Positions 1 to 64,000 of a stretch of DNA of 64,000 bases are shown one piece after another. The first letter of the stretch is position 1. Each line of letters starts with the position of its first letter. Position numbers and translations under genes: made by a program. The stretch comes from Planctomycetota bacterium (GTDB taxonomy: Bacteria; Planctomycetota; UBA8742; UBA2392). The stretch is from assembly GCA_020845475.1 (NCBI GenBank), contig JADLFN010000039.1, positions 62,001 through 126,000 of the forward strand, read 5' to 3'. Under the pieces are notes generated by a model, which was given only the letters and a program-made list of their open reading frames with translations, was not told the DNA's origin and did no database searches.

Positions 1-1
1 A

Positions 2-742
2 GCAGGGGGCGCGGGCGGTTGGCCCGGAGGTGCTCGCGGCGGCAATCAGGGGCCGAAGGCGCCCGATGATCCCAACAACAAGGGCAAGAACGGCGGTCAG
101 GGCCAAGGCGGCAACCAGGGCCAGGATTGGAAGAAGCAATGGGAAGACGCCGTGAACGCGCTGGGATGGGGTGAAGACGGCACAGAAGAGCGCGTCGAAC
201 CCGGCCAGACGGTGCCCGAAAAAGACAAAGAGGCGTGGCTTGAAACCGAAGCCACCAAGCTTGGGCTTGAGGACAAAAAGATCCGCTCTGACTTCAAGAA
301 GCTCGGCCTCAAGGCCTGGAAAGACAGCGAAACGGAAGACGCAAAGTTTGCCCAGACCTACAAGGCCTACAAAGATCTCAAGGACGCCGACAAGAAGCTT
401 GAAGAGCCGCGCAAGAAGCACCTTGAGGCGCTCGCCAAAATCTGGGAAAAGTCAGACGCCGAAATGACGAAGAAGAAGGCGCTGAATGAAGAACAGTTGA
501 AAACGTGGCAGGAAGACACGAAAAAGATGCGCACGCAAACCGCGACCGACAAGAGCGCGGAACAGGACAAAATTCGCGCCCGCAAGGTTGAAGAACTCAA
601 GAAGCAGTGGTCCGACTACGCCAAGGGCGGCACGGAGAAGAAGGAAGAGACAGACAAGAAGCCCAAGAAGAAGGAAGAAGGCGAAGAAGACAAGAAGCCC
701 GCCGAGGGCGATTCCAGCTCCGGCGAATCCGAAAGGAAGTAA
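2..742 (+). CDS. Lys/Glu-rich charged protein, 5' end lies outside window
   Basis: Frame of the listed 152..742 ORF stays open to the window edge (AGGAGGWPGGARGGNQGPKAPDDPNNKGK...); the listed start is only an internal GTG. Paralogous to 862..1569 (shared KAWKDSE, KIW, KAWQxD, TATDK blocks). Confidence 0.75.
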   Translation, partial: AGGAGGWPGGARGGNQGPKAPDDPNNKGKNGGQGQGGNQGQDWKKQWEDAVNALGWGEDGTEERVEPGQTVPEKDKEAWLETEATKLGLEDKKIRSDFKKLGLKAWKDSETEDAKFAQTYKAYKDLKDADKKLEEPRKKHLEALAKIWEKSDAEMTKKKALNEEQLKTWQEDTKKMRTQTATDKSAEQDKIRARKVEELKKQWSDYAKGGTEKKEETDKKPKKKEEGEEDKKPAEGDSSSGESERK

Positions 743-775
743 CGCTGTAGCCCGCAAGGGCCGCCAGCGCGCCAG

Positions 776-806
776 CACAAGCCCGTTCGCGGGCTTGTGT
801 TTTTTC
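776..806 (+). terminator. intrinsic terminator
   Basis: CACAAGCCCG-TTCG-CGGGCTTGTG followed by TTTTTT; 10-bp stem, UUCG tetraloop. Confidence 0.9.
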
Positions 807-861
807 CGCAACCTGACTCCGGCTGCGTGGTTTAATGCGACAACCACCCTAGGGCACGATC

Positions 862-1569
862 ATGCGCTACTTCCTCATTGTTCTGTTGCTGTGCGCCGCC
901 TCGCCATTGATGGCCCAGATTGGCCGCGGGGGCAAGCACGCCGCGCGCGGCGGCGAACCCAAAGGCCCCGACACTGATAAACAGCGCGAAGAAGCCCAGC
1001 GTCGCGCCCAAAAGGCCGCCGCTGAGAAAGAGCGCGACGAAAAGGAAGCCGAGCGCGAAACCGCCAAAGCTGAGCGCGAGGCCAAGAAATCAGAGAAAGA
1101 AGGCGTTGCCGCACCAGAAGAAATCAAGCCCGGCGACGTCATCGCGGAAGAAGTGAAACTGGCCTGGATCGAAGCCGAGATGGACAAACTGGCCATCGAG
1201 AGCAAGACCACGCGCACCAGCTTCTCCAAGCTCGTGCTCAAGGCCTGGAAAGACAGCGAAGCCGAGGACGCGCGCTACGCCAAGGAATACGAGGCAGCCA
1301 AAGACGACGCCAAACTGCTCGACCCGGCGCGCAAGGCTCACCAGGAGAAGCTCAAGAAAATCTGGGACGACCTCGACAGCGAGGCCACCAAAAAGCGCCT
1401 GCTCGACGATATCCGGCTCAAGGCGTGGCAGACCGATAGCAAGTTCCTGCGCGAGAAAACCGCCACCGACAAATTCGAAGAGCAGGAGAAGGCCAAGCTC
1501 GCCAAGAAGCAGCCCAAGAAGAAAGCCGAAGAAAGACCCGAAGGCGAAACGCCGGAAAAGGGCAACTAG
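862..1569 (+). CDS. secreted charged coiled-coil-like protein
   Basis: Signal peptide MRYFLIVLLLCAASPLMAQ, Lys/Glu/Ala-rich body; paralog of upstream gene. Confidence 0.75.
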   Translation: MRYFLIVLLLCAASPLMAQIGRGGKHAARGGEPKGPDTDKQREEAQRRAQKAAAEKERDEKEAERETAKAEREAKKSEKEGVAAPEEIKPGDVIAEEVKLAWIEAEMDKLAIESKTTRTSFSKLVLKAWKDSEAEDARYAKEYEAAKDDAKLLDPARKAHQEKLKKIWDDLDSEATKKRLLDDIRLKAWQTDSKFLREKTATDKFEEQEKAKLAKKQPKKKAEERPEGETPEKGN

Positions 1570-1586
1570 GCGTATCTCAACTCATA

Positions 1587-1613
1587 GGGGCGGGCTTTGT
1601 GGCCCGCCTCTTT
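1587..1613 (+). terminator. putative intrinsic terminator
   Basis: GGCGGGC-loop-GCCCGCC followed by TCTTTG, just after CDS stop. Confidence 0.6.
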
Positions 1614-1627
1614 GCTATTCTCTGCCT

Positions 1628-2779
1628 ATGCTCTCACGCGCCGAAATTGAGGAGTTGTTCCCCGCTACGCGCAACCTCGTTTACCTCGACACCGCTTACC
1701 GCGGGCCGCTGTGCAAACCCGCCCGTGACGCCGCCGAGGAGTATTTGCGTAGCGTTTCCGAGCGCGGCTCGCTGGAGATCCAGCGCTACATCGACTTGAT
1801 GCACGGCTGCCGCAAACGGCTAGCCAACGTGTTCAACGCCAAGTCCGACGAATTCGTGTTTCTGGCCAACGCCACGGACGCGTTTTCGCGCGTCACGCTC
1901 GGCATTGACTGGCGCGAGGGCGACGAAGTCGTCGCGCCGGAGAACGACTACCCCGGCGTGCTGCGGCCCTTGCTCGATCTAAGAAGGCGCGGTGTCAAGC
2001 TCGTGCTCGTGCCCCCGCGCGATGACGCTGTGTTCGCCGAGCAGTTGCTAGCGGCCTGCACGCCGCGCACGCGGCTGATCGCCGCCAGCCACGTCAATTT
2101 CCGCACGGGCTTCTGCTTAGACGTGTCAACACTCTGCGCGGGCGCAAAGAAGAAGGGCGTGCTGACCGCGATTGACTTCGTGCAATCGGCGGGCTGCCTG
2201 CAGCTTGATTTCGGCGCGCTCGGCGTCGATTTCGGCAACTTCGCCGCCCGCAAGTGGTTCTGCGCGCTTGACACGCTCGGCATCTTCTACGTGCGCGAGG
2301 AGTCGCTCAACAAACTCACGCCGCACACACTGGGGCTCTTCAGCGTCGCCGAGCCGCACAACTTCGATGCGATTGATCAGCCGCTCGCACCGGGGGCCCG
2401 CCGCTTTATGCTCGGCGCACCGCCGTACATCCAGATAGCCGCGTTCGATGCCGCGCTGGAGTTGTATCAACGCGTGGGTGCGGCCGAGATCGAACGCGGC
2501 GTTCGAGGGCTGGGAAAGGCCACACGCGAAGGCGCGAAGGCCGCGAAGATCGGTTGCATGGGCGAGCGCTGGCCCGCAAACGCGCAATCGCCCATTGTGT
2601 GCCTGCACCGCGAGGGCAAGCTGGCCGATGAATCTCTGGAGCCGCGCCTGCTGGAGAAAGGCATCGTCGCCAGCGTGCGCAAGGGCATCGTTCGCATCAG
2701 CCCGCATTGGTTCAACACCGCAACTGATCTCCAGAAACTGATGCGCGAGCTAGCGGATCAAACCTCAAAGCACATATAG
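1628..2779 (+). CDS. class V aminotransferase / isopenicillin N epimerase-like PLP enzyme
   Basis: Fold-type I PLP pattern: ASHVNFRTGFCLDV, AIDFVQSAGCLQLDF, ARKWFCALDTLGIFYV (candidate PLP Lys). Confidence 0.8.
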   Translation: MLSRAEIEELFPATRNLVYLDTAYRGPLCKPARDAAEEYLRSVSERGSLEIQRYIDLMHGCRKRLANVFNAKSDEFVFLANATDAFSRVTLGIDWREGDEVVAPENDYPGVLRPLLDLRRRGVKLVLVPPRDDAVFAEQLLAACTPRTRLIAASHVNFRTGFCLDVSTLCAGAKKKGVLTAIDFVQSAGCLQLDFGALGVDFGNFAARKWFCALDTLGIFYVREESLNKLTPHTLGLFSVAEPHNFDAIDQPLAPGARRFMLGAPPYIQIAAFDAALELYQRVGAAEIERGVRGLGKATREGAKAAKIGCMGERWPANAQSPIVCLHREGKLADESLEPRLLEKGIVASVRKGIVRISPHWFNTATDLQKLMRELADQTSKHI

Positions 2780-2786
2780 GATAGCC

Positions 2787-3257
2787 ATGGCACTCCTATC
2801 CCGTTTGATGACGCTAGATAAGGCCCTGCCCGCCCAGTTGAAAGCGTTGCCAGAACAGGTTGTACGTCGATTGGTCCTGAAGATTGTGGCGACCGAACTT
2901 CGTCGCGTCCACGTGCGTTCTTTGGTCTGCGTGCATGCTATGGGAGTTGTGAGAGGCAAAGAGAAGCCATCTAGCGAACTCATGGAACAGCTTGAGCAAT
3001 TGGTTGAGCACTACGACTCGAAATACTTTGATGCTTCGGATCAAGACGAGGCTGGAGTGACGGAACAAGCCGAAGTGGCCGCAATCAATTTCGCCCGAGC
3101 ACGAGCCGTCGCCGCATTGGATTGCCTAGTGCGGGGCGAATTTCAGGAGTCGATTTACGAGGCGTGCTATGTCGACGAAACTCCCGACACGGTCCTGACT
3201 AAATTGAAGACTGAATTGAAGTCCGTTGCGCCTTTACGGTCACGCCGTAATCGCTAG
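2787..3257 (+). CDS. hypothetical protein
   Basis: 156-aa ORF, no recognised domain, fits between neighbours. Confidence 0.5.
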   Translation: MALLSRLMTLDKALPAQLKALPEQVVRRLVLKIVATELRRVHVRSLVCVHAMGVVRGKEKPSSELMEQLEQLVEHYDSKYFDASDQDEAGVTEQAEVAAINFARARAVAALDCLVRGEFQESIYEACYVDETPDTVLTKLKTELKSVAPLRSRRNR

Positions 3258-3287
3258 ATTGCGCGCTCTCCGAGCTTAGGACTCAAC

Positions 3288-4487
<1,200 letters not shown>

Positions 4488-4581
4488 CGCCTAAGAGGTC
4501 TTCACGCGACTTTCGCAAGATTTGTATTGCAGCAGTCATCGATGAGATGAGAATCAGCACCCCATCTCTATTGGTGATGCT

Positions 4582-7500
4582 ATGGATCGAATCGCGTGCC
4601 TTTTGATTATTCTCTCTCTGTCCGCCGCCCTGCGTGCTGAAGAACAAACGCAAGAGTTCAATGTAACCATGAAGGGGCAGGTCGTAGGCAATCCGCAAGA
4701 AAAACTTGATGGTGTATCCATAGACGCCAAGGCTCACGAATTCTGGGGCCATGCCGACCAGAAAACACTTGAGCGCCGCGAGAAAGCTGAAGGGCCGTAC
4801 CCCAAAGCGACCGTAACGGGCAGCGCCACAACTGGGCCGGACGGCGCTTTCACCATCGGAGTCAAGGTAAAGCTGGTTGGTCAACGCATTCCGAAAGTTA
4901 AGTGGGGCAACCCGCCTGTAGAAACATGCTATGCGCAGGTTACGTTTACAGCCAGCAAACCGGGATACGTGACGCGCACCACGCTCATCATGGTGACGCC
5001 CATTGAGCCCATTAACAGCGTGTACCTCTCCCAGTTCGTCAAAGCAGTTACGATCAGCGGCCGCGCGGTCAGCAAATCCAACTCTCCGCTGGGCGATGTT
5101 AAGCTTTATCTCGCCAGCGAGGGCGAGTACCTGATCCGCGACCACATCCGGCCGCCGCAGGGCCCCCTGCCCCAAGCGAAGAGCGACAAAGATGGCTACT
5201 TCAGATTCGAGGGAGTGGATCCGGTAGGGTCCTCCGGTCGCATGATCATTCCTGACTCGGAGAATCTTGCGGTCGATCCGAAGTCGCCTCACTGGTACGG
5301 AATCAGGCTTCCCGATAACTCCAGTGAACTCAAGGTGGGCGATGTGGCCTTCTGGCCCGCAGGCGGTATCAAGGTGACATTTCTCGACCAGAAAGGGGCA
5401 AAGGCGATAGTTGGAACGCACTTGGAAATGGTGGAACCTAGTGGCGGACGCTACCTGACGCTTCGCAGTTTCATAGAGCAGGGCGTGTACGAGTTCACGC
5501 GGTTGCCCGAAGGCAGATACCAGCTCACTGCAGGCGGGGTCGAGGACGCATACGTGACGATTCCCAATATCGAAGTCAAAGGAGCGCAGGTTACCGCTTT
5601 GGGCAACCAAGTCCTGATTCCACCATGCAACGTGACAATCAAGCTCGAGGCACCCGCCGATGCAACGCTCAGGGAAGCCCACTTTCGACTGTTCAAGTTG
5701 GACGGGGACTGGAACAACCCTCGTGCCGAGATAGACAAATTCACAGGGCTTCACTACCTGGACAATGGAACACAATCGGGCCAGAACACTTTCGTATTCG
5801 AGCGAGTGCCAGTCGGCAAATACGAAATCTGGATTCATGCGCGGGAGATCGGTACCACATCGCAAAAGCTGGAGTTTTCACAACGCAAGGAGACCGTCAC
5901 GGTAAAGCTTATCTCGGGCGTGCCGGCCAGGGTTTCAATGTTTGGGCCCGACGGCGCGGCGGTCAAAGGCGGAGTCTTTTTCCTCCACGAAACCAGTCCG
6001 GCGTACGCACTGTTTCATGAAACCAAGGGAGAATCCTCCAAACTGAGGTACACCTCACTTCGCGACAGTGGCTGGTCGTTCGTTGAGAGCGCCTGGTGCA
6101 GTCCTTCCAGTCCGTTCGACGGGGGAGTTTTGTTGCGGCCCGGTAAATACGTCGTGCTCGCCTACCCCGAACAGCTTGGCAAATTGGTCAAAACGGATCT
6201 CGTCGTACAACCCGGAAAGCAGATCGAACTGCGCCTGGAAGTCAAGCCCGCAATCCTGAGGGTCGCTCTCTCGCAATCCAAAAAGGCCTATGCCGAGAAC
6301 TATGCTTACCTCGTTGCCCGTGAAAGTTTTCGATTTGTCGACGAGGTTCCAGACGTTGCATCGTGGCGGCCGTCCGGCGCGCGCATCTACTCCGCCAAGA
6401 CTGACAAGAAGGGAGAGGCGCTCTTTGACAAAGTGGCGGCGGGCGAATACGTCGCGCTGAGCCTCACCGAGTTCCGTTACGTCAGCGCTTTTGGTTTCCA
6501 TATTCGCCCCGACGAGTTTTCCGCATCACTCGCTAAGCGGTTCATCAGGGTTGATACTGGCGAAAGCAAGCTGAAGTGCGAGCTTCCGGCTTACACGGGC
6601 ACTTGGTTGAACGTCTCCGTAAAGTGGGGGCAAAAGAGTGATTTCAAGGGCGCCGTGCTGGTTCCGTCGGCACCGGGCTTGAGCCCAATCCAGGGTTTTG
6701 GGGGATTCGAAGTGAACTTCGGGCTTGTGGCCAAAGGCAAGTACGAGTGCATCATCAAAGGGGATTCGTTTCGCGGTCGGGCCTCGCTTGTGCAGAAAGT
6801 AGAGGTGACGAAAGCCGGAGAACAGCAACTCAAAGTCGAACCCGAGTGGCGCAACGTGATGATCAAGTTCGCCCAGGACGATCTCGAAGATTTCTCCGAG
6901 GCCATATTCGTCCTTCGCTCCGAAAGCAGGTCGCATCACCCGGATGCGGTAACGGCGCAATCGTCGCCCGTCAACTGGACTCAATTTGAGACCGCAGACG
7001 GCGACTATGTCATGACCTGCTGCTGGAAGAACAAGCGCAAGGAATTGAACACCGTTGTTGAGAAACTGCGCGTGGCGGGAAAGAACCTGACACTGGACCT
7101 CAAGCCCAAGAGCGATCATGGCGCCATCGTGATCGATTTGCAATCAACGCGTGATTCAGACTCCCGCGGCCGAAACGCGAGTCGCTTTCGCCTCATGAAC
7201 GCGGCTGGCGCCGAAGTTGCCCTGGCAGATGCGGGCCTGCGCGCTTTCTACTACGGCCACATCATTGGTGTACCGCCGGGAACCTATTCGCTTGAGCTTG
7301 AACTGGCAGGTTTCGAGCCGCTGCGGCTGGAAAAGCTCACCGTGACTGCCGGCGCAGTAACAACGGCGAGTGCAGCGCCCAAGGCACTGAAGGCGCTGAC
7401 ATGCACCTTCGAGGCAGAAGGCCTGTCTCTCCAGATGTTGCGCAGCGCCCTGATTACTGCCTACGATTCCGAAAACATCACGCTTCAGCTGGCGGAGAGG

Positions 7501-7668
7501 CCGCGAGTCAATTGGGCAGAATCTCAAGACTACACAATTGTTCTGACACTCAATTCCATTCCGGCTGCAACGTCGAAGATCAGCATCAAGGTTGCAGGCT
7601 ACAAAGAGCTGCTCGTCGAGTTGAAGGAAACCGAGACACGACAAGCACCCAGACTGGAACGCGAGTAA
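4582..7668 (+). CDS. large secreted protein with carboxypeptidase-regulatory-like beta-sandwich repeats
   Basis: Signal peptide MDRIACLLIILSLSAALRAEE; repeated motifs of type GxV..G..L.GV.V...T..DG.F. and LPEGRYQL; paralog of next gene. Confidence 0.75.
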   Translation: MDRIACLLIILSLSAALRAEEQTQEFNVTMKGQVVGNPQEKLDGVSIDAKAHEFWGHADQKTLERREKAEGPYPKATVTGSATTGPDGAFTIGVKVKLVGQRIPKVKWGNPPVETCYAQVTFTASKPGYVTRTTLIMVTPIEPINSVYLSQFVKAVTISGRAVSKSNSPLGDVKLYLASEGEYLIRDHIRPPQGPLPQAKSDKDGYFRFEGVDPVGSSGRMIIPDSENLAVDPKSPHWYGIRLPDNSSELKVGDVAFWPAGGIKVTFLDQKGAKAIVGTHLEMVEPSGGRYLTLRSFIEQGVYEFTRLPEGRYQLTAGGVEDAYVTIPNIEVKGAQVTALGNQVLIPPCNVTIKLEAPADATLREAHFRLFKLDGDWNNPRAEIDKFTGLHYLDNGTQSGQNTFVFERVPVGKYEIWIHAREIGTTSQKLEFSQRKETVTVKLISGVPARVSMFGPDGAAVKGGVFFLHETSPAYALFHETKGESSKLRYTSLRDSGWSFVESAWCSPSSPFDGGVLLRPGKYVVLAYPEQLGKLVKTDLVVQPGKQIELRLEVKPAILRVALSQSKKAYAENYAYLVARESFRFVDEVPDVASWRPSGARIYSAKTDKKGEALFDKVAAGEYVALSLTEFRYVSAFGFHIRPDEFSASLAKRFIRVDTGESKLKCELPAYTGTWLNVSVKWGQKSDFKGAVLVPSAPGLSPIQGFGGFEVNFGLVAKGKYECIIKGDSFRGRASLVQKVEVTKAGEQQLKVEPEWRNVMIKFAQDDLEDFSEAIFVLRSESRSHHPDAVTAQSSPVNWTQFETADGDYVMTCCWKNKRKELNTVVEKLRVAGKNLTLDLKPKSDHGAIVIDLQSTRDSDSRGRNASRFRLMNAAGAEVALADAGLRAFYYGHIIGVPPGTYSLELELAGFEPLRLEKLTVTAGAVTTASAAPKALKALTCTFEAEGLSLQMLRSALITAYDSENITLQLAERPRVNWAESQDYTIVLTLNSIPAATSKISIKVAGYKELLVELKETETRQAPRLERE

Positions 7669-7733
7669 TCGCGCCCTTTCTGCGTCGATGGTCAAGAATG
7701 TGAACCATGCCTGCATTGTACGAAAGGATTTCA

Positions 7734-10700
7734 ATGCGTTACTTCGCGCCTCTGCTTCTCCTGATTTGCCTTGCTCCCGGGCTTTTTGCTGCTGAGCAGA
7801 AGCTTGAGTTTGATGCTCGTGTTGAGGGCCGTGTTACGGACACCTTTGGCGCGGGCGTGGCCGGGGTTTCGGTCAAGGTCGTGCTCAACGACCTTTGGGG
7901 CTGCAAGTCTGCCGACCAAAAAGCCGCGCAAGAACGCAAACGCGGCAAGTTTCCCTCTGGCAGCGTCAGTGGCGAATGCAGCTCCGACGCTGAGGGCAAG
8001 TTCACGCTTGCCGCCAAAGTCGCGCTCAAGGACGGCACGCTGCCGCAAACGAAAATCAAAGCCGCTGACGGCAGCATGATCGAGACTTGCTGGATTTCCG
8101 TAACCGTCTCGGCACAGAAGGTCGGCTATTTTGCCCAATCCTGGGAGACGGTGCTTTACCAGGATGCGCCCAACAAGTGGCCGCTTCCCAATTTCGTTCG
8201 CGCCTTCACGCTCAGTGGCCGCGCCGTGATGCAGCCTCTCTCGCAGCCGCTTGAAGGGCTGTCCCTGTACTTCATCAAGCCCGAAGATGCCGCGTCGGGC
8301 AACATCCCCCCGGACACTTTGAAGGCCATCACGGACAAAGGCGGCGCCTTCAGCTTCACGGGCGTTAACGTGCACAAGCATTCCGGCTGCGTGGTTTACG
8401 CCGATTCCGAAGGCTGGGCACTCGACCCGCTCTCCCCCCACTGGAATACGGAACTGAAGCTCGGCAGCGATCACGACGCCTCGCTGGGCGATCTCACGTT
8501 CTGCCCGACCGGCAGCATGAAGCTCACGCTCAAGCGCGAACACAACCAGCCCTTGGCGGCGCCGCTGACCCTGACCATGATTGAGCCTGTCAAGGGCCGC
8601 TTCCTGGCCGCGCTCAAGAATGGCTCATACGGCAAGTTCACGTGCGACCGACTGCCCGAGGGCCGCTATCGCATCTCCTCGCCCGCGCAGGGCGGTGCAC
8701 CCGCCTTTGCCAAAGAGTTCCGCGTTGAATCCGGCAAGACGACCGACCTCGGTGCGGAATTACTGCTCGACGTCGAGCAATCGGTCGAGTTCAGCACCAA
8801 GCTGATCGGCAGCGTGCGGACGAATCAGGGTGTGCTGGCCGGCGCGAAAATCACCTGTGAACCCAACAAGCTGTGGCACTTCCGGAGCGCCAAGGAAATG
8901 GAACGCGAGGAAATCGCGTTTGGCAAGTTCCCTGAAATCACAGTCAGCGGCGAAGCCACCAGCGAAGACGACGGCGGCTTCGTCATCGAAGTCAAGGTCA
9001 CGCTCAAGGGCGCCTGCATTCCCATGCAGAACCTGGCGACCGCCCGCGGAAACTATGTCCAACAGCCCTTTTGCCACCTGCATTTCAACGCGGAGTCCGA
9101 GGGCTACTGCAAGACGCAAATCACCATTATGGTGTGGGAAGGCACGCGCAACCGTGTGGACTTTGGCCGCGTCTCGCGCGCGTGTTCGGTGACTGGCCGC
9201 ATCCTCGACGGCGATACCGGCAAGCCGCTGGCTGACACGCCGCTGGTGTTCGGCAGTGAGCGCGAATTCTATTGGGGCACGCGCAGCGCCGAGCTGGTCT
9301 CAACGAAGACCGATGCCGAGGGCAATTTCAAGTTCACCGGGCTGGACGCCAACAAGCGCTACCAGGGCATTGTCATGGTGGACTCCGACCACTACGTGCT
9401 CGATCCCAACTCCACGGGCTGGCAGAACATCGATCTCAACCGCAACCATGACGCGAAACTGGGCGACCTGCGATTTGTCAAATGCGGCACAATCAAGGGC
9501 CAGTTGCTCAATCCCGACAATTCGGCGCTCGAAGCCCAGTCCCAGATCAGCCCGCAGACCTCCGTTTCGGGAGGCCGCCACCAGGACCACGGGCGCATCA
9601 TGCAGCAGAACCTGGATTCAGGCCGCGGGGCGTTCCGGTTCTCGCGGCTGCCCGTGGGCAAGTACCAGCTCATGGCGCAGTCGCACCAATACCTGCCTCT
9701 GTTGATCAAGGACATCGAGGTCAAGGCGGCTCAAACCGTTGATCTTGGCAACCTGACGATGATCAACTCGATGAAGATCAACGTCGAAGTTGACACCGGT
9801 GGTCAAGGCGATGGCACGGACGGCCGAATCTACGCCGAGCAGATTGAGGGCAACGATCCTGAGATGGAGCTCAACAACAACACCGAACATCGCGGCAAGC
9901 GCAACAATGAATACTGGCGCGGTGGCGTAGCCACTTTCGACCGCATGCCCCCGGGGAAGTGGCGCATTACGATTTTCTGCCGCAACTTCTGCCCCGCCAC
10001 GGAGGTCGTCGAACTCAAGCGGACGGACGTGACGGTCAAGTTCAAGCTGACGGCCGGCGCGAAGCTCTCGGTCAATCTCTCTGACCGCAACGGCAACGCC
10101 ATGAACGGCACCGTTTTGCTCGTGTCCTGTGAGAACGCGATTTACACCGAATACACGAAGTCCGGCAAGCTGCCCGCCATCGAAGACGTTCACCGCAACT
10201 GGCAGCTCTGGAACCGCAGTATTGACCTGCGCATCTCCCAGGAGTACCGCGAGGCGATCGTGATTGAGCACGCACGGCCCGGCAAGTACTTCGTGATCGC
10301 CTTCATCCGTGAAAAGACCCCGATCGCCAGCGAAGTGATTGAACTGTTCGAAGGCAAAGACGCTCAAGTGGCCCTGCGAGAGCCGAGCGCGACTTTGAAG
10401 GTCGCGCTCAAGCGCGGCGGCAAGCCCGCCGCGAACGAGTCCGTTTACGTGTTTTCGCTCGTCGGGCTGAAAGACCCGCTGAAAGACGAATACGACCCCA
10501 ACCGCGGCAGCGTGTTTGGCAATTACAACGTTGCGCCGCGTTCCACGAGCAATGAAGGAACAGTCGAGTTCAAGGGCCTCAACGTGGGTGACCTGTGCGT
10601 CGTCACGGCACGCGAGCACCTGTGCCTGACGCGCGGCTTGGGCAATCCCTACAAGCAGGGTTTGATGGAAGTGCTGCGCGCCCGGGTGCAGAAAGCCAGC

Positions 10701-11831
10701 GTGGGCGAAAACGCGCAGGTGATTGAACTGCCCGCGTACGCCGGCACATGGGTAAGCGTTGAAGCCAGGCAGAGCGAAGGACGCGGAGCATCGGGCACGC
10801 TCATTCCGCTGCCGGCCAATTGCCAGACATACCAGGGACACGAGCTGGCCGGTCGGCTGGAATTCGGCGTCATTCCCAAGGGGCGCTACGAGTTGATCAG
10901 CTACGCCGCCAGTGGGTTGGTGCGCGAAGTTGAAGTGAACGCCGAAGGCGAGCAGCATTTCAAGTTCGACGAAAAACTCGCCGAGGTCACCGTGCGCGTT
11001 TTGGACGATAATGGCGAAGCCGTTGAGTTCGTCCGCGTGGTCTTGATTCCTGAAGTTCAATCAACATTTGCACAGCCCATGGTTCAGGCCATTGGCGGGC
11101 GCATGCAAAAGGATAAGTCTTACCTGTTCCGCGTGCCCGAGGGCAAGTTCCGCGCCCTGGCCATGGCGGGCGGGCGCGACGAAGACGAAATCGTGCGCAT
11201 CAACTCAGTCATAGTCGATGTCAAGGCCGGAAAGAACCAGGCCTCGATTACAATCAAAGAGAACACGGGCACGATCCGGCTTCACTTCAACACCGGCCGC
11301 TCAAACCGCATGGACAGCGGAATGATCCGCATGATGGTTGTGGACGACAAGGGCAAGGTGCTGGAGGCCGAGGGCGAATCGTGGTTCAACCTTGGCGGCA
11401 ACTCGCCCGTCATCTGCGTGCCGCCGGGCAAGTACAACCTGCGCTTTGACGGCACCATCAAGGAGATCGTGGTCAAGGACATCGAGGTCAGGGCCGGCGA
11501 ATGGACCATACAGGAAGTGGACGTCGAAGCGTTGGCTTGCCCGATCTTCCGTGTAGCAGGCCCGGGCCTGACGCGCGAACTGCTTGCCTCCGCGGAAATC
11601 ACCTATCACCAGGCCGACGGCAAGAAATCCCAAGCGCCTACCTTGGCCTGCCTGCCCAAACCCATGATGATTACTCAGAACATGCCCGGCGAACTGGCAC
11701 TGACACTCTTCGGCCTCGATGCCGACATGACCGAAGTGCGCATCAAGATCAAAGGCTACAAGGAACTCAAGCTGCGCGGCTGGCGCGACTACAACTACCA
11801 ACGCGAACCGGCGAAGCTGGAGAAAGAGTAA
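7734..11831 (+). CDS. giant secreted protein with duplicated carboxypeptidase-regulatory-like modules
   Basis: Signal peptide MRYFAPLLLLICLAPGLFAAEQ (start 7734 preferred over 7707); repeated GKF(P)...VSGE..S...G.F....KV.LK module; C-terminus (KGYKEL..., KLEKE) matches paralog 4582..7668. Confidence 0.8.
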   Translation: MRYFAPLLLLICLAPGLFAAEQKLEFDARVEGRVTDTFGAGVAGVSVKVVLNDLWGCKSADQKAAQERKRGKFPSGSVSGECSSDAEGKFTLAAKVALKDGTLPQTKIKAADGSMIETCWISVTVSAQKVGYFAQSWETVLYQDAPNKWPLPNFVRAFTLSGRAVMQPLSQPLEGLSLYFIKPEDAASGNIPPDTLKAITDKGGAFSFTGVNVHKHSGCVVYADSEGWALDPLSPHWNTELKLGSDHDASLGDLTFCPTGSMKLTLKREHNQPLAAPLTLTMIEPVKGRFLAALKNGSYGKFTCDRLPEGRYRISSPAQGGAPAFAKEFRVESGKTTDLGAELLLDVEQSVEFSTKLIGSVRTNQGVLAGAKITCEPNKLWHFRSAKEMEREEIAFGKFPEITVSGEATSEDDGGFVIEVKVTLKGACIPMQNLATARGNYVQQPFCHLHFNAESEGYCKTQITIMVWEGTRNRVDFGRVSRACSVTGRILDGDTGKPLADTPLVFGSEREFYWGTRSAELVSTKTDAEGNFKFTGLDANKRYQGIVMVDSDHYVLDPNSTGWQNIDLNRNHDAKLGDLRFVKCGTIKGQLLNPDNSALEAQSQISPQTSVSGGRHQDHGRIMQQNLDSGRGAFRFSRLPVGKYQLMAQSHQYLPLLIKDIEVKAAQTVDLGNLTMINSMKINVEVDTGGQGDGTDGRIYAEQIEGNDPEMELNNNTEHRGKRNNEYWRGGVATFDRMPPGKWRITIFCRNFCPATEVVELKRTDVTVKFKLTAGAKLSVNLSDRNGNAMNGTVLLVSCENAIYTEYTKSGKLPAIEDVHRNWQLWNRSIDLRISQEYREAIVIEHARPGKYFVIAFIREKTPIASEVIELFEGKDAQVALREPSATLKVALKRGGKPAANESVYVFSLVGLKDPLKDEYDPNRGSVFGNYNVAPRSTSNEGTVEFKGLNVGDLCVVTAREHLCLTRGLGNPYKQGLMEVLRARVQKASVGENAQVIELPAYAGTWVSVEARQSEGRGASGTLIPLPANCQTYQGHELAGRLEFGVIPKGRYELISYAASGLVREVEVNAEGEQHFKFDEKLAEVTVRVLDDNGEAVEFVRVVLIPEVQSTFAQPMVQAIGGRMQKDKSYLFRVPEGKFRALAMAGGRDEDEIVRINSVIVDVKAGKNQASITIKENTGTIRLHFNTGRSNRMDSGMIRMMVVDDKGKVLEAEGESWFNLGGNSPVICVPPGKYNLRFDGTIKEIVVKDIEVRAGEWTIQEVDVEALACPIFRVAGPGLTRELLASAEITYHQADGKKSQAPTLACLPKPMMITQNMPGELALTLFGLDADMTEVRIKIKGYKELKLRGWRDYNYQREPAKLEKE

Positions 11832-11849
11832 TGTCGCCCGCGCTCCGTA

Positions 11850-11871
11850 GGGGCGACATATATGTCGCCCC
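11850..11871. repeat. 22-bp perfect palindrome between convergent genes
   Basis: GGGGCGACATATATGTCGCCCC reads identically on both strands; lies between convergent stops. Confidence 0.85.
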
Positions 11872-11873
11872 GG

Positions 11874-13757
11874 CTACAGCGGGATTTCGACACTGGCCGT
11901 CGTGCCAGCGCCGGGTTTGCTTTCGAGGCTGACACCCCAGCCCATTTGCCGCGCATACTCGCGTGTGAGCCACAGCCCAAGGCCTGTGCCGGCGCCTTGT
12001 TCGTTGGCTTTGGTGCCGCGCGCAAACCTCTGAAACAGGCGCGGCTTGTCTGAGTCCGAAATCCCCGCGCCCTGGTCGATGATGCGCAGGATCAGTTTGC
12101 CATCCTTTGTTTCACTGGAGATGCTCACAGGTTTGCCGGCGTCGCGGCTGTATTTGAGCGCGTTATCAATCAGGTTGAAAAACACCTGCTGCGCAGCTGC
12201 GCGATCCTGCTTCACGATGGGCAAGTCGCGCGCTTCGTTGATCACCTCGCGCCCGGCATGAGCGCGCAGCGCCGCTTCGATAGCCGCGCCAAGTGTTTCG
12301 CCCAGCGGGGCCTCAGCGATTTCAACCTTGAAAGAGCCGCGCTCGATTTTTGCGGCCAGCAGGATCATCTCGACAAGGCGCGTAAGGCGTTCTTCCTCGG
12401 CCAGAATGCGCGATGCGTGCTGCTCAACCTTCTCGTTCTTGGCGGTCTTGGCCTGGCCAATGAGCAATTCCGTGAACAGGCGCATGGCGGTAAGCGGCGT
12501 GCGCAGCTCATGGCTGACCGCGGCCACAAACTCTCCCTGCTGCTGCGCCAGCGCCTCGCTGCGCGAGACCGTGCGGTACAGGAACAGACCCACCACGGCG
12601 ATGATGAGCGCGTATCCAATACCGACAACCAAGTAGGTATTTCGGGTACGTTCAAAACGTTCACGAAACCCGGCCGTGGCCGAACCCATAACGTAGGCAT
12701 GCCCAAGCAAAGTGGCAAAGCCGAACGGTGTTGTCGGCGTATTGTACTGCTGAAACCAATTCACGGGCTGGTTGCTTCGCATTCTTGCCCAGTTCCCTAG
12801 AAAGATCGAGCCCGGCATGGCACGCGTTCCAAATTGCTCGATGAGCCATGTTGACTTCACGTAGTCCAGATCAATTTCAAAGCCCTGCATGATGTGTTCT
12901 GCTGGCGTGCGCACTGTGCGCCAGAAGATCATGCGCCGCCGATCGTCAACCCGTTGATAGAAGCAGAAGGGATAGACCTGCACGATGGAATCGCCATAGG
13001 GATCGTCGACGCCGGGCGGACGTTTGAGCCCCGCCCATGGGTCTTCCTCCCTGCCGGCCTTGTTGGCCTTCTTGTGGATTTGCTCACTGCGTGCTCGATT
13101 GGCAACATCCTGCGAGTTTGAGTTCACAATCAACACTTCGTTCGATACGACTTGCACGCTGCTTGGCTGCTTGCCGCTCTTCAATGAGAGGAAACTGGAC
13201 ACAAGCAAGTCTTCCGCCACAGGCTTGCGATCATCCATCCCGGTATCGTCGAAACGTGCGCTGACGACGTAGGGCAACTCTGTGAGTACTGCTTCGCGGC
13301 TATCGCGGACCACCTTCTTGAACTCCTCTGAGAGAGGCTCAGCCCTCTGGTAGCTTTCGAGCTGTTCACTTTGATCTTCAGCCTGGTGCGGAGAGTTGTA
13401 GGCAAGCGTCTGCCCGTCGCTGCGTACTTGGAAGTAAAACTTGATCAGTCGGTTGCGAGGAGGCCCTGCCAGATTGGAGCGAACCACACTCGGACCCTGC
13501 GCCTGAATGTTCAGCGGCGCTCGCCAATGCTGATACTCGGTATACTCGCGCGAGAATTCCGTCGCGAACAGTTCATTCAATGTGGCGTTGGCCCTGAAGT
13601 TCAACTCTAAGGTCTGGTTCAGACTTGATTGCGCCGCCTGATTCACTTGCTCAACGTATTCGCGCTGCGCGTGCTTCGAACCCACGCGGCTCAGCACCGC
13701 CAGAGGGATCAATCCCACTGCGACGTAGAGCAGCATGGCTATGCGTACTTTCTTCAC
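11874..13757 (-). CDS. membrane sensor histidine kinase
   Basis: N-terminal TM, second TM, HisKA (AVSHELRTPLTAMRLFTELL), HATPase_c (NLIDNALKYS, GAGTGLGLWLTREY). Confidence 0.93.
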   Translation of the reverse strand: MKKVRIAMLLYVAVGLIPLAVLSRVGSKHAQREYVEQVNQAAQSSLNQTLELNFRANATLNELFATEFSREYTEYQHWRAPLNIQAQGPSVVRSNLAGPPRNRLIKFYFQVRSDGQTLAYNSPHQAEDQSEQLESYQRAEPLSEEFKKVVRDSREAVLTELPYVVSARFDDTGMDDRKPVAEDLLVSSFLSLKSGKQPSSVQVVSNEVLIVNSNSQDVANRARSEQIHKKANKAGREEDPWAGLKRPPGVDDPYGDSIVQVYPFCFYQRVDDRRRMIFWRTVRTPAEHIMQGFEIDLDYVKSTWLIEQFGTRAMPGSIFLGNWARMRSNQPVNWFQQYNTPTTPFGFATLLGHAYVMGSATAGFRERFERTRNTYLVVGIGYALIIAVVGLFLYRTVSRSEALAQQQGEFVAAVSHELRTPLTAMRLFTELLIGQAKTAKNEKVEQHASRILAEEERLTRLVEMILLAAKIERGSFKVEIAEAPLGETLGAAIEAALRAHAGREVINEARDLPIVKQDRAAAQQVFFNLIDNALKYSRDAGKPVSISSETKDGKLILRIIDQGAGISDSDKPRLFQRFARGTKANEQGAGTGLGLWLTREYARQMGWGVSLESKPGAGTTASVEIPL

Positions 13758-13760
13758 GGT

Positions 13761-14459
13761 TTACAGTTCCCACCGGTAGCCGGCGTCGCGCACCGTTGCG
13801 ATCACGCGCGGCTTCTCTTTGTCCTGTTCGATCTTCGCTCGCAGCTTGGCAATCGCCATATCCACCGTGCGCGTGGCCACGGCCTCTTTGTAGCCCCACA
13901 CCTTTGTCAGCAACTCGTCGCGGCTAACCGCGTTGGGCTTGGCTTTGAGCAGATACTTCACGAGCTCGACCTCGAGTTGCGTCAGCGCGACCGCCTTGCC
14001 GTCACGCAGCACTTCGCCGCGCGTGAGGTCGAGCTTGCAGCCCGGTAATTCCAGCGGCGCGCCAAACGCCGCCTGCACGCGGCGCAGTTGCGCGGCTACG
14101 CGGGCGTGCAATTCGGCCAGGCGAAACGGCTTCGTGATGTAGTCGTCGGCGCCGGCCTTGAGCCCCTCGACGATCTGTTTTTCGTCAGCCAGCGCCGTGA
14201 GCATGATGATCGGCAGCGTCGCGCCCTGCGCGCGCAGGTGCTTGCACACTTCCATGCCGTGCATGCCCGGCAGCATGAGATCAAGCAGCATCAAATCCGG
14301 CTTGAACGCGCCCACGGCAGCCACAGCCGCGTCACCGCGCGGGCAGATTTGCACCGCAAAGCCCTCGCCCGCAAAGGTCTCGTTGAGGCCAATGCGAAGC
14401 GACTCTTCATCTTCGACAATCAATATGCGTGCCTGGGCCACGTTTGCCTCCGGTGCCAT
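13761..14459 (-). CDS. OmpR/PhoB-family response regulator
   Basis: Receiver (ILIVEDEESLR, LMLLDLMLPGMHG, DDYITKPF) plus winged-helix C-terminus; directly upstream of the histidine kinase. Confidence 0.93.
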   Translation of the reverse strand: MAPEANVAQARILIVEDEESLRIGLNETFAGEGFAVQICPRGDAAVAAVGAFKPDLMLLDLMLPGMHGMEVCKHLRAQGATLPIIMLTALADEKQIVEGLKAGADDYITKPFRLAELHARVAAQLRRVQAAFGAPLELPGCKLDLTRGEVLRDGKAVALTQLEVELVKYLLKAKPNAVSRDELLTKVWGYKEAVATRTVDMAIAKLRAKIEQDKEKPRVIATVRDAGYRWEL

Positions 14460-14532
14460 TCTCCAACTCTAACGCGCGGCAGCCAAGGGCTGCTTCGGTT
14501 TGGCCTGTAAATCCGGTGTAAACGTCGAGCGC

Positions 14533-16674
14533 CTAGCCCAGGAACTGGTCGAGTTGGCCGGTGCGGTGGAGGTAGAGGAACAGGCCTACGATCATGGATG
14601 CGGAGACTAGCGAGCTGAGCATGACGATCAGGAACATTGTCAGCGCGCTCATGCCTTGCTGTTCGACTTTTTCTTCGGTGCGCTGGATGCGTTTGCTGAC
14701 TTCGCGCACGAGCTCAGAAATTTCGACGAGCTGCGCCACGGCCAGCGGCGGTGCGGGCATACCCTGGTTACTGTCGAGCGGGGGCAGACCTTCTTCGATA
14801 CGCTCGGGCACGCGGTTGGTGGGTTTTTCTCCTGCGGGCTCCAGTGCGGGCGGCTGCAAGGCCGGTGGCGAAGACGGCGCGGGCGCAGCCGCGATGGCCG
14901 CGAAATTGGGAACCGGTTCATCCTGCAATTTTGAGGTGCGCGCCTTCTTGCGCTCGCCCTCGCCCTCGGCGCTGACGGCCAGCGGGTCGCCCTCGAAGGG
15001 CATCAACGCGCGGCCACCGTAACGCTTGACCTGGCCGCGCCGGTTGTTGCGCACGAAGTTAATCGGGTCGGCTTCGGCGGCGCGCAGGTCTTCGAGCACT
15101 TCGCTCATGCTCTGGTAGCGGTCGTCGGCCTTGATCTCCATCATTTTGCCGATGATGTAGGCCAGCCACTCGGGCATGTCGCGGTTGATGTAACTCGGCG
15201 GCACAATATTGCCGCTGCGCTGCTGCTCGAGGATGTCCATGATATTGGACCCCTCAACGTGGCGCTGGCCGGTAATCAGGTAATAGAGCGTGGCGCCAAA
15301 CGAGTAAACGTCGCTGCGCTGGTCAAGCTGCTTGCCGCTGACCTGCTCGGGGCTCATGTAGTGAGGCGTGCCCACGACCATGCCCGTGCGCGTCATGCTT
15401 ACATCCACTTCTTCGCCGTATAGCCGCGCCAGGCCGAAGTCCACGAGCTTCATCAAGTTGTGGCGTTCGGAGTAAAGAATGTTGTCGGGCTTGAGGTCGC
15501 GATGAATAACGCCGCGCGAATGGGCGTAGGCCAACGCCTCGCCGATTTCGCGCAGGATGCGCACGCCGAAATCCCAGGTGATGCGGCGGCCCGCGCCGAT
15601 TTCGTGGTCGAGCGGCAGGCCGTCAATGTACTCCATGATGATGGCCGAGCCGCGCGGGAACTTCAGCAGGTCATAGACCTTGACGATGCGCGGGTGGTCG
15701 AGCTCTTTGAGCAGCATTACTTCGTGCTCGACGCGCTCGGCCATTCTCATGCCGGGCTTGAGCTCAGTTCTAATGTCCTTGACCGCGACGATTTTGCCCT
15801 TCTGGCGCGGGTCGCGGCACAGGTAAACCACGGCCATGCCGCCCTTGCCGAGCTGGAGCACGACGTCAAAGCGTTTGGCAATCTCGGGGCTGGGCGGGAT
15901 TTCTTCGTCGTCGAGATTTAGATTTGCCAGCGCGCGTTCGGCGGTGTCCTGCCTTGCGCCGCCGCGGGAAGCGGATTCGCTGGCGCTCTCCGAGATGTCA
16001 TCTTCATCGCGCGGGGGGGGCGGCGGCTCGGCGCGAAAGCCGCTGGGCGAGCGCCCGCGAGGTCTTGACGCGTCAATATCGGTCGTCTCCAGCGGCGGCT
16101 CGGCCGTCACTTCCAGCACGGCGTCGCCGGCGTCGGGCGAGAACTCAATTTTCTTCTGGCCCGGCGCGGGCGGCTTGGACGCTTCAGCGGGCGGCGCGCT
16201 GGTTTGCTCGGTCGAGATTGCCCCCAGCACTCCCGCCGATTCTGTGCGGACTGGCGTAAGCAGATTGGCGGAATCCGTCTGCACCGGCGCCAGTTCCGCC
16301 GCGGATTTCGGCGTGCCCTCGGCGCGGCTTGGAACGGGCAGCACTGGTCTTTGGGGTGCGGGCGTGATCGCGCGCTTGCGTTCAAGTTCCTCGCGCGAGA
16401 CGTTGCCGGAGATGTCCCAACCCGGGGCGCGGATGGCCGCCTGCGTGACGGGCTTTCCGGTTTGTCGTGGGGTGGGCGGAAGGTGGCCGGTAGCAGGACC
16501 CTTGGGCGGCGGAGGCGGCACGACGGTTTCGTTGGCCGAAGCGCTGTCGTCGGGCGCGTCTGGATCAAGCTCTGGAATCAAATCCGGCGCCGGCGCTTTG
16601 GCGGCAATCTCGGGCCTTGCATCGTCACGGTTGTGTCTTTGCGCAGCCACGGCTTTGTCCAGTTTGGCCCACAC
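14533..16674 (-). CDS. Ser/Thr protein kinase with Pro/Ala-rich N-terminus and C-terminal TM
   Basis: LGKGGMAVVYLC, VAVKDI, VIHRDLKPDNIL, DFGLARL, GTPHYMSPEQ; TM TMFLIVMLSSLVSASMIVGLFLYL. No ATG upstream of the kinase domain within available space, so a GTG start near 16674 is proposed (16650 is an alternative). Confidence 0.85.
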   Translation of the reverse strand: MWAKLDKAVAAQRHNRDDARPEIAAKAPAPDLIPELDPDAPDDSASANETVVPPPPPKGPATGHLPPTPRQTGKPVTQAAIRAPGWDISGNVSREELERKRAITPAPQRPVLPVPSRAEGTPKSAAELAPVQTDSANLLTPVRTESAGVLGAISTEQTSAPPAEASKPPAPGQKKIEFSPDAGDAVLEVTAEPPLETTDIDASRPRGRSPSGFRAEPPPPPRDEDDISESASESASRGGARQDTAERALANLNLDDEEIPPSPEIAKRFDVVLQLGKGGMAVVYLCRDPRQKGKIVAVKDIRTELKPGMRMAERVEHEVMLLKELDHPRIVKVYDLLKFPRGSAIIMEYIDGLPLDHEIGAGRRITWDFGVRILREIGEALAYAHSRGVIHRDLKPDNILYSERHNLMKLVDFGLARLYGEEVDVSMTRTGMVVGTPHYMSPEQVSGKQLDQRSDVYSFGATLYYLITGQRHVEGSNIMDILEQQRSGNIVPPSYINRDMPEWLAYIIGKMMEIKADDRYQSMSEVLEDLRAAEADPINFVRNNRRGQVKRYGGRALMPFEGDPLAVSAEGEGERKKARTSKLQDEPVPNFAAIAAAPAPSSPPALQPPALEPAGEKPTNRVPERIEEGLPPLDSNQGMPAPPLAVAQLVEISELVREVSKRIQRTEEKVEQQGMSALTMFLIVMLSSLVSASMIVGLFLYLHRTGQLDQFLG

Positions 16675-16827
16675 GCCTGCCGGATGTGACCGGCCCGCGC
16701 GATCTCGTCCACCAAGATGCGTAACAGTGTAACCAAGCAAGGCCCCGCATCCTAGCGCCCCTTGGTGTGCGTTTGCGATTGAGGCTGTTATCATGCGCCG
16801 GGCCCCGAAACACCCCTGGAGTTCGAC

Positions 16828-17814
16828 ATGTTGATGAAACTGGTCATGCGCGCCGCGGCGCTGCTGGCCCTGACGGCAGCGGCAAGCACGGTTGGCTTTT
16901 ACGCCGGTGCGCAATCCAAAGAGGGCGAGAAGCCCAAAACCACGCTCAAAGTGGGACAAATCGCCCGCGTGGGGCCGCGCATCATCACAGCGGAACAGGT
17001 CATTGCCCGCACCTATGATGTCGAACAGGTCATGAAGGACGAGCAGTTCCGCATCCTGACCAATTCCGTGAACTATCTCGTCCAGGTGAACCTGCTTGAC
17101 CTTGAAGCCGAGCGCATTGGCTGCGAGCTTTCCACAAAGGAAATCGACTCCGAAGTGGCGCGCCAGATTGACGAAATGAAGCGCCAGGTGAAGGATCGCT
17201 ACGGCGGCGCCGTGCCGTGGCCCGAGTGGCTCAAGCAGCAAAGTCTGACCGAAGAAGGCCTGCGCACCTACATCACCAAGGGGGCGCGCACGATCCTGCT
17301 CAAGCGTTTGATCGTGAACTACTTTGAAACCTCCACGGAAAGCTACGACCTGGCCCACATCCTGCTTTCCGACAAGCAGAATGCCGAACGCATCTGGACG
17401 CAGCTTGAGCGCGGCGGCAACTGGAAAGACCTTGTCGCCAAAGAAAGCAAAGACCCCGGCACACTGAACACCGACGGCCGCCTGCCGCGCCATTACATCG
17501 GCGATGGTCTTTTCCGCCTGCCGACCCAGGACAAACCGGCCGAGAAAGAAGAACTCACCGAGGACATAGTGGCGGCCCTCAAAGACGGCGAATACAGCGG
17601 GCCGCTCAAGAGCCAGTATGGCTGGCATATCGTCAAGCGGCTCAAGACTTACCCGGCCAACAAAGCCCGGTTTCACGACCGTCGCGGCGAGTTCCTGGCG
17701 TTTGCAGACGTGGACGAAAAGCGCTTCAACCGCTGGGTGAACGTGGTGACATCACGCGGCGATTACACCACTGAGTTCCGCATCCCCGGCCTCAACTGCG
17801 AGCCGGACAAGTAG
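16828..17814 (+). CDS. secreted parvulin-type peptidyl-prolyl isomerase (PpiC/SurA-like)
   Basis: Signal/TM N-terminus; DLAHILLSDKQNAERIWTQLERGGNWKDLVAKESKDPGT...GDGLF and YGWHIVKRL signatures. Confidence 0.85.
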   Translation: MLMKLVMRAAALLALTAAASTVGFYAGAQSKEGEKPKTTLKVGQIARVGPRIITAEQVIARTYDVEQVMKDEQFRILTNSVNYLVQVNLLDLEAERIGCELSTKEIDSEVARQIDEMKRQVKDRYGGAVPWPEWLKQQSLTEEGLRTYITKGARTILLKRLIVNYFETSTESYDLAHILLSDKQNAERIWTQLERGGNWKDLVAKESKDPGTLNTDGRLPRHYIGDGLFRLPTQDKPAEKEELTEDIVAALKDGEYSGPLKSQYGWHIVKRLKTYPANKARFHDRRGEFLAFADVDEKRFNRWVNVVTSRGDYTTEFRIPGLNCEPDK

Positions 17815-17818
17815 TGGC

Positions 17819-17893
17819 AATGCAAAATTCAAAATGAAAAATGGGCGCCGGCGTGTAGCCTTCAACATCACTTTCATTTTGAATTTTGCATTT
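17819..17893. repeat. intergenic inverted repeat with 7-nt periodic arms
   Basis: AATGCAAAATTCAAAATGAAA (17819..17839) is the exact reverse complement of TTTCATTTTGAATTTTGCATT (17872..17892); right flank continues TTTGCAT-type heptads. Confidence 0.85.
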
Positions 17894-17929
17894 TGCATTT
17901 TGAATTTCGGCGCCGACGGCTAGACCAGC

Positions 17930-18610
17930 ATGATGCCCAGCCCAGATGACCCGCAAGCACCGCCGCCGGAAGGCCCGGAAACCGGCGCAGATGACGCCAC
18001 ACAGGTGGGCGATGCGATTTCCGCTTCGTTCATGCCCAGCGATGCCATGGCAGCCAAGATCGAGGCGCTGCTGTTCGTGCACGCCAAGCCGATTTCGGCG
18101 CGGCGCATCGCTGACTTGCTGGAAGTGCCCAGCGTGATTCCCGTGAAGCAGTCGCTGGCGCTGCTGGCCAAACGCTACGACGACATGGGCTCGGCTTTTT
18201 CGCTTCAGGAGCTGGCCAACGGATACCAGCTCACCACCCGCCCCGAGCACGACGCCCTGCTGCACAAGCTGGTGCGCGAGCGCGAGGCGCAAAAGCTCAG
18301 CCCGGCCGCGCTCGAGTGCCTGGCCGTGATCGCCTACAAGCAGCCGATTTCGCGCCTCGACATCGAGAGCATCCGTGGTTCTTCCAGCGACCACCTCGTG
18401 CGCGCGCTGCTCGAGCGCGGCTTCATCCAGGTTTCCGAGCGTGACAAGAACCGTGGCAACGCAGCGCTCTACGGCACCACGGGCGAATTCCTGCGCGCCT
18501 TTGGTTTGCGCTCGCAAAGCGAACTGCCGCGCCAGGCCGACCTGGCGACGCCCGCCGCCGAAGGCGAGCCGGCGGTCGAGCAGGTGGAAGTGAAAGATCC
18601 CCAAGCTTGA
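17930..18610 (+). CDS. scpB: segregation and condensation protein B
   Basis: IEALLFVHAKPISARRIADLL, LSPAALECLAVIAYKQPISRLDIESIRGSSSDHLVRALLERGFI, LYGTTGEFLRAFGL. Confidence 0.93.
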   Translation: MMPSPDDPQAPPPEGPETGADDATQVGDAISASFMPSDAMAAKIEALLFVHAKPISARRIADLLEVPSVIPVKQSLALLAKRYDDMGSAFSLQELANGYQLTTRPEHDALLHKLVREREAQKLSPAALECLAVIAYKQPISRLDIESIRGSSSDHLVRALLERGFIQVSERDKNRGNAALYGTTGEFLRAFGLRSQSELPRQADLATPAAEGEPAVEQVEVKDPQA

Positions 18611-18694
18611 ATTCAGACTTCAGAGATCAGAATTCAGAAAGCTGGCGCCCCGACAACGGAGTTGTCTGATCTCTGACTTCTGAAATCTGAATTC
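18609..18694. repeat. intergenic inverted repeat with 7-nt periodic arms
   Basis: Left GAATTCAGACTTCAGAGATCAG vs right CTGATCTCTGACTTCTGAAATCTGAATTC; right arm carries about one extra 7-nt unit; inner GACAAC-GGA-GTTGTC. Confidence 0.85.
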
Positions 18695-18699
18695 GTCCC

Positions 18700-19566
18700 A
18701 TGGCGGCCCATCCCGACGACACCTTTTTGTTGCGCGGCTCCGATGGCGAGGAAATTGCCGGCGATCTTTATCTGCCGCGCGCCGACCTTGCACCGCTCGT
18801 GATTGTCGTGCATGGTTTCAAGGGCTTCAAGCACTGGGGGTTCTTTCCGTCGCTGGGGCGCTTTCTTGCAGACAACGGCCTGGCCGCCGCGTGCGTGAAC
18901 CTCTCACACTGCGGCATCACGGGCGATACGGACGTCTTCAACCGCCTTGACCTGTTCGAGCGCGACACCTGGGGCAAGCGGCTGAACGACCTGCACCAGG
19001 TGGTGGAAGCCGCGTCACGCGGCCTGCTCACGGACAAGGCAGAGCTTGACAGGTCAAGACTTGGGCTGTTGGGGCACTCTGCGGGCGGCGGCCTGTGCAT
19101 CCTTCATGCGGCGCGCGATCCGCGCATCAAGGCGCTGGTCACGCTCGCAGCCATCTGCCGCGCCAACCGCTTCCCGCCCGATGAAGTGGAGCGCCACCTC
19201 AACGCCTACGGCCACATGAAGATTGAGAATGCGCGCACGAAGCAGGAAATGCGCGTGGGGCGCGGGTTCTTCGATGAAATTGCCGCCAACGAGGAGGCCT
19301 TTGACATCCGCCGCGCGGCATCGCGCGTCACGCAACCCTGGCTGCTGATCCACGGCGTGAATGACGAAAGCGTGGAATTTGAGGAGGCGCTGCAATTGCT
19401 GGAGGCCGTCAATACCAATGCCATCAATGGCCAGAACGCCAAGCTGCTCTCGATTGAGAACGCCGATCATGTGCTGGGCACGCAGCACCCGTTCCGCAAA
19501 CGCACTGCTGAATTCGTGCAGGCACTGGATGTAACGGGCGATTTTCTCAAGCGCCACCTGGCATAG
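18700..19566 (+). CDS. alpha/beta hydrolase (dienelactone hydrolase/peptidase-like)
   Basis: LVIVVHGFKGFKHWGFF, LGLLGHSAGGGLCI nucleophile elbow, LLIHGVNDESV. Confidence 0.85.
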   Translation: MAAHPDDTFLLRGSDGEEIAGDLYLPRADLAPLVIVVHGFKGFKHWGFFPSLGRFLADNGLAAACVNLSHCGITGDTDVFNRLDLFERDTWGKRLNDLHQVVEAASRGLLTDKAELDRSRLGLLGHSAGGGLCILHAARDPRIKALVTLAAICRANRFPPDEVERHLNAYGHMKIENARTKQEMRVGRGFFDEIAANEEAFDIRRAASRVTQPWLLIHGVNDESVEFEEALQLLEAVNTNAINGQNAKLLSIENADHVLGTQHPFRKRTAEFVQALDVTGDFLKRHLA

Positions 19567-19576
19567 CTGCACGGGC

Positions 19577-19611
19577 AAAAAAAGCGGCCCGATTCGCATG
19601 AACCGGGCCGC
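19577..19611 (-). terminator. intrinsic terminator (minus strand)
   Basis: On minus strand GGCGGCCCGGTTCATGCGAATCGGGCCGC followed by TTTTTTT; between convergent genes. Confidence 0.85.
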
Positions 19612-19628
19612 CGACTTGATTGCACAGG

Positions 19629-20549
19629 TTACTTCGTGGCGCAGAACGCGCACTTGAGCGAGGTCACGTCACTGCTGCTCAGGTAGCCGTCCTTCTGTGC
19701 CTGTTCGAGTTTTGCGGCGCGGCCTGCATAGTCGAGCTTGAGGAACTCCTCATCGGCGCCGAGAAGCTCCATCATCAGGCTGGCGCGCATGTCGCCCACC
19801 ATCATCCAGCTCAGCTTGCCGGTCTTGCTGTCGGAGATTTCGCTGAGCCACTTCATGCGCTTGGAGTTGTCGGAGAGTTCCGGCATCTCGTACAGCGCGC
19901 GCAGCATCACGCCGAACTGGATTGACGCGGTGCTGTCCCACACCATCACGTCTTCCTTGTTGAGTTCGCCCAGCAGCTTCACTTCTTCGTGAATCTTGCC
20001 GCCGGCTGCGGCAAGGTAGCGGAACACAAGGTCGTTGGTTAGTGCGTAGGTGATGCTCTGGCCGAGCTCGCGCGCCGTCCAGAGTTCCTTCACGCGCTTG
20101 AGCTTGCCCTTGATGTCGCCCTTGGTGAAAGTCTCGTCGGCGTAAAGGCGCTTGGTGCCGTAGTGCGCCACAATCAGGTCAATGGCGTAGTAGGCCGATT
20201 TGTTGAGCGGGTTCTTGTAGTCCTTGGCAAGCGCGCCGGCCCACTGCACCAGCTTCAGCGTGTCCTTGTCTATGCCGTCCGTCTTGGCCTGGGCCATCAA
20301 CACGCGAAACTGCATCCACTTTTTCTGGTTCCAGTCAATACGCTTTTCTTTGTCGCACAGGTTGGCCAGATAATCGCACTTGGCCGTGGTGTCGAGCTTC
20401 TGGTAGTCCTCGTTGCCCTTGAGGAATTCATCGAGGTTGGCGATTTTTTCCACTTTGGCCTGGGCCTGGATCTCTGCGCCGCGCGGCATCAGCCACACTG
20501 CGCCCAGCGCCAACACAAACACGGATGCCACAATCAGTCTGGTCTTCAT
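19629..20549 (-). CDS. secreted/membrane hypothetical protein
   Basis: MKTRLIVASVFVLALGAVWLMPRGAEIQAQA signal-like N-terminus; listed 487-aa ORF trimmed to the ATG at 20549. Confidence 0.65.
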   Translation of the reverse strand: MKTRLIVASVFVLALGAVWLMPRGAEIQAQAKVEKIANLDEFLKGNEDYQKLDTTAKCDYLANLCDKEKRIDWNQKKWMQFRVLMAQAKTDGIDKDTLKLVQWAGALAKDYKNPLNKSAYYAIDLIVAHYGTKRLYADETFTKGDIKGKLKRVKELWTARELGQSITYALTNDLVFRYLAAAGGKIHEEVKLLGELNKEDVMVWDSTASIQFGVMLRALYEMPELSDNSKRMKWLSEISDSKTGKLSWMMVGDMRASLMMELLGADEEFLKLDYAGRAAKLEQAQKDGYLSSSDVTSLKCAFCATK

Positions 20550-20600
20550 GTATTTCTCCCGGAGTTGAGGCCATGCATTTACCAGATTGCGGGCCATTTC

Positions 20601-20659
20601 GCACGGCGGTACTTGACCAATGTCGCCGCCGTGCGACATTGGAGCCGACGGCAGTACCG
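20601..20659. promoter_or_regulatory. overlapping, partly exclusive inverted repeats in a divergent intergenic region
   Basis: GCACGGCGG(20601-20609)/CCGCCGTGC(20626-20634) competes with CCAATGTCGC(20617-20626)/GCGACATTGG(20633-20642) nested in CGGTACT(20607-20613)/AGTACCG(20653-20659). Confidence 0.5.
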
Positions 20660-20669
20660 GCACGCAACC

Positions 20670-21071
20670 ATGATCCGCTTTCGCTTCGAACCCGAGCCAG
20701 ACGGAGAGTTTCCGTTTGAGCACTTCACGCTTGAAGGCGACAACGCCGCGGGCTTTGTGCTGCTGGGCTATGACGACGCGCCCACAAGCCGCGCCGAGTC
20801 CTTCGAGGGCGAAGAGGATTTCGTCGAACTCGGCGAAGAAGAAATGTTTCAGCGCTGGTTCGAAACCCTGGGCGAAGCGCTGGCCTGCGCGGAATCTGAA
20901 CTGGGCATCCCGCGCACGGGCTGGGCCGCTCCGATCATGAAATCGCATTCGGGCCGCCTTCAGCCGCCCATGCCGCAAGCGCCGCAGCCCAAGCCATCTT
21001 CGGATGAACGACCCGTGCCGCGCATCGGGACTTCGCCCGTTACGCCGCCCGGTGATCAAGGCGACGCATGA
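20670..21071 (+). CDS. hypothetical protein
   Basis: MIRFRFEPEPDGEFPFEHFTLEGD...; listed ORF trimmed to the ATG at 20670. Confidence 0.55.
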   Translation: MIRFRFEPEPDGEFPFEHFTLEGDNAAGFVLLGYDDAPTSRAESFEGEEDFVELGEEEMFQRWFETLGEALACAESELGIPRTGWAAPIMKSHSGRLQPPMPQAPQPKPSSDERPVPRIGTSPVTPPGDQGDA

Positions 21072-21116
21072 TGCCGGCGCTGGTTTACGCAATCACCGCT
21101 GCTAGATTGCGCGCCG

Positions 21117-21614
21117 ATGAGCCACGCTTACATCAAGGCCTTTCACGTCATTTTCGTCATCATCTGGGTCGGCGGCCTGATGGGGCTTGGCCGCTTCCTC
21201 GGCTATCACGTGAGCGAAAGCGCCGCTGTGCGCGAGCGACTGACGCACCTTGAAAAGCGCATGTATTTTTTCGTCACGCTGCCGGGCATGGTCCTGACCA
21301 TCGTGACCGGACTGCTGCTTTTGCACGGCGTGGGCCACCCGAACACGGAATGGGGCGCCGCTGACTTCCTGCGCTACTACCTTTCGCCGCGTTCGCCGCA
21401 GAACACGTTCTGGTACGTTACGTTCCACGCCAAGCTCACCAGTGTGGGCATGCTGATTGCCTGCGATTTGTTCACTGCAGCGCAAATCTTCGCGCTGGCC
21501 AAACGGCCCGAAATGCCTTCACGCGTGCGATTTTCCATCCTGCATGGCGTGGAGGCTCTGCTCGTGATCATCGTGGTTATTCTCATGCTTGGCCAGCCGC
21601 TGGTGAAAGGCTGA
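21117..21614 (+). CDS. CopD/HemJ-like integral membrane protein (possible protoporphyrinogen oxidase HemJ)
   Basis: KAFHVIFVIIWVGGLMGLGR, LEKRMYFFVTLPGMVLTIVTGLLLL, FHAKLTSVGMLI; pattern of the HemJ/UPF0093 family. Confidence 0.7.
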   Translation: MSHAYIKAFHVIFVIIWVGGLMGLGRFLGYHVSESAAVRERLTHLEKRMYFFVTLPGMVLTIVTGLLLLHGVGHPNTEWGAADFLRYYLSPRSPQNTFWYVTFHAKLTSVGMLIACDLFTAAQIFALAKRPEMPSRVRFSILHGVEALLVIIVVILMLGQPLVKG

Positions 21615-21673
21615 TTCCACGCTTGGGCGCGCGTTGTAATCGCCTGTTGGCTCTCATGGGGTATGCTTGCCAC

Positions 21674-22321
21674 ATGGCCTACGCCGCAACCAGCGTCAGC
21701 ACCTCCGGCCTTGAAGCCTGGCTGGATCGGCACATAACGCATAGCTGGCGCGTTGAGCTGATCACGGCGTGTTTCACGCTCATGCTTGCATTTGCGGCGA
21801 CCATACTTGCGATCGTCATTCTCGCGTATTGGATAGGACTGGATCTGGAGTTGCTCTGGCTTGTTCCGGTTGGACTCGCGCTGACTTTCGCATCGTATCC
21901 GTTCATCACGCCAAGGCCGCTGCCCTTTGTCGGCTGGCTGCGCGAGAGCCACGATCGCGATCCGCTTCGCGAACTTCACGCTCAGCCCTTTGCGGTTCGA
22001 CTTTACTTCTGGGATGGCTACGTCGGGCTTTCCGCCATTTACTGGGCGCCGCTGCTGTTTCACATGGCGTTTGAGGAGTTCCGTAAGGCTTTCGCGATTC
22101 GCATGCTCGATCGCCGGGCCGTGCTTGCCGCCATCCGCCTGCTCGCCGAACGCGACTCGCGCGTGATGTGGTACGAGTTCGAGCGTGAACTGCCTTCGAT
22201 GCCGCTTGAGGCTTTGCAGCGTCAGCTTGCGCTCGTCAGCGGCGTCGTCTTCCTCAAGAACGAACCCGCCGGCGCCGCCCTGACCGATTCCCTTCGCGCC
22301 GAAATTCGCGCCGCCCTTTGA
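21674..22321 (+). CDS. hypothetical membrane protein
   Basis: Two hydrophobic segments (ACFTLMLAFAATILAIVILAYWI, LLWLVPVGLALTF). Confidence 0.6.
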   Translation: MAYAATSVSTSGLEAWLDRHITHSWRVELITACFTLMLAFAATILAIVILAYWIGLDLELLWLVPVGLALTFASYPFITPRPLPFVGWLRESHDRDPLRELHAQPFAVRLYFWDGYVGLSAIYWAPLLFHMAFEEFRKAFAIRMLDRRAVLAAIRLLAERDSRVMWYEFERELPSMPLEALQRQLALVSGVVFLKNEPAGAALTDSLRAEIRAAL

Positions 22322-22378
22322 ACCGGGCACGGCTTTTGCAACAATACAGTTGCGTAGAACCCCTCGGCCGAACCCCCT

Positions 22379-22400
22379 GCCCTGAGCACCGTCGAAGGGC
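22379..22400. repeat. dispersed palindromic repeat GCCCTGAGC-N4-GTCGAAGGGC
   Basis: GCCCTGAGCACCGTCGAAGGGC; second copy at 55117..55138 differs at 2 positions. Confidence 0.7.
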
Positions 22401-22409
22401 ACCACTTCC

Positions 22410-23108
22410 ATGGACGAACTCATCATTCGCCGCTGGCTCAAAGGCCGCGTGCGCTCTATGCGGCTTTCCATTCTGTTCTTGGCCGCCATCATGCTCTGCG
22501 CCGCCGTCGTCACTTACAACGTTATGTGGTTCTGCCTGATCATTCCCTTGGCGTTGATTGGCCTCGGTATTGGAATGGGTTCACCGGGCGCGTTACCCTC
22601 TATTTTCATCATCGCCACCACCTTTGGTTACTTCTTCGTGCGCAAACGCCGCCCGCTGCCGGTGCCGGAGGTAACGCGGCTGGCAGATTCCGGCGAACTC
22701 GCGATTTCAATTCCCCCTATTCGAGAGCACTGGCTGCGCGTTCGTTCGCGCAACCAGATTTCACACCTGACGCTCGGTTCCATGCTCTACGACCTGTTGT
22801 TCATTACGCCCATGCTGTTCGAAAGCGGGGCTTCTGTGCTCAAACACTGGCGGCGTCTGGGCCGTATTGACATTGACCGGTGCGCCAAGGCCATCGCCGT
22901 GCTGCACCGCAATCTCGATAAGACCACGTTCGCCACCCTTGAAACAAGCCTGCCCGGCCAAGACATAGCCGCGCTGATTGGTCAGCTCTGGTGGCTCGAT
23001 GACGTGCAGTTCATCAACACGGGCAAACAGGGTTTGATCTTGACCGACCAAGCTCGCAGCGAGCTGGCCGCGGCTGAAGACGCGGCTTTGATCGCCAGCG
23101 TGGGTTAG
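22410..23108 (+). CDS. hypothetical membrane protein
   Basis: TM segments LSILFLAAIMLCAAVVTYNV and LIIPLALIGLGIGMG. Confidence 0.6.
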   Translation: MDELIIRRWLKGRVRSMRLSILFLAAIMLCAAVVTYNVMWFCLIIPLALIGLGIGMGSPGALPSIFIIATTFGYFFVRKRRPLPVPEVTRLADSGELAISIPPIREHWLRVRSRNQISHLTLGSMLYDLLFITPMLFESGASVLKHWRRLGRIDIDRCAKAIAVLHRNLDKTTFATLETSLPGQDIAALIGQLWWLDDVQFINTGKQGLILTDQARSELAAAEDAALIASVG

Positions 23109-23731
23109 TATTCGCGCCGCAAGATCAGGAACACCTGCTGTGCGGCCGTGACGTCCTGCTCGTGGCGCAGGTCGAAATCCAGAGCGTAGAGCCGCTCGAT
23201 AAACTCCGTTTGCGACCAATAGGTGCGCCACACCTGGCCCTTGCCGCCTTTGTGCGATTGCATTCCTTCGCCTTCGCCCAGCTTCAGGCGCACGCCCAGC
23301 ACGCCGCCGGGGCGCAGCGCGTCGCGGATGCCGCGCACGGTTTCGTCGAACTCGCTGCGCGCAACGTGGCCCAGAATCGCGTCGCAATAAATCGCGTCAA
23401 AGTTGCTGCGCGCAAAGGGCAGGCGGCGCACGTCGGCGCACACCAGCGGCGAGTGCGTTTGCCGGCGAAGCCACATCAGCGCCGAGTGGCTGAAATCGAG
23501 GCCCACGGGCGAGGCGCCGTCTTCGACGAACTGGCGAATCATGGTAGCCGCGCCGTAGCCCATCACGAGCGCGCGCATCGAGGGTCGGCCGGCGAAGCGC
23601 GAAATCAAATGCGCGTGATGAGCGGCATAGGGCGCGAGCGGCTTGGGCGCCAAAGCGTCAAGCATCGCCTGTGCGGCTCGTTCGTAGGTTTGGCGAGTGA
23701 TGTTGGCAACGTCGGGCAAGGGCATGGCCAT
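23105..23731 (-). CDS. SAM-dependent methyltransferase (class I)
   Basis: RALVMGYGAATMIRQFVEDGASPVGLDFSHSALMW, VCADVRRLPFARSNFDAIYCDAILGHV, LRPGGVLGVRL. Confidence 0.85.
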   Translation of the reverse strand: MAMPLPDVANITRQTYERAAQAMLDALAPKPLAPYAAHHAHLISRFAGRPSMRALVMGYGAATMIRQFVEDGASPVGLDFSHSALMWLRRQTHSPLVCADVRRLPFARSNFDAIYCDAILGHVARSEFDETVRGIRDALRPGGVLGVRLKLGEGEGMQSHKGGKGQVWRTYWSQTEFIERLYALDFDLRHEQDVTAAQQVFLILRREY

Positions 23732-23794
23732 GAATACCGTTACGATATAGCCTGACTTGCGACCCATTGGAAACCACGAATTCAGGACATTGCC

Positions 23795-24979
23795 ATGAAG
23801 ACCGCCGTCATCTGCGAAGCGCTGCGCACCCCCACCGGAAAATTCCAGGGCACCCTGGCCCCGTTCGAAGCGCCGAAGCTGGGCGCGCACGTGGTCAAGG
23901 CCCTTTTGGCCAAGAGCAAGCTCGACCCCGAGCGCATCGACGAAGTCATCATGGGCAACGTGCTGCAGGCCGGGCTGGGGCAGAATCCCGCGCGGCAGGC
24001 GGCGCTGTTTGGCGGCGTGCCGGCGAAGGTCGGCGCGATGACGATCAACAAAGTTTGCGGCAGCGGTCTGAAGTCGATTGCGCTGGCGGCGCAGGCGATT
24101 CGCCTCGGCGACGCAAGCTGCATCATCGCCGGCGGCTTCGAAAGCATGACCAACGCGCCCTATCTGCTGATGGGCGCGCGCAACGGCCTGCGCCTGGGCC
24201 ACGCGCAAGCCACCGATGCCATGATCAACGACGGCCTGTGGGACAAATACAACGATTACCACATGGGCATGACGGCCGAACTCGTGGCCAGCGAATACAA
24301 GATCAGCCGCGCCGAGCAGGACAAGTTCGCCTATGAATCGCACATGAAGGCCGTCAAAGCGATCGACAGCGGCGCCTTCAAGGCCGAAATCGCGCCCGTG
24401 GAGATCAAGGGCAAGAAGGGCGAAGTGACGCTCTTTGACACCGACGAAAGCCCTCGCCGCGATTCCACGGTCGATGCACTCGCCAAACTCAAACCGGCCT
24501 TCAAGCCCGACGGCGGCACGGTAACCGCAGGCAACGCGCCCAGCGTGAACGACGGCGCGGCTGGCGTGATTGTGTGCGCTGAAGACGAAGCCAACAAACT
24601 CGGCCTCAAGCCGCTGGCGCGCATCACCGGCTACGCGACAGGCGGCCTGGAACCCAAGTGGGTGATGATGGCGCCCAAGGAAGCCGTGAAGAACCTGCTC
24701 ACGAAAACGGGCGTGAACATCGAGAACTTTGACCTGATCGAGCTGAACGAAGCCTTCGGCGTGGCAGCAATTGCGCTGCAGCGCGAACTCAAGATCGACC
24801 CGAACAAGCTCAACGTCAACGGCGGCGCAGTGGCGCTCGGGCACCCGATCGGCGCCTCAGGTTGCCGCATTCTCGTCACGCTGCTCCACGCCCTGCGCGC
24901 GCGCAAGCTCAAGAAAGGCCTCGCCGGCCTGTGCCTCGGCGGCGGCAACGCCGTGGCGATGTCCATCGAGGTTCTGTAA
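23795..24979 (+). CDS. acetyl-CoA acetyltransferase (thiolase)
   Basis: KVCGSGLKSIALAAQAI active Cys, ELNEAFGVAAIALQREL, NVNGGAVALGHPIGASGCRILVTLLH, GLCLGGGNAVAMSIE. Confidence 0.95.
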   Translation: MKTAVICEALRTPTGKFQGTLAPFEAPKLGAHVVKALLAKSKLDPERIDEVIMGNVLQAGLGQNPARQAALFGGVPAKVGAMTINKVCGSGLKSIALAAQAIRLGDASCIIAGGFESMTNAPYLLMGARNGLRLGHAQATDAMINDGLWDKYNDYHMGMTAELVASEYKISRAEQDKFAYESHMKAVKAIDSGAFKAEIAPVEIKGKKGEVTLFDTDESPRRDSTVDALAKLKPAFKPDGGTVTAGNAPSVNDGAAGVIVCAEDEANKLGLKPLARITGYATGGLEPKWVMMAPKEAVKNLLTKTGVNIENFDLIELNEAFGVAAIALQRELKIDPNKLNVNGGAVALGHPIGASGCRILVTLLHALRARKLKKGLAGLCLGGGNAVAMSIEVL

Positions 24980-25030
24980 CTCCGCCTTGCGCGAACGGGA
25001 GTCGCCCATACAATTCCGGCGCCGCATTCA

Positions 25031-25120
25031 GGAGGAGTGGCAGAGCGGCTGATTGCGTCGGTTTCGAAAACCGATTGTGCCGAAAGGTACACGGGGGTTC
25101 AAATCCCTCCTCCTCCGCCA
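25031..25120 (+). tRNA. tRNA-Ser(CGA)
   Basis: GGAGGAG/CTCCTCC acceptor with encoded CCA; anticodon stem TCGGT-TTCGAAA-ACCGA (anticodon CGA); long class II variable arm; GGTTCAAATCC T-arm. Confidence 0.95.
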
Positions 25121-25134
25121 TACTAAGTGCAACC

Positions 25135-25267
25135 CGTGGCTGGCGACGCCTGTCGCCAGCCGACAGGCCAAGAATGCCGCTCAGCTGGCGCACTCTTCGA
25201 CTTCATCGAAAATGGGCGTGCGTTGTGGCTGGATTGAAGAAGCTGGCGACAGGCGTCGCCAGCCACG
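25135..25267. repeat. twin-hairpin (REPIN-like) inverted repeat element
   Basis: CGTGGCTGGCGACGCCTGTCGCCAGC (25135..25160) is exactly reverse-complemented at 25242..25267; each arm itself folds (CTGGCGAC-GCCT-GTCGCCAG). Confidence 0.85.
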
Positions 25268-25271
25268 TTGC

Positions 25272-26483
25272 TCAGACTTTCGGCTTCTGTCTAAACGCGC
25301 GCGTCATCTGGTTGATCTTGCGCAGGCCCAAATAGCCTTCGATGTCGCCTGCGGGTATGCCGCCAGGCCTTTGGATGTTGGCCTTTTCGCGGTCGTAGAT
25401 GCTGAACTCGGAGCTACGGCCGATCGCGCGCACTTTGCCCTTCCACATCTCGACTTTCACTTTGCCCGTGACGAACTGCTGGCTTTCCTTGAAGAACGCG
25501 TCCAGGCTTTCGCGCAGCGTGGTGAACCACTGGCTGTCGTAAACGCACTTGGAATAACGCTGCGAGCACACCTGCTTGAACGCATAAAGCTCGTTGTCCT
25601 GCGTGAGCTGTTCCAATGCGTTGTGCGCTTCATAGAGCACCGTGGCCGCGGGCGCTTCGTACACCTCGCGCGACTTGAAACCGAGAATGCGATTCTCCAT
25701 GGTGTCCACGCGGCCAATACCGTGTTTGCCGGCGAGTTTTTCCAGCTTGCTCACCAGTTCCTCGGCGCTCATCTTGACGCCATCGAGCGAAATGGGCTCG
25801 CCTTGGTCGAACTCGATCTCGACTTGCGCGGGCTCGTCGGGCGCCTTTTTGGGATCGACCGTAATCTGGTACACCTCCGGTGGCGGCTCGACGTTCGGGT
25901 CGTCGAGAATGCCGCCGCCGGTGCGCGTGCCCCACAAGTTGCGGTCGCTCGAGAACGTGGGCAGCACGTCCGTTGAAATCGGCAGGCGGTTGGCTTTGGC
26001 GTACTCCAGAATCTGCTCGCGCGTCTTGAACTCCCACTCGCGCAGGGGCGCGATCACCGTCAGGGCGGGATCAAGCGCCGCGGCGCTGCATTCAAAGCGG
26101 AACTGATCGTTGCCCTTGGGCGGCGCACCGTGCGCGATGTGGCGCGCGCCTTCTTCGTGGGCAAAGCGCACCAGCTCTGTCGCAATCAGCGGGCGCGAAA
26201 GCGCGGCTGACAAAAGATAAGCGCCCTCGTAACGCGCCTGCGCGCGCAGGGCCTTGAAGCAGAATTGTTTCAGGAACGCGCGCCGCAAATCGGGCACATG
26301 CACGGCGTCGGCACCGGAATCAATGGCGCGCTGCGCGGCGTCGACCAGATCGGCGCCCTGCCCGATGTTGAGGCAAACGGCGATCACCTTGAAGCCGCGA
26401 TTGCGCTTGAGCCAGTGCAACGCAGCCGTGGTATCCAGGCCGCCGGAATAAGCCATGACCACTTTTTCCATGGGCGCGGACAA
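25272..26483 (-). CDS. argG: argininosuccinate synthase
   Basis: KVVMAYSGGLDTTAALHWLK, KGNDQFRFE, RNLWGTRTGGGILDDP, GIGRVDTMENRILGFKSREVYEAPAA. Confidence 0.95.
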   Translation of the reverse strand: MSAPMEKVVMAYSGGLDTTAALHWLKRNRGFKVIAVCLNIGQGADLVDAAQRAIDSGADAVHVPDLRRAFLKQFCFKALRAQARYEGAYLLSAALSRPLIATELVRFAHEEGARHIAHGAPPKGNDQFRFECSAAALDPALTVIAPLREWEFKTREQILEYAKANRLPISTDVLPTFSSDRNLWGTRTGGGILDDPNVEPPPEVYQITVDPKKAPDEPAQVEIEFDQGEPISLDGVKMSAEELVSKLEKLAGKHGIGRVDTMENRILGFKSREVYEAPAATVLYEAHNALEQLTQDNELYAFKQVCSQRYSKCVYDSQWFTTLRESLDAFFKESQQFVTGKVKVEMWKGKVRAIGRSSEFSIYDREKANIQRPGGIPAGDIEGYLGLRKINQMTRAFRQKPKV

Positions 26484-26507
26484 TATCAGGCGCGGGCGCG
26501 AGTTGCC

Positions 26508-26798
26508 ATGACGCGCCGCCCAAGCTATCTATGGCGGCATCAAACGGAGCCAGCCGTGGGCGAGTCCAAGCTTTCTGACGTTTTCATCCTTGAGCGCTTC
26601 AAGCACCTCTACGAGCAATACTTCGACGGGGCGCGCATCGAAATCCGCACCGATGGCGAAGGCGAGCGCTTCATTTTCGCCGAGTACACGCACCCGCGCT
26701 TCAAGCATTCCTGGCTTCCGGGCACGTTCTGCGGGCTGCGCGTGCAGTGCGAGCCCGCGCCGCAATTCGCTCAAGCCTACGCACGCGCCTCGAAGTAG
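26508..26798 (+). CDS. small hypothetical protein
   Basis: 96-aa ORF after trimming to the ATG at 26508. Confidence 0.5.
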   Translation: MTRRPSYLWRHQTEPAVGESKLSDVFILERFKHLYEQYFDGARIEIRTDGEGERFIFAEYTHPRFKHSWLPGTFCGLRVQCEPAPQFAQAYARASK

Positions 26799-26823
26799 CC
26801 GCGCGGCCTGCTAAACTGCGCGC

Positions 26824-27948
26824 ATGGCCGATTCGCAGCCATCGGACAAAAGAAAGCCTTCGTTTCTCGCGCGCCACAAGCGCGGCGCGCAGATGTTTGT
26901 GGCCCTGCTCATGATCGGCGCAGGCACTGTCGCGGCCTTTGCTGTAAAGCCGCAATGGTGGCACACGCTCAAGTCTTACTACGGCAGCGCCCTGAGCGAT
27001 TATCTCAACGCCCCGGAAAATGAATCCGTGCGCGCCGCCATGATCGAGCAATTGGTCGGCATCTACAAGGAAACGCCGGCGGGCAAGAGCCTTGCTTTGC
27101 GCGACGAACAGGATCGCGTGATTGGCCGCTTCCGCATCGACAAAGCTGATGTCCTGCGCGATCAAAAGCAGCCGCGCCGCTTTGAGGTCAAACTCAGCGG
27201 CCACGGCGAGCTGTGGCACGAAAAGGGCGGGCGCGTGCGCTTTGAGGGCAGCGCGGACGTCACCTACGACATCGACTTCAAGCTGGACAGCGCAAGGCTG
27301 ATGGCCTATTCGCACTTCACCTGCGTCAAGCTGGCCAACGTGAATTTCAACCTGCTGCACGTGGACAATTTCCTGGCGCGGATGTTCACCAGCGTGGTGG
27401 AAACGGCCGGGCGTGAGGCCATGGAAGAAAGCATCAAGCCCGGCTTCACGATCATCACGCGCGACGACACGGAATCGTGGCTGGCGCTCGGCAAAGTGGA
27501 CAAAGATTTCGTGCCGCGCAAGGGGCCCAACCCCGAAACGGATGAGGGCACGGACACAATCTGCAATGACATTTCGCTGCTGCAGTACGGCTTTCGCGAC
27601 TACCTCGGGCCCTTTGAAATGTACGCGGGCGATGAGCTGCGCATGTCGCTTGATGTGCGCGGCCTTGAAGGCCGCGAGGCGCCGGGTGTTGATCTGCTCG
27701 TGGTTTCCGAGGATGACTTGAAACGCTACGAAGCCCTCTACCCGGACAAGCTGGGCAAAGACCTCGACAATCTCACGCTCAAGCCAATCATCGAATACAA
27801 CAACAGCAAGAGCCTGAAGTTTACGCGCGATGACCTCAAGGGCCGCTACTACGTCATCATTGATCGCACGACTTGGGGCCGCGGCAATCAGGTGAAAAAC
27901 GAGGCCGCCGCCGAAGTGAGTTACTACGGCCGCATCAAGCGCCGCTGA
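26824..27948 (+). CDS. hypothetical protein with N-terminal TM
   Basis: TM MFVALLMIGAGTVAAFAV, then soluble domain. Confidence 0.65.
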   Translation: MADSQPSDKRKPSFLARHKRGAQMFVALLMIGAGTVAAFAVKPQWWHTLKSYYGSALSDYLNAPENESVRAAMIEQLVGIYKETPAGKSLALRDEQDRVIGRFRIDKADVLRDQKQPRRFEVKLSGHGELWHEKGGRVRFEGSADVTYDIDFKLDSARLMAYSHFTCVKLANVNFNLLHVDNFLARMFTSVVETAGREAMEESIKPGFTIITRDDTESWLALGKVDKDFVPRKGPNPETDEGTDTICNDISLLQYGFRDYLGPFEMYAGDELRMSLDVRGLEGREAPGVDLLVVSEDDLKRYEALYPDKLGKDLDNLTLKPIIEYNNSKSLKFTRDDLKGRYYVIIDRTTWGRGNQVKNEAAAEVSYYGRIKRR

Positions 27949-27949
27949 A

Positions 27950-30900
27950 TCAGGGGCGCTCAGGAATTTCCACGAGCCTGCCTGACTCCGGCACATCGGG
28001 GTGCGTGAAGCACACCAGCAGGCGCAGCTTGCGCGCCACGCGATTGCCTGCCGCAAGCTGCTTGCGCAGCAGCCCCGCGTAGGCGCGCAATTGCTCGCCG
28101 TGACGCTCGATCGCGTGGGCCTGCGGGTCGCCCTCCACTTTGTCAGTCTTGAAATCAACGATCTCGTATTCGTCGTCGCCGACGCGCAGCAGGTCGATGC
28201 GCCGTTCGCTCTCGCCTTCGAACACGCGCCACTCGGGCAATTGCTTGGCCTTGCGCAATCTGCCCAGCGCGGCTTGCGCCACGTCGGCGTGTCTTCCCAC
28301 GTCGTCGTCGCGGCGCTTCACGGCCGCGCCGCGGCTGGCTGCCAGGATGCGTCGTTCCAGCTCGGCGTGCACGAGCACACCGAACTCTGCGGCTTCCGGC
28401 GCTGATTCGGCCGCGGGCTCAGGCAGCGCCAGTGGCGCGGCCAGCGAGGCGTCAATGATGCGCGCAAGGCCGATTGCGCCCTGGGCGAGAGCGTTTTCGG
28501 CACGCTGCACATCAGCGGCCAGCGAACGTGCCGCGCTGCGCTGCATCGTGTCATGCCAGACCACGGCCAGGCCCGCGAGTTTCTTTGGCTCGTCGCCAAA
28601 GCCGGCGCAACCCAGCGAGCCCAGCATGACATCGGCCCACGAGGCGTAGTCGCCCTGGCGCAGTTCTTCGGAAACCGCGCCGGACAGAATCAACTGGTCG
28701 CGCGCGCGCGTAAACGCGACATAAAACAGGCGCCGGTATTCGGCATTCTCGCGCTGCGCAAGATCGAGGCCCGCCTGCCAGGCCGCGAAATCAGGCCTGG
28801 GCATGCCGCGATTTTCGTCCTCGCCAAGCCACGGCAGATGCAGGCCCAAAGGCTCATGGGCGGCGGGCAGGGCGCGCAGCCAGCCCACATCGGAGCCGGT
28901 TTTCGTGTTGCCGATTTCAGGCACGATCACGACGGGAAATTCGAGGCCCTTGGCGCCGTGAATGGTCATGAGGCGCACGTAATCGCCGCCCTGTTCGGGC
29001 TCGCCCTGGGCTTCGGATTCAGCGTCATCCACGCGGCGCAACAGCTCGCGCGAAAGCGAGGCCAGCGAGGCAAAGCGCGTTTCCAGTTCGCGCACGACTT
29101 CCACCATGCGCTCGGTATTGGCGTTGCGCTGCTCCGCCTGCGCGCCGCAGGAAACAGCCATGGGCGCGCCGCACAGACCCAGGGCGGCCACAAGAATCGA
29201 GGACGGCGCTTCGCGCCCGGTGCGCCCCGCGAGCGCCGCAAAATTCTCAAGGAAACGCGCGCGCGCCTCGCGATCGTCGGAGGCTTCAAACTCTGCCGCC
29301 TTGAGCCGATCAAACAGTGCCGGCGTGTGCGCATAGTTTTCCGGCGCAAGCGCCACAAGCGCGTTGTCGGAGAGGCCGCCAAAGGGTGAACGCAGCCAGC
29401 CAAGCATCGCCACATTGTCGCCGGGATTGGCCAGCGCGCGCAGCATACTGATGCAATCGAGCGCCTCCTGCGTTTGCAGCAGCCCGCCCTCGCCCAGCGT
29501 CACGAGCGGTATTTTGAGGCCGGCAAAGGCCCGCGCGTATTGCGCGTTGCGGCCGCGGCTGCGCACCAGAATCGCGATGTCACAGAGCTTCACGCCTTCT
29601 TCGCGCAACTGCGCCACGCGCTGCGCGATCAGTTCCGGCTCATCAACCGGGCCGGCCTGTGCGTTCTTCGCGTTTGGCAGCAGGCGCATTTCGAGCGGCA
29701 CGGGCGCCTTGCGCTCCTCGGCCTTTAGGTCGCGGCCAGGCTCCAGCGGCTGCGGCGGCGCATCGAAACGCCGGTAATCCTCGCGCTTGAGCACGGGCTC
29801 GAGCAACCTGTTGCCCAGCTTCAACAGGCCGGGCACGGTGCGATAGTTCGTGTCCAGCAGGATCAAGCCGCGCCTGCGCTCGGCGCTGTTCTTGCATTCA
29901 AGCTGCCAGGGCAGGCGCTGCTTGCTCTTCACGCCTGCATTTTCGTTGCGCCTGGGGATGTTCTTGCGCGCCTCGTTGAATACGCCCACATCGGCGCCGC
30001 GAAAGCCGTAGATGCTCTGTTTGGCGTCGCCCACGGCGAAGAAGCGGCCGGGAAAGTGGGCGCGCCCTGCGAGCAGTTCAAAGAGCGCGCTCTGCGTGGG
30101 GTTGGTGTCCTGGAATTCGTCAATCAGCAGGTAGCGCGCGCGCTTGCAGATTTCTTCGCGCAGCGCTGCATCGCCGCGCAAAAGCTTGAGCGTGGCGAGC
30201 TCGAGTTCGAGGTAATCAAGGCGGCCGGCGCGTTCTTCATCGTAGGCCGCCAGCACGCGCGAGAGCACCGCGTGCAAGTCGCGCAGCGCGGCGGCCGTGC
30301 GCAACTCGTGGCCATCGTCGAGTTGAAATGCCAGCACGTCACTTGCGTGATCGGCCAGGAGCTTTGCCGCTTCGCGCAGCGTTTGCAGCGCCAGCTCCAT
30401 GGCATCAAGCGCGGCAGCCCAATTCTTGCTGCTGGCTTTGTTGAAGGCGCGGGGCTCGCCGTTGTTTGTCAGGAGCGCCTCGCGCAACGCCTGAGCTCCT
30501 TCCTGCGACGGGCAGGCTTGCGCCGCCGCACTCACGGATTCCAGCACACGGCGCAAGGCGTCGTCCGCCTTGACGGACTTCATGGCGGCCAAGGGCAGCT
30601 TCTTGAGCGCGTTGAGCGCCGGCGCCAGCGCGGCTTTGAGAATCTCGGCGTGGGCCTTGCGCCGGCGCTCAAGCTCCGCTTGCGGCGTGCTCCAGGCAGC
30701 AAGCGTGCGCGCGAGCGCGGGCTGCACATCATGGCGCTCGCACACCATGCGATCAAAGGTGGCACGCAAATCAGAAAGGCGCGCGATGGCGCCAAGCCGC
30801 GTCAGAGCTGTGGCGCACTCGGCATCGTCGCTTTCGCGCGTGCGCGTGAGCACTCGATTGATCGCGGCGTCGCGCGTGAGGCGCTGTTCGCGGTCGTCCA

Positions 30901-31321
30901 GCATGGGCGCGCCGGGCTCCAGCCCCGCCTCCCAGGCGTGTTCTGCGAGCAACCGATGGCAGAACGCGTGCACCGTGGAAATGCGGCACTGGTTGAATTC
31001 GCCGCGCGCCGCGCGCAGCCGCTTCAGGCGTTCGGCGGTTTCGGCATCATGTTTCGCCGAAGGCTCCAATTGCGCGATGCGTGCAAGCAGCAGGTTTTGC
31101 ACGCGTGCGCGCATTTCCGCCGCGGCTTTTTCCGTGAACGTGAACGCCACGATTTCTGAAATGCGCGCGCGCCCTTCTTCAATCAGCGCCAGCACGCGCA
31201 GCGAGAGCACCAGGGTTTTCCCCGCGCCCGCGCCGGCATCCACGAGCAGATCACGCTCGCAATCCAGCGCGGCTTTCTGGGCATCGTTGAGCTTGCCGCA
31301 TTCGGCGGGAGCGGGGATCAT
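27950..31321 (-). CDS. addA: UvrD/AddA-type helicase-nuclease
   Basis: Walker A DAGAGAGKT, LLIDEFQDTNPTQ, LDTNYRT, RLMTIHGAKGLEFPVV, YVAFTRARDQLIL, C-terminal nuclease EIVDFKTDK. Confidence 0.9.
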   Translation of the reverse strand: MIPAPAECGKLNDAQKAALDCERDLLVDAGAGAGKTLVLSLRVLALIEEGRARISEIVAFTFTEKAAAEMRARVQNLLLARIAQLEPSAKHDAETAERLKRLRAARGEFNQCRISTVHAFCHRLLAEHAWEAGLEPGAPMLDDREQRLTRDAAINRVLTRTRESDDAECATALTRLGAIARLSDLRATFDRMVCERHDVQPALARTLAAWSTPQAELERRRKAHAEILKAALAPALNALKKLPLAAMKSVKADDALRRVLESVSAAAQACPSQEGAQALREALLTNNGEPRAFNKASSKNWAAALDAMELALQTLREAAKLLADHASDVLAFQLDDGHELRTAAALRDLHAVLSRVLAAYDEERAGRLDYLELELATLKLLRGDAALREEICKRARYLLIDEFQDTNPTQSALFELLAGRAHFPGRFFAVGDAKQSIYGFRGADVGVFNEARKNIPRRNENAGVKSKQRLPWQLECKNSAERRRGLILLDTNYRTVPGLLKLGNRLLEPVLKREDYRRFDAPPQPLEPGRDLKAEERKAPVPLEMRLLPNAKNAQAGPVDEPELIAQRVAQLREEGVKLCDIAILVRSRGRNAQYARAFAGLKIPLVTLGEGGLLQTQEALDCISMLRALANPGDNVAMLGWLRSPFGGLSDNALVALAPENYAHTPALFDRLKAAEFEASDDREARARFLENFAALAGRTGREAPSSILVAALGLCGAPMAVSCGAQAEQRNANTERMVEVVRELETRFASLASLSRELLRRVDDAESEAQGEPEQGGDYVRLMTIHGAKGLEFPVVIVPEIGNTKTGSDVGWLRALPAAHEPLGLHLPWLGEDENRGMPRPDFAAWQAGLDLAQRENAEYRRLFYVAFTRARDQLILSGAVSEELRQGDYASWADVMLGSLGCAGFGDEPKKLAGLAVVWHDTMQRSAARSLAADVQRAENALAQGAIGLARIIDASLAAPLALPEPAAESAPEAAEFGVLVHAELERRILAASRGAAVKRRDDDVGRHADVAQAALGRLRKAKQLPEWRVFEGESERRIDLLRVGDDEYEIVDFKTDKVEGDPQAHAIERHGEQLRAYAGLLRKQLAAGNRVARKLRLLVCFTHPDVPESGRLVEIPERP

Positions 31322-34300
31322 GCCTCGTCCTCCTTTTCCGCGGGCCGCGCGGCTTTATCCGGCCGATAAGCGTTGTGCAGCGCACTTGCGTCGGTTTCGG
31401 CCCGCTGCTGGCGCGCGGCTACCACATTGTCGCGCCGTGCACAGGCGGTGGAGAATTCACAGTAGCCGCACGGGCTCTTTTCGCCCGAGGTGGGGCGTGA
31501 GGGCAGGTGCACGAACACGCCGCGCGAGAGCGCGTCAAGCATTGAGCCCAGGCGCCGCGGCAGGTGAACGTTGACCAGTTCGGCCACGTCAAAAGCGCGC
31601 TTTTTGCGCAAGAGCGTGACGTCCTCAAGTTTCAGCGCCTTGAGCAGCGGCGTGAGGTAATAGGCCATGCCGTAGGGCGAAACGCCGGTCTTTGCGCTCA
31701 CGGCCGCCAGGTAAATCGGCAACTGGAAGGCGGCGCCATCGCGGATGTCGGAGGTGGTCTTCGCGCCGCCGGTTTTGTAGTCGATGATCTGCAAGCCCTG
31801 GGGCCCTTCATCGACGCGATCGACGCTGCCCTGCAGGCGCACAAAGCCGCCGGGAATCGGCAGCGCCACGAGCTCGGGCACGATGTCGGGCTCCTCTTGC
31901 GTGGCCTTGGACCCGGCAACGATGCGCAGCTCGACAAAGCGAATGCCAAAACCCAGCGCGTTGCGCTCAAGCTCATGTTCTATGAAGCGCAACAGCGGGC
32001 CCGATCCCAGCTCGCCTTTGCCGCTCAGTCCCGCCGCGAGCATGTTCACGGTGCCGGCCCAGAAAGGGCCCTTGGGTTTCACTGCGGCTTTGGCGATTTC
32101 TATCGCTTCCAGCATGAGTTCGCAGGCGCGCGCGCGCGCCCTGGCCGCATCGCCCGAGCCAAGATCCAGCACGCGAACCGCCGGGCGCGTCAGCGGATCT
32201 GGCAGCACCGCGGGCTGTCCCAGTTCACGGCGCAGCGCGTGCACAAAGGCCTCAAGAATGTGATGCACCAGCGAGCCCACGGCCGTGGGCGGCGTATCGC
32301 GCGTGGGCTCATCGGGCTGCTTGATATGCAGCACGTAGCGCATCCAGAATCGCATCGGGCAGTCAGAGTAAGTGTCTATCTGGCTGGGCGAAAAAGTGTG
32401 GCGCAGGGCTTCTTGTGCATTGGCGCCAAAGCGCGGCGCCAGTTTGCCGCGTTGCACCCATCCTTCAAAGCGGCCGGGCGCGGTGGTTTCATCGTCGCGC
32501 GAAAGTTCCATGGCACGCCCGCGCAGACCGGCGCGCAGAGCGCTATCCAGCGGCAGCGAGGCTTGCGCCGCCTTGCCGAATTCAATCTCACGAAGCGCCA
32601 TGCCGGCGCCCAGCGCCAGCTCGGCGGCCGAAACCGGCGCATCATCGGCGTCGCCCTTGAGTTGATCGGCTTCAATGCCCGCTCCCGCCATCAGCCGCGC
32701 GAGTTGCGCGGCGGGAACAAAGGGCTTGTCGGCCTGTGCCTTGGGAAACGAGAGCGTAAGGTTCTTTTCGCCGCACAAAATCACGTTGGCAAACAAGTAC
32801 TCTGCCTGGGCGGGCGCATCCACCGGCACGCAAAGCGCGCGTGCCTCACGCTCGTCACGCACGCGCGACAACCGTTCCTCCAGAGCGCGGGGGAAGAACA
32901 TCGAGTCGGCCTCGGGCAGGGGCAGGTCTTCGTCGGTCAGGCCCAGCACGAACACGTGCTCAAAGCGCGCGCCGCGCATTTCCTTCAGGCCCAGCACCCG
33001 CACGTGGGGCCCTTTGGGCTCGGGCGGCCGCAGTGTGCGCGTTTGCGCCTGTTCGGAAAGCGCGCGCACCAGATCGCCCATTTTCATGGGCGCGCCGCCG
33101 AGGCGTGAAAACCCTTCGCTCATTTCTCGGCACAGCTTGCCGAATTCGTGCAGACCCTGCACGTGCTGGTTGCGCAGCGCATGCGGCCGTTTGACGGCGC
33201 GCGCAATGCCGCTTGCCTCCGTGCAGGCCTTGAGCGCCGCAAAAAAAGCGCGCGGCTTCATCTCATTGCGCGTGAACGGCGCCAGAAGGTCGAATACGCC
33301 CGTGAGGCGCTTGAGAGCGTCCTTCTCGGCGTCACCGCTGCTGTTGCGCATGGGCGCGAGCCAATCGCGCTCAAAATCCGCACCGCCGACAACACCCGCC
33401 GCGCGCGAGGCTTTCTCAATCGCGGCCAGCCATTGCGCGCCCTGCGCTTCATCAAGGTCAGCGCCCCACGGCAGCAGCGGCGTCGCCAGCGCATCAAGTA
33501 ACTCCGCGCGCTCCAGGCCGCCGCGCGCGGCGCGCAACAATTCCAGCAGCGCGGCCACGGGCGGAGATTGCGCCAGAGGCGTTTCCAGGGGTGCATCAAA
33601 AGGAATACCCGCGGAAGCAAAGGCGCTGTCCAGGATGCCATGATAGTTGCCCGCCATCGGCAACACGACGGCGATGCCATCCAGTTCCGTGCCGCCATGC
33701 GCCAGGCGCTTGATCGCGCGCGCGGTATCTCGCACTTCGGCGCTGCGCGTGGCGGGCCGGCGCAATTGCAGATTGGCGGGCAACTTGCCGCTTTCCCCCT
33801 TAAGCCACGACTCGCACAATTCCGCGCGCGGCAGCGCCCTGCCTTCGATTGTGGCGTGGGCGTTGCCTCCAAAATCCTCCAGGATCGCGGCCTGCAGCGT
33901 TTCCAGGGCCGGGCGCAGGTAAGGCAGCGTTTCGCCGCTGCCGCGCAGCACGCACAGGCCGCGCTTGCCGCAGGCCAGCAACGCACGCAAGAACGCTGCG
34001 CGCGCGGCTGAGACCACGTCGAGTTCATCGATCAGCACAAGTTGCGGCGCAAAGCCCGCCTTGTGCCAGTGCGGCAGGAGTTCGGCGGCGATCCAGAGCA
34101 CATCGTCGGCGTCGCGCCGCACGGCATTGAGCGTTGCCTGATAGCGACCGGCGATGGCTGCGAGCAATTGGCCGCGCTCCCCCAGCGGAATTAGCCAGTG
34201 AGCCATGGCAGAGGGCGTGCGCTGCGCGGGCGGCAGCGCGTCGGCCATGCGGCGCCAGGCGCCGAGCAATTCATCCACGAGAGCGCGCGTGGCGCCGCGC

Positions 34301-34614
34301 TGCGACTTGAGATCGGCGAGCGCTTCGTGCAGGTGGGCGAAGAAATCAAAGTCGCGCTCGACGCCGCCGCTCAGCTCGATCTCGGGCGCAAAGCGTTTGA
34401 GCAGATCGCGCGCCACGCGCTCGGGCGTGCCCTCAGGAAACGACGCGCCCACTTTTCGGCGCACATCGCGGGCGCGGCGCTCATGGCCCGCGATGTAAAC
34501 CACGGGCGCCTCGGCGAAGAGATCAACGCGCGAAACTTCATCGCGCAGCGAGGCCACGATGAAGTCCGTGACATCGCGCGAGAAATCGACACGCAGGATT
34601 TGGTGAGTCGCCAT
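31318..34614 (-). CDS. addB: AddB-like PD-(D/E)XK nuclease with Fe-S cysteines
   Basis: SPSQIDTYSDCPMRFWMRYVL, QIIDYKTGG, CGYCEFSTAC; 4-nt ATGA overlap with addA. Listed ORF trimmed to the ATG at 34614. Confidence 0.85.
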   Translation of the reverse strand: MATHQILRVDFSRDVTDFIVASLRDEVSRVDLFAEAPVVYIAGHERRARDVRRKVGASFPEGTPERVARDLLKRFAPEIELSGGVERDFDFFAHLHEALADLKSQRGATRALVDELLGAWRRMADALPPAQRTPSAMAHWLIPLGERGQLLAAIAGRYQATLNAVRRDADDVLWIAAELLPHWHKAGFAPQLVLIDELDVVSAARAAFLRALLACGKRGLCVLRGSGETLPYLRPALETLQAAILEDFGGNAHATIEGRALPRAELCESWLKGESGKLPANLQLRRPATRSAEVRDTARAIKRLAHGGTELDGIAVVLPMAGNYHGILDSAFASAGIPFDAPLETPLAQSPPVAALLELLRAARGGLERAELLDALATPLLPWGADLDEAQGAQWLAAIEKASRAAGVVGGADFERDWLAPMRNSSGDAEKDALKRLTGVFDLLAPFTRNEMKPRAFFAALKACTEASGIARAVKRPHALRNQHVQGLHEFGKLCREMSEGFSRLGGAPMKMGDLVRALSEQAQTRTLRPPEPKGPHVRVLGLKEMRGARFEHVFVLGLTDEDLPLPEADSMFFPRALEERLSRVRDEREARALCVPVDAPAQAEYLFANVILCGEKNLTLSFPKAQADKPFVPAAQLARLMAGAGIEADQLKGDADDAPVSAAELALGAGMALREIEFGKAAQASLPLDSALRAGLRGRAMELSRDDETTAPGRFEGWVQRGKLAPRFGANAQEALRHTFSPSQIDTYSDCPMRFWMRYVLHIKQPDEPTRDTPPTAVGSLVHHILEAFVHALRRELGQPAVLPDPLTRPAVRVLDLGSGDAARARARACELMLEAIEIAKAAVKPKGPFWAGTVNMLAAGLSGKGELGSGPLLRFIEHELERNALGFGIRFVELRIVAGSKATQEEPDIVPELVALPIPGGFVRLQGSVDRVDEGPQGLQIIDYKTGGAKTTSDIRDGAAFQLPIYLAAVSAKTGVSPYGMAYYLTPLLKALKLEDVTLLRKKRAFDVAELVNVHLPRRLGSMLDALSRGVFVHLPSRPTSGEKSPCGYCEFSTACARRDNVVAARQQRAETDASALHNAYRPDKAARPAEKEDEA

Positions 34615-34661
34615 GCCGCGAGTGTAACTTGCGGTGCGACAAGAATCGGCAAACGGACACA

Positions 34662-34787
34662 CTTTGGAGTGCGCCGGCTTGCCGGCGCTCTCTCTGGCCC
34701 ATAGCCCGCAGGGATGTGCCCGGCGAAGCCTTGGCGAGGTCGGAAGCCTGCGCGTCCAAAGCGGCGGCAAGCCGCAGCACTCCAAAG
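34662..34787. repeat. twin-hairpin inverted repeat element with compensatory change
   Basis: CTTTGGAGTGC...GCACTCCAAAG ends; left arm GCGCCGGC-TT-GCCGGCGC, right arm GCGGCGGC-AA-GCCGCAGC. Confidence 0.8.
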
Positions 34788-34804
34788 GGGTGAATAAGGA
34801 ACAC

Positions 34805-34865
34805 GGGGAGGGCACCATGCCCTCCCCGCTCCCGGGGCGTGGGAAGACCGAGGCGCCTTCCCACG
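34805..34865. repeat. two adjacent strong hairpins
   Basis: GGGGAGGGCA-CCA-TGCCCTCCCC (34805..34827) and CGTGGGAAG-loop-CTTCCCACG (34838..34865). Confidence 0.75.
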
Positions 34866-35177
34866 AGGATTGGTAGATCCTTGCCCCGCTTGCAGCGGCG
34901 CGCAGTTGTTCAAACTGCGCCCCGCCGTCAGCGGCAACAAGCCAGCCCATCCGCACGAAGCGGAATCACCACGATGATTTTGAGGGTGTGACGCGGCGCA
35001 GGTTCGGAGAACTCCCGGAGCCGTCGCTGTTGGCTGCCCGCACAGCAGCCAAGAATGAGGGTTCCAGCTTCTCTTCCTTCGCGGGAGACTCGGCCGTGAT
35101 CGGCGTTGTTTCCCTTTCTTTTGCGTCGTGTGCTGTTGACACCCATTCAAACGAGGCAGGCGCGCCAGGGTTCAGTG

Positions 35178-35206
35178 TGTCACGAAAAAATCCGGAATTT
35201 GTGTCA
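35178..35206 (+). promoter_or_regulatory. possible ECF-type promoter upstream of mtfA-like gene
   Basis: TGTCACG-AAAAAA-TCCGGAATTTGTGTCA; resembles 36062..36092 in composition and spacing. Confidence 0.3.
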
Positions 35207-35235
35207 GGCTCGTTTTCCAGGCCTAGACTCGCATC

Positions 35236-36060
35236 ATGTTCGGCATCATCAAAAACCGCCGCCGCGCCAGACTCATGCAGACGCCGCTGCCGCCACAATG
35301 GCGCGCGATCATCGACGCCAACGCGCCGCTGTGCACGCGCCTGCCCGCGCCACTTCGCACCGAACTCGAGGGCCGTGTACAGGTTTTCCTCAACGAGAAA
35401 GAATTCGAAGGCTGCGCGGGCCAGGCCATCACCGACGATGTGCGCGTCACCGTAGCCGCGCTGGCCTGCCTGTTGTTGCTCAACCGGGAAAACGACTTTT
35501 ACCCGCGAATGGGCTCGATTCTGGTTTACCCCAACGCCTTTCGAGTCAAGCACCGCCACGTTGACGAGCACGGCTTTGAAACCGAAGTAGAAGAAGAAAA
35601 TCTCGGTGAAGCCTGGGAGCGCGGCTCCGTGATTCTCTCGTGGGAGGACGCGCTGATTGATGCGCGCGAGCCCGATGACGGCTTCAATGTGGCCATCCAC
35701 GAATTCGCGCACCAGCTTGACATGGAAGACGGCTACCCCAACGGCACACCGCTGCTGGCCGACAAAGAGAAGTACCAACGCTGGCAGGAAGTGATGACGC
35801 GCGAATACGAGGCGCTGAAACGTTTGGCAGACACGCTGGACGATTACCCGCCAGACTACTGGGACAACGAGTTTAGGCCCCGGCACGTCCACGCCGACGT
35901 CCTTGATGTCTATGGCGCCGAAGACCCCGCCGAATTCTTTGCCGTTGCGACCGAGGCGTTCTTTGAAGATGCGCTAAGGCTCAAGGCGCACCACCGTGAG
36001 CTCTATGCCGCACTGAGTGACTATTACTGCCTCGACCCCGCAGCCTGGGTGCCCGCCTGA
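35236..36060 (+). CDS. mtfA: MtfA-like zinc peptidase (M90)
   Basis: VAIHEFAHQLDMEDGYPNGTP (HExxH), EFFAVATEAFFEDA downstream motif. Confidence 0.9.
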   Translation: MFGIIKNRRRARLMQTPLPPQWRAIIDANAPLCTRLPAPLRTELEGRVQVFLNEKEFEGCAGQAITDDVRVTVAALACLLLLNRENDFYPRMGSILVYPNAFRVKHRHVDEHGFETEVEEENLGEAWERGSVILSWEDALIDAREPDDGFNVAIHEFAHQLDMEDGYPNGTPLLADKEKYQRWQEVMTREYEALKRLADTLDDYPPDYWDNEFRPRHVHADVLDVYGAEDPAEFFAVATEAFFEDALRLKAHHRELYAALSDYYCLDPAAWVPA

Positions 36061-36061
36061 A

Positions 36062-36092
36062 TGTCACAGTTTTTTCGGATTTGCGCGGACAC
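36062..36092 (+). promoter_or_regulatory. possible autoregulatory ECF promoter
   Basis: TGTCACAGTTTTTTCGGATTTGCGCGGACAC about 70 bp upstream of the sigma factor ATG. Confidence 0.35.
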
Positions 36093-36134
36093 AGCCGTAT
36101 TGAGTGCACTTTCCTCCTGTACGAGCCCGGCCTT

Positions 36135-36641
36135 ATGAATCAGAGCGATATTGAGAGCCTGGTTCGTGCCCATCAGACGGGCATTTGGCGCTATCTGCGC
36201 GCACTGGGGTGCAGCGCCGCCGAAGCCGAGGACCTGACGCAGGAAACGTTTCTCGAGGTACTGCGCCGGCCCTTTGAGCAGCGCAACGAAAAGAGCTCGG
36301 CGGCCTACCTGCGGCTGGTTGCTCGCCACCAGATGCTGATGGTGCGCCGCAAGGGCGGGCGCGAAGTGGGGCTGGCCGAAGTTGAGGGCATCGACGCCGA
36401 ATGGAACGAATACGCCGGTGATGACGGCGGCGGCCTGAAAGTGGAGGCGCTCAAGGAGTGCCTCAAGGGCTTGGACGAACGGGAGCGGCGCGCGCTGGAG
36501 TTGCGCTACAAGGATGAGATCCCGCGCGAGGAAATCGGCCGCGCGCTCGATCTGAGCGACGGCGGCGTCAAGAACCTGATGGAGCGCGCGCGAGACAAAC
36601 TCAAGCGCTGCATGGAACGAAGGCTGAAGGAAAATCAGTGA
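36135..36641 (+). CDS. ECF-type RNA polymerase sigma factor
   Basis: Sigma2 (AEAEDLTQETFLEVLRRP) and sigma4 (LDERERRALELRYKDEIPREEIGRALDLSDGGVKNLMERARDKLKR). Confidence 0.9.
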   Translation: MNQSDIESLVRAHQTGIWRYLRALGCSAAEAEDLTQETFLEVLRRPFEQRNEKSSAAYLRLVARHQMLMVRRKGGREVGLAEVEGIDAEWNEYAGDDGGGLKVEALKECLKGLDERERRALELRYKDEIPREEIGRALDLSDGGVKNLMERARDKLKRCMERRLKENQ

Positions 36642-37594
36642 AGCACGAAGACACATTCTTTGACGCAAGCCTGCGCGAGGCGCTCAGCGGCGAAGCGCCG
36701 CCCGATGTGCTTGCCCGCGTTCTCGCGCGCGCCAGTGCGCCCGTCAGCGCAAGCGCCACAGGCCGCAGCAGCGCGGGCCGCATGACCACGCGGCGCTGGA
36801 CCTTGCGCGCGCTGGGAGCGCTCTGCCTGAGTGTGCTGGCCGGAGGCGCGGCTTCTTTTGCCGCCGTATGGTTTGCCCCCGCGCCGCAGCCGGACACAAT
36901 CGAAGCCGCGCTGAGCGCGGCAGAGAAATCGCTCGATGAAGCCCAGGCGCGCGTGGCCGAATACGACGCGGCAACGCTGCGCCGCCAGGCGGAACTGGAG
37001 CGGCTGTCGGCGGAGCTTTCAGCGCTGGAGTACGCGCTTTCCGCGCCCGAAGAGAAAGTCGAGCGCGCGATGCTGGCGCGAGAACTCAAGCGCGAAGAGC
37101 GCGCAAAGGAAGCAGAACTCGCCCGCCGTGAGCGGCACGTGGCGTGGGCGCAGGAAGTGAGCAAAAAGCAGCGCGGCCTGATTCTGGATGGCCTGGTTTC
37201 CACGGTGGGCGTCAGCGCTGAACAGAAACAGGGCGCGGAGAAGATTCTCGACGGCTGGGGTGATTCCGTCGTCGAGACAATCCGCAAGCACTATCCCGAT
37301 GATCGACGGCGCGAAGGCAGCCCCCGGCCCGATGGCCGCGGACGCGGGGAACGGCGTGGAAGTTCGCACGAACATCACCGTCCCGATGCGCGCGAGTGCG
37401 GCGATTCTGTGATGACGATTAACCGCGAGACTCTGGATTCCCTGCGCGGTCTGCTTGATGGCCGGCAGCAATTGGCCTTTGACGGCTGGCTGCAAGGCGG
37501 CGGCGGCGGCGTGCTCAAGCGCGGCACCGAACCCTGGCTGCCGCCCGCCGTGGATCTTGACGACGTACAGGCTTTCAGCGAGTGGCCCCGTTAG
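36638..37594 (+). CDS. putative membrane anti-sigma factor
   Basis: GTGA overlap with sigma gene; single TM (ALGALCLSVLAGGAASFAAVWF) then coiled-coil. Confidence 0.65.
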   Translation: MKHEDTFFDASLREALSGEAPPDVLARVLARASAPVSASATGRSSAGRMTTRRWTLRALGALCLSVLAGGAASFAAVWFAPAPQPDTIEAALSAAEKSLDEAQARVAEYDAATLRRQAELERLSAELSALEYALSAPEEKVERAMLARELKREERAKEAELARRERHVAWAQEVSKKQRGLILDGLVSTVGVSAEQKQGAEKILDGWGDSVVETIRKHYPDDRRREGSPRPDGRGRGERRGSSHEHHRPDARECGDSVMTINRETLDSLRGLLDGRQQLAFDGWLQGGGGGVLKRGTEPWLPPAVDLDDVQAFSEWPR

Positions 37595-37634
37595 CCACAA
37601 CACACAGCCGCGCCAAGCGGCCTTGGAGAGGAAC

Positions 37635-38468
37635 ATGAAAGGCTTCACACTGATTGCGGTAATCTTCGGCTCGATCCTCGGTGGCGCCGTGGGCGGCTAT
37701 GGCGCGGCGCAGCTTGCACCGGCCAAGGCCGAAACAACCACCCGCAAGGCGCAGGTCATTGAAGGCACGGAATCGAACGACGATTACGCCGCCAAGTTTG
37801 AGGAACAGAAAAAGGCCATCGCCACGCTCGAAAGCAAGCTGGCTGACCTCAACACGCGCCTGGATCACGCCAACAAAGCCGCGCAGGATTCGGCAGCGAT
37901 CGACAAAAAGATCAGCGATCTGGACGCGACCGTGGCCAAAGTGAAGGAAAAGGTCGAGAACCAGCCGGCGCCCGCCGCCGGTTCTGGCCCGGTCGTTGCC
38001 GGCGCCGTGACGCAGGACGACTTCGACAAAATGGCCGACGCACGCGAGAAGCGCAAAGATGAAGAGCGCCGCGTCGCGCGCGAAAAGGAAATGGCCGACT
38101 TCATGGCCAAGCGCAACGCCTCCACCGTGGACAACATGGACAAGAAGCTCCAGCTTCAGGTCGAGCAGAAGGAGAAGCTCACCAAGGTGCTTGAGGCGCA
38201 ACAGGCCAAATACGCCGAAGTCGCCAAGCGCGGCCAGGAAGCCCGCGACAAAGGCGAGCAGTTTGACTGGCGCACAGAAATGCAGAATGTTTCCAACGAG
38301 ACGCTGACGCTGGTTCGCAATGAACTCACGCCCGGCCAGCTGGCGATCTTCGACGAGGCCACGAAGGAAAGCGGCATGCGCGCCTTTGAGCCGCAGGGCG
38401 GCATGGGCGGCCCGGGCATGGGCGGCCCCGGCGGCGGTCGCGGTGGTCGCGGCGGCGGCGGAAACTAG
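37635..38468 (+). CDS. hypothetical secreted/membrane coiled-coil protein with Gly-rich tail
   Basis: MKGFTLIAVIFGSILGGAVGGYGAAQL; C-terminal GGMGGPGMGGPGGGRGGRGGGGN. Confidence 0.65.
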   Translation: MKGFTLIAVIFGSILGGAVGGYGAAQLAPAKAETTTRKAQVIEGTESNDDYAAKFEEQKKAIATLESKLADLNTRLDHANKAAQDSAAIDKKISDLDATVAKVKEKVENQPAPAAGSGPVVAGAVTQDDFDKMADAREKRKDEERRVAREKEMADFMAKRNASTVDNMDKKLQLQVEQKEKLTKVLEAQQAKYAEVAKRGQEARDKGEQFDWRTEMQNVSNETLTLVRNELTPGQLAIFDEATKESGMRAFEPQGGMGGPGMGGPGGGRGGRGGGGN

Positions 38469-38483
38469 ACGGTTCGAGAATGA

Positions 38484-38513
38484 AAAAGGACGCGGCTTGG
38501 GCCGCGTCCTTTT
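38484..38513. terminator. bidirectional intrinsic terminator
   Basis: AAAAGGACGCGGC-TTGG-GCCGCGTCCTTTT between convergent genes. Confidence 0.92.
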
Positions 38514-38529
38514 CAATTTGCGCACACTC

Positions 38530-39111
38530 TCAGGCATCAAGTTTGAGCAAGAGCGGCAGCAGCCGCTCAATCGGCAATCCCATGATATTCGCGTAGCTGC
38601 CTTCAAATTTCGCAACGAAGCTGCCACTGGATTCAATCGCCAGCGCGCCGGCTTTGCCCATGGGTTCGCCGGTTTTCACGTAGGCATTGATTTCTTCCGC
38701 CGTCGCCGGCTTCATTTCGACGACACTCGTTTCGGCGAACGAGAACGTGGCCATGTCGCGCGTATCGATCACGCACACGCCCGTGATCACACGCTGCAGC
38801 TTCATCGCCACTGCTTCGGCGATGATTTTGCGGGCGTCATTTTCGTCAATCGGCTTGTTGATGATCTTGCCGCGCCAGGTGCAGATCGTGTCGGCGGCGA
38901 TCACGATGGCCCCCTTGTTCACGCGCGGCACCACCGCCAGCGCTTTGCGCGCGGCCAAGGTTGTCACGTATTTCTCGGGTTCGTCGTGCGGGTGGAGGTC
39001 TTCATCAACGTTGCTGACGATGACCGTGAACTTCACGCCGGCTTCTTCAAGTATCTGCTTGCGGGCCGAGGAGCCTGAGGCCAGCACGACTTCGCGATTG
39101 ATCAGGCTCAT
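38530..39111 (-). CDS. maf: Maf-family nucleotide pyrophosphatase
   Basis: VVLASGSSARKQILEEAGVKF, AADTICTWRGKIINKPIDENDARKII, YANIMGLPIERL. Confidence 0.9.
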   Translation of the reverse strand: MSLINREVVLASGSSARKQILEEAGVKFTVIVSNVDEDLHPHDEPEKYVTTLAARKALAVVPRVNKGAIVIAADTICTWRGKIINKPIDENDARKIIAEAVAMKLQRVITGVCVIDTRDMATFSFAETSVVEMKPATAEEINAYVKTGEPMGKAGALAIESSGSFVAKFEGSYANIMGLPIERLLPLLLKLDA

Positions 39112-39121
39112 GGCGGGGATG

Positions 39122-39658
39122 CTAGTGCCGCTTGGCGTCGATTTCCATCTGGCGCTGAATCTCTTCGGCGGTGACTACTGTTTCATCGGCGTTGATGCCG
39201 GGGCACTGCTGCGCCTCGCGCTCCCAGGTTTCCTTCGACAGCATGATTTTGCCCCAATAGGGATAGGTGCGACATTGCGTGGGGCGCGCGTCGTAGACGG
39301 CGCAACCTTTGTCGGGCACGTAGAAAATGCAGTCGTTGTTGGCACGCTCGATGAGCGAGTAGCCGCGCCCCATGCGGCGCACGTAGCGGCGCGTGAACTG
39401 GTCGAGAGTGAGTTTCATGACCTCGGCCAGGCGCGTCATCTCTTCGAGATTGACCCAAACGGCGCCGGGGCCGCGCTTGCCGCTGCAGCAATCGCCGCAC
39501 TCGGGGCCCTTGCACCTAAAATGCACGCCCTGTTCGAACCATTGGGCATCCGGCTTCGTTTGCGGGTCTGAGGACACAAGGCAAGCATATGACGCACGCA
39601 CTTCGAATCTACGCCCCGGGCTTTTCCTTGTCAGAATGCCGGACAGCCCGGAACCCAC
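39122..39658 (-). CDS. YkgJ-family cysteine cluster protein
   Basis: FRCKGPECGDCCSGK, DCIFYVPDKGCAVYDARPTQCRTYPYW; true start may lie downstream of 39658. Confidence 0.8.
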   Translation of the reverse strand: MGSGLSGILTRKSPGRRFEVRASYACLVSSDPQTKPDAQWFEQGVHFRCKGPECGDCCSGKRGPGAVWVNLEEMTRLAEVMKLTLDQFTRRYVRRMGRGYSLIERANNDCIFYVPDKGCAVYDARPTQCRTYPYWGKIMLSKETWEREAQQCPGINADETVVTAEEIQRQMEIDAKRH

Positions 39659-39669
39659 GTGTGAACAGG

Positions 39670-40209
39670 ATGCCCGAAGCGGGTGACGACGCCGGACTCA
39701 TCAAGCGCGCCCTCGCGGGCGACGATGGGGCATTTTCTGCGCTGGTGGAGCGCCATTTCGGCGCGGCTTACGCCAGTGCTTACGCAGTGCTGGGCAACAG
39801 TTCGGACGCGGAGGAATTGGCGCAGGAAACTTTCGTGCAGGTGTTCCAGAAGCTGGAACGGTTGCGCGAGCCCGGCGCGTTTGTGGGCTGGGTCTGGCGC
39901 ATCGCCCATGACCTCGCCCTGAAACACATCCGCAAGCACGGGCGCATGAAGGTGGTGGAGGATGTGCCGGAAAGCGGCAGCGCGGAATCTCCGCTGGAAC
40001 CTCTGGTGGCGGGCGAGGATCAGCAGGGACTGCGCAAGGCGCTTGCCGCGCTGCCCGAGGACCAGCGCGAGGCTTTGCTCATGAAGTACTGGCAGGACCT
40101 GGAGTACGAAGAGATGTCCAAACGCACGGGAGTGAGCGAGGAAGCGCTCTACCAGCGCGTGTGCCGCGGCCTGAAGCGGCTGCGCGAAGTGCTCTCGGAG
40201 AAACCATGA
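39670..40209 (+). CDS. ECF-type RNA polymerase sigma factor
   Basis: SSDAEELAQETFVQVFQKLERL, LPEDQREALLMKYWQDLEYEEMSKRTGVSEEALYQRVCRGLKRLR. Confidence 0.92.
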   Translation: MPEAGDDAGLIKRALAGDDGAFSALVERHFGAAYASAYAVLGNSSDAEELAQETFVQVFQKLERLREPGAFVGWVWRIAHDLALKHIRKHGRMKVVEDVPESGSAESPLEPLVAGEDQQGLRKALAALPEDQREALLMKYWQDLEYEEMSKRTGVSEEALYQRVCRGLKRLREVLSEKP

Positions 40210-41069
40210 ACGGTTTTGACCGCACACCCGAAGGCGAAGAGATCATCGCGCTGCTCAAGCGCGCCGCGCCGCCAAGTCCCGACTCGCGCGCAGCGGCCCA
40301 GCGCGTTATGCAGCGCGTACGCGCGCCGGAACGCAAGGGCTGGATGGGCTATCTGGTCAGCGCGGGCGCTCTGGCTGCGGCCGCCGCTGTGGCTTTGATT
40401 GTGCTCTTTCCGCCCGCCGTCGATGCGCCAGGTTCTGCACCCGCCCCCGCACCGGCTCTTGCCAGCGGCGCTGATGCCGTGGATGACGGCATCTCGGTGC
40501 ACGTTCGCAGCGTTACGCCCCTGCCCTCCGGCGATGCCGTCGAACTCCTGCTTGATGCCGGCCTTGCGCGCGGCTTGCGCGCCGGAGACGAATTGCGGTT
40601 CAAGGGCACGGTCATTCGCATCGCAGCCGTGGGTATTTTCACGGCGCGGGCTATCGTTGACGCGGGCAAAGCTCCCGCCCGCGGTGAGCGCCTGACTTCA
40701 AAACTGACCGAAGCCATGCGCCGCGAGCAACGCTTTGAATTCATCGGCGGCGACCCAGGCGCGCTTTACGATTTTGGCGCCGTTCTCGAGCCGCTGCCCC
40801 GCCATGAGGCAAAACTGCGCGGCTTCTCCGATGGCCGCGCGCTGGTCGTGATCGAGACGATCAGCGCGATCTTGCGCGACCGCGGCGTGGAGACTTCTCT
40901 GGCCGGCGCGGTGGGACTCCAGAAAGGCGACGTGATCTTGAGCTGCAACGGTCTGCCTGCCGGCGACTTGCCGCAGTTCACGAGCGCGCTTGAACTCTCG
41001 CGCCGCGGCGGCCAATTGAAGCTTCGTGTGCTGCGCGGCTCTTCCGAACTCGAACTCATCAAACGTTAA
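40206..41069 (+). CDS. putative anti-sigma factor with TM and C-terminal PDZ domain
   Basis: ATGA overlap with sigma gene; TM GYLVSAGALAAAAAVALIVLF; PDZ GLQKGDVILSCNGLPAGDLPQFTSALE. Confidence 0.75.
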   Translation: MNGFDRTPEGEEIIALLKRAAPPSPDSRAAAQRVMQRVRAPERKGWMGYLVSAGALAAAAAVALIVLFPPAVDAPGSAPAPAPALASGADAVDDGISVHVRSVTPLPSGDAVELLLDAGLARGLRAGDELRFKGTVIRIAAVGIFTARAIVDAGKAPARGERLTSKLTEAMRREQRFEFIGGDPGALYDFGAVLEPLPRHEAKLRGFSDGRALVVIETISAILRDRGVETSLAGAVGLQKGDVILSCNGLPAGDLPQFTSALELSRRGGQLKLRVLRGSSELELIKR

Positions 41070-41116
41070 TACAAGGCTGCGCTGGAATTCCGGGGGGCGC
41101 GCGCTAGATTCCGCGC

Positions 41117-42127
41117 ATGGCTGATACTGGGTCCAAGGGCGCGGTTCTTGCCGCCGTTGTCGTCAATGTCTTCATCACGATCCTGAAGTTCGTGGCCTTT
41201 GGTGTTTCCGGATCAGGCTCGATGTTCTCCGAGGCCATGCACACACTGGCCGACGCGGGCAACCAGTTCCTGCTGTTCCTAGGCATCCGCCGCAGCGAGC
41301 GTCCGGCCGACGCCACGTTCCACTATGGTTATGGTTATGAGCGCTTTCTTTTCGCGCTGCTTTCGGCTGTGGGCATTTTTGTGCTGGGCTGCGGCGTCAC
41401 GATCTATCACGGCATTGACGGCCTGATTGAGGGCCACAAGCCCCATCCCGGCTGGCTTGACTTCACCGTGCTCGGCATCGGCTTTGTTCTCGATGGCTGG
41501 GTGCTGCTCAAGGCAATCAGCGTGGTGCGCAAACAGAAGGGCTCGCTGGGCTTCTTTCAGTACTTGCGCAGCACCAGCGACCCGACCGTTCTGGCCGTGC
41601 TCTTTGAGGATTGCGTCGCGTGCGTGGGCGTGCTGATTGCGCTTGGCGGCATCGGCTTCTCGGTGGCGTTCAACAGCGGCGTGCCTGATGCCATCGGCTC
41701 GATCCTGATCGGCATCCTGCTGGGCATTGTCGCGGTCTGGCTGGGCTTCAAAAACCGCGCGCTGATTCTGGGCGTGGCGATTCCCAGGGATATCGAGCAG
41801 AAGATCGTTGACTGGCTCAAGAGCCAGCCCTCGATCGAGGCCGTGCATGCCGTGCAAAGCCGCGTCATTGGAAGCGACCAGTTCAAGTTCAAGGCCGAGG
41901 TCGATTTCAGCGGGCGCGCAATCTCGCAGGCCCTGGTCGGCTGGCTGGAGAATGAACCCGTGGTGAAAACCGGCGCCGCGGATCAGACACCCGAGCAGCG
42001 GCTGGAGTTCGCGCGGGTGTTTGCGGAAAAAATGATGCAGGCCCAGGGCGCTGAAGTGAACCGCATCGAGGAAGAAATGCGCAAGGCGTTTCCGCAGCTC
42101 CTGTTCATCGACCTTGAAGCGCACTGA
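41117..42127 (+). CDS. cation diffusion facilitator family transporter
   Basis: SGSMFSEAMHTLADAGNQFLLFLGIRRS, FHYGYGYERFLFALLSAVGIF, six-TM pattern and C-terminal cytoplasmic domain. Confidence 0.88.
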   Translation: MADTGSKGAVLAAVVVNVFITILKFVAFGVSGSGSMFSEAMHTLADAGNQFLLFLGIRRSERPADATFHYGYGYERFLFALLSAVGIFVLGCGVTIYHGIDGLIEGHKPHPGWLDFTVLGIGFVLDGWVLLKAISVVRKQKGSLGFFQYLRSTSDPTVLAVLFEDCVACVGVLIALGGIGFSVAFNSGVPDAIGSILIGILLGIVAVWLGFKNRALILGVAIPRDIEQKIVDWLKSQPSIEAVHAVQSRVIGSDQFKFKAEVDFSGRAISQALVGWLENEPVVKTGAADQTPEQRLEFARVFAEKMMQAQGAEVNRIEEEMRKAFPQLLFIDLEAH

Positions 42128-42139
42128 CCGGACGCATTT

Positions 42140-42634
42140 TCACTTTGACGTGTTTTCGCGCTGCCACGCGCGGCGGATGCGCGCCAGTTGCTTGACGTGG
42201 CTCTCAAGGTGCAGCGCAAAATACACGCACAGCCCGGCCACGGTTACGTCGTGTCCTTCGCTGTGCCGGCCCTTGAGTTTGAGCTGCCCGGGTGAAAGGG
42301 ATTCAATCAGGGCCACATTCAGCGCACTGGAGGCCCGCAGCGAATCCAGCGCCAGCCGCACATCCAGCTGCGCATCACGCAGCAAGCCCACCCACGCGGG
42401 CAGATTGACGCCGGCGAGCGTGGGGTAATTTTCCGTGAGCAGACGCCGCAGGCGCATGCCCAGATTCTGGTCGGTTTCCGCCGCGTGAAAGGCCACCTCG
42501 CGTGAGGACCACGCCTTTTCGCCTGGCCTGAAGTCGAGCCGATCCGCGGGCACGGCCAGCGCGGCCTCACAAAACTGTTCCACGGCCGAAAGATATTTAT
42601 CGGCAATGGCTTCAAGGTCCGGGGCATCGGCCAT
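42140..42634 (-). CDS. DinB-like four-helix protein
   Basis: RPGEKAWSSREVAFHAAETDQNL and HLESHVKQLARIR histidine pattern; ATG at 42634. Confidence 0.7.
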   Translation of the reverse strand: MADAPDLEAIADKYLSAVEQFCEAALAVPADRLDFRPGEKAWSSREVAFHAAETDQNLGMRLRRLLTENYPTLAGVNLPAWVGLLRDAQLDVRLALDSLRASSALNVALIESLSPGQLKLKGRHSEGHDVTVAGLCVYFALHLESHVKQLARIRRAWQRENTSK

Positions 42635-42649
42635 GGCGCAATGGTAACG

Positions 42650-42673
42650 AAAAAGCGCGGGCCTTGCCCGCGC
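42650..42673 (-). terminator. intrinsic terminator (minus strand)
   Basis: Minus strand GCGCGGGC-AAG-GCCCGCGC-TTTTT downstream of 42694..44589. Confidence 0.88.
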
Positions 42674-42693
42674 GAGCACCCGGCAGACTGCGA

Positions 42694-44589
42694 TTATTTG
42701 CCTTCTTCGCCTTTGGGCATCTCGCGCGACTGTTTTTCGAGCGCTTTGTCGCCGTCCTTGGGCTCTTCGGCCTTCTTGCTGCCGTCGCGCTGGCCATTGG
42801 GCAGTTCTTTGGCGTCGCGCGCTTCGCCTTTTTTGTCCTTCACGAGGTCGCGCTTGGCGAACTCGCGGAGGCGATTGGCAAAACGTTTGGACCAATCGGC
42901 GTAGCTCTTGACCTCGCACGTGCACTCCAGTGCCATTTTCAGCGTCTCATCGAGCGAAAGTTCCTGGTTGCCCTGGTAGGCTTCCTCCACTTCGCCCAGG
43001 ATGCCCGTCAGGTCCTTCACGCTGAAGCTCTCGAGCTCAAGCACCCGGTTCATCAGCGCCGCGAGCGTGTAGCTGGCGTGGGGCAAACGACCCAGGCGCA
43101 CAATCTGATCCTGAAGTGCGGTGGATTCGACACGGCTCAGCTTGCGCGCCGAAAGCAGCTTGTCGATGCGCGCCAGATTTACTTCACGGCGCACCACGCC
43201 GCACCACTCCGGCAGCACAAAGGGCTTCACCTTGGGAGTGGCCGGCATCTTGCCGAACTCGACATCCACCTGCGCGCCGGCTTCAATCGTTAAGGTGTGT
43301 TCGCCAAAGCGCAGCACGCTTTGCCCGCTGGACTGGGAGATGGCCACCTTGCGCGCAGTCTTGCGCACCACCAGCACCATCCCCGACTTGACCGTCAGCG
43401 CATAAGCGTCAAAGCCGACGACCGGCGACACTTTGCCGCCGTCAAAATCAACGGCAACTTCACCGTCTTCGAAGTTGAAACCCTCGGATGTCAGGGTGAA
43501 CACCGTGCGCCTGCCCGCCGCAAAATGGCCGCCCGCGCGCCAGTTGAATACGGAAATGCAGTTGGCGCTTGTGGTCAGTTTCATGCCCACGCGCAATTCC
43601 ACTTCAGTGTCCAGCGCCACAAGCTTGCCGCCTTCATCAGGCAGATTGACGCGCCCCGAAGGCACGCTGAGCATGCGGCCCCAGGCAGCGGGGGTCTGCG
43701 GCGCCTTGGGCGGGGAATCGGTGCTTTCGGGCTCGTTTGGCTTCTTGGGCTCAACGCTCGTGCCGGGAATGGGGCCGGCGCCGGGGTTGGCCGGCTCCTT
43801 CTTTTCCTCAACGGGCGGCGTCTCTACTTTGGGCTTGGGCCCGTCGTTCTTGGGCTCTTCGCCCCTTGGCGGCGCCGTTCTTTCGCGGCCTGAACCTTCC
43901 TCGGGGTGTTCAACAACCTGATCTTTCTTGACCGGCGGAAGCTTGTCCTCTTCGTCTTCTTCGACTGTGCCTTCGCGCTTGGGCGCGGGCGCCGGGGGCA
44001 GACTGGGCTCCGACTTCGGCGCTTCGGGCGCGCCGGATTGCGGCCCCTTGCCCGGCGTTGCAGCTTCACGCCGGGGGGGTGGCGCAGCGCCATCGCGCAC
44101 CGGAACCGGCTGGCCCGAAACTTCAGGCGGCGAATGCGGCTTGCCACTCCCGATGATGCCCGTGAGGAAACCTATGGCCAGAAACAGCGCGGCTGCCGCA
44201 GAAACGGCGCCGATGCTCGAAAGTAGGGTGGTGATCGTGGCCTGGCGGCGCAGCAGCGCCGTGCGCCGCGAGGTGGGCGCCGCAAAGGCCGCCTGTTCTG
44301 CCGCCAACTGCGTTCCCAGGTTGCTGTCTTCAATGATCGCGGTGAGGTCGGCGTCGGTGGGCACGTGATCAGGCTGAACTTTGCGCATCACGCGCGCCGT
44401 GAAATCCGTGGGCAATTCCAGACGTTCAAACAGCGCCACCGTCGAGAGATGCGCACCAATCAATTCATCGTACTCGGCGCGCATCGTGGGATCCGACAGC
44501 AGCGCGCGGGCAAGCTCCTCACGCTCCGGCGGCGAGGCTTTGCCGTCGATGGCGCGATTCATCAGGATGTCGAGGTGCTCACGGTTCAT
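42694..44589 (-). CDS. putative membrane anti-sigma/FecR-like protein
   Basis: N-terminal MNREHLDILMNRAIDGKASPPEREELARAL like zinc-less anti-sigma/FecR N-terminus, TM TTLLSSIGAVSAAAALFLAIGFLTG, Pro-rich linker, FecR-like region; downstream of a sigma gene. Confidence 0.65.
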   Translation of the reverse strand: MNREHLDILMNRAIDGKASPPEREELARALLSDPTMRAEYDELIGAHLSTVALFERLELPTDFTARVMRKVQPDHVPTDADLTAIIEDSNLGTQLAAEQAAFAAPTSRRTALLRRQATITTLLSSIGAVSAAAALFLAIGFLTGIIGSGKPHSPPEVSGQPVPVRDGAAPPPRREAATPGKGPQSGAPEAPKSEPSLPPAPAPKREGTVEEDEEDKLPPVKKDQVVEHPEEGSGRERTAPPRGEEPKNDGPKPKVETPPVEEKKEPANPGAGPIPGTSVEPKKPNEPESTDSPPKAPQTPAAWGRMLSVPSGRVNLPDEGGKLVALDTEVELRVGMKLTTSANCISVFNWRAGGHFAAGRRTVFTLTSEGFNFEDGEVAVDFDGGKVSPVVGFDAYALTVKSGMVLVVRKTARKVAISQSSGQSVLRFGEHTLTIEAGAQVDVEFGKMPATPKVKPFVLPEWCGVVRREVNLARIDKLLSARKLSRVESTALQDQIVRLGRLPHASYTLAALMNRVLELESFSVKDLTGILGEVEEAYQGNQELSLDETLKMALECTCEVKSYADWSKRFANRLREFAKRDLVKDKKGEARDAKELPNGQRDGSKKAEEPKDGDKALEKQSREMPKGEEGK

Positions 44590-44660
44590 GGCCCGGTCTT
44601 CGATTCCGCCTGTTAGTGGACTTCTCTGTGGCTTCCTTACCTGTATTCAGCCCTCGCCGG

Positions 44661-45215
44661 CTATACGTCCGGCATCAGTTCTTTCAGCGCGCCGGCCAGG
44701 GCCTTGCGGGCGCGGTGCATGCACACTTCCACGGCCCCCACCGAAAGCCCCAGTTCTTCCGCGATTTCGGGGTACTCACATTCTTCCAGGTAGCGCTTGA
44801 TCAGCACCGCCTTGTAGCGCTCGGAGAGCGTGGCAATCGCCTTGTACAGCAGTTCGTGGCGCTCGCGCTGCTCAATGGACTCCAGCGGGTCCATGCCCAC
44901 CACTTCCAAGTCGTGGCCCTCGGGCAGGCCGGCGATCTTGCGGCGCTTGTAATAGTCGCGAATCAGGTTGCTCGCGATGCCCATCAGCCAGGCCTTGAGC
45001 CGCGCCGGATCTTTGAGGCGGGCGAGGTTTTCATAGCCCACCACAAAGGTCTCCTGCGCGATGTCCTGGGCCTGCCCCAGGTCTGCCACTTTGCGCAGGC
45101 ACAGGCCGTAGATGTTGTTCTGGTAACGGCGCACCACCTCTTCAAAAACGCTGCGGTCGCCCGTCAGGCAACGCTTGACGAGTTCATGGTCTTCAATTTT
45201 GGAACAATCCGCCAT
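44661..45215 (-). CDS. ECF-type RNA polymerase sigma factor
   Basis: AQDIAQETFVVGYENLARL, AWLMGIASNLIRDYYKRRK, YPEIAEELGLSVGAVEVCMHRARKALAGAL. Confidence 0.93.
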   Translation of the reverse strand: MADCSKIEDHELVKRCLTGDRSVFEEVVRRYQNNIYGLCLRKVADLGQAQDIAQETFVVGYENLARLKDPARLKAWLMGIASNLIRDYYKRRKIAGLPEGHDLEVVGMDPLESIEQRERHELLYKAIATLSERYKAVLIKRYLEECEYPEIAEELGLSVGAVEVCMHRARKALAGALKELMPDV

Positions 45216-45324
45216 GCGCTTCCAAGGGGAGGTGCAGGGCCTTCAAGAGGTAGTGGCTGACAACGCATCCAGCTTACCACAACGCGGGTACTTTCGCAGG
45301 CCGCCCCACGGGCGCCACCCGCTG

Positions 45325-46107
45325 TTACTTGGCAGCCTTGAAGCGCGCGAGCAGTTCGTCGTTGGTGAGGTGGTGGCGCATGTCGTCAGTTTGATGCTCG
45401 CTGGACAGCGTCAAATCGGAGTTCAGGAACAAAACGGCAGGCCGCGCTCCGCTCTGGTCGGGGTCGCGGATGTTCAAGCCCTTGTGCTCGAGGTGATAGA
45501 TTTTCGAAACCAGCGCCTTGGAGTCGCTCAACAACACCATTTTGAGGCCGTACTTCTCGGCTCTCGTTTTCAAATCGCCGGGCGGGTCGTTGCAGATGGC
45601 CACCATCTCGCCGCCGGCTTTCTTCACTTCGTCATAGACATTCTGGTATTCGCGCAACTCGCGAACGCAATACGCTCACCACAAGCCGCGCGTGAAGATC
45701 AGGATCACGCGCTTGCCTTTGAGGCTGCTGAACGCGAAATCCTTGCCTGTGGCGTCGGGCAGAGTGAACTCGGGCATGGCCTGACCGGTTTTCATGTCGG
45801 CGGGCGGCGGCATCATTTTGGTGCCCACAAGCATGAAGCCAAACAACCCCGCCGAGCCGACCAGCCCCAGCAGCATCAGCAGCGCGGCCAGCAGTTTGCC
45901 AAGTTTGCTTTCGCCCAGGCGCATGGCCTGAAATCCGCCCCAGAGCGCCCACGCACCGCCCAGAGCACCCACAATCAGCAGCGGCACGTCGCCATCGGAG
46001 AGCACGGGAATGTGCGGCAGAATCGGCTCGGGTGTCGGGCCCACCAGCACCCACGCAAACGCGGCAATGCACACGCCGAGAAAAGAGATAAGCAGGCCAA
46101 GTTTCAT
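45325..46107 (-). CDS. membrane-anchored AhpC/TSA-type redoxin, predicted selenoprotein (in-frame TGA at 45676..45678)
   Basis: Listed ORFs 45676..46299 and 45325..45657 are in the same frame, separated by one TGA: ...VILIFTRGLW-U-AYCVRELREYQNVYDEVKK...; start ATG 46107, three hydrophobic N-terminal segments, redoxin PEFTLPDATGKDFAFSSLKGKRVILIF. Confidence 0.82.
45646..45673 (-). promoter_or_regulatory. candidate bacterial SECIS hairpin
   Basis: Two nt 3' of the TGA on minus strand: GTATTGCG-TTCGCGAGTTG-CGC(G)AATAC. Confidence 0.45.
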
Positions 46108-46172
46108 ATGGAACGTTTTACGCACGCCCGGCGGCAAGGGCAAGGTGGCACGGGCAGCGCGCTTGCGCCCGG

Positions 46173-46631
46173 TCAAAGCACCTTTACGGCGTCGCCCACG
46201 CGCGCTTTGCCGCCCTTGAGCACGCGGCACATGATGCCCACGTGGCCCACGAACAGTTCTTCGCTGGGCGCCTCCACGCTCGAGGCAAAGTGCATGCACG
46301 GCTGGCGCGGCTTGGCGAGTTCGAGCACGGCTTCACCGACTTGGAGTTTCGTGCCAAGCGGAAGCCAGTTGACGTCCAGCTCGCTCGATACCACGACCTG
46401 CTCGCCAAAGCCGCCCGGCGCCTTGAGCTCGCGCTTGAAACTGGCCTTGAACCAGTCATAGCTGTGCTGCGTGATCAGGTTGACGTGGCGCGAGGTGGAC
46501 TTGCCGAACTTCTTGTCACCCTTGATGCCCTTGCCCTCGACGAGTTCGATTTCATCGCAGGCTTGACGCGTCAAGTCCGGCGTGCCCTCGAGCCCAACGC
46601 ATAGATGCAGGATTTTCGCGGGTTTGATCAT
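46173..46631 (-). CDS. MOSC domain protein
   Basis: KGIKGDKKFGKSTSRHVNLI, GGFGEQVVVSSELDVNWLPLGTKLQVGEAVLELAKPRQPC. Confidence 0.85.
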   Translation of the reverse strand: MIKPAKILHLCVGLEGTPDLTRQACDEIELVEGKGIKGDKKFGKSTSRHVNLITQHSYDWFKASFKRELKAPGGFGEQVVVSSELDVNWLPLGTKLQVGEAVLELAKPRQPCMHFASSVEAPSEELFVGHVGIMCRVLKGGKARVGDAVKVL

Positions 46632-46734
46632 GAAGGAATCCTAACTTTGAAGTACTCCGCTGCTAGCAGTCGCAAAATCCATTGATGTTGATAGAATGTG
46701 GGGCAAGACATTGTGGAAACCCGACACAGGAGAG

Positions 46735-47214
46735 ATGCGCAGAGTGGCTGACGACAAGAAGGTTTACATCCTGCTTTGTGATGGAGCGGTTCAGAGCAGC
46801 AAGAAATGGACGCTCGTGGGGCTATTTGACCTGTTTTGGGCCGATAAATTCCCATCTCCAATTGGCGGTTACGCGTACGTGCACCTCAAAGATGTATTCA
46901 TCGGAGATGGGTTGACCGTAGGTTTGGAAATTAGAGACAATCTGACGCCTGAACAGGGTGGTTCGACGGAGACCCTTTGGAGTTGTGAAGCGAACATCAG
47001 GCCTAGCAAGAATGGCCAGGCTGGAATCGGGCGAACAAGTACGGGTTATGCGTTGCCGATTATCAACGTGAAGGATGGTGTCGCTGAGCCTGTTGTACTG
47101 CCTCGCGAAGGCACATACGATTTGAACGTCGTGGTCAATGGCGAGCTGATAGATGTCGCGAGTGTGGTTATCAGGAAGCGTCAGACCAAGGTCGATGGTG
47201 GAGGTGGCGAATGA
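46735..47214 (+). CDS. DUF6941-like hypothetical protein
   Basis: KVYILLCDGAVQSSKKWTLVGLFDLFWADKFPSPIGGYAYVHL pattern; AGGAGAG SD-like site before ATG 46735. Confidence 0.6.
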   Translation: MRRVADDKKVYILLCDGAVQSSKKWTLVGLFDLFWADKFPSPIGGYAYVHLKDVFIGDGLTVGLEIRDNLTPEQGGSTETLWSCEANIRPSKNGQAGIGRTSTGYALPIINVKDGVAEPVVLPREGTYDLNVVVNGELIDVASVVIRKRQTKVDGGGGE

Positions 47215-47483
47215 GTGCTCCAACAGCAATCCCACGAGAAATCGAAGCTGAAGCACCGGAGCTGGGCATCAAGCTGACGATTCAAGTTCATTTCCATCCT
47301 GCGGGACGGAGTTCGTCGGTTACTGCCGCGATGCGAGAAGCGTTTGACGCTTCGCGTATGAAGAAATCTCGCAAGAGCGTCGTTTCCAGACCCGAATCCA
47401 GAATCAACTCGATCGCTAGTGAAAAAACCCTGCGGCGAGATTGGGATCGTCCTGAGGAGGATGCTGCTTGGCGCAGTATGTAA
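47211..47483 (+). CDS. putative type II antitoxin
   Basis: C-terminus SEKTLRRDWDRPEEDAAWRSM resembles antitoxin tails; ATGA overlap with 46735..47214. Confidence 0.6.
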   Translation: MSAPTAIPREIEAEAPELGIKLTIQVHFHPAGRSSSVTAAMREAFDASRMKKSRKSVVSRPESRINSIASEKTLRRDWDRPEEDAAWRSM

Positions 47484-47803
47484 AGCGTGATGTCTTGTGG
47501 GTCGATTTTCCTTTTTCCGACCTCACGGATTCGAAGGAGAGACCAGCGTTTGTTGTGAACCCATGTGGTGGCGAGGACTACCTTCTTTGTCAAATCACAA
47601 GTCAGCCTTACGGTGATGACAACACCATTTCCATCACACCCGCCGACTTCCATTGGGGTCGGCTGCCGATAGATTTGAGTTACATCAGGCCGAAAGTTCT
47701 GTTCACCGCGAATCAGGACCTGATTCTTGGCCGAAAAGGCAGGCTGAAGTCATCAGTCTCTGCGAGTGTCATCCAAGCCATTGTTGCATTCGTGAGTGGA
47801 TAG
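47468..47803 (+). CDS. PemK/MazF-like toxin (mRNA interferase family)
   Basis: VKRDVLWVDFPFSDLTDSKERPAFVV N-terminal signature, TTG start overlapping antitoxin by 16 nt. Confidence 0.75.
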   Translation: MAQYVKRDVLWVDFPFSDLTDSKERPAFVVNPCGGEDYLLCQITSQPYGDDNTISITPADFHWGRLPIDLSYIRPKVLFTANQDLILGRKGRLKSSVSASVIQAIVAFVSG

Positions 47804-47860
47804 GCTTTTCAACCCGACACGATTGTCTGTAACTCTGTTGACCCACAGATCTTTGGGCCC

Positions 47861-49177
47861 CTACTTCTTTTCTGGCAGCTTCTCGACTTTGTACTCGTGG
47901 GCGCGCTTGTTCAGCACGCGGGCTTTGATGATCTTGCTGCCCAGGCGCAATTGATCCATCACTTCCAGCCCCTGCGAAACGCGGCCGAACACGCAGTAGC
48001 CGTTGTCGAGGTGGTGTGTCGTGGCGGCGCTCAGGCAGAAATAGAACTGTGAGCCCGCGCTGTCCGGGTCGGCGCTTCGTGCCATGCCGATGCTGCCCCG
48101 AAAGTGAAGCCGCGTCGCTTCGCGCTTGATGCTGTAGCCCGGCCCGCCGGAGCCCGTGCCGTCAGGGTCGCCGCCCTGAACCACAAAATGCGGCACCACG
48201 CGATGGAACACGGTGCCGTCGTAGAAGCCCTTTTCGACCAGTGTGATGAAGCTGGCGACAGTGTTGGGGCAATCGTCCTCAAAGAGCGTAAGCACCAGCT
48301 TGCCCTTGTCGGTTTCGAATTCGACTTTGGGCAAATCCGCCGGCTCTTTGGTGTAGCGTTCTTCCTCGGCGGGCCAGGTTTGCGCGAGCTCCTTGAACGC
48401 TTTTCCGTACCGCTCGATGCGCGGCTTGGCGATGTGCTCGGGAATGTCTTTGAACTTCGCCATGAGCATGGACTCGGCGCCCGCATAATTGTGGCCGCGC
48501 GCCAGCACCAGCGCGCGCAACAGGCAATAGGTTCCAAACGCCGGAAGATCCTCAACTTTGGCCGCGGGCACACGCGTCAAGATGATGTCGGCCTCGACAA
48601 TCGCTGCGCGCGCGGCTTCTTCGCTGCCGAGCCCGGCGAGCGTTGAGCCGCGCAACATGGAAAGCCGGAAACGCTTGACGTCGTGCTGCTTGCCCTCGAG
48701 CAGGACGAGCATGCGGTCGTACGCGCGCAGCGCCTCACCCTCGCGCCCGGAAATAGCGTAGAGTTGCCAGCAAGCGGGGCTTTGCATCGTGGTGCCGTCG
48801 CCCACAAAACGTTCGTACAGGCGATCAGGCGCGGCTGTGAATAGCTCCTTGAGTTTGTCTGTCTGCTCGTCGGCGCTGAAGATCGTGGCAATGAACCGAA
48901 TCTCGCGCGACTGTTCGGCCAGCCAGCCAAGGGCCACGTCTTCACTGGGCGAAGTCTTCTTCCAGTCTTTGGACGCGCCTTCGACTTCGTCGAGAATGCG
49001 CAAGGCGCCGGCGTTGTCAAAGCGCGTCAGCGCAACTTCGGCATCGGCAAGGCGCGCGTGCAGCGATTTCGTGAACTGTTCGCGCATGGATATCTCCGGC
49101 GCGGGGTCGTTGGAATGCTGCACGGTCGTACACGCGCTGAGCAACAGGATTGCTGGGAAAAGGATCAAGCCGCGCAT
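47861..49177 (-). CDS. lipoprotein with C-terminal cyclophilin-type peptidyl-prolyl isomerase
   Basis: Lipobox LLLSAC; VEFETDKGKLVLTLFEDDCPNTVASFITLVEKGFYDGTVFHRVVPHFVVQGGDPDGTG, SQFYFCLS. Confidence 0.9.
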   Translation of the reverse strand: MRGLILFPAILLLSACTTVQHSNDPAPEISMREQFTKSLHARLADAEVALTRFDNAGALRILDEVEGASKDWKKTSPSEDVALGWLAEQSREIRFIATIFSADEQTDKLKELFTAAPDRLYERFVGDGTTMQSPACWQLYAISGREGEALRAYDRMLVLLEGKQHDVKRFRLSMLRGSTLAGLGSEEAARAAIVEADIILTRVPAAKVEDLPAFGTYCLLRALVLARGHNYAGAESMLMAKFKDIPEHIAKPRIERYGKAFKELAQTWPAEEERYTKEPADLPKVEFETDKGKLVLTLFEDDCPNTVASFITLVEKGFYDGTVFHRVVPHFVVQGGDPDGTGSGGPGYSIKREATRLHFRGSIGMARSADPDSAGSQFYFCLSAATTHHLDNGYCVFGRVSQGLEVMDQLRLGSKIIKARVLNKRAHEYKVEKLPEKK

Positions 49178-49290
49178 GATGGCTCCGTGTGTTACCAAAG
49201 CTATGAACGGATGATTGCTGACGTTAGCACTAAAATTGACTGCATCGGCGGTCATCTGCCATAGCGGCGGCTGCCGTTGTTGAACGCAGA

Positions 49291-49314
49291 AGCCCGTCCG
49301 TGACCGGACGGGCT
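49291..49314 (-). terminator. putative gyrA terminator hairpin
   Basis: AGCCCGTCCG-TGAC-CGGACGGGCT, perfect 10-bp stem just after gyrA stop; no strong U-tract. Confidence 0.6.
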
Positions 49315-49334
49315 CTGAATTGTGGTTCCTGCGG

Positions 49335-52067
49335 TTACTTCTTCTTCTTGTCGTCCTCGTCGTCCACTTTCTTGGCGCGCTTGCTGGGCGGGGGGCCTTC
49401 TTTCAGGGCATCCTGTACGCGCTTGAGCGCATCGTCGGCTTCTTTCTTGGCCTTTTCGAGCGCCTGCGCCGTGGAGAGCTTGACCTCGACTTCCTTGACG
49501 GGCTGGCCGGGTTTGGTGGGCTCGGGCGGCGGTGCGTCGCCTTCGGCCTTCGCCACCTCTTCTTCCTCGTTCATGATCTTGACGACGCTGACGATGGCGT
49601 CGTCATCGGCCACTTTCATCAGGCGCACGCCCATGGTGGCGCGGCCGATTTCGCGCATGCTCTCTTCGGTGACCGTCGTGCGCAGCACCACGCCCTGGCG
49701 CGTCATGACCATGATTTCGTCGCCCGAGTAAATGCTCTTGGCCGCGACGACTTCGCCGTTCTTGTCGGAAATCCGCACGTTGATCAAACCCACGCCGCCG
49801 CGGTGCTGGATGCGGTATTCGTCGTAGGCCGTGCGCTTGCCAAAGCCCTTCTCGCACACCGTAATCAGCGAGGCTTTGCGATTCACCACGGCCATGCTGA
49901 CGACCTCGTCCTTTTCTTCGAGCTTCATGCCGATCACGCCGGCCGCGTCGCGGCCCATGGGGCGCACTTCGCTTTCAGGGAAGCGAATGGCCATGCCCAG
50001 TTTGCTGGCCAGCACGATTTCGTCGGCGCCGCCGGTTTCCATCACGTCAATCAGGCGGTCGCCCTCGTTGAGCTTGATGGCCTTGATGCCGGCGTTGCGC
50101 ACGTTGGAGTAGGCGTCAAGCGAGGTGCGCTTGACCGTGCCCTGGCTCGTCGCGAACATCAGGAAGCGGTCTTCCTTGAACTCGCGCACGCGAATGCAGG
50201 CGCTGACTTTTTCCACGTTGCTCATGGAAAGCAGGTTCACCAGCGCGCGGCCCTTGGCCGTCTTGCCGAACTCGGGAATGTCGTAGACCTTGAGCCAGAA
50301 CAGCTTGCCCAGGGTCGTGAACACGAGCAGGTAATCGTGGGTGCTGGCGAGAAAGAAGTGCTCGATGAAATCGCCTTCTTTTGATTTCGCGCCCACGCTG
50401 CCCGTGCCGCCGCGGTTTTGCTTGCGGTAGTCAAGCAGGGGCACGCGTTTGATGTAGCCCTCGAAGGAAATCGTCACCACGACTTGCTCGTCGGGAATCA
50501 GATCGGTGATGTCAAACTCGCCGATCTCGCCCTTGATCGCGGTGCGGCGCTCGTCGCCGTGGCGCTTCTTGATGTCGGCCAGGTCGTCCTTGATCATCTT
50601 GAATACGCGCGAGTCCTTGGCGAGGATGTCCATCAAGTCCTCGATCTCCTTCAAGAGCGCGTCAAACTCCTCCTGCAGCTTGGTTCGCTCCAGCCCCGTC
50701 AGCTTGCTCAGCGTCATGGCCAAAATCGCATCGGCCTGCAGGCGCGTGAAGCTGGTGCCTGACTCCAGCTCCAGCCCCTTGGGTGCGGGCGGGAACTTCA
50801 CCTTCATGGCCATCAGCTTTTCGCGCGCTTCATCGACATCCTTCGCGGCGCGGATCAGCTTGATGATCGCGTCGATCAGATCCAGCGCGCCGAGCAGGCC
50901 GCTGACGATGTGATGGCGCGCCTTGGCTTTGTTCAAAAGCCAGCGCGTGCGGCGCAGGATCACGTTCTTGCGGTGATCGCGATAAGCCTCGCACAGCTGC
51001 TTGAGATTCAGCGTCTGGGGTTTGCCCTCGACGATGGCGATGTTGATGATGCTGAAGCTGCTTTGCAGTTGCGTGTGCTTGTAAATTTGGTTGAGCACGA
51101 TGTTCGGGTCGGCGTCGCGCTTGATCTCGATGACCAGCTTGATGTCTTCCTTCGAGTAATCCTTGATGTCGCTCACGCCCGAGATCGCGTCGGTCTTCAC
51201 CAGCTCCGCGATCTTTTCGATCATCGTGGTCTTGTTCACCTGATACGGAATCTCGGTGATGATGATCTGGCTCTTGCCGTGGTCGCTTTCCTCAATCTCG
51301 GCCTTGCCGCGCACCGTCACGATGCCGCGTCCCGTTTTGTAGGCGTCGGTGATGCCCTTGCGGCCGTGGATCACGCCGCCGGTGGGGAAGTCAGGGCCCT
51401 TGATGATTTTCATCAGGGCTTCGATGGGCAGCTCAGGATCGTCGATGATCGCTACAATGCCGTCGCAGACTTCGTTCACGTTGTGCGGCGGCATGGAAGT
51501 GGCCATGCCGACGGCGATGCCGCCCGTGCCGTTGCAGAGCAGGTTGGGGAATTTGCCGGGGAATACGCTGGGTTCCTGGCGCGTGCCGTCGTAGTTATCG
51601 ATGTAATCGACGGTGTCTTTTTCCAGGTCCTCCATCATGTCCACAGAGGCGCGCGTCAGGCGGGCTTCCGTGTAACGCATGGCGGCCGGCGGGTCGCCGT
51701 CGATGGTGCCGAAGTTGCCCTGCGGATCGACGAGCAGATAGCGTGTGTTGAAGCTCTGCGCCATGCGCACCAGCGTCGGGTAAACCACGGCCTCGCCGTG
51801 CGGGTGATAGTTGCCCGAGGTGTCGCCGGCAATCTTGGCGCACTTTCTGAACTTGCCCGTGGGGCCGAGGTTCAAGTCATTCATCGCCACGAGCACGCGG
51901 CGCTGCGAGGGCTTCAGGCCGTCGCGCACATCGGGCAAGGCGCGCGCCACGATCACGCTCATGGCGTACGTGAGGTAGCTCTCGCGCATTTCGTCGGCGA
52001 TGTTCAGCGGCTCGACGTTCTTGGGATTAATCGGCGCGGCTGGGGCGTCTTCGGGCTTCTTGGCCAT
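49335..52067 (-). CDS. gyrA: DNA gyrase subunit A
   Basis: [52 protein letters not shown], GyrA-box-like QNRGGTG. Confidence 0.95.
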
Positions 52068-52144
52068 GAACGGTCTTTCATTTGCCGCATGGCGAACGGC
52101 CAATGCGGCGTGCGATGCATTGCGATTTTCAATTTTCGATTTCG

Positions 52145-52218
52145 GATTTTCGATTGGCGCTCTCGCGCCTTGGGCTTTGCCCCGATGGTGCGCAGGACGT
52201 CAGTCCCAATCGAAAATC
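52145..52218. repeat. intergenic inverted repeat with 7-nt periodic arms
   Basis: GATTTTCGATTGG (52145..52157) / CCAATCGAAAATC (52206..52218); right arm continues ATCGAAA-ATCGACA-ATCGGCA-ATCGACT-ATCTGCA-ATCGA. Confidence 0.8.
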
Positions 52219-52362
52219 GACAATCGGCAATCGACTATCTGCAATCGAAGGGCGGGATAATAGGGGCAATGGCGCCCGCAAACAAGCCTCAAACCCGCTC
52301 GGCAATCGCCTTGCGAGCCGCTTGTCACGCGGGTTTGCGGGCCGTTGATAACTTGTTGAACG

Positions 52363-52860
52363 CTACCTGCCGCCGCCGAGCCTTTGCGCGGCTTCCCTGG
52401 CCTCGGAGTGGCCTGACATCGCCGCGATTTGATAGATGCGCGCGGCTTCTTTGGCGTTGGGCGCAAGGCCGAACAGACCGTATTCGTGGCACAAGCCAAA
52501 GCGGTACGTGTTCTCCACCGCCGCCGGATCGGCCTGCTGATAAGTGTAGCCGCCTTCGTCGGCGGGGCCGCTTTCAGCATAATGCAGCTCAAACGCAAGG
52601 TGCGTTACCAGGTTGACCGTGTTCACTTCGCCAAAGAAGCGTTCCTTTACGCGCACAAAGGGCCGGCCTTCGCCCCAGAACGCAACGTCATAGCCGCGCA
52701 GGACGCGCTCCTGCGCGGAGTTTGCAGGCGCGGCTGGGCCGCCCGCGGCGGCGGGCGGCGCGTCGGTGCTGAGTAGGGCCGACATTGCCACGGCGATCAC
52801 GATTAGCGCCATGATGGCCGTAAGCCCCGCCGTCGCCCAAATCGCGTGTTTCATTTCCAT
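52363..52860 (-). CDS. membrane-anchored Sel1-repeat-like protein
   Basis: N-terminal TM; YGLFGLAPNAKEAARIYQIAAMSGHSEAREAAQRLG. Confidence 0.65.
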   Translation of the reverse strand: MEMKHAIWATAGLTAIMALIVIAVAMSALLSTDAPPAAAGGPAAPANSAQERVLRGYDVAFWGEGRPFVRVKERFFGEVNTVNLVTHLAFELHYAESGPADEGGYTYQQADPAAVENTYRFGLCHEYGLFGLAPNAKEAARIYQIAAMSGHSEAREAAQRLGGGR

Positions 52861-53024
52861 AGTGACGATTAAACACCGCCGGGCGCGAGCGCGTCAGGTC
52901 AATTCGGGTTTGGCGCAACCCATGCCTGCCACGCGAAATGCGTCGCCACGGCCACGCCCGCGCCCACGACGAGCCAATCAGAGATGATGCCGCATGAACT
53001 GGGCGGCACGCGGGAGATCAGGAG

Positions 53025-53756
53025 CTATTCGGCTGACTCGGTTTCATCCGCGGGCGGTAACCTGATTTCGTCATCGCTCTCTTCAACACGTTCAGACAAT
53101 CCCGCGTTGATGATCTCTTCTTTGGTCGGCCAAAGTGGTGGCCACACATCGTGCGCCGCACCGCAGGGCAACATGCCCTCGCGCTTTGGCGCAAGCGCCA
53201 AATCAACCCACTCTGCCTCGCACTCTTCACAAATCGCAAAAAGGCGTCCGTCGCTTCGCTTGGCCACGCATACCATACCTTGTTCGCACGACGGGCATTC
53301 GCCGAGATCGTATTGTTTGATGCGTTTGAAGGTCCCCCTTTCCGGCGCCACGACCGGCTCGAGTAGGTGTTTCAAACTTCTCGTTGTGTCAAGAAATGGA
53401 ATCGTTTCCTGGTCTTTGAGCCAGAAAACATCTCCGATCGACCACCTGGTCCTCATTTCGTCCCGGGGAATGGCGGGGCCGCGCTTCTGCAGTTGCGCCT
53501 CCACGATTCCCAGCAGCTGCAATAATTCCTTGGTTGCAAAGTAACTTGACGCGATGGTCTCCAGGTTTAGGTCCACCACGCCGGGCGCGTACTGCGCCCA
53601 CTGCAGGTGCCATCTTTCCAGATGCGGAGAAACGCTGGGAAACGCAGCCGGCGTGCGGCTCCATTCGTCAACCACCATGCGAGCGACCACCAGCAAGGTG
53701 GTGTCTTCAAACAAGGCGTGGCGTACGCCCACAACCTGAGTCGTCCAGCCCATCTT
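53025..53756 (-). CDS. hypothetical protein with zinc-ribbon-like cysteines
   Basis: GECPSCEQGMVCVAKRSDGRLFAICEECEAEW; probable start at MGWTTQVVGVRHALFED rather than 53831, exact start approximate. Confidence 0.55.
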   Translation of the reverse strand, partial: KMGWTTQVVGVRHALFEDTTLLVVARMVVDEWSRTPAAFPSVSPHLERWHLQWAQYAPGVVDLNLETIASSYFATKELLQLLGIVEAQLQKRGPAIPRDEMRTRWSIGDVFWLKDQETIPFLDTTRSLKHLLEPVVAPERGTFKRIKQYDLGECPSCEQGMVCVAKRSDGRLFAICEECEAEWVDLALAPKREGMLPCGAAHDVWPPLWPTKEEIINAGLSERVEESDDEIRLPPADETESAE

Positions 53757-53842
53757 TTGCCTCGCGGGTGGGATGAGTCTAGTGCCAGTGCGGCCTCCCG
53801 TCACGGCCTGCGCAAGCCGCAGGCGATGCACTTCGAGCCGAA

Positions 53843-54274
53843 TTACAGGAGAGGTTCAATCCAACTCAGCCACGCCAGCCGCGAAGCCACCGCGATTGCC
53901 GAGCCCACGGCCGCCAGCGCCAGCCAGATCAGCACCGTCATCAGCACGCTGCGCCGCCAGCGGGCGCGCTCCGTTTCATCGGCGTTCTGAGGCGGCGCTT
54001 CCAGCCTCATGCGCCGCAGCAGCAGCCGCAACGTTAGCGGAAATTTGCGATCCAGCATGTTCATCCAGCCGCGCGCGCGCTCGCTTGAGGCGGCCATCAG
54101 CGGCATGCCAATCAGCAGGAACGGAAAGCCGGGCAGCACCGGCAGAATCACGCCCAGAACGCCGTAAACCACCAGCAGACCGCCAATCACAAACAGCACC
54201 GCGCGCACGATCAAGCCGCGCCTGGTGGTCGTGGGCGCAAACAATTCGCCAAGCTCGTCGGGTTCGTGGCCCAT
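53843..54274 (-). CDS. small membrane protein, DUF454/YbaN-like
   Basis: RAVLFVIGGLLVVYGVLGVILPVLPGFPFLLIGMPLMAASSERARGWM; ATG at 54274. Confidence 0.7.
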   Translation of the reverse strand: MGHEPDELGELFAPTTTRRGLIVRAVLFVIGGLLVVYGVLGVILPVLPGFPFLLIGMPLMAASSERARGWMNMLDRKFPLTLRLLLRRMRLEAPPQNADETERARWRRSVLMTVLIWLALAAVGSAIAVASRLAWLSWIEPLL

Positions 54275-54407
54275 GCCGTGTGCGCAATTCAAGCCAAAGA
54301 AAGGCTGCGCGATAGTGGCAAGGTGAAGGGACGGGCCCATCCCCTGACGCTTCGCCCGGTTTTGTCGCAGCACGTTGTACGCTTTGGGCATCCCTAAGGA
54401 GAAAGCC

Positions 54408-54974
54408 ATGAGCAACCCATACCGTGCCGAACAAACATCGAAGGAAGAACTCGCGCGCCAGCGCGAAGAAATGCACCAGCGCAGACTCGCCGACGCCCGC
54501 GAGGTACTGGGCAGCTTTGCGCAAGGCGAGCCCGGCCACGAGTTCGCCAAGAAATCCATGGAGGCCTGCCTGGGCTCGCTCCATGTCCCGGAACTCGAGC
54601 GCGAGATTCAATCCCTCGACCTGATCATCAAAAGCGGCGACCAGTCGCGCGAACTCGAGCAACTTATCACCGCCAAGAACCTCGAGCTCCTCAAGAAGGG
54701 CGAAGAGCCCCTGCCCTGCCGCGTGCCCGTCAGCGCGGCTACGCACCTGCGCGCGATTCGCGAGAGAGAGGTGCGCCGCAAGCAGATCAAGGAATTGACG
54801 GAGAAAGCGCTGATCGACGTTGCTGATTACGTCATGGACACGATGAAGCAGATCAAGAAGGACGCCCAGCAAACCGGCCATACACCGCCCCAGGCCGGCG
54901 CCAGGCAAGCCGAGCCGGCCACAGGAGAAACCAAAGCCACGCCCCAGGTGGCGGCGACCTCGAAGGTCGGCTAA
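54408..54974 (+). CDS. hypothetical protein
   Basis: MSNPYRAEQTSKEELARQREEM...; SD AAGGAGAAAGCC before ATG. Confidence 0.6.
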   Translation: MSNPYRAEQTSKEELARQREEMHQRRLADAREVLGSFAQGEPGHEFAKKSMEACLGSLHVPELEREIQSLDLIIKSGDQSRELEQLITAKNLELLKKGEEPLPCRVPVSAATHLRAIREREVRRKQIKELTEKALIDVADYVMDTMKQIKKDAQQTGHTPPQAGARQAEPATGETKATPQVAATSKVG

Positions 54975-55060
54975 GGAGCGTGAACAGGGGCAAAGCCCGC
55001 ACGCTCAACCACGGCCTGACTCGACCAGGGCAGAAGGGCTCGAGAGATCTTTGACAATTG

Positions 55061-55092
55061 AGTGGCTGGTGGTTGGTGGTTGGTGATTTGCG
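55061..55092. repeat. solo 7-nt tandem array
   Basis: TGGCTGG-TGGTTGG-TGGTTGG-TGATTTG; no facing arm seen nearby. Confidence 0.6.
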
Positions 55093-55116
55093 GATCACGC
55101 ACAGTCCCGCCAGCCT

Positions 55117-55138
55117 GCCCTGAGCAAAGTCGAAGGGC
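55117..55138. repeat. dispersed palindromic repeat GCCCTGAGC-N4-GTCGAAGGGC
   Basis: GCCCTGAGCAAAGTCGAAGGGC; see 22379..22400. Confidence 0.7.
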
Positions 55139-55140
55139 CA

Positions 55141-55434
55141 AGGCTTGTCTTTACACACAACTTTCGGCGAATCGCTGTTGTGAGCCTGCGGAGCAGGCGG
55201 CGAAAAGTAGCGTGGGGCGGAAGCCCCACGAATTCACGGCAAGAAAAACGTCCAAGCCCGCGAAGCGGGCGACGCGGTGTTTGCACGACTTGCACAGAAA
55301 GCGCCGCCCGCTCCGCAGGCTTGACCTTCCCGGAAACGCCGGGTTCGAGGGGCTTCCGCCCCTCGCTATTGAACATCGCCTGCTCCGCAGGCTCAAAGTC
55401 AATTGCCCCACGCGTTGTTTGTAAAGACAAGCCT
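55141..55434. repeat. 294-bp MITE-like nested inverted repeat element
   Basis: Ends AGGCTTGTCTTTACACACAAC / GTTGTTTGTAAAGACAAGCCT (20/21); nested GAGCCTGCGGAGCAGGCG (55182..55199) / CGCCTGCTCCGCAGGCTC (55377..55394, exact); hairpins 55211..55230 and 55346..55365. Confidence 0.85.
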
Positions 55435-55744
55435 GTAAAGGCGGGGAGCCGTTTCGGCACGCGAAAAACACTCCGCGTTGACACACGGGACTGTTGTGGC
55501 GCTGGCTAACAAACCCAAGGCAACACCAAGCCCACGAAGCCACAAGGCCACAAAGAAAGCCAAGGCCAAGCCGCGCGTTGCTAATGTGAGTTGCGCAAAC
55601 CGGGGAATGAACGCCGTGGTTTTGCAAAGCCCGGCTACGGCCCAAGTCAACGCAGGGGAGTGTTTATCTCCGGCCAATGCGCCGGAAATCTGTGCAACTG
55701 ATTCGGGCGGAGCGCACAAAACACCCGCTGCGATTACTAGCCAT

Positions 55745-56593
55745 ATGAAAGCTGAGTCCTGCGAGTTTCGAATTGATGAAGACTTTGCCCACCTGCTCTT
55801 TGAGGAGGGAGAAGGCGTACGCTTGGGCACATCGGTTCGAAAGGTGGTTGTTCGAACCGATGACCCCAAATATCGGCGCGTCGGCGAGTTGCAACACTTT
55901 CTCAATTCTACTGAGGGAAAGCCTTTCTTTTACGGTTGGAAATTCCATCGGGTCTTTGACAAGTCGGAACTCGCAACAGCCGAGAGGTTTCATGTCGAGT
56001 TCCTGAAGCACTTCGAACCAGCGGGCGAAGAGAACGGTACTCGATACGATGAAGATTCCGGTTGCCCTGCGTGCGGGTCGGGAGCGATACAGATAGGCCC
56101 ATTGGTTCTGCCGGCGCGACGGCTGCCAAAATCAGTGGATTTCGCGAGCACAATTGGAGGCGAAAAAGTCGCGTCTGCGCGCGCGAAGAGGATTTTCGAG
56201 CGCGAGCGCATTTCGGGTGTCGAGTTTGGCCCAATCGTCTCCCCCGGGAAGGTTGACGATCAGAACGGTGGGTGGTTTCAGCTCACCATCAAGTCCGCAA
56301 CGGTTAGCGTAGTCCCGCCTACCCTCTTTGGAATTGGTCCGTTTGATATGGATGACGAAGGAATGTACCGCTGCCCTGCTGGCGATAAGCTCGGGTTGAA
56401 TCGGCTCTCAGTAGTCACGATTGAACGGGCAACACAGGGAAAGACAGATTTCATCAGTTCAGCGGGCTACGTTGGCGTCCGACGCGGGTTACTTCGACCC
56501 GAACGATTGATCTTCGTATCTCAGAAAGTGCGGCAACTTATTGAATCGGAACGGCTCAGAGGGCTGTCGTTGGAGGTCGCGCAGCTTACGTGA
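55745..56593 (+). CDS. hypothetical protein with CPACG motif
   Basis: Trimmed to MKAESCEFRIDEDFAHLLFEEGEG...; the upstream part of the listed ORF overlaps repeat sequence and starts with TTG. Confidence 0.55.
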   Translation: MKAESCEFRIDEDFAHLLFEEGEGVRLGTSVRKVVVRTDDPKYRRVGELQHFLNSTEGKPFFYGWKFHRVFDKSELATAERFHVEFLKHFEPAGEENGTRYDEDSGCPACGSGAIQIGPLVLPARRLPKSVDFASTIGGEKVASARAKRIFERERISGVEFGPIVSPGKVDDQNGGWFQLTIKSATVSVVPPTLFGIGPFDMDDEGMYRCPAGDKLGLNRLSVVTIERATQGKTDFISSAGYVGVRRGLLRPERLIFVSQKVRQLIESERLRGLSLEVAQLT

Positions 56594-56712
56594 GTAGCAT
56601 TGTCCGCCTGAACAATGACTGGGAGTGGATGATTGATTAGTTCGGGTGGAGTAACGGCCCCTTCTTTGGGGCGGCTACTAGTGGTGCGAATCGTCGGGTG
56701 GAGGGGAGGCGC

Positions 56713-56761
56713 GGAGCTAGGCCCTCCGGGCCTAGTCACTAGGGCCGGAGGCCCTAGCTCC
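56713..56761. repeat. twin-hairpin element with compensatory change
   Basis: GGAGCTAGGCCCTCCGGGCCTAG-TCA-CTAGGGCCGGAGGCCCTAGCTCC; arms 21/23 complementary and each self-complementary. Confidence 0.85.
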
Positions 56762-56877
56762 AAGCTTGCTGAACCCGGCGCGGTCGGCCCCGCGTCCGCG
56801 GCGCTGGCGATTTTTTTGCGTGGCTTGCAGACGAATGGACGGCTTACTTGCGTAAGCCGCTCCCTCCGTTTGGCGGG

Positions 56878-57396
56878 TTACTCGGCTTCGCGGATGTCGG
56901 GCAGCGTGCGGTGTTTGCCTTCGATGTCCATGCCGTAGCCGACCAAAAACGCGTCGCGCTCGAGGTCGAAGGCTACGTAATCGCAATCGAACTTCACTTT
57001 GCGCCGCGCGCGCTTGTCCACGGCCACGGCATACTTCAATGAGCGCGGGCCCTGCGCGCGGATGGCTTCGTCGAGCGCGCTCAGCGTTGTGCCCGTGTCG
57101 ACCAAATCCTCGATCACCAGCACGTCGTAGCCGCTGCAGTTGGGCAACTGGCCGCGAAACAGTGGCGCGCCCGAACTTTTGGCGCCGACGTAACTCGTCA
57201 GCCTCACGAAATCGAGCTCCGGCTCCAGCGCGGCTATGCGCCGGATCAGGTCGCTGGCGAAAAAGAATCCGCCGCGCAGCACGACAAGGCAGAGCATGCG
57301 CTTGCCCTTGTAGTCCTTGAGGATTTGCGAAGCGAGCGCATCAAGGCGCTTGGCGATCTGGGCTTCAGAGAAGAGCACTTTCTTGGGCGCGGGCAT
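56878..57396 (-). CDS. hpt: hypoxanthine phosphoribosyltransferase
   Basis: MLCLVVLRGGFFFASDLIRRI, DVLVIEDLVDTGTTLSALDEAI (PRPP motif), DFLVGYGMD-type tail. Confidence 0.92.
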   Translation of the reverse strand: MPAPKKVLFSEAQIAKRLDALASQILKDYKGKRMLCLVVLRGGFFFASDLIRRIAALEPELDFVRLTSYVGAKSSGAPLFRGQLPNCSGYDVLVIEDLVDTGTTLSALDEAIRAQGPRSLKYAVAVDKRARRKVKFDCDYVAFDLERDAFLVGYGMDIEGKHRTLPDIREAE

Positions 57397-57445
57397 GGGC
57401 GTGTTCTAGCACGAAGCGCGCGCATGTTCGAGGGTTTCACGGCAT

Positions 57446-57523
57446 GAGAGATGGAGAGATGGCAAAGGCACTTGCGGCATACCGTCTCTGCAATCGCTCC
57501 ATCTCTCAAACACTCCATCTCTC
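57446..57523. repeat. intergenic inverted repeat, 8-nt periodic GAGAGATG family
   Basis: GAGAGATG-GAGAGATG-G left; right C-CATCTCTC-AAACACTC-CATCTCTC. Confidence 0.8.
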
Positions 57524-57657
57524 CCTGTGGCGTTACCGAATGCGCCCGTGCTGCCAGTTCTCGGGCGTGCGCCCTGCCCCGCGGGAAAGCGAGAAACATG
57601 CGCGCGCTGCCAGCGACTAATGCTCGTGCGGCACGAAGCCGCGAAAACTGAATCAGC

Positions 57658-57670
57658 CGGGCGCTGCCCG
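57658..57670 (+). promoter_or_regulatory. 5'-leader hairpin
   Basis: CGGGC-GCT-GCCCG followed by CGGGAGAAAGCCATG; matches leader of 58619 gene. Confidence 0.5.
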
Positions 57671-57687
57671 ACTCACGGGAGAAAGCC

Positions 57688-58347
57688 ATGTTCAAGCCAC
57701 TTGCAGTCATTATCGGAGCCACCATCCTCAGTCTGGGTGCCAGCGACGCGCACGCCCAGCGACACTCACCGGGGCGCAACCCAAGACGCGCCCCGGAAAT
57801 TGTCCAGCCGCGCCAGCAGGTTCGGCACGAGCGTGTCTGGGTTGAGGATTTCGAGTTGGTCGAGGAGCGTTACCAGGAAGAGGGCCGCTTCGAAATGCGC
57901 GAGCGCCAGGTCTGGATCGAAGAGCAGCACATCACCGTGCACGAGCGCTTCCTGGTGCCGGAAAAAAAGGTGATCGTGACCGAGCGCGTGCTGGTGCCGG
58001 AGCAGAAGATACTCGTCGATAAGAAGGTGCGCGTGAAGGGCCAGTTTGTGGAGTACAACGAAACCATGCACTTCGCGACGGGCTCATGCTTCACGTTCCG
58101 GAGAATCAAGTACGTCCCGGAGCACGACGAAATCCGCAAGGTCGAGAAATGCATCCCCGCGCATTACGTCGAACGCCAGGTTGAGAAGTGCATCCCCGCG
58201 CACGAGGAATGCCGCGAAGTGGTCAAGTGCATCCCCGGCCACTTTGAGACCGTGTGCGAGAAGGTGTTCGTGCCGGGCTGCATCAAGACGCGCATGGTCA
58301 AGAAGTGCATCGGCGGGCACTACGAGATTCGCGCGGTGTGCCGGTAA
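57688..58347 (+). CDS. secreted short-repeat protein (YTV-like), Cys/His/Val-rich
   Basis: Signal peptide; repeats VEKCIPAHYVERQ/VEKCIPAHEECREVVKCIPGHFETV; paralog of next gene. Confidence 0.7.
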   Translation: MFKPLAVIIGATILSLGASDAHAQRHSPGRNPRRAPEIVQPRQQVRHERVWVEDFELVEERYQEEGRFEMRERQVWIEEQHITVHERFLVPEKKVIVTERVLVPEQKILVDKKVRVKGQFVEYNETMHFATGSCFTFRRIKYVPEHDEIRKVEKCIPAHYVERQVEKCIPAHEECREVVKCIPGHFETVCEKVFVPGCIKTRMVKKCIGGHYEIRAVCR

Positions 58348-58351
58348 AACG

Positions 58352-58440
58352 GAGAGATGGAGAGTTTGAGAGATGGCAATGGCCTGAACGGTGCACTGAA
58401 GTGGCCATCTCTCAAACTCTCGAACACTCCATCGCTCGGC
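58352..58440. repeat. intergenic inverted repeat, 8-nt periodic GAGAGATG family
   Basis: GAGAGATG-GAGAGTTT-GAGAGATG-GC vs GC-CATCTCTC-AAACTCTC-GAACACTC-CATCGCTC; right arm has one extra 8-nt unit. Confidence 0.88.
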
Positions 58441-58585
58441 CCCACAAACTGCCGGATTTCCGGCGGAGGCTGCCAGAGTTCAAGCACATAAGTATATGTA
58501 CAATAAAGAGTTACGCATAGTTCGCTGTGTGGGTTATCTTTCAAAAGCGTGCAGCAAGGGTGCTGCGCAGGGACCAGAAAATCAG

Positions 58586-58602
58586 GTCGGGCCAGGCCCG
58601 AC
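58586..58602 (+). promoter_or_regulatory. 5'-leader hairpin
   Basis: GTCGGGCC-A-GGCCCGAC followed by TTACCGGGAGAAAGCCATG. Confidence 0.55.
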
Positions 58603-58618
58603 TTACCGGGAGAAAGCC

Positions 58619-59317
58619 ATGTTCAAACCACTCGCACTGTTAGCAGGCGTCGCGATGCTCAGCCTCGGCGCGACGGCCGCCAGCGCCCAGGTCAGCGTCA
58701 GGGTTGGCCGCGGGAATGTTGAGGTAAAGGTTGGCAAGGAGAAGGAAGAGCGGCGCGACAACGGCCGCGATCGAGGGGTCGGCCAGGAGCGCGTGTGGGT
58801 CGAGGATTTCGAATGGGTTGAGGAGCGCTACCAGGAGGCGGGCCACTGGACGCACGTCGAGAAACAGGTGTGGGTGCCCGACCAGCACGTGACCGTGACC
58901 GAGCGCGTCTATGTTGAAGAACAGCACGTGTGGGTGACCGAGCGCGTGCTCGTACCGGCGCGGCATTACACGGTCGAGGAAAAGGTGTACGTGGCGGGCC
59001 AGCACGTCAGCAAGCGCGTGGCCCGGCGCGACCGCTGCGGGAACATTTACTACGTCAATGAGTGTGTGTGGGTGCCGGCGCACTACGAATGCCGCCAGGT
59101 CGAGAAGTGCGAGCCCGCGCACTACGTGGACAAGCGCGTGAAGAAGTGCATCCCCGCGCACTACGAGGACAAGCAGGTGTGCAAGGTGATCCCCGGCCAC
59201 TACAAGACAGTCTGCGAGCGCGTGTTTGTCGAGGGTTGCTGGAAGACCAAGAAGGTCAAGAAGTGCATCGGCGGCCACTGGGAAGTGCGCGCCAGAAAGG
59301 ACAACTGCGGGCGCTAG
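58619..59317 (+). CDS. secreted short-repeat protein (YTV-like), Cys/His/Val-rich
   Basis: Signal peptide MFKPLALLAGVAMLSLGATAASAQ; repeats QVWVPDQHVTVTERVYVEEQHVWVTERVLVPARHYTVEEKVYV and CxxVEKCxPAHY. Confidence 0.72.
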   Translation: MFKPLALLAGVAMLSLGATAASAQVSVRVGRGNVEVKVGKEKEERRDNGRDRGVGQERVWVEDFEWVEERYQEAGHWTHVEKQVWVPDQHVTVTERVYVEEQHVWVTERVLVPARHYTVEEKVYVAGQHVSKRVARRDRCGNIYYVNECVWVPAHYECRQVEKCEPAHYVDKRVKKCIPAHYEDKQVCKVIPGHYKTVCERVFVEGCWKTKKVKKCIGGHWEVRARKDNCGR

Positions 59318-59338
59318 TCAGCCGACCGGCCCAAGCGC

Positions 59339-59372
59339 GCAAGACGCGGAGAGAGCACTCTCCGCGTCTTGC
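59339..59372 (+). terminator. strong hairpin, probable terminator
   Basis: GCAAGACGCGGAGAG-AGCA-CTCTCCGCGTCTTGC, perfect 15-bp stem; short T-rich tail. Confidence 0.7.
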
Positions 59373-59419
59373 CTATTTGTGGCCCGTGCGTCCATGGCAC
59401 AATCTGTGCGGAGAGACCT

Positions 59420-59878
<459 letters not shown>

Positions 59879-59883
59879 GGCCT

Positions 59884-59960
59884 GAGAGTTTGAGAGATCG
59901 AGAGATGGCAACAGCAGTCTTGGCTTTTGCGATCTCTCCATCTCTCCAACGCTCGATCTC
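59884..59960. repeat. intergenic inverted repeat, 8-nt periodic GAGAGATG family
   Basis: GAGAGTTTGAGAGATCGAGAGATGGCA vs TGCGATCTCTCCATCTCTCCAACGCTCGATCTC. Confidence 0.8.
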
Positions 59961-59967
59961 GCTGTAG

Positions 59968-60933
59968 CTAAACCACGCGGTTCTTTGGCTCGCGCCCCTG
60001 CAGCACGTCGATCACGGCCTGTGCGCACATCAAGCCCATGGTCTCGCGCGTTTCGTGAGTCGCGCTGCCGATATGGGGCAGCAGCACCACGTTCTTGAGT
60101 TCCGCCAGCCCCGGCGCGAGTGCCGGTTCGTTCTCGTACACATCAAGCCCCGCGCCCGCGATCGTGCCGGCCTTTAGCGCCGCCACCAGCGCGATTTCAT
60201 CCACAACGGGGCCGCGCGCGGTATTGACCAGGCACGCCGTGGGCTTCATCAGCGCAAGCGCGCGGCTGTCAATCAGATGCCGCGTCTGCGCCGTGAGCGG
60301 GCAGTGCACACTGACAAAATCGCTCTCGCGCAGCAGCTCATCGAGCGTTTTCCATTGTGCGCCGGTCTCGCGCTCGAGCTCGGGCCGGCGCTGCCTGTTG
60401 CAATACAGGATTTTGCAGTCAAAGCCGCGCGCGAGCGTGGCGGCCACGCGCGCGCCGATGCGCCCCGCGCCAACGATGCCCGCAGTCTTGCCGTAGAGCC
60501 CCTGCCCGAGGTGAAACAGCGGCGCCCAGCCCGTGAACTGACCTTGACGTGTCAAGGCATCGCCCTCGATGAAGCGGCGCGCGCAGGCGAGCATCAGGCC
60601 CAGCGCGGTCTCGGCTGTCGCATCGGTCAGTATAATGGGCGTGTTGGTAACGGCGATTCCGCGCTCTTTGGCGATGTCGAGCGCGATGTTGTTGGTGCCG
60701 ACCGCGTAATTGGCGATCACGCGCAGCTTCGGCAGCGCGTCAAGTATTGACGCGTCAATAGTATCGGCCAGGGTGCAGATCACGGCGTCGGCGTCGCGCC
60801 CGCGCTCGAGCAGTTCGCCGCGCAGCATCACGCGCTCGGCCTCATGGAGCACAAGCGCGGAGCCTGGCAGCTCGCGCTCGAGCAGCTCAAGAGCGGACGC
60901 GGGAATCGCGCGGGTAATCAAGATGGTGTGCAC
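59968..60933 (-). CDS. D-2-hydroxyacid dehydrogenase (glyoxylate/hydroxypyruvate reductase-like)
   Basis: VIANYAVGTNNIALDIAKERGIAVTNTP, GKTAGIVGAGRIGARVAATLARG, VNTARGPVVDEIALVAAL; GTG start at 60933 preferred because the longer ORF runs through repeat DNA. Confidence 0.9.
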   Translation of the reverse strand: MHTILITRAIPASALELLERELPGSALVLHEAERVMLRGELLERGRDADAVICTLADTIDASILDALPKLRVIANYAVGTNNIALDIAKERGIAVTNTPIILTDATAETALGLMLACARRFIEGDALTRQGQFTGWAPLFHLGQGLYGKTAGIVGAGRIGARVAATLARGFDCKILYCNRQRRPELERETGAQWKTLDELLRESDFVSVHCPLTAQTRHLIDSRALALMKPTACLVNTARGPVVDEIALVAALKAGTIAGAGLDVYENEPALAPGLAELKNVVLLPHIGSATHETRETMGLMCAQAVIDVLQGREPKNRVV

Positions 60934-60963
60934 GGCGGGATTGTAGCGTGGTTCAGGGTATAG

Positions 60964-61060
60964 AGAGATGGAACGTTGGAGAGTTTGAGAGGTGGCAAGA
61001 ACCAAGCCTGAGAGTGGATCCGCCGCTGCGGTCTCTGCAACTCTCGGACATTCCGACTCC
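60964..61060. repeat. degraded intergenic inverted repeat, GAGAGATG family
   Basis: GAGAGATGGAACGTTGGAGAGTTTGAGAG vs TCTCTGCAACTCTCGGACATTCCGACTCCC. Confidence 0.65.
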
Positions 61061-61067
61061 CGGTGTT

Positions 61068-61820
61068 TCAGCGTGCGCGCTGCAGGCTGTCGCGCAGCGC
61101 CGCGCCGATTTCGGGCGCGCTTGCGTTTGCGCTGAGAGATACAAAGCGCGGCTCGCCCTGCTCGCTTGCGCCAATCAGCAGCACAGGAATCGAGAGGGCG
61201 AAATAGCGCATGTAGTCCGAGACAGCCCGAACGGAAAAACGGGGCAGGGAGGCATCACAGATCAGCACACCGAACTTTTCGCGGTCGAGACGTTTGAAAG
61301 CGTCGTCGAAATCGCGGCTGATTTCGAGCGCGACACCGGCTTCAAGCGTGGCGGCCTTGACCTGCGCCAGCACCGGCTCGGAAACAGCGGCGAGAGCGCG
61401 CACACTGTCATTGAGCGTGTTCAGCCGGCCGTTGCTGGAAGAAAGTGCGCGGCCTTTGCCGGCCAGCACGCTCTCGATGCTGTTGAGCAGGTCGCGCGCC
61501 TTGAAGGGCTTGACCATGTAAGCGTCGGCGCCGGAGAGCCAGGCTTCGAATTCGTCTTCCATCGAATCGAGCGCGGTCAGGAAAATGATCGGAATGTTGG
61601 CGGTCTGCGCGTTGGCGCGAATGCGTCTGCTCAGTTCAAAACCGTCCACCTGAGGCATCATGACGTCCGAGACGATCACATCCACGCGGTGGTCAAAGAG
61701 CAATTCCTGAGCGGCCTGGGGCGCATTGGCTACCAGCACGGAGTAGTTGTTGCGCTGCAGCAAGGCGCGGATGATCTCGGTGACTGCGCGGTTGTCGTCA
61801 ATGAGCAAGACCGTGGGCAT
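61068..61820 (-). CDS. response regulator with receiver plus degenerate second receiver-like domain
   Basis: VLLIDDNRAVTEII, DVIVSDVMMPQVDGFEL, ADAYMVKPFKARDLL; second half FGVLICDASLPRFSVRAVSDYM...IPVLLIGAS. Confidence 0.85.
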   Translation of the reverse strand: MPTVLLIDDNRAVTEIIRALLQRNNYSVLVANAPQAAQELLFDHRVDVIVSDVMMPQVDGFELSRRIRANAQTANIPIIFLTALDSMEDEFEAWLSGADAYMVKPFKARDLLNSIESVLAGKGRALSSSNGRLNTLNDSVRALAAVSEPVLAQVKAATLEAGVALEISRDFDDAFKRLDREKFGVLICDASLPRFSVRAVSDYMRYFALSIPVLLIGASEQGEPRFVSLSANASAPEIGAALRDSLQRAR

Positions 61821-61921
61821 GGCTCGCCTTTCGTATCCCCAAGGTAGCGCACTACGCACGAAACGTCAAATACATAAAACCCGTGATGGCATGCATCTCT
61901 GCCTGAAACTCGGACTGGGCC

Positions 61922-61952
61922 AAAAGAAAACGCCCCCCGTAAGGGAGGCGTT
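61922..61952 (-). terminator. intrinsic terminator (minus strand)
   Basis: Minus strand AACGCCTCCC-TTAC-GGGGGGCGTT-TTCTTTT. Confidence 0.88.
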
Positions 61953-61971
61953 CGAAAGAACCGAAAGGCTG

Positions 61972-62994
61972 TTATTCGCCTTCCTTGGGAGTTTCCTTGG
62001 GAGCTTCACCGCCTGTGTCTGAGCCGGCACCACTGCTCACGCTCTCGCCCGAGAACTTGCGGATCACGTCCTGGCCGGGCCACATGATGTGGTCAGGCGA
62101 GGTTCCAACCGCCACCGGAATCGGCTGATTCTTGGCGTTGGGCTGGGACATGTCGATGCGGTAAGCGGACTGTTTGATCTCGTTCTGTTCGTTCTTGCCT
62201 TTAAGGTACATGTTGTAACCCGTCTGGCCCCAGAAACCACCGAGCACGTCGTCACCCTGAATCATGCCCATGGTCGGGAACGTGCAGAACAGGAACAGGA
62301 ACAGGATGAAGGTAATGCCCGTGAGCACCTTCCAAACGATGCCTTCGTTGGGCACGATTTCGACGTACTTGATCTGCTCCTGGATCTGCACCGGGCCGGG
62401 CATGCCCATGGGCGGGCCGGCAAAGCGAGCAGGCGCAGCAGCCTGCTGCGGCGGGGCTTCATCGAGTTCATCAAGGGCTTCGACGGGCTCGGTTTGCAGG
62501 CCGAGGTCGTCTTCTTCCTTGAGGTCGAGGCCGCCGGTTTCAATCTTCTGCGTGGCTTCGGCATCCTGGCCTTCACCGAAATCCAAGCCGCCGAGTTCGT
62601 CGGTTTCGTCGAACACCAGCTCTTCGGTGAGCGTCGCGTCCTGGTCTTCGCCGCCGCCGACATCGGACAGCTCGACAGTCGGCACCGAGGTGGCGCCGGT
62701 ATCTTCGAAGTCCTTGTCGCCGGAGATGTTGCCGAGGTCGAGCAGGGTTTCGTCGGTTTCTTCCTCGACGACCTGCAGGCCTTCGCCGCCGACCTGGGTC
62801 TCGCCCAGATCCACCTGCTCGCCCACGTCCTTCTGGCGAGTCGAGGCCAGGCTGTTGACGTCCTCCGCACGGAACTTCATGCGGTCTTCGTCGCGGAAGG
62901 CGCGAATCTGGCCCTCGGAAACGAGCCTTTTCAGCTCGTCTTCGTCCATCTCGAGTTCTTTGAGAACTTCATCGAACGAACGGTACTTGGTCAT
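61972..62994 (-). CDS. membrane-anchored helix-turn-helix (excisionase/MerR-like) protein
   Basis: MTKYRSFDEVLKELEMDEDELKRLVSEGQIRAFRDEDRMKFRAEDVNSLAS HTH-17-like, long acidic linker, TM VLTGITFILFLFLFCTF. Confidence 0.7.
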   Translation of the reverse strand: MTKYRSFDEVLKELEMDEDELKRLVSEGQIRAFRDEDRMKFRAEDVNSLASTRQKDVGEQVDLGETQVGGEGLQVVEEETDETLLDLGNISGDKDFEDTGATSVPTVELSDVGGGEDQDATLTEELVFDETDELGGLDFGEGQDAEATQKIETGGLDLKEEDDLGLQTEPVEALDELDEAPPQQAAAPARFAGPPMGMPGPVQIQEQIKYVEIVPNEGIVWKVLTGITFILFLFLFCTFPTMGMIQGDDVLGGFWGQTGYNMYLKGKNEQNEIKQSAYRIDMSQPNAKNQPIPVAVGTSPDHIMWPGQDVIRKFSGESVSSGAGSDTGGEAPKETPKEGE

Positions 62995-63163
62995 TGCGTT
63001 GGTCCCGTTGATACGCGTTAGCTCGCGGCTGGGCCGCAAAGCTGTAAGCCTGCCGCTTGGGGGGCAGGCTTACAGTATGGTGCAATTCGGCTTGCGGTTC
63101 AAGCCTGTATCTCGGCACTCCCAAGCCGTGATGCCGATATGACAGGGCCGTCAATTGCGCGTG

Positions 63164-63601
63164 CTACTTGCCCTGCTTGTCCAGGATCTTCTTGATTTCG
63201 CGCGGCGCAATCTTTTCCGAGCTGCCGCCGAGCTGCTTGTCATTGGCCCATTCCAGGCGCAGGTCATAGGTAATCGTGCGGGCCGCCACGAAGAAAAGCT
63301 CGGCCTTGCCTTCACTGCCGCGGGCGCGGAGCTGGTAGCACGCAATCTGGAGCGACTCAGGGTTGGCAGAATCGTCAATCGGGTTCTTGGTGCGCGTCAC
63401 GACCACGATGTACTCATTGTTCTGGTCGATCAGCAGCGAGGTCACCGTCCAGTCGGGGCCTTTGTCGCTGCCCGCGGCATACACCGGGTTCGCGCTGCCG
63501 GCGAACGTGTTGTAGGCGTACAGGCCGCCAATCACCGTGAGCATCAACGCGCAGCAGGCCAGCAGCGCGACACTGACATAACCCAGCACTTTCTTGTCCA
63601 T
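63164..63601 (-). CDS. hypothetical protein with N-terminal TM
   Basis: MDKKVLGYVSVALLACCALMLTVIGGLYAYNTF; ATG at 63601. Confidence 0.65.
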   Translation of the reverse strand: MDKKVLGYVSVALLACCALMLTVIGGLYAYNTFAGSANPVYAAGSDKGPDWTVTSLLIDQNNEYIVVVTRTKNPIDDSANPESLQIACYQLRARGSEGKAELFFVAARTITYDLRLEWANDKQLGGSSEKIAPREIKKILDKQGK

Positions 63602-63745
63602 GACTTTCTCCAGGGCGGCAAAAGCCGCCAGCGGGGTGGAAGCACAATCGTTCAGCGGGGGTAGGGGAAGTGTAATTGAAGCCCCCGCCATATCAAGTGG
63701 AACGAAGCAGTCATGCGCTTACGCCTGCAAAAGAACTGGCAGCTA

Positions 63746-63916
63746 GGGGACTGTCCCCGCAGTTGGGGACTGTCCCCGCCTCAACTGGTCCCAAGGAAGG
63801 CAAGACCCTTTCGAAGTTGGCCCGAGCCGGCTGTCTTTTTCTTTTCATTGCCAAATCGATTGCGCCCGTTGAAACGGGGACAGTCCCTCGGCGCTATCGC
63901 GCCGGGGACAGTCCCC
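63746..63916. repeat. four-copy GGGGACTGTCCCC palindrome cluster, inverted pairs
   Basis: GGGGACTGTCCCC at 63746..63758 and 63765..63777; GGGGACAGTCCC(T/C) at 63876..63888 and 63904..63916. Confidence 0.8.
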
Positions 63917-64000
63917 TCGCTGCATTCTCTCCTACTTTCGCGGCATCCCTGCTTGGACCTGTAGCCTGGCCTCGTTTTGCGCCGCTGCCATCTTCGGCGA

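Follow-up and report, generated by a model that had tools for sequence, protein, structure and literature searches.

Element A, located at 55141–55434 of the window (the whole 64,000-nt stretch analysed, i.e., positions 62001–126000 of contig C39 in a 4.27-Mb MAG with 94 contigs and 77% completeness), was very probably a non-autonomous MITE/REPIN-like derivative of a single-strand transposon, the parent of which had a Y1/HUH transposase of subclass-1.2 type. This element was larger than the earlier note had described, and it was composed of two inverted half-arrays with three hairpins each plus outer arms. Each half-array displayed the order HPa–HPb–HPc (stem and loop: 6 bp and 3 nt for HPa, 8 bp and 4 nt for HPb, and 6 bp and 3 nt for HPc), HPb being the hairpin already seen in that note, and the inner arms of 52 nt spanned 55181–55232 and 55344–55395. 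The left half-array (55181–55276, plus strand) contained (i) HPa at 55184–55202 on the minus strand, reading GCCTGC-GGA-GCAGGC plus GGCG and thus 5'-CGCC tagged on the bottom strand; (ii) HPb at 55207–55230 on the plus strand, with GTAG tag at 55207–55210 and then CGTGGGGC-GGAA-GCCCCACG at 55211–55230; and (iii) HPc at 55256–55274 on the minus strand, reading GCCCGC-GAA-GCGGGC plus GACG and thus 5'-CGTC tagged on the bottom strand. The right half-array (55300–55395, minus strand) contained the inverted counterparts: HPc at 55302–55320 on the plus strand (5'-CGCC tag on the top strand), HPb at 55346–55369 on the minus strand (CGAGGGGC-TTCC-GCCCCTCG at 55346–55365, and ATAG tag at 55366–55369 on the bottom strand), and HPa at 55374–55392 on the plus strand (5'-CATC tag on the top strand). 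The left and right half-arrays scored 97.9 bits (E 4.4e-18) and 92.9 bits (E 4.2e-17), respectively, with R1, a covariance model of the half-array of which both were training members, and both were also matched by R2, a wider model trained partly on 30 transposase loci.

The outer arms of element A (55141–55161 and 55414–55434, 95% complementary; TTGTCTTTRCACA type) were found around only three of the eight copies in the genome, namely those in the window, C4 and C76 (by eye for C4 and C76; loci L030 and L035). A DNA search with these arms gave no match elsewhere, both hits belonging to a different repeat at 55111–55139; this ~28-nt repeat (CCTGAGCAAAGTCGAAGGG type) adjoined element A and had matches at C26:68042 and C4:478.

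Genome-wide counts in the own genome were obtained by sequence searches, and the A-type ~205-bp inverted array was present there in eight copies (the window plus seven further places). The C15 copy (C15:~157–904) harbored a 149-aa ORF matching PF01797 between its two inner hairpins, while the same halves were separated by ~20 non-coding nt in the window copy and the six other places; the simplest reading of these sequences is that the seven gene-free copies would be internal-deletion derivatives of a C15-type parent. This parent, with a single occurrence in the assembly, sat near a contig start in the 77%-complete MAG and was ~750 bp in length with space for tnpA only, without tnpB, and its two ends, inverted arrays of three hairpins each, shared 83% identity across 126 nt; the HPb of C15 and one HPb of C46 held an extra insertion within the hairpin. 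Like a MITE, element A was short and non-coding and shared its inverted ends with a parent in the same genome that carried a transposase gene. The other copies were only ~73–75% identical to that of the window, and therefore the transposition was not recent. In G014, a six-contig assembly, the ends of one tnpA clustered with 17 dispersed half-arrays, which, as judged from the sequences, repeats the parent/derivative picture of C15.

The C15 TnpA (149 aa) gave 58.5 bits with the IS200/IS605 model NF033573 (cut-off 55) and passed the cut-off of PF01797, and its PDB relatives were 2f4f and 2ec2. It carried the motifs DHMH, WQRGYGAF and YIETQEEHH, without an NP-type Y motif, and Y[IVL]xxQxxHH was found in 42 of 45 loci. 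By motif and length only, it would be placed in subclass 1.2 (Y---Q--HH, DHxH, WQ, ~148 aa), for which I or V is listed at the x of DHxH (PMC6006769), while C15 had M there.

The earlier note had connected the twin hairpins with REPINs mobilized by RAYTs, and one part of this connection stood, since a Y1 transposase was tied to A. A classical REPIN, i.e., two inverted GTAG-REPs moved by a RAYT of group 2 or 3, would agree with the inverted doublets, the dispersed copies, the NTAG before HPb, the few divergent transposase copies per genome, and the presence in the own genome of other Y1 genes whose tyrosine motif is of the NP type. However, the parent's gene reached only 26.7 bits with the REP-associated tyrosine transposase model NF047646 (REP_Tyr_transpos; cut-off 80), its tyrosine motif differed from the NP one found in classes 2.x, and each half held three hairpins with opposite-strand YGYC tags in place of one REP, making a RAYT origin of A unlikely. 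A separate REP-type Y1 gene (NHVH, YVLSNP) was observed at L007 (G000:C18:44948–45157 plus flanks), in frame within a ~1000-aa open frame whose first part resembled an FAD monooxygenase and whose second part resembled an NADH:flavin oxidoreductase; the insert had hairpins on either side.

The tags were compared across 103 distinct half-arrays from fetched loci. HPb was preceded by TAG in 92 of them (TTAG 47, ATAG 28, and GTAG 16); GTAG repeats are defined by GT[AG]G at the base of the hairpin. The HPc tag lay on the opposite strand to the HPb tag and had G at position 2 in 87/103, Y at position 3 in 97/103, and C at position 4 in 98/103 (TGTC 37, TGCC 30, CGTC 3, plus similar ones); the HPa tag was less regular, and in the own genome the YGYC-type tag was mostly CGTC or CGCC. 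One end thus joined GTAG-like and CGTC-like tagged hairpins on opposite strands.

The paired swaps between arms had been taken in the earlier note to mean that each arm was kept as its own hairpin and was more than one half of a long inverted repeat, and compensatory swaps in A do discriminate between these two. The swaps proved correct for A, and in all six aligned two-half copies HPb paired locally at 15–16 of 16 positions but across the arms at only 11–14 of 16 (broken at 2–5 of 16), which supports the reading that each arm was kept as its own hairpin. Thirteen own-genome half-arrays without the HPb insertion, aligned with MAFFT without structure, had 98.5% of cells paired (33–51% in slid controls) and 14 double-changed cells against a shuffle mean of 3.5 (none of 500 shuffles as high), which bore out the covariation that had been proposed as a check; HPb variants included CGTG, CGAG, CGAT, CCAT and CCAA, each time with the compensating partner present. 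The 103 half-arrays gave 98.6% paired cells, 333 double changes versus 80, and double changes in 19 of 20 pairs, in an alignment that was fitted to the model (alignments from R1 and R2 lean to their own structure). The left/right difference of HPb, seen in 7/7 derivatives, was no greater than expected if the observed stems were paired at random (p about 0.2 by a hand estimate). The complete element A folded at z = -11.3, and in its single-strand minimum-energy fold the long cross-arm hairpin formed in place of the local hairpins; energy alone would have missed the latter, because the DNA fold favours the long hairpin.

Of 31 genomes searched with R1, 14 contained half-arrays (the own genome, 12 of 15 same-genus or same-family relatives, and 1 of 15 more distant ones), and array count followed transposase count with a Spearman coefficient of 0.83 over the 31 genomes and 0.81 within the family. 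When R2 and a transposase search were applied to 151 genomes of the phylum, arrays were present in 38 and the transposase in 40: 34 had both, 4 arrays only, 6 the transposase only, and 107 neither (Fisher p 3e-23, or 8e-19 with the own family left out, these values ignoring phylogeny while related genomes are not independent); the positives spanned more than 20 families. The four genomes with array matches and no detected transposase relative, G030, G060, G098 and G124, may hold orphan arrays, or their parent may have been missed by the search or the assembly.

The flanks of the transposase genes displayed the same organization. A significant inverted repeat (E<1e-3) connected the 600-nt flanks at 28 of 30 transposase loci, compared with 7 of 300 random own-genome stretches, and R2 placed a plus-strand array on the left and a minus-strand array on the right of at least 21 of the 30, including C15 and C17 of the own genome (R2 having been partly trained on these loci); a third own-genome transposase gene, in C18 (L003), had the same arrangement. 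Arrays on both flanks were also found outside the R2 training set: (i) in L127 and L132 (Planctomycetota), L133 (Bacteroidota) and L137 (Terriglobales); (ii) in three more genomes of the phylum (L211, L212 and L214); and (iii) on a plasmid of the cultured Bacteroidota isolate Persicobacter JZB09 (L206), there on both flanks with R1. A covariance model of this type detects arrays in the phylum and also outside it. Among named relatives, the one closest to the array-linked transposase came from a Planctomycetota MAG (49% identity). On a Bernardetia plasmid (L205) with the same transposase type, the flanks were matched by neither R1 nor R2; a different inverted repeat, with GCTGCGTAGCTGC hairpins plus ATATTTGTAGAA, was observed there.

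An empty orthologous site, another check that the earlier note had proposed, was found for a further copy. For this check, the site orthologous to that of the window copy could not be used, since the region was not syntenic in the relatives, only the 56885–57387 part matching well, with no twin hairpin beside that match in two same-genus genomes; the C40 copy (L036 1476–1715) was therefore used. This copy lay between trpE and trpG (gene names read from the translated junction), and in two same-genus genomes the trpE/trpG flanks were contiguous, with 1 bp from stop to start and the ~240-bp insert absent. Insertion in the G000 lineage would be the simpler reading of these sequences, the alternative being precise loss in both relatives. 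With a six-hairpin insert between the two genes, the translation coupling of the pair may be affected.

The arrays might instead be under selection in transcripts as RNA terminators, attenuators or mRNA-stability structures, with the transposase link secondary: strong covariation is expected for RNA too, one copy lay between trpE and trpG, and an action at the RNA level is assumed for many REPs (PMC3733652). That account is highly improbable given that the arrays flanked the transposase as inverted pairs across phyla and tracked its presence, that their structure was strand-symmetric and matched no Rfam family, and that the trp-junction copy was absent in two sister species; RNA effects following insertion are possible.

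The three twin hairpins of the earlier note were borne out, all six hairpins being located where it had placed them, but they were not one kind of thing. Perfect stems of at least 8 bp with a loop of 2–8 nt numbered 35 in the window versus 10–13 in five first-order Markov shuffles; a lone 8-bp hairpin is weak evidence because about a dozen per window arise by chance, and hence it is the copies and the covariation that carry the case. Palindromes arising by chance from the high GC content of the genome, to which these shuffle counts and the lack of a family for B lend some colour, are refuted for A and C, since A was multi-copy, covarying, tagged and transposase-linked, and this extremely improbable explanation is left as a possible reading for B alone.

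The suggestion of several unrelated REPIN-like families in this genome, and with it the proposed genome-wide copy check, held for A and C, which were multi-copy and unrelated, and failed for B. Element C (34663–34786), with hairpins at 34671–34688 and 34761–34778, was an inverted doublet of TTTGGAGT-GCGCCGGC-TT-GCCGGCGC type units and a member of a dispersed family with 49 own-genome matches, some overlapping; all five loci inspected were inverted doublets. About 20 distinct fully paired hairpins were seen in this family, and the C-G to G-C swap described for C, together with one uncompensated base, was correct and recurred across the sequences examined (GCGCCGGC, GCGGCGGC and GCGGTGGC, each 8/8 paired). 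No transposase was found beside the C family units, and C is a separate REPIN-like doublet family. Element B (56713–56761), a twin hairpin CTAGGCCC-TCC-GGGCCTAG / CTAGGGCC-GGA-GGCCCTAG with 24-nt arms (56713–56736 and 56738–56761, 92% complementary), lay beside ORF 56878–57396 (minus strand), at its 3' end; its hairpins at 56717–56735 and 56739–56757 and the paired swap between them were confirmed. It was unrelated to A (an insignificant R1 match at E 7.5 and none with R2) and was rejected as a family, having one solo relative in the own genome (C26:69162–69180, beside another hairpin type) and none in the 15 relatives searched. Other hairpins observed were (i) a TGGCTGGCGACGCCCGTCGCCAGCCA family, with an inverted doublet at 25137–25265 just after a tRNA (25031–25117) and further members at L003 1104–1129, L044 near 1470, and L019 9159; and (ii) long perfect hairpins with 11–15-bp stems at 59339–59372, 38484–38513, 63042–63075, and 34804–34828.

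For A as a derivative of a single-strand transposon, the parent would be the 149-aa Y1/HUH IS200-like transposase gene between two inverted three-hairpin ends, and the derivatives would have lost the gene and kept both ends. TnpA would recognize the hairpins in single-stranded DNA (e.g., the lagging-strand template), with the tetranucleotides 5' of the hairpins, NTAG for HPb and YGYC for HPc and HPa, as putative recognition or guide sequences, and would excise the element and then insert it at another place. With inverted ends, the left half of each strand would present an NTAG-tagged hairpin and the right half YGYC-tagged ones, and either strand could therefore be the substrate. For IS608 and some TnpA-REPs, it is established that tagged hairpins are recognized in single-stranded DNA and that tetranucleotides take part in choosing the cleavage site (PMC8266576), and by analogy we infer binding, strand choice, cleavage and the mobilization of derivatives by TnpA.

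Subclass 1.2 has been described, mostly from Cyanobacteria and Bacteroidetes, with a median of 148 aa, no REP and, as a rule, no terminal structures of the IS200 type (PMC6006769). The parent here shared with it the short HUH protein, the motifs, and the low copy number with divergent copies, but differed in having inverted three-hairpin flanks and dispersed derivatives and in being common in this phylum; a subclass described without end structure thereby gains ends and a set of derivatives.

Di Nocera et al. (PMC3733652) reported that CGTC repeats never flank a transposase gene, and the families CGTC-1 to CGTC-4 have an 8–9-bp stem, AT first pairs, a 4–5-nt loop, and a CCA tail. A-type arrays shared with them a 5' CGTC (also TGTC) tag by a short perfect hairpin and the dimers in opposite orientation, and their tag fitted as YGYC; they resembled CGTC repeats but were not members of the four families, because the stems differed (6 bp with loop 3, and no AT pairs at the base); the A-type arrays also flanked a transposase. 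A transposase between matching arrays suggests an enzyme for hairpin repeats reported without one, and with CGTC-like tagged hairpins linked to a transposase, what moves such palindromes becomes testable. Subclass-1.2 TnpAs may, as a tentative and rather doubtful extension, be widespread strand-symmetric single-strand transposons with NTAG plus YGYC ends, from which orphan CGTC repeats elsewhere descend or by which they were moved; if so, subclass-1.2 elements would supply the dedicated transposase that CGTC repeats reportedly lacked.

The comparison was also applied to three other systems. (i) REPINs, defined as two inverted REPs, dispersed and non-autonomous, shared with A the inverted doublets of tagged hairpins and mobilization inferred for a Y1 protein (PMC3116915), but A had another transposase class and three hairpins per half; compensatory changes, common in REPINs across the long hairpin (Bertels and Rainey, PMC3116915), lay in A within each local hairpin. 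Inverted, dispersed and non-coding but with a non-RAYT parent, A appears REPIN-like in organization and not REPIN/RAYT by transposase class. (ii) IS200/IS605 elements (IS608 and ISDra2) and PATEs (PMC3119063) shared the TnpA family, palindromes near the ends, and non-autonomous derivatives that arise through loss of the core; terminal inverted repeats are lacking in PATEs, whereas A-type ends were inverted and multi-hairpin, and these three-hairpin arrays departed from the asymmetric ends with single subterminal hairpins of the IS200/IS605 layout. (iii) TIRYTs, with the TIR consensus GGGG[AT][CG]A[CG] (PMC3733652) and mostly of subclass 2.1 (PMC6006769), shared a Y1 gene between long inverted repeats and moderately abundant dispersed copies (PMC3733652), but they belonged to another transposase subclass and were not described as tagged three-hairpin arrays.
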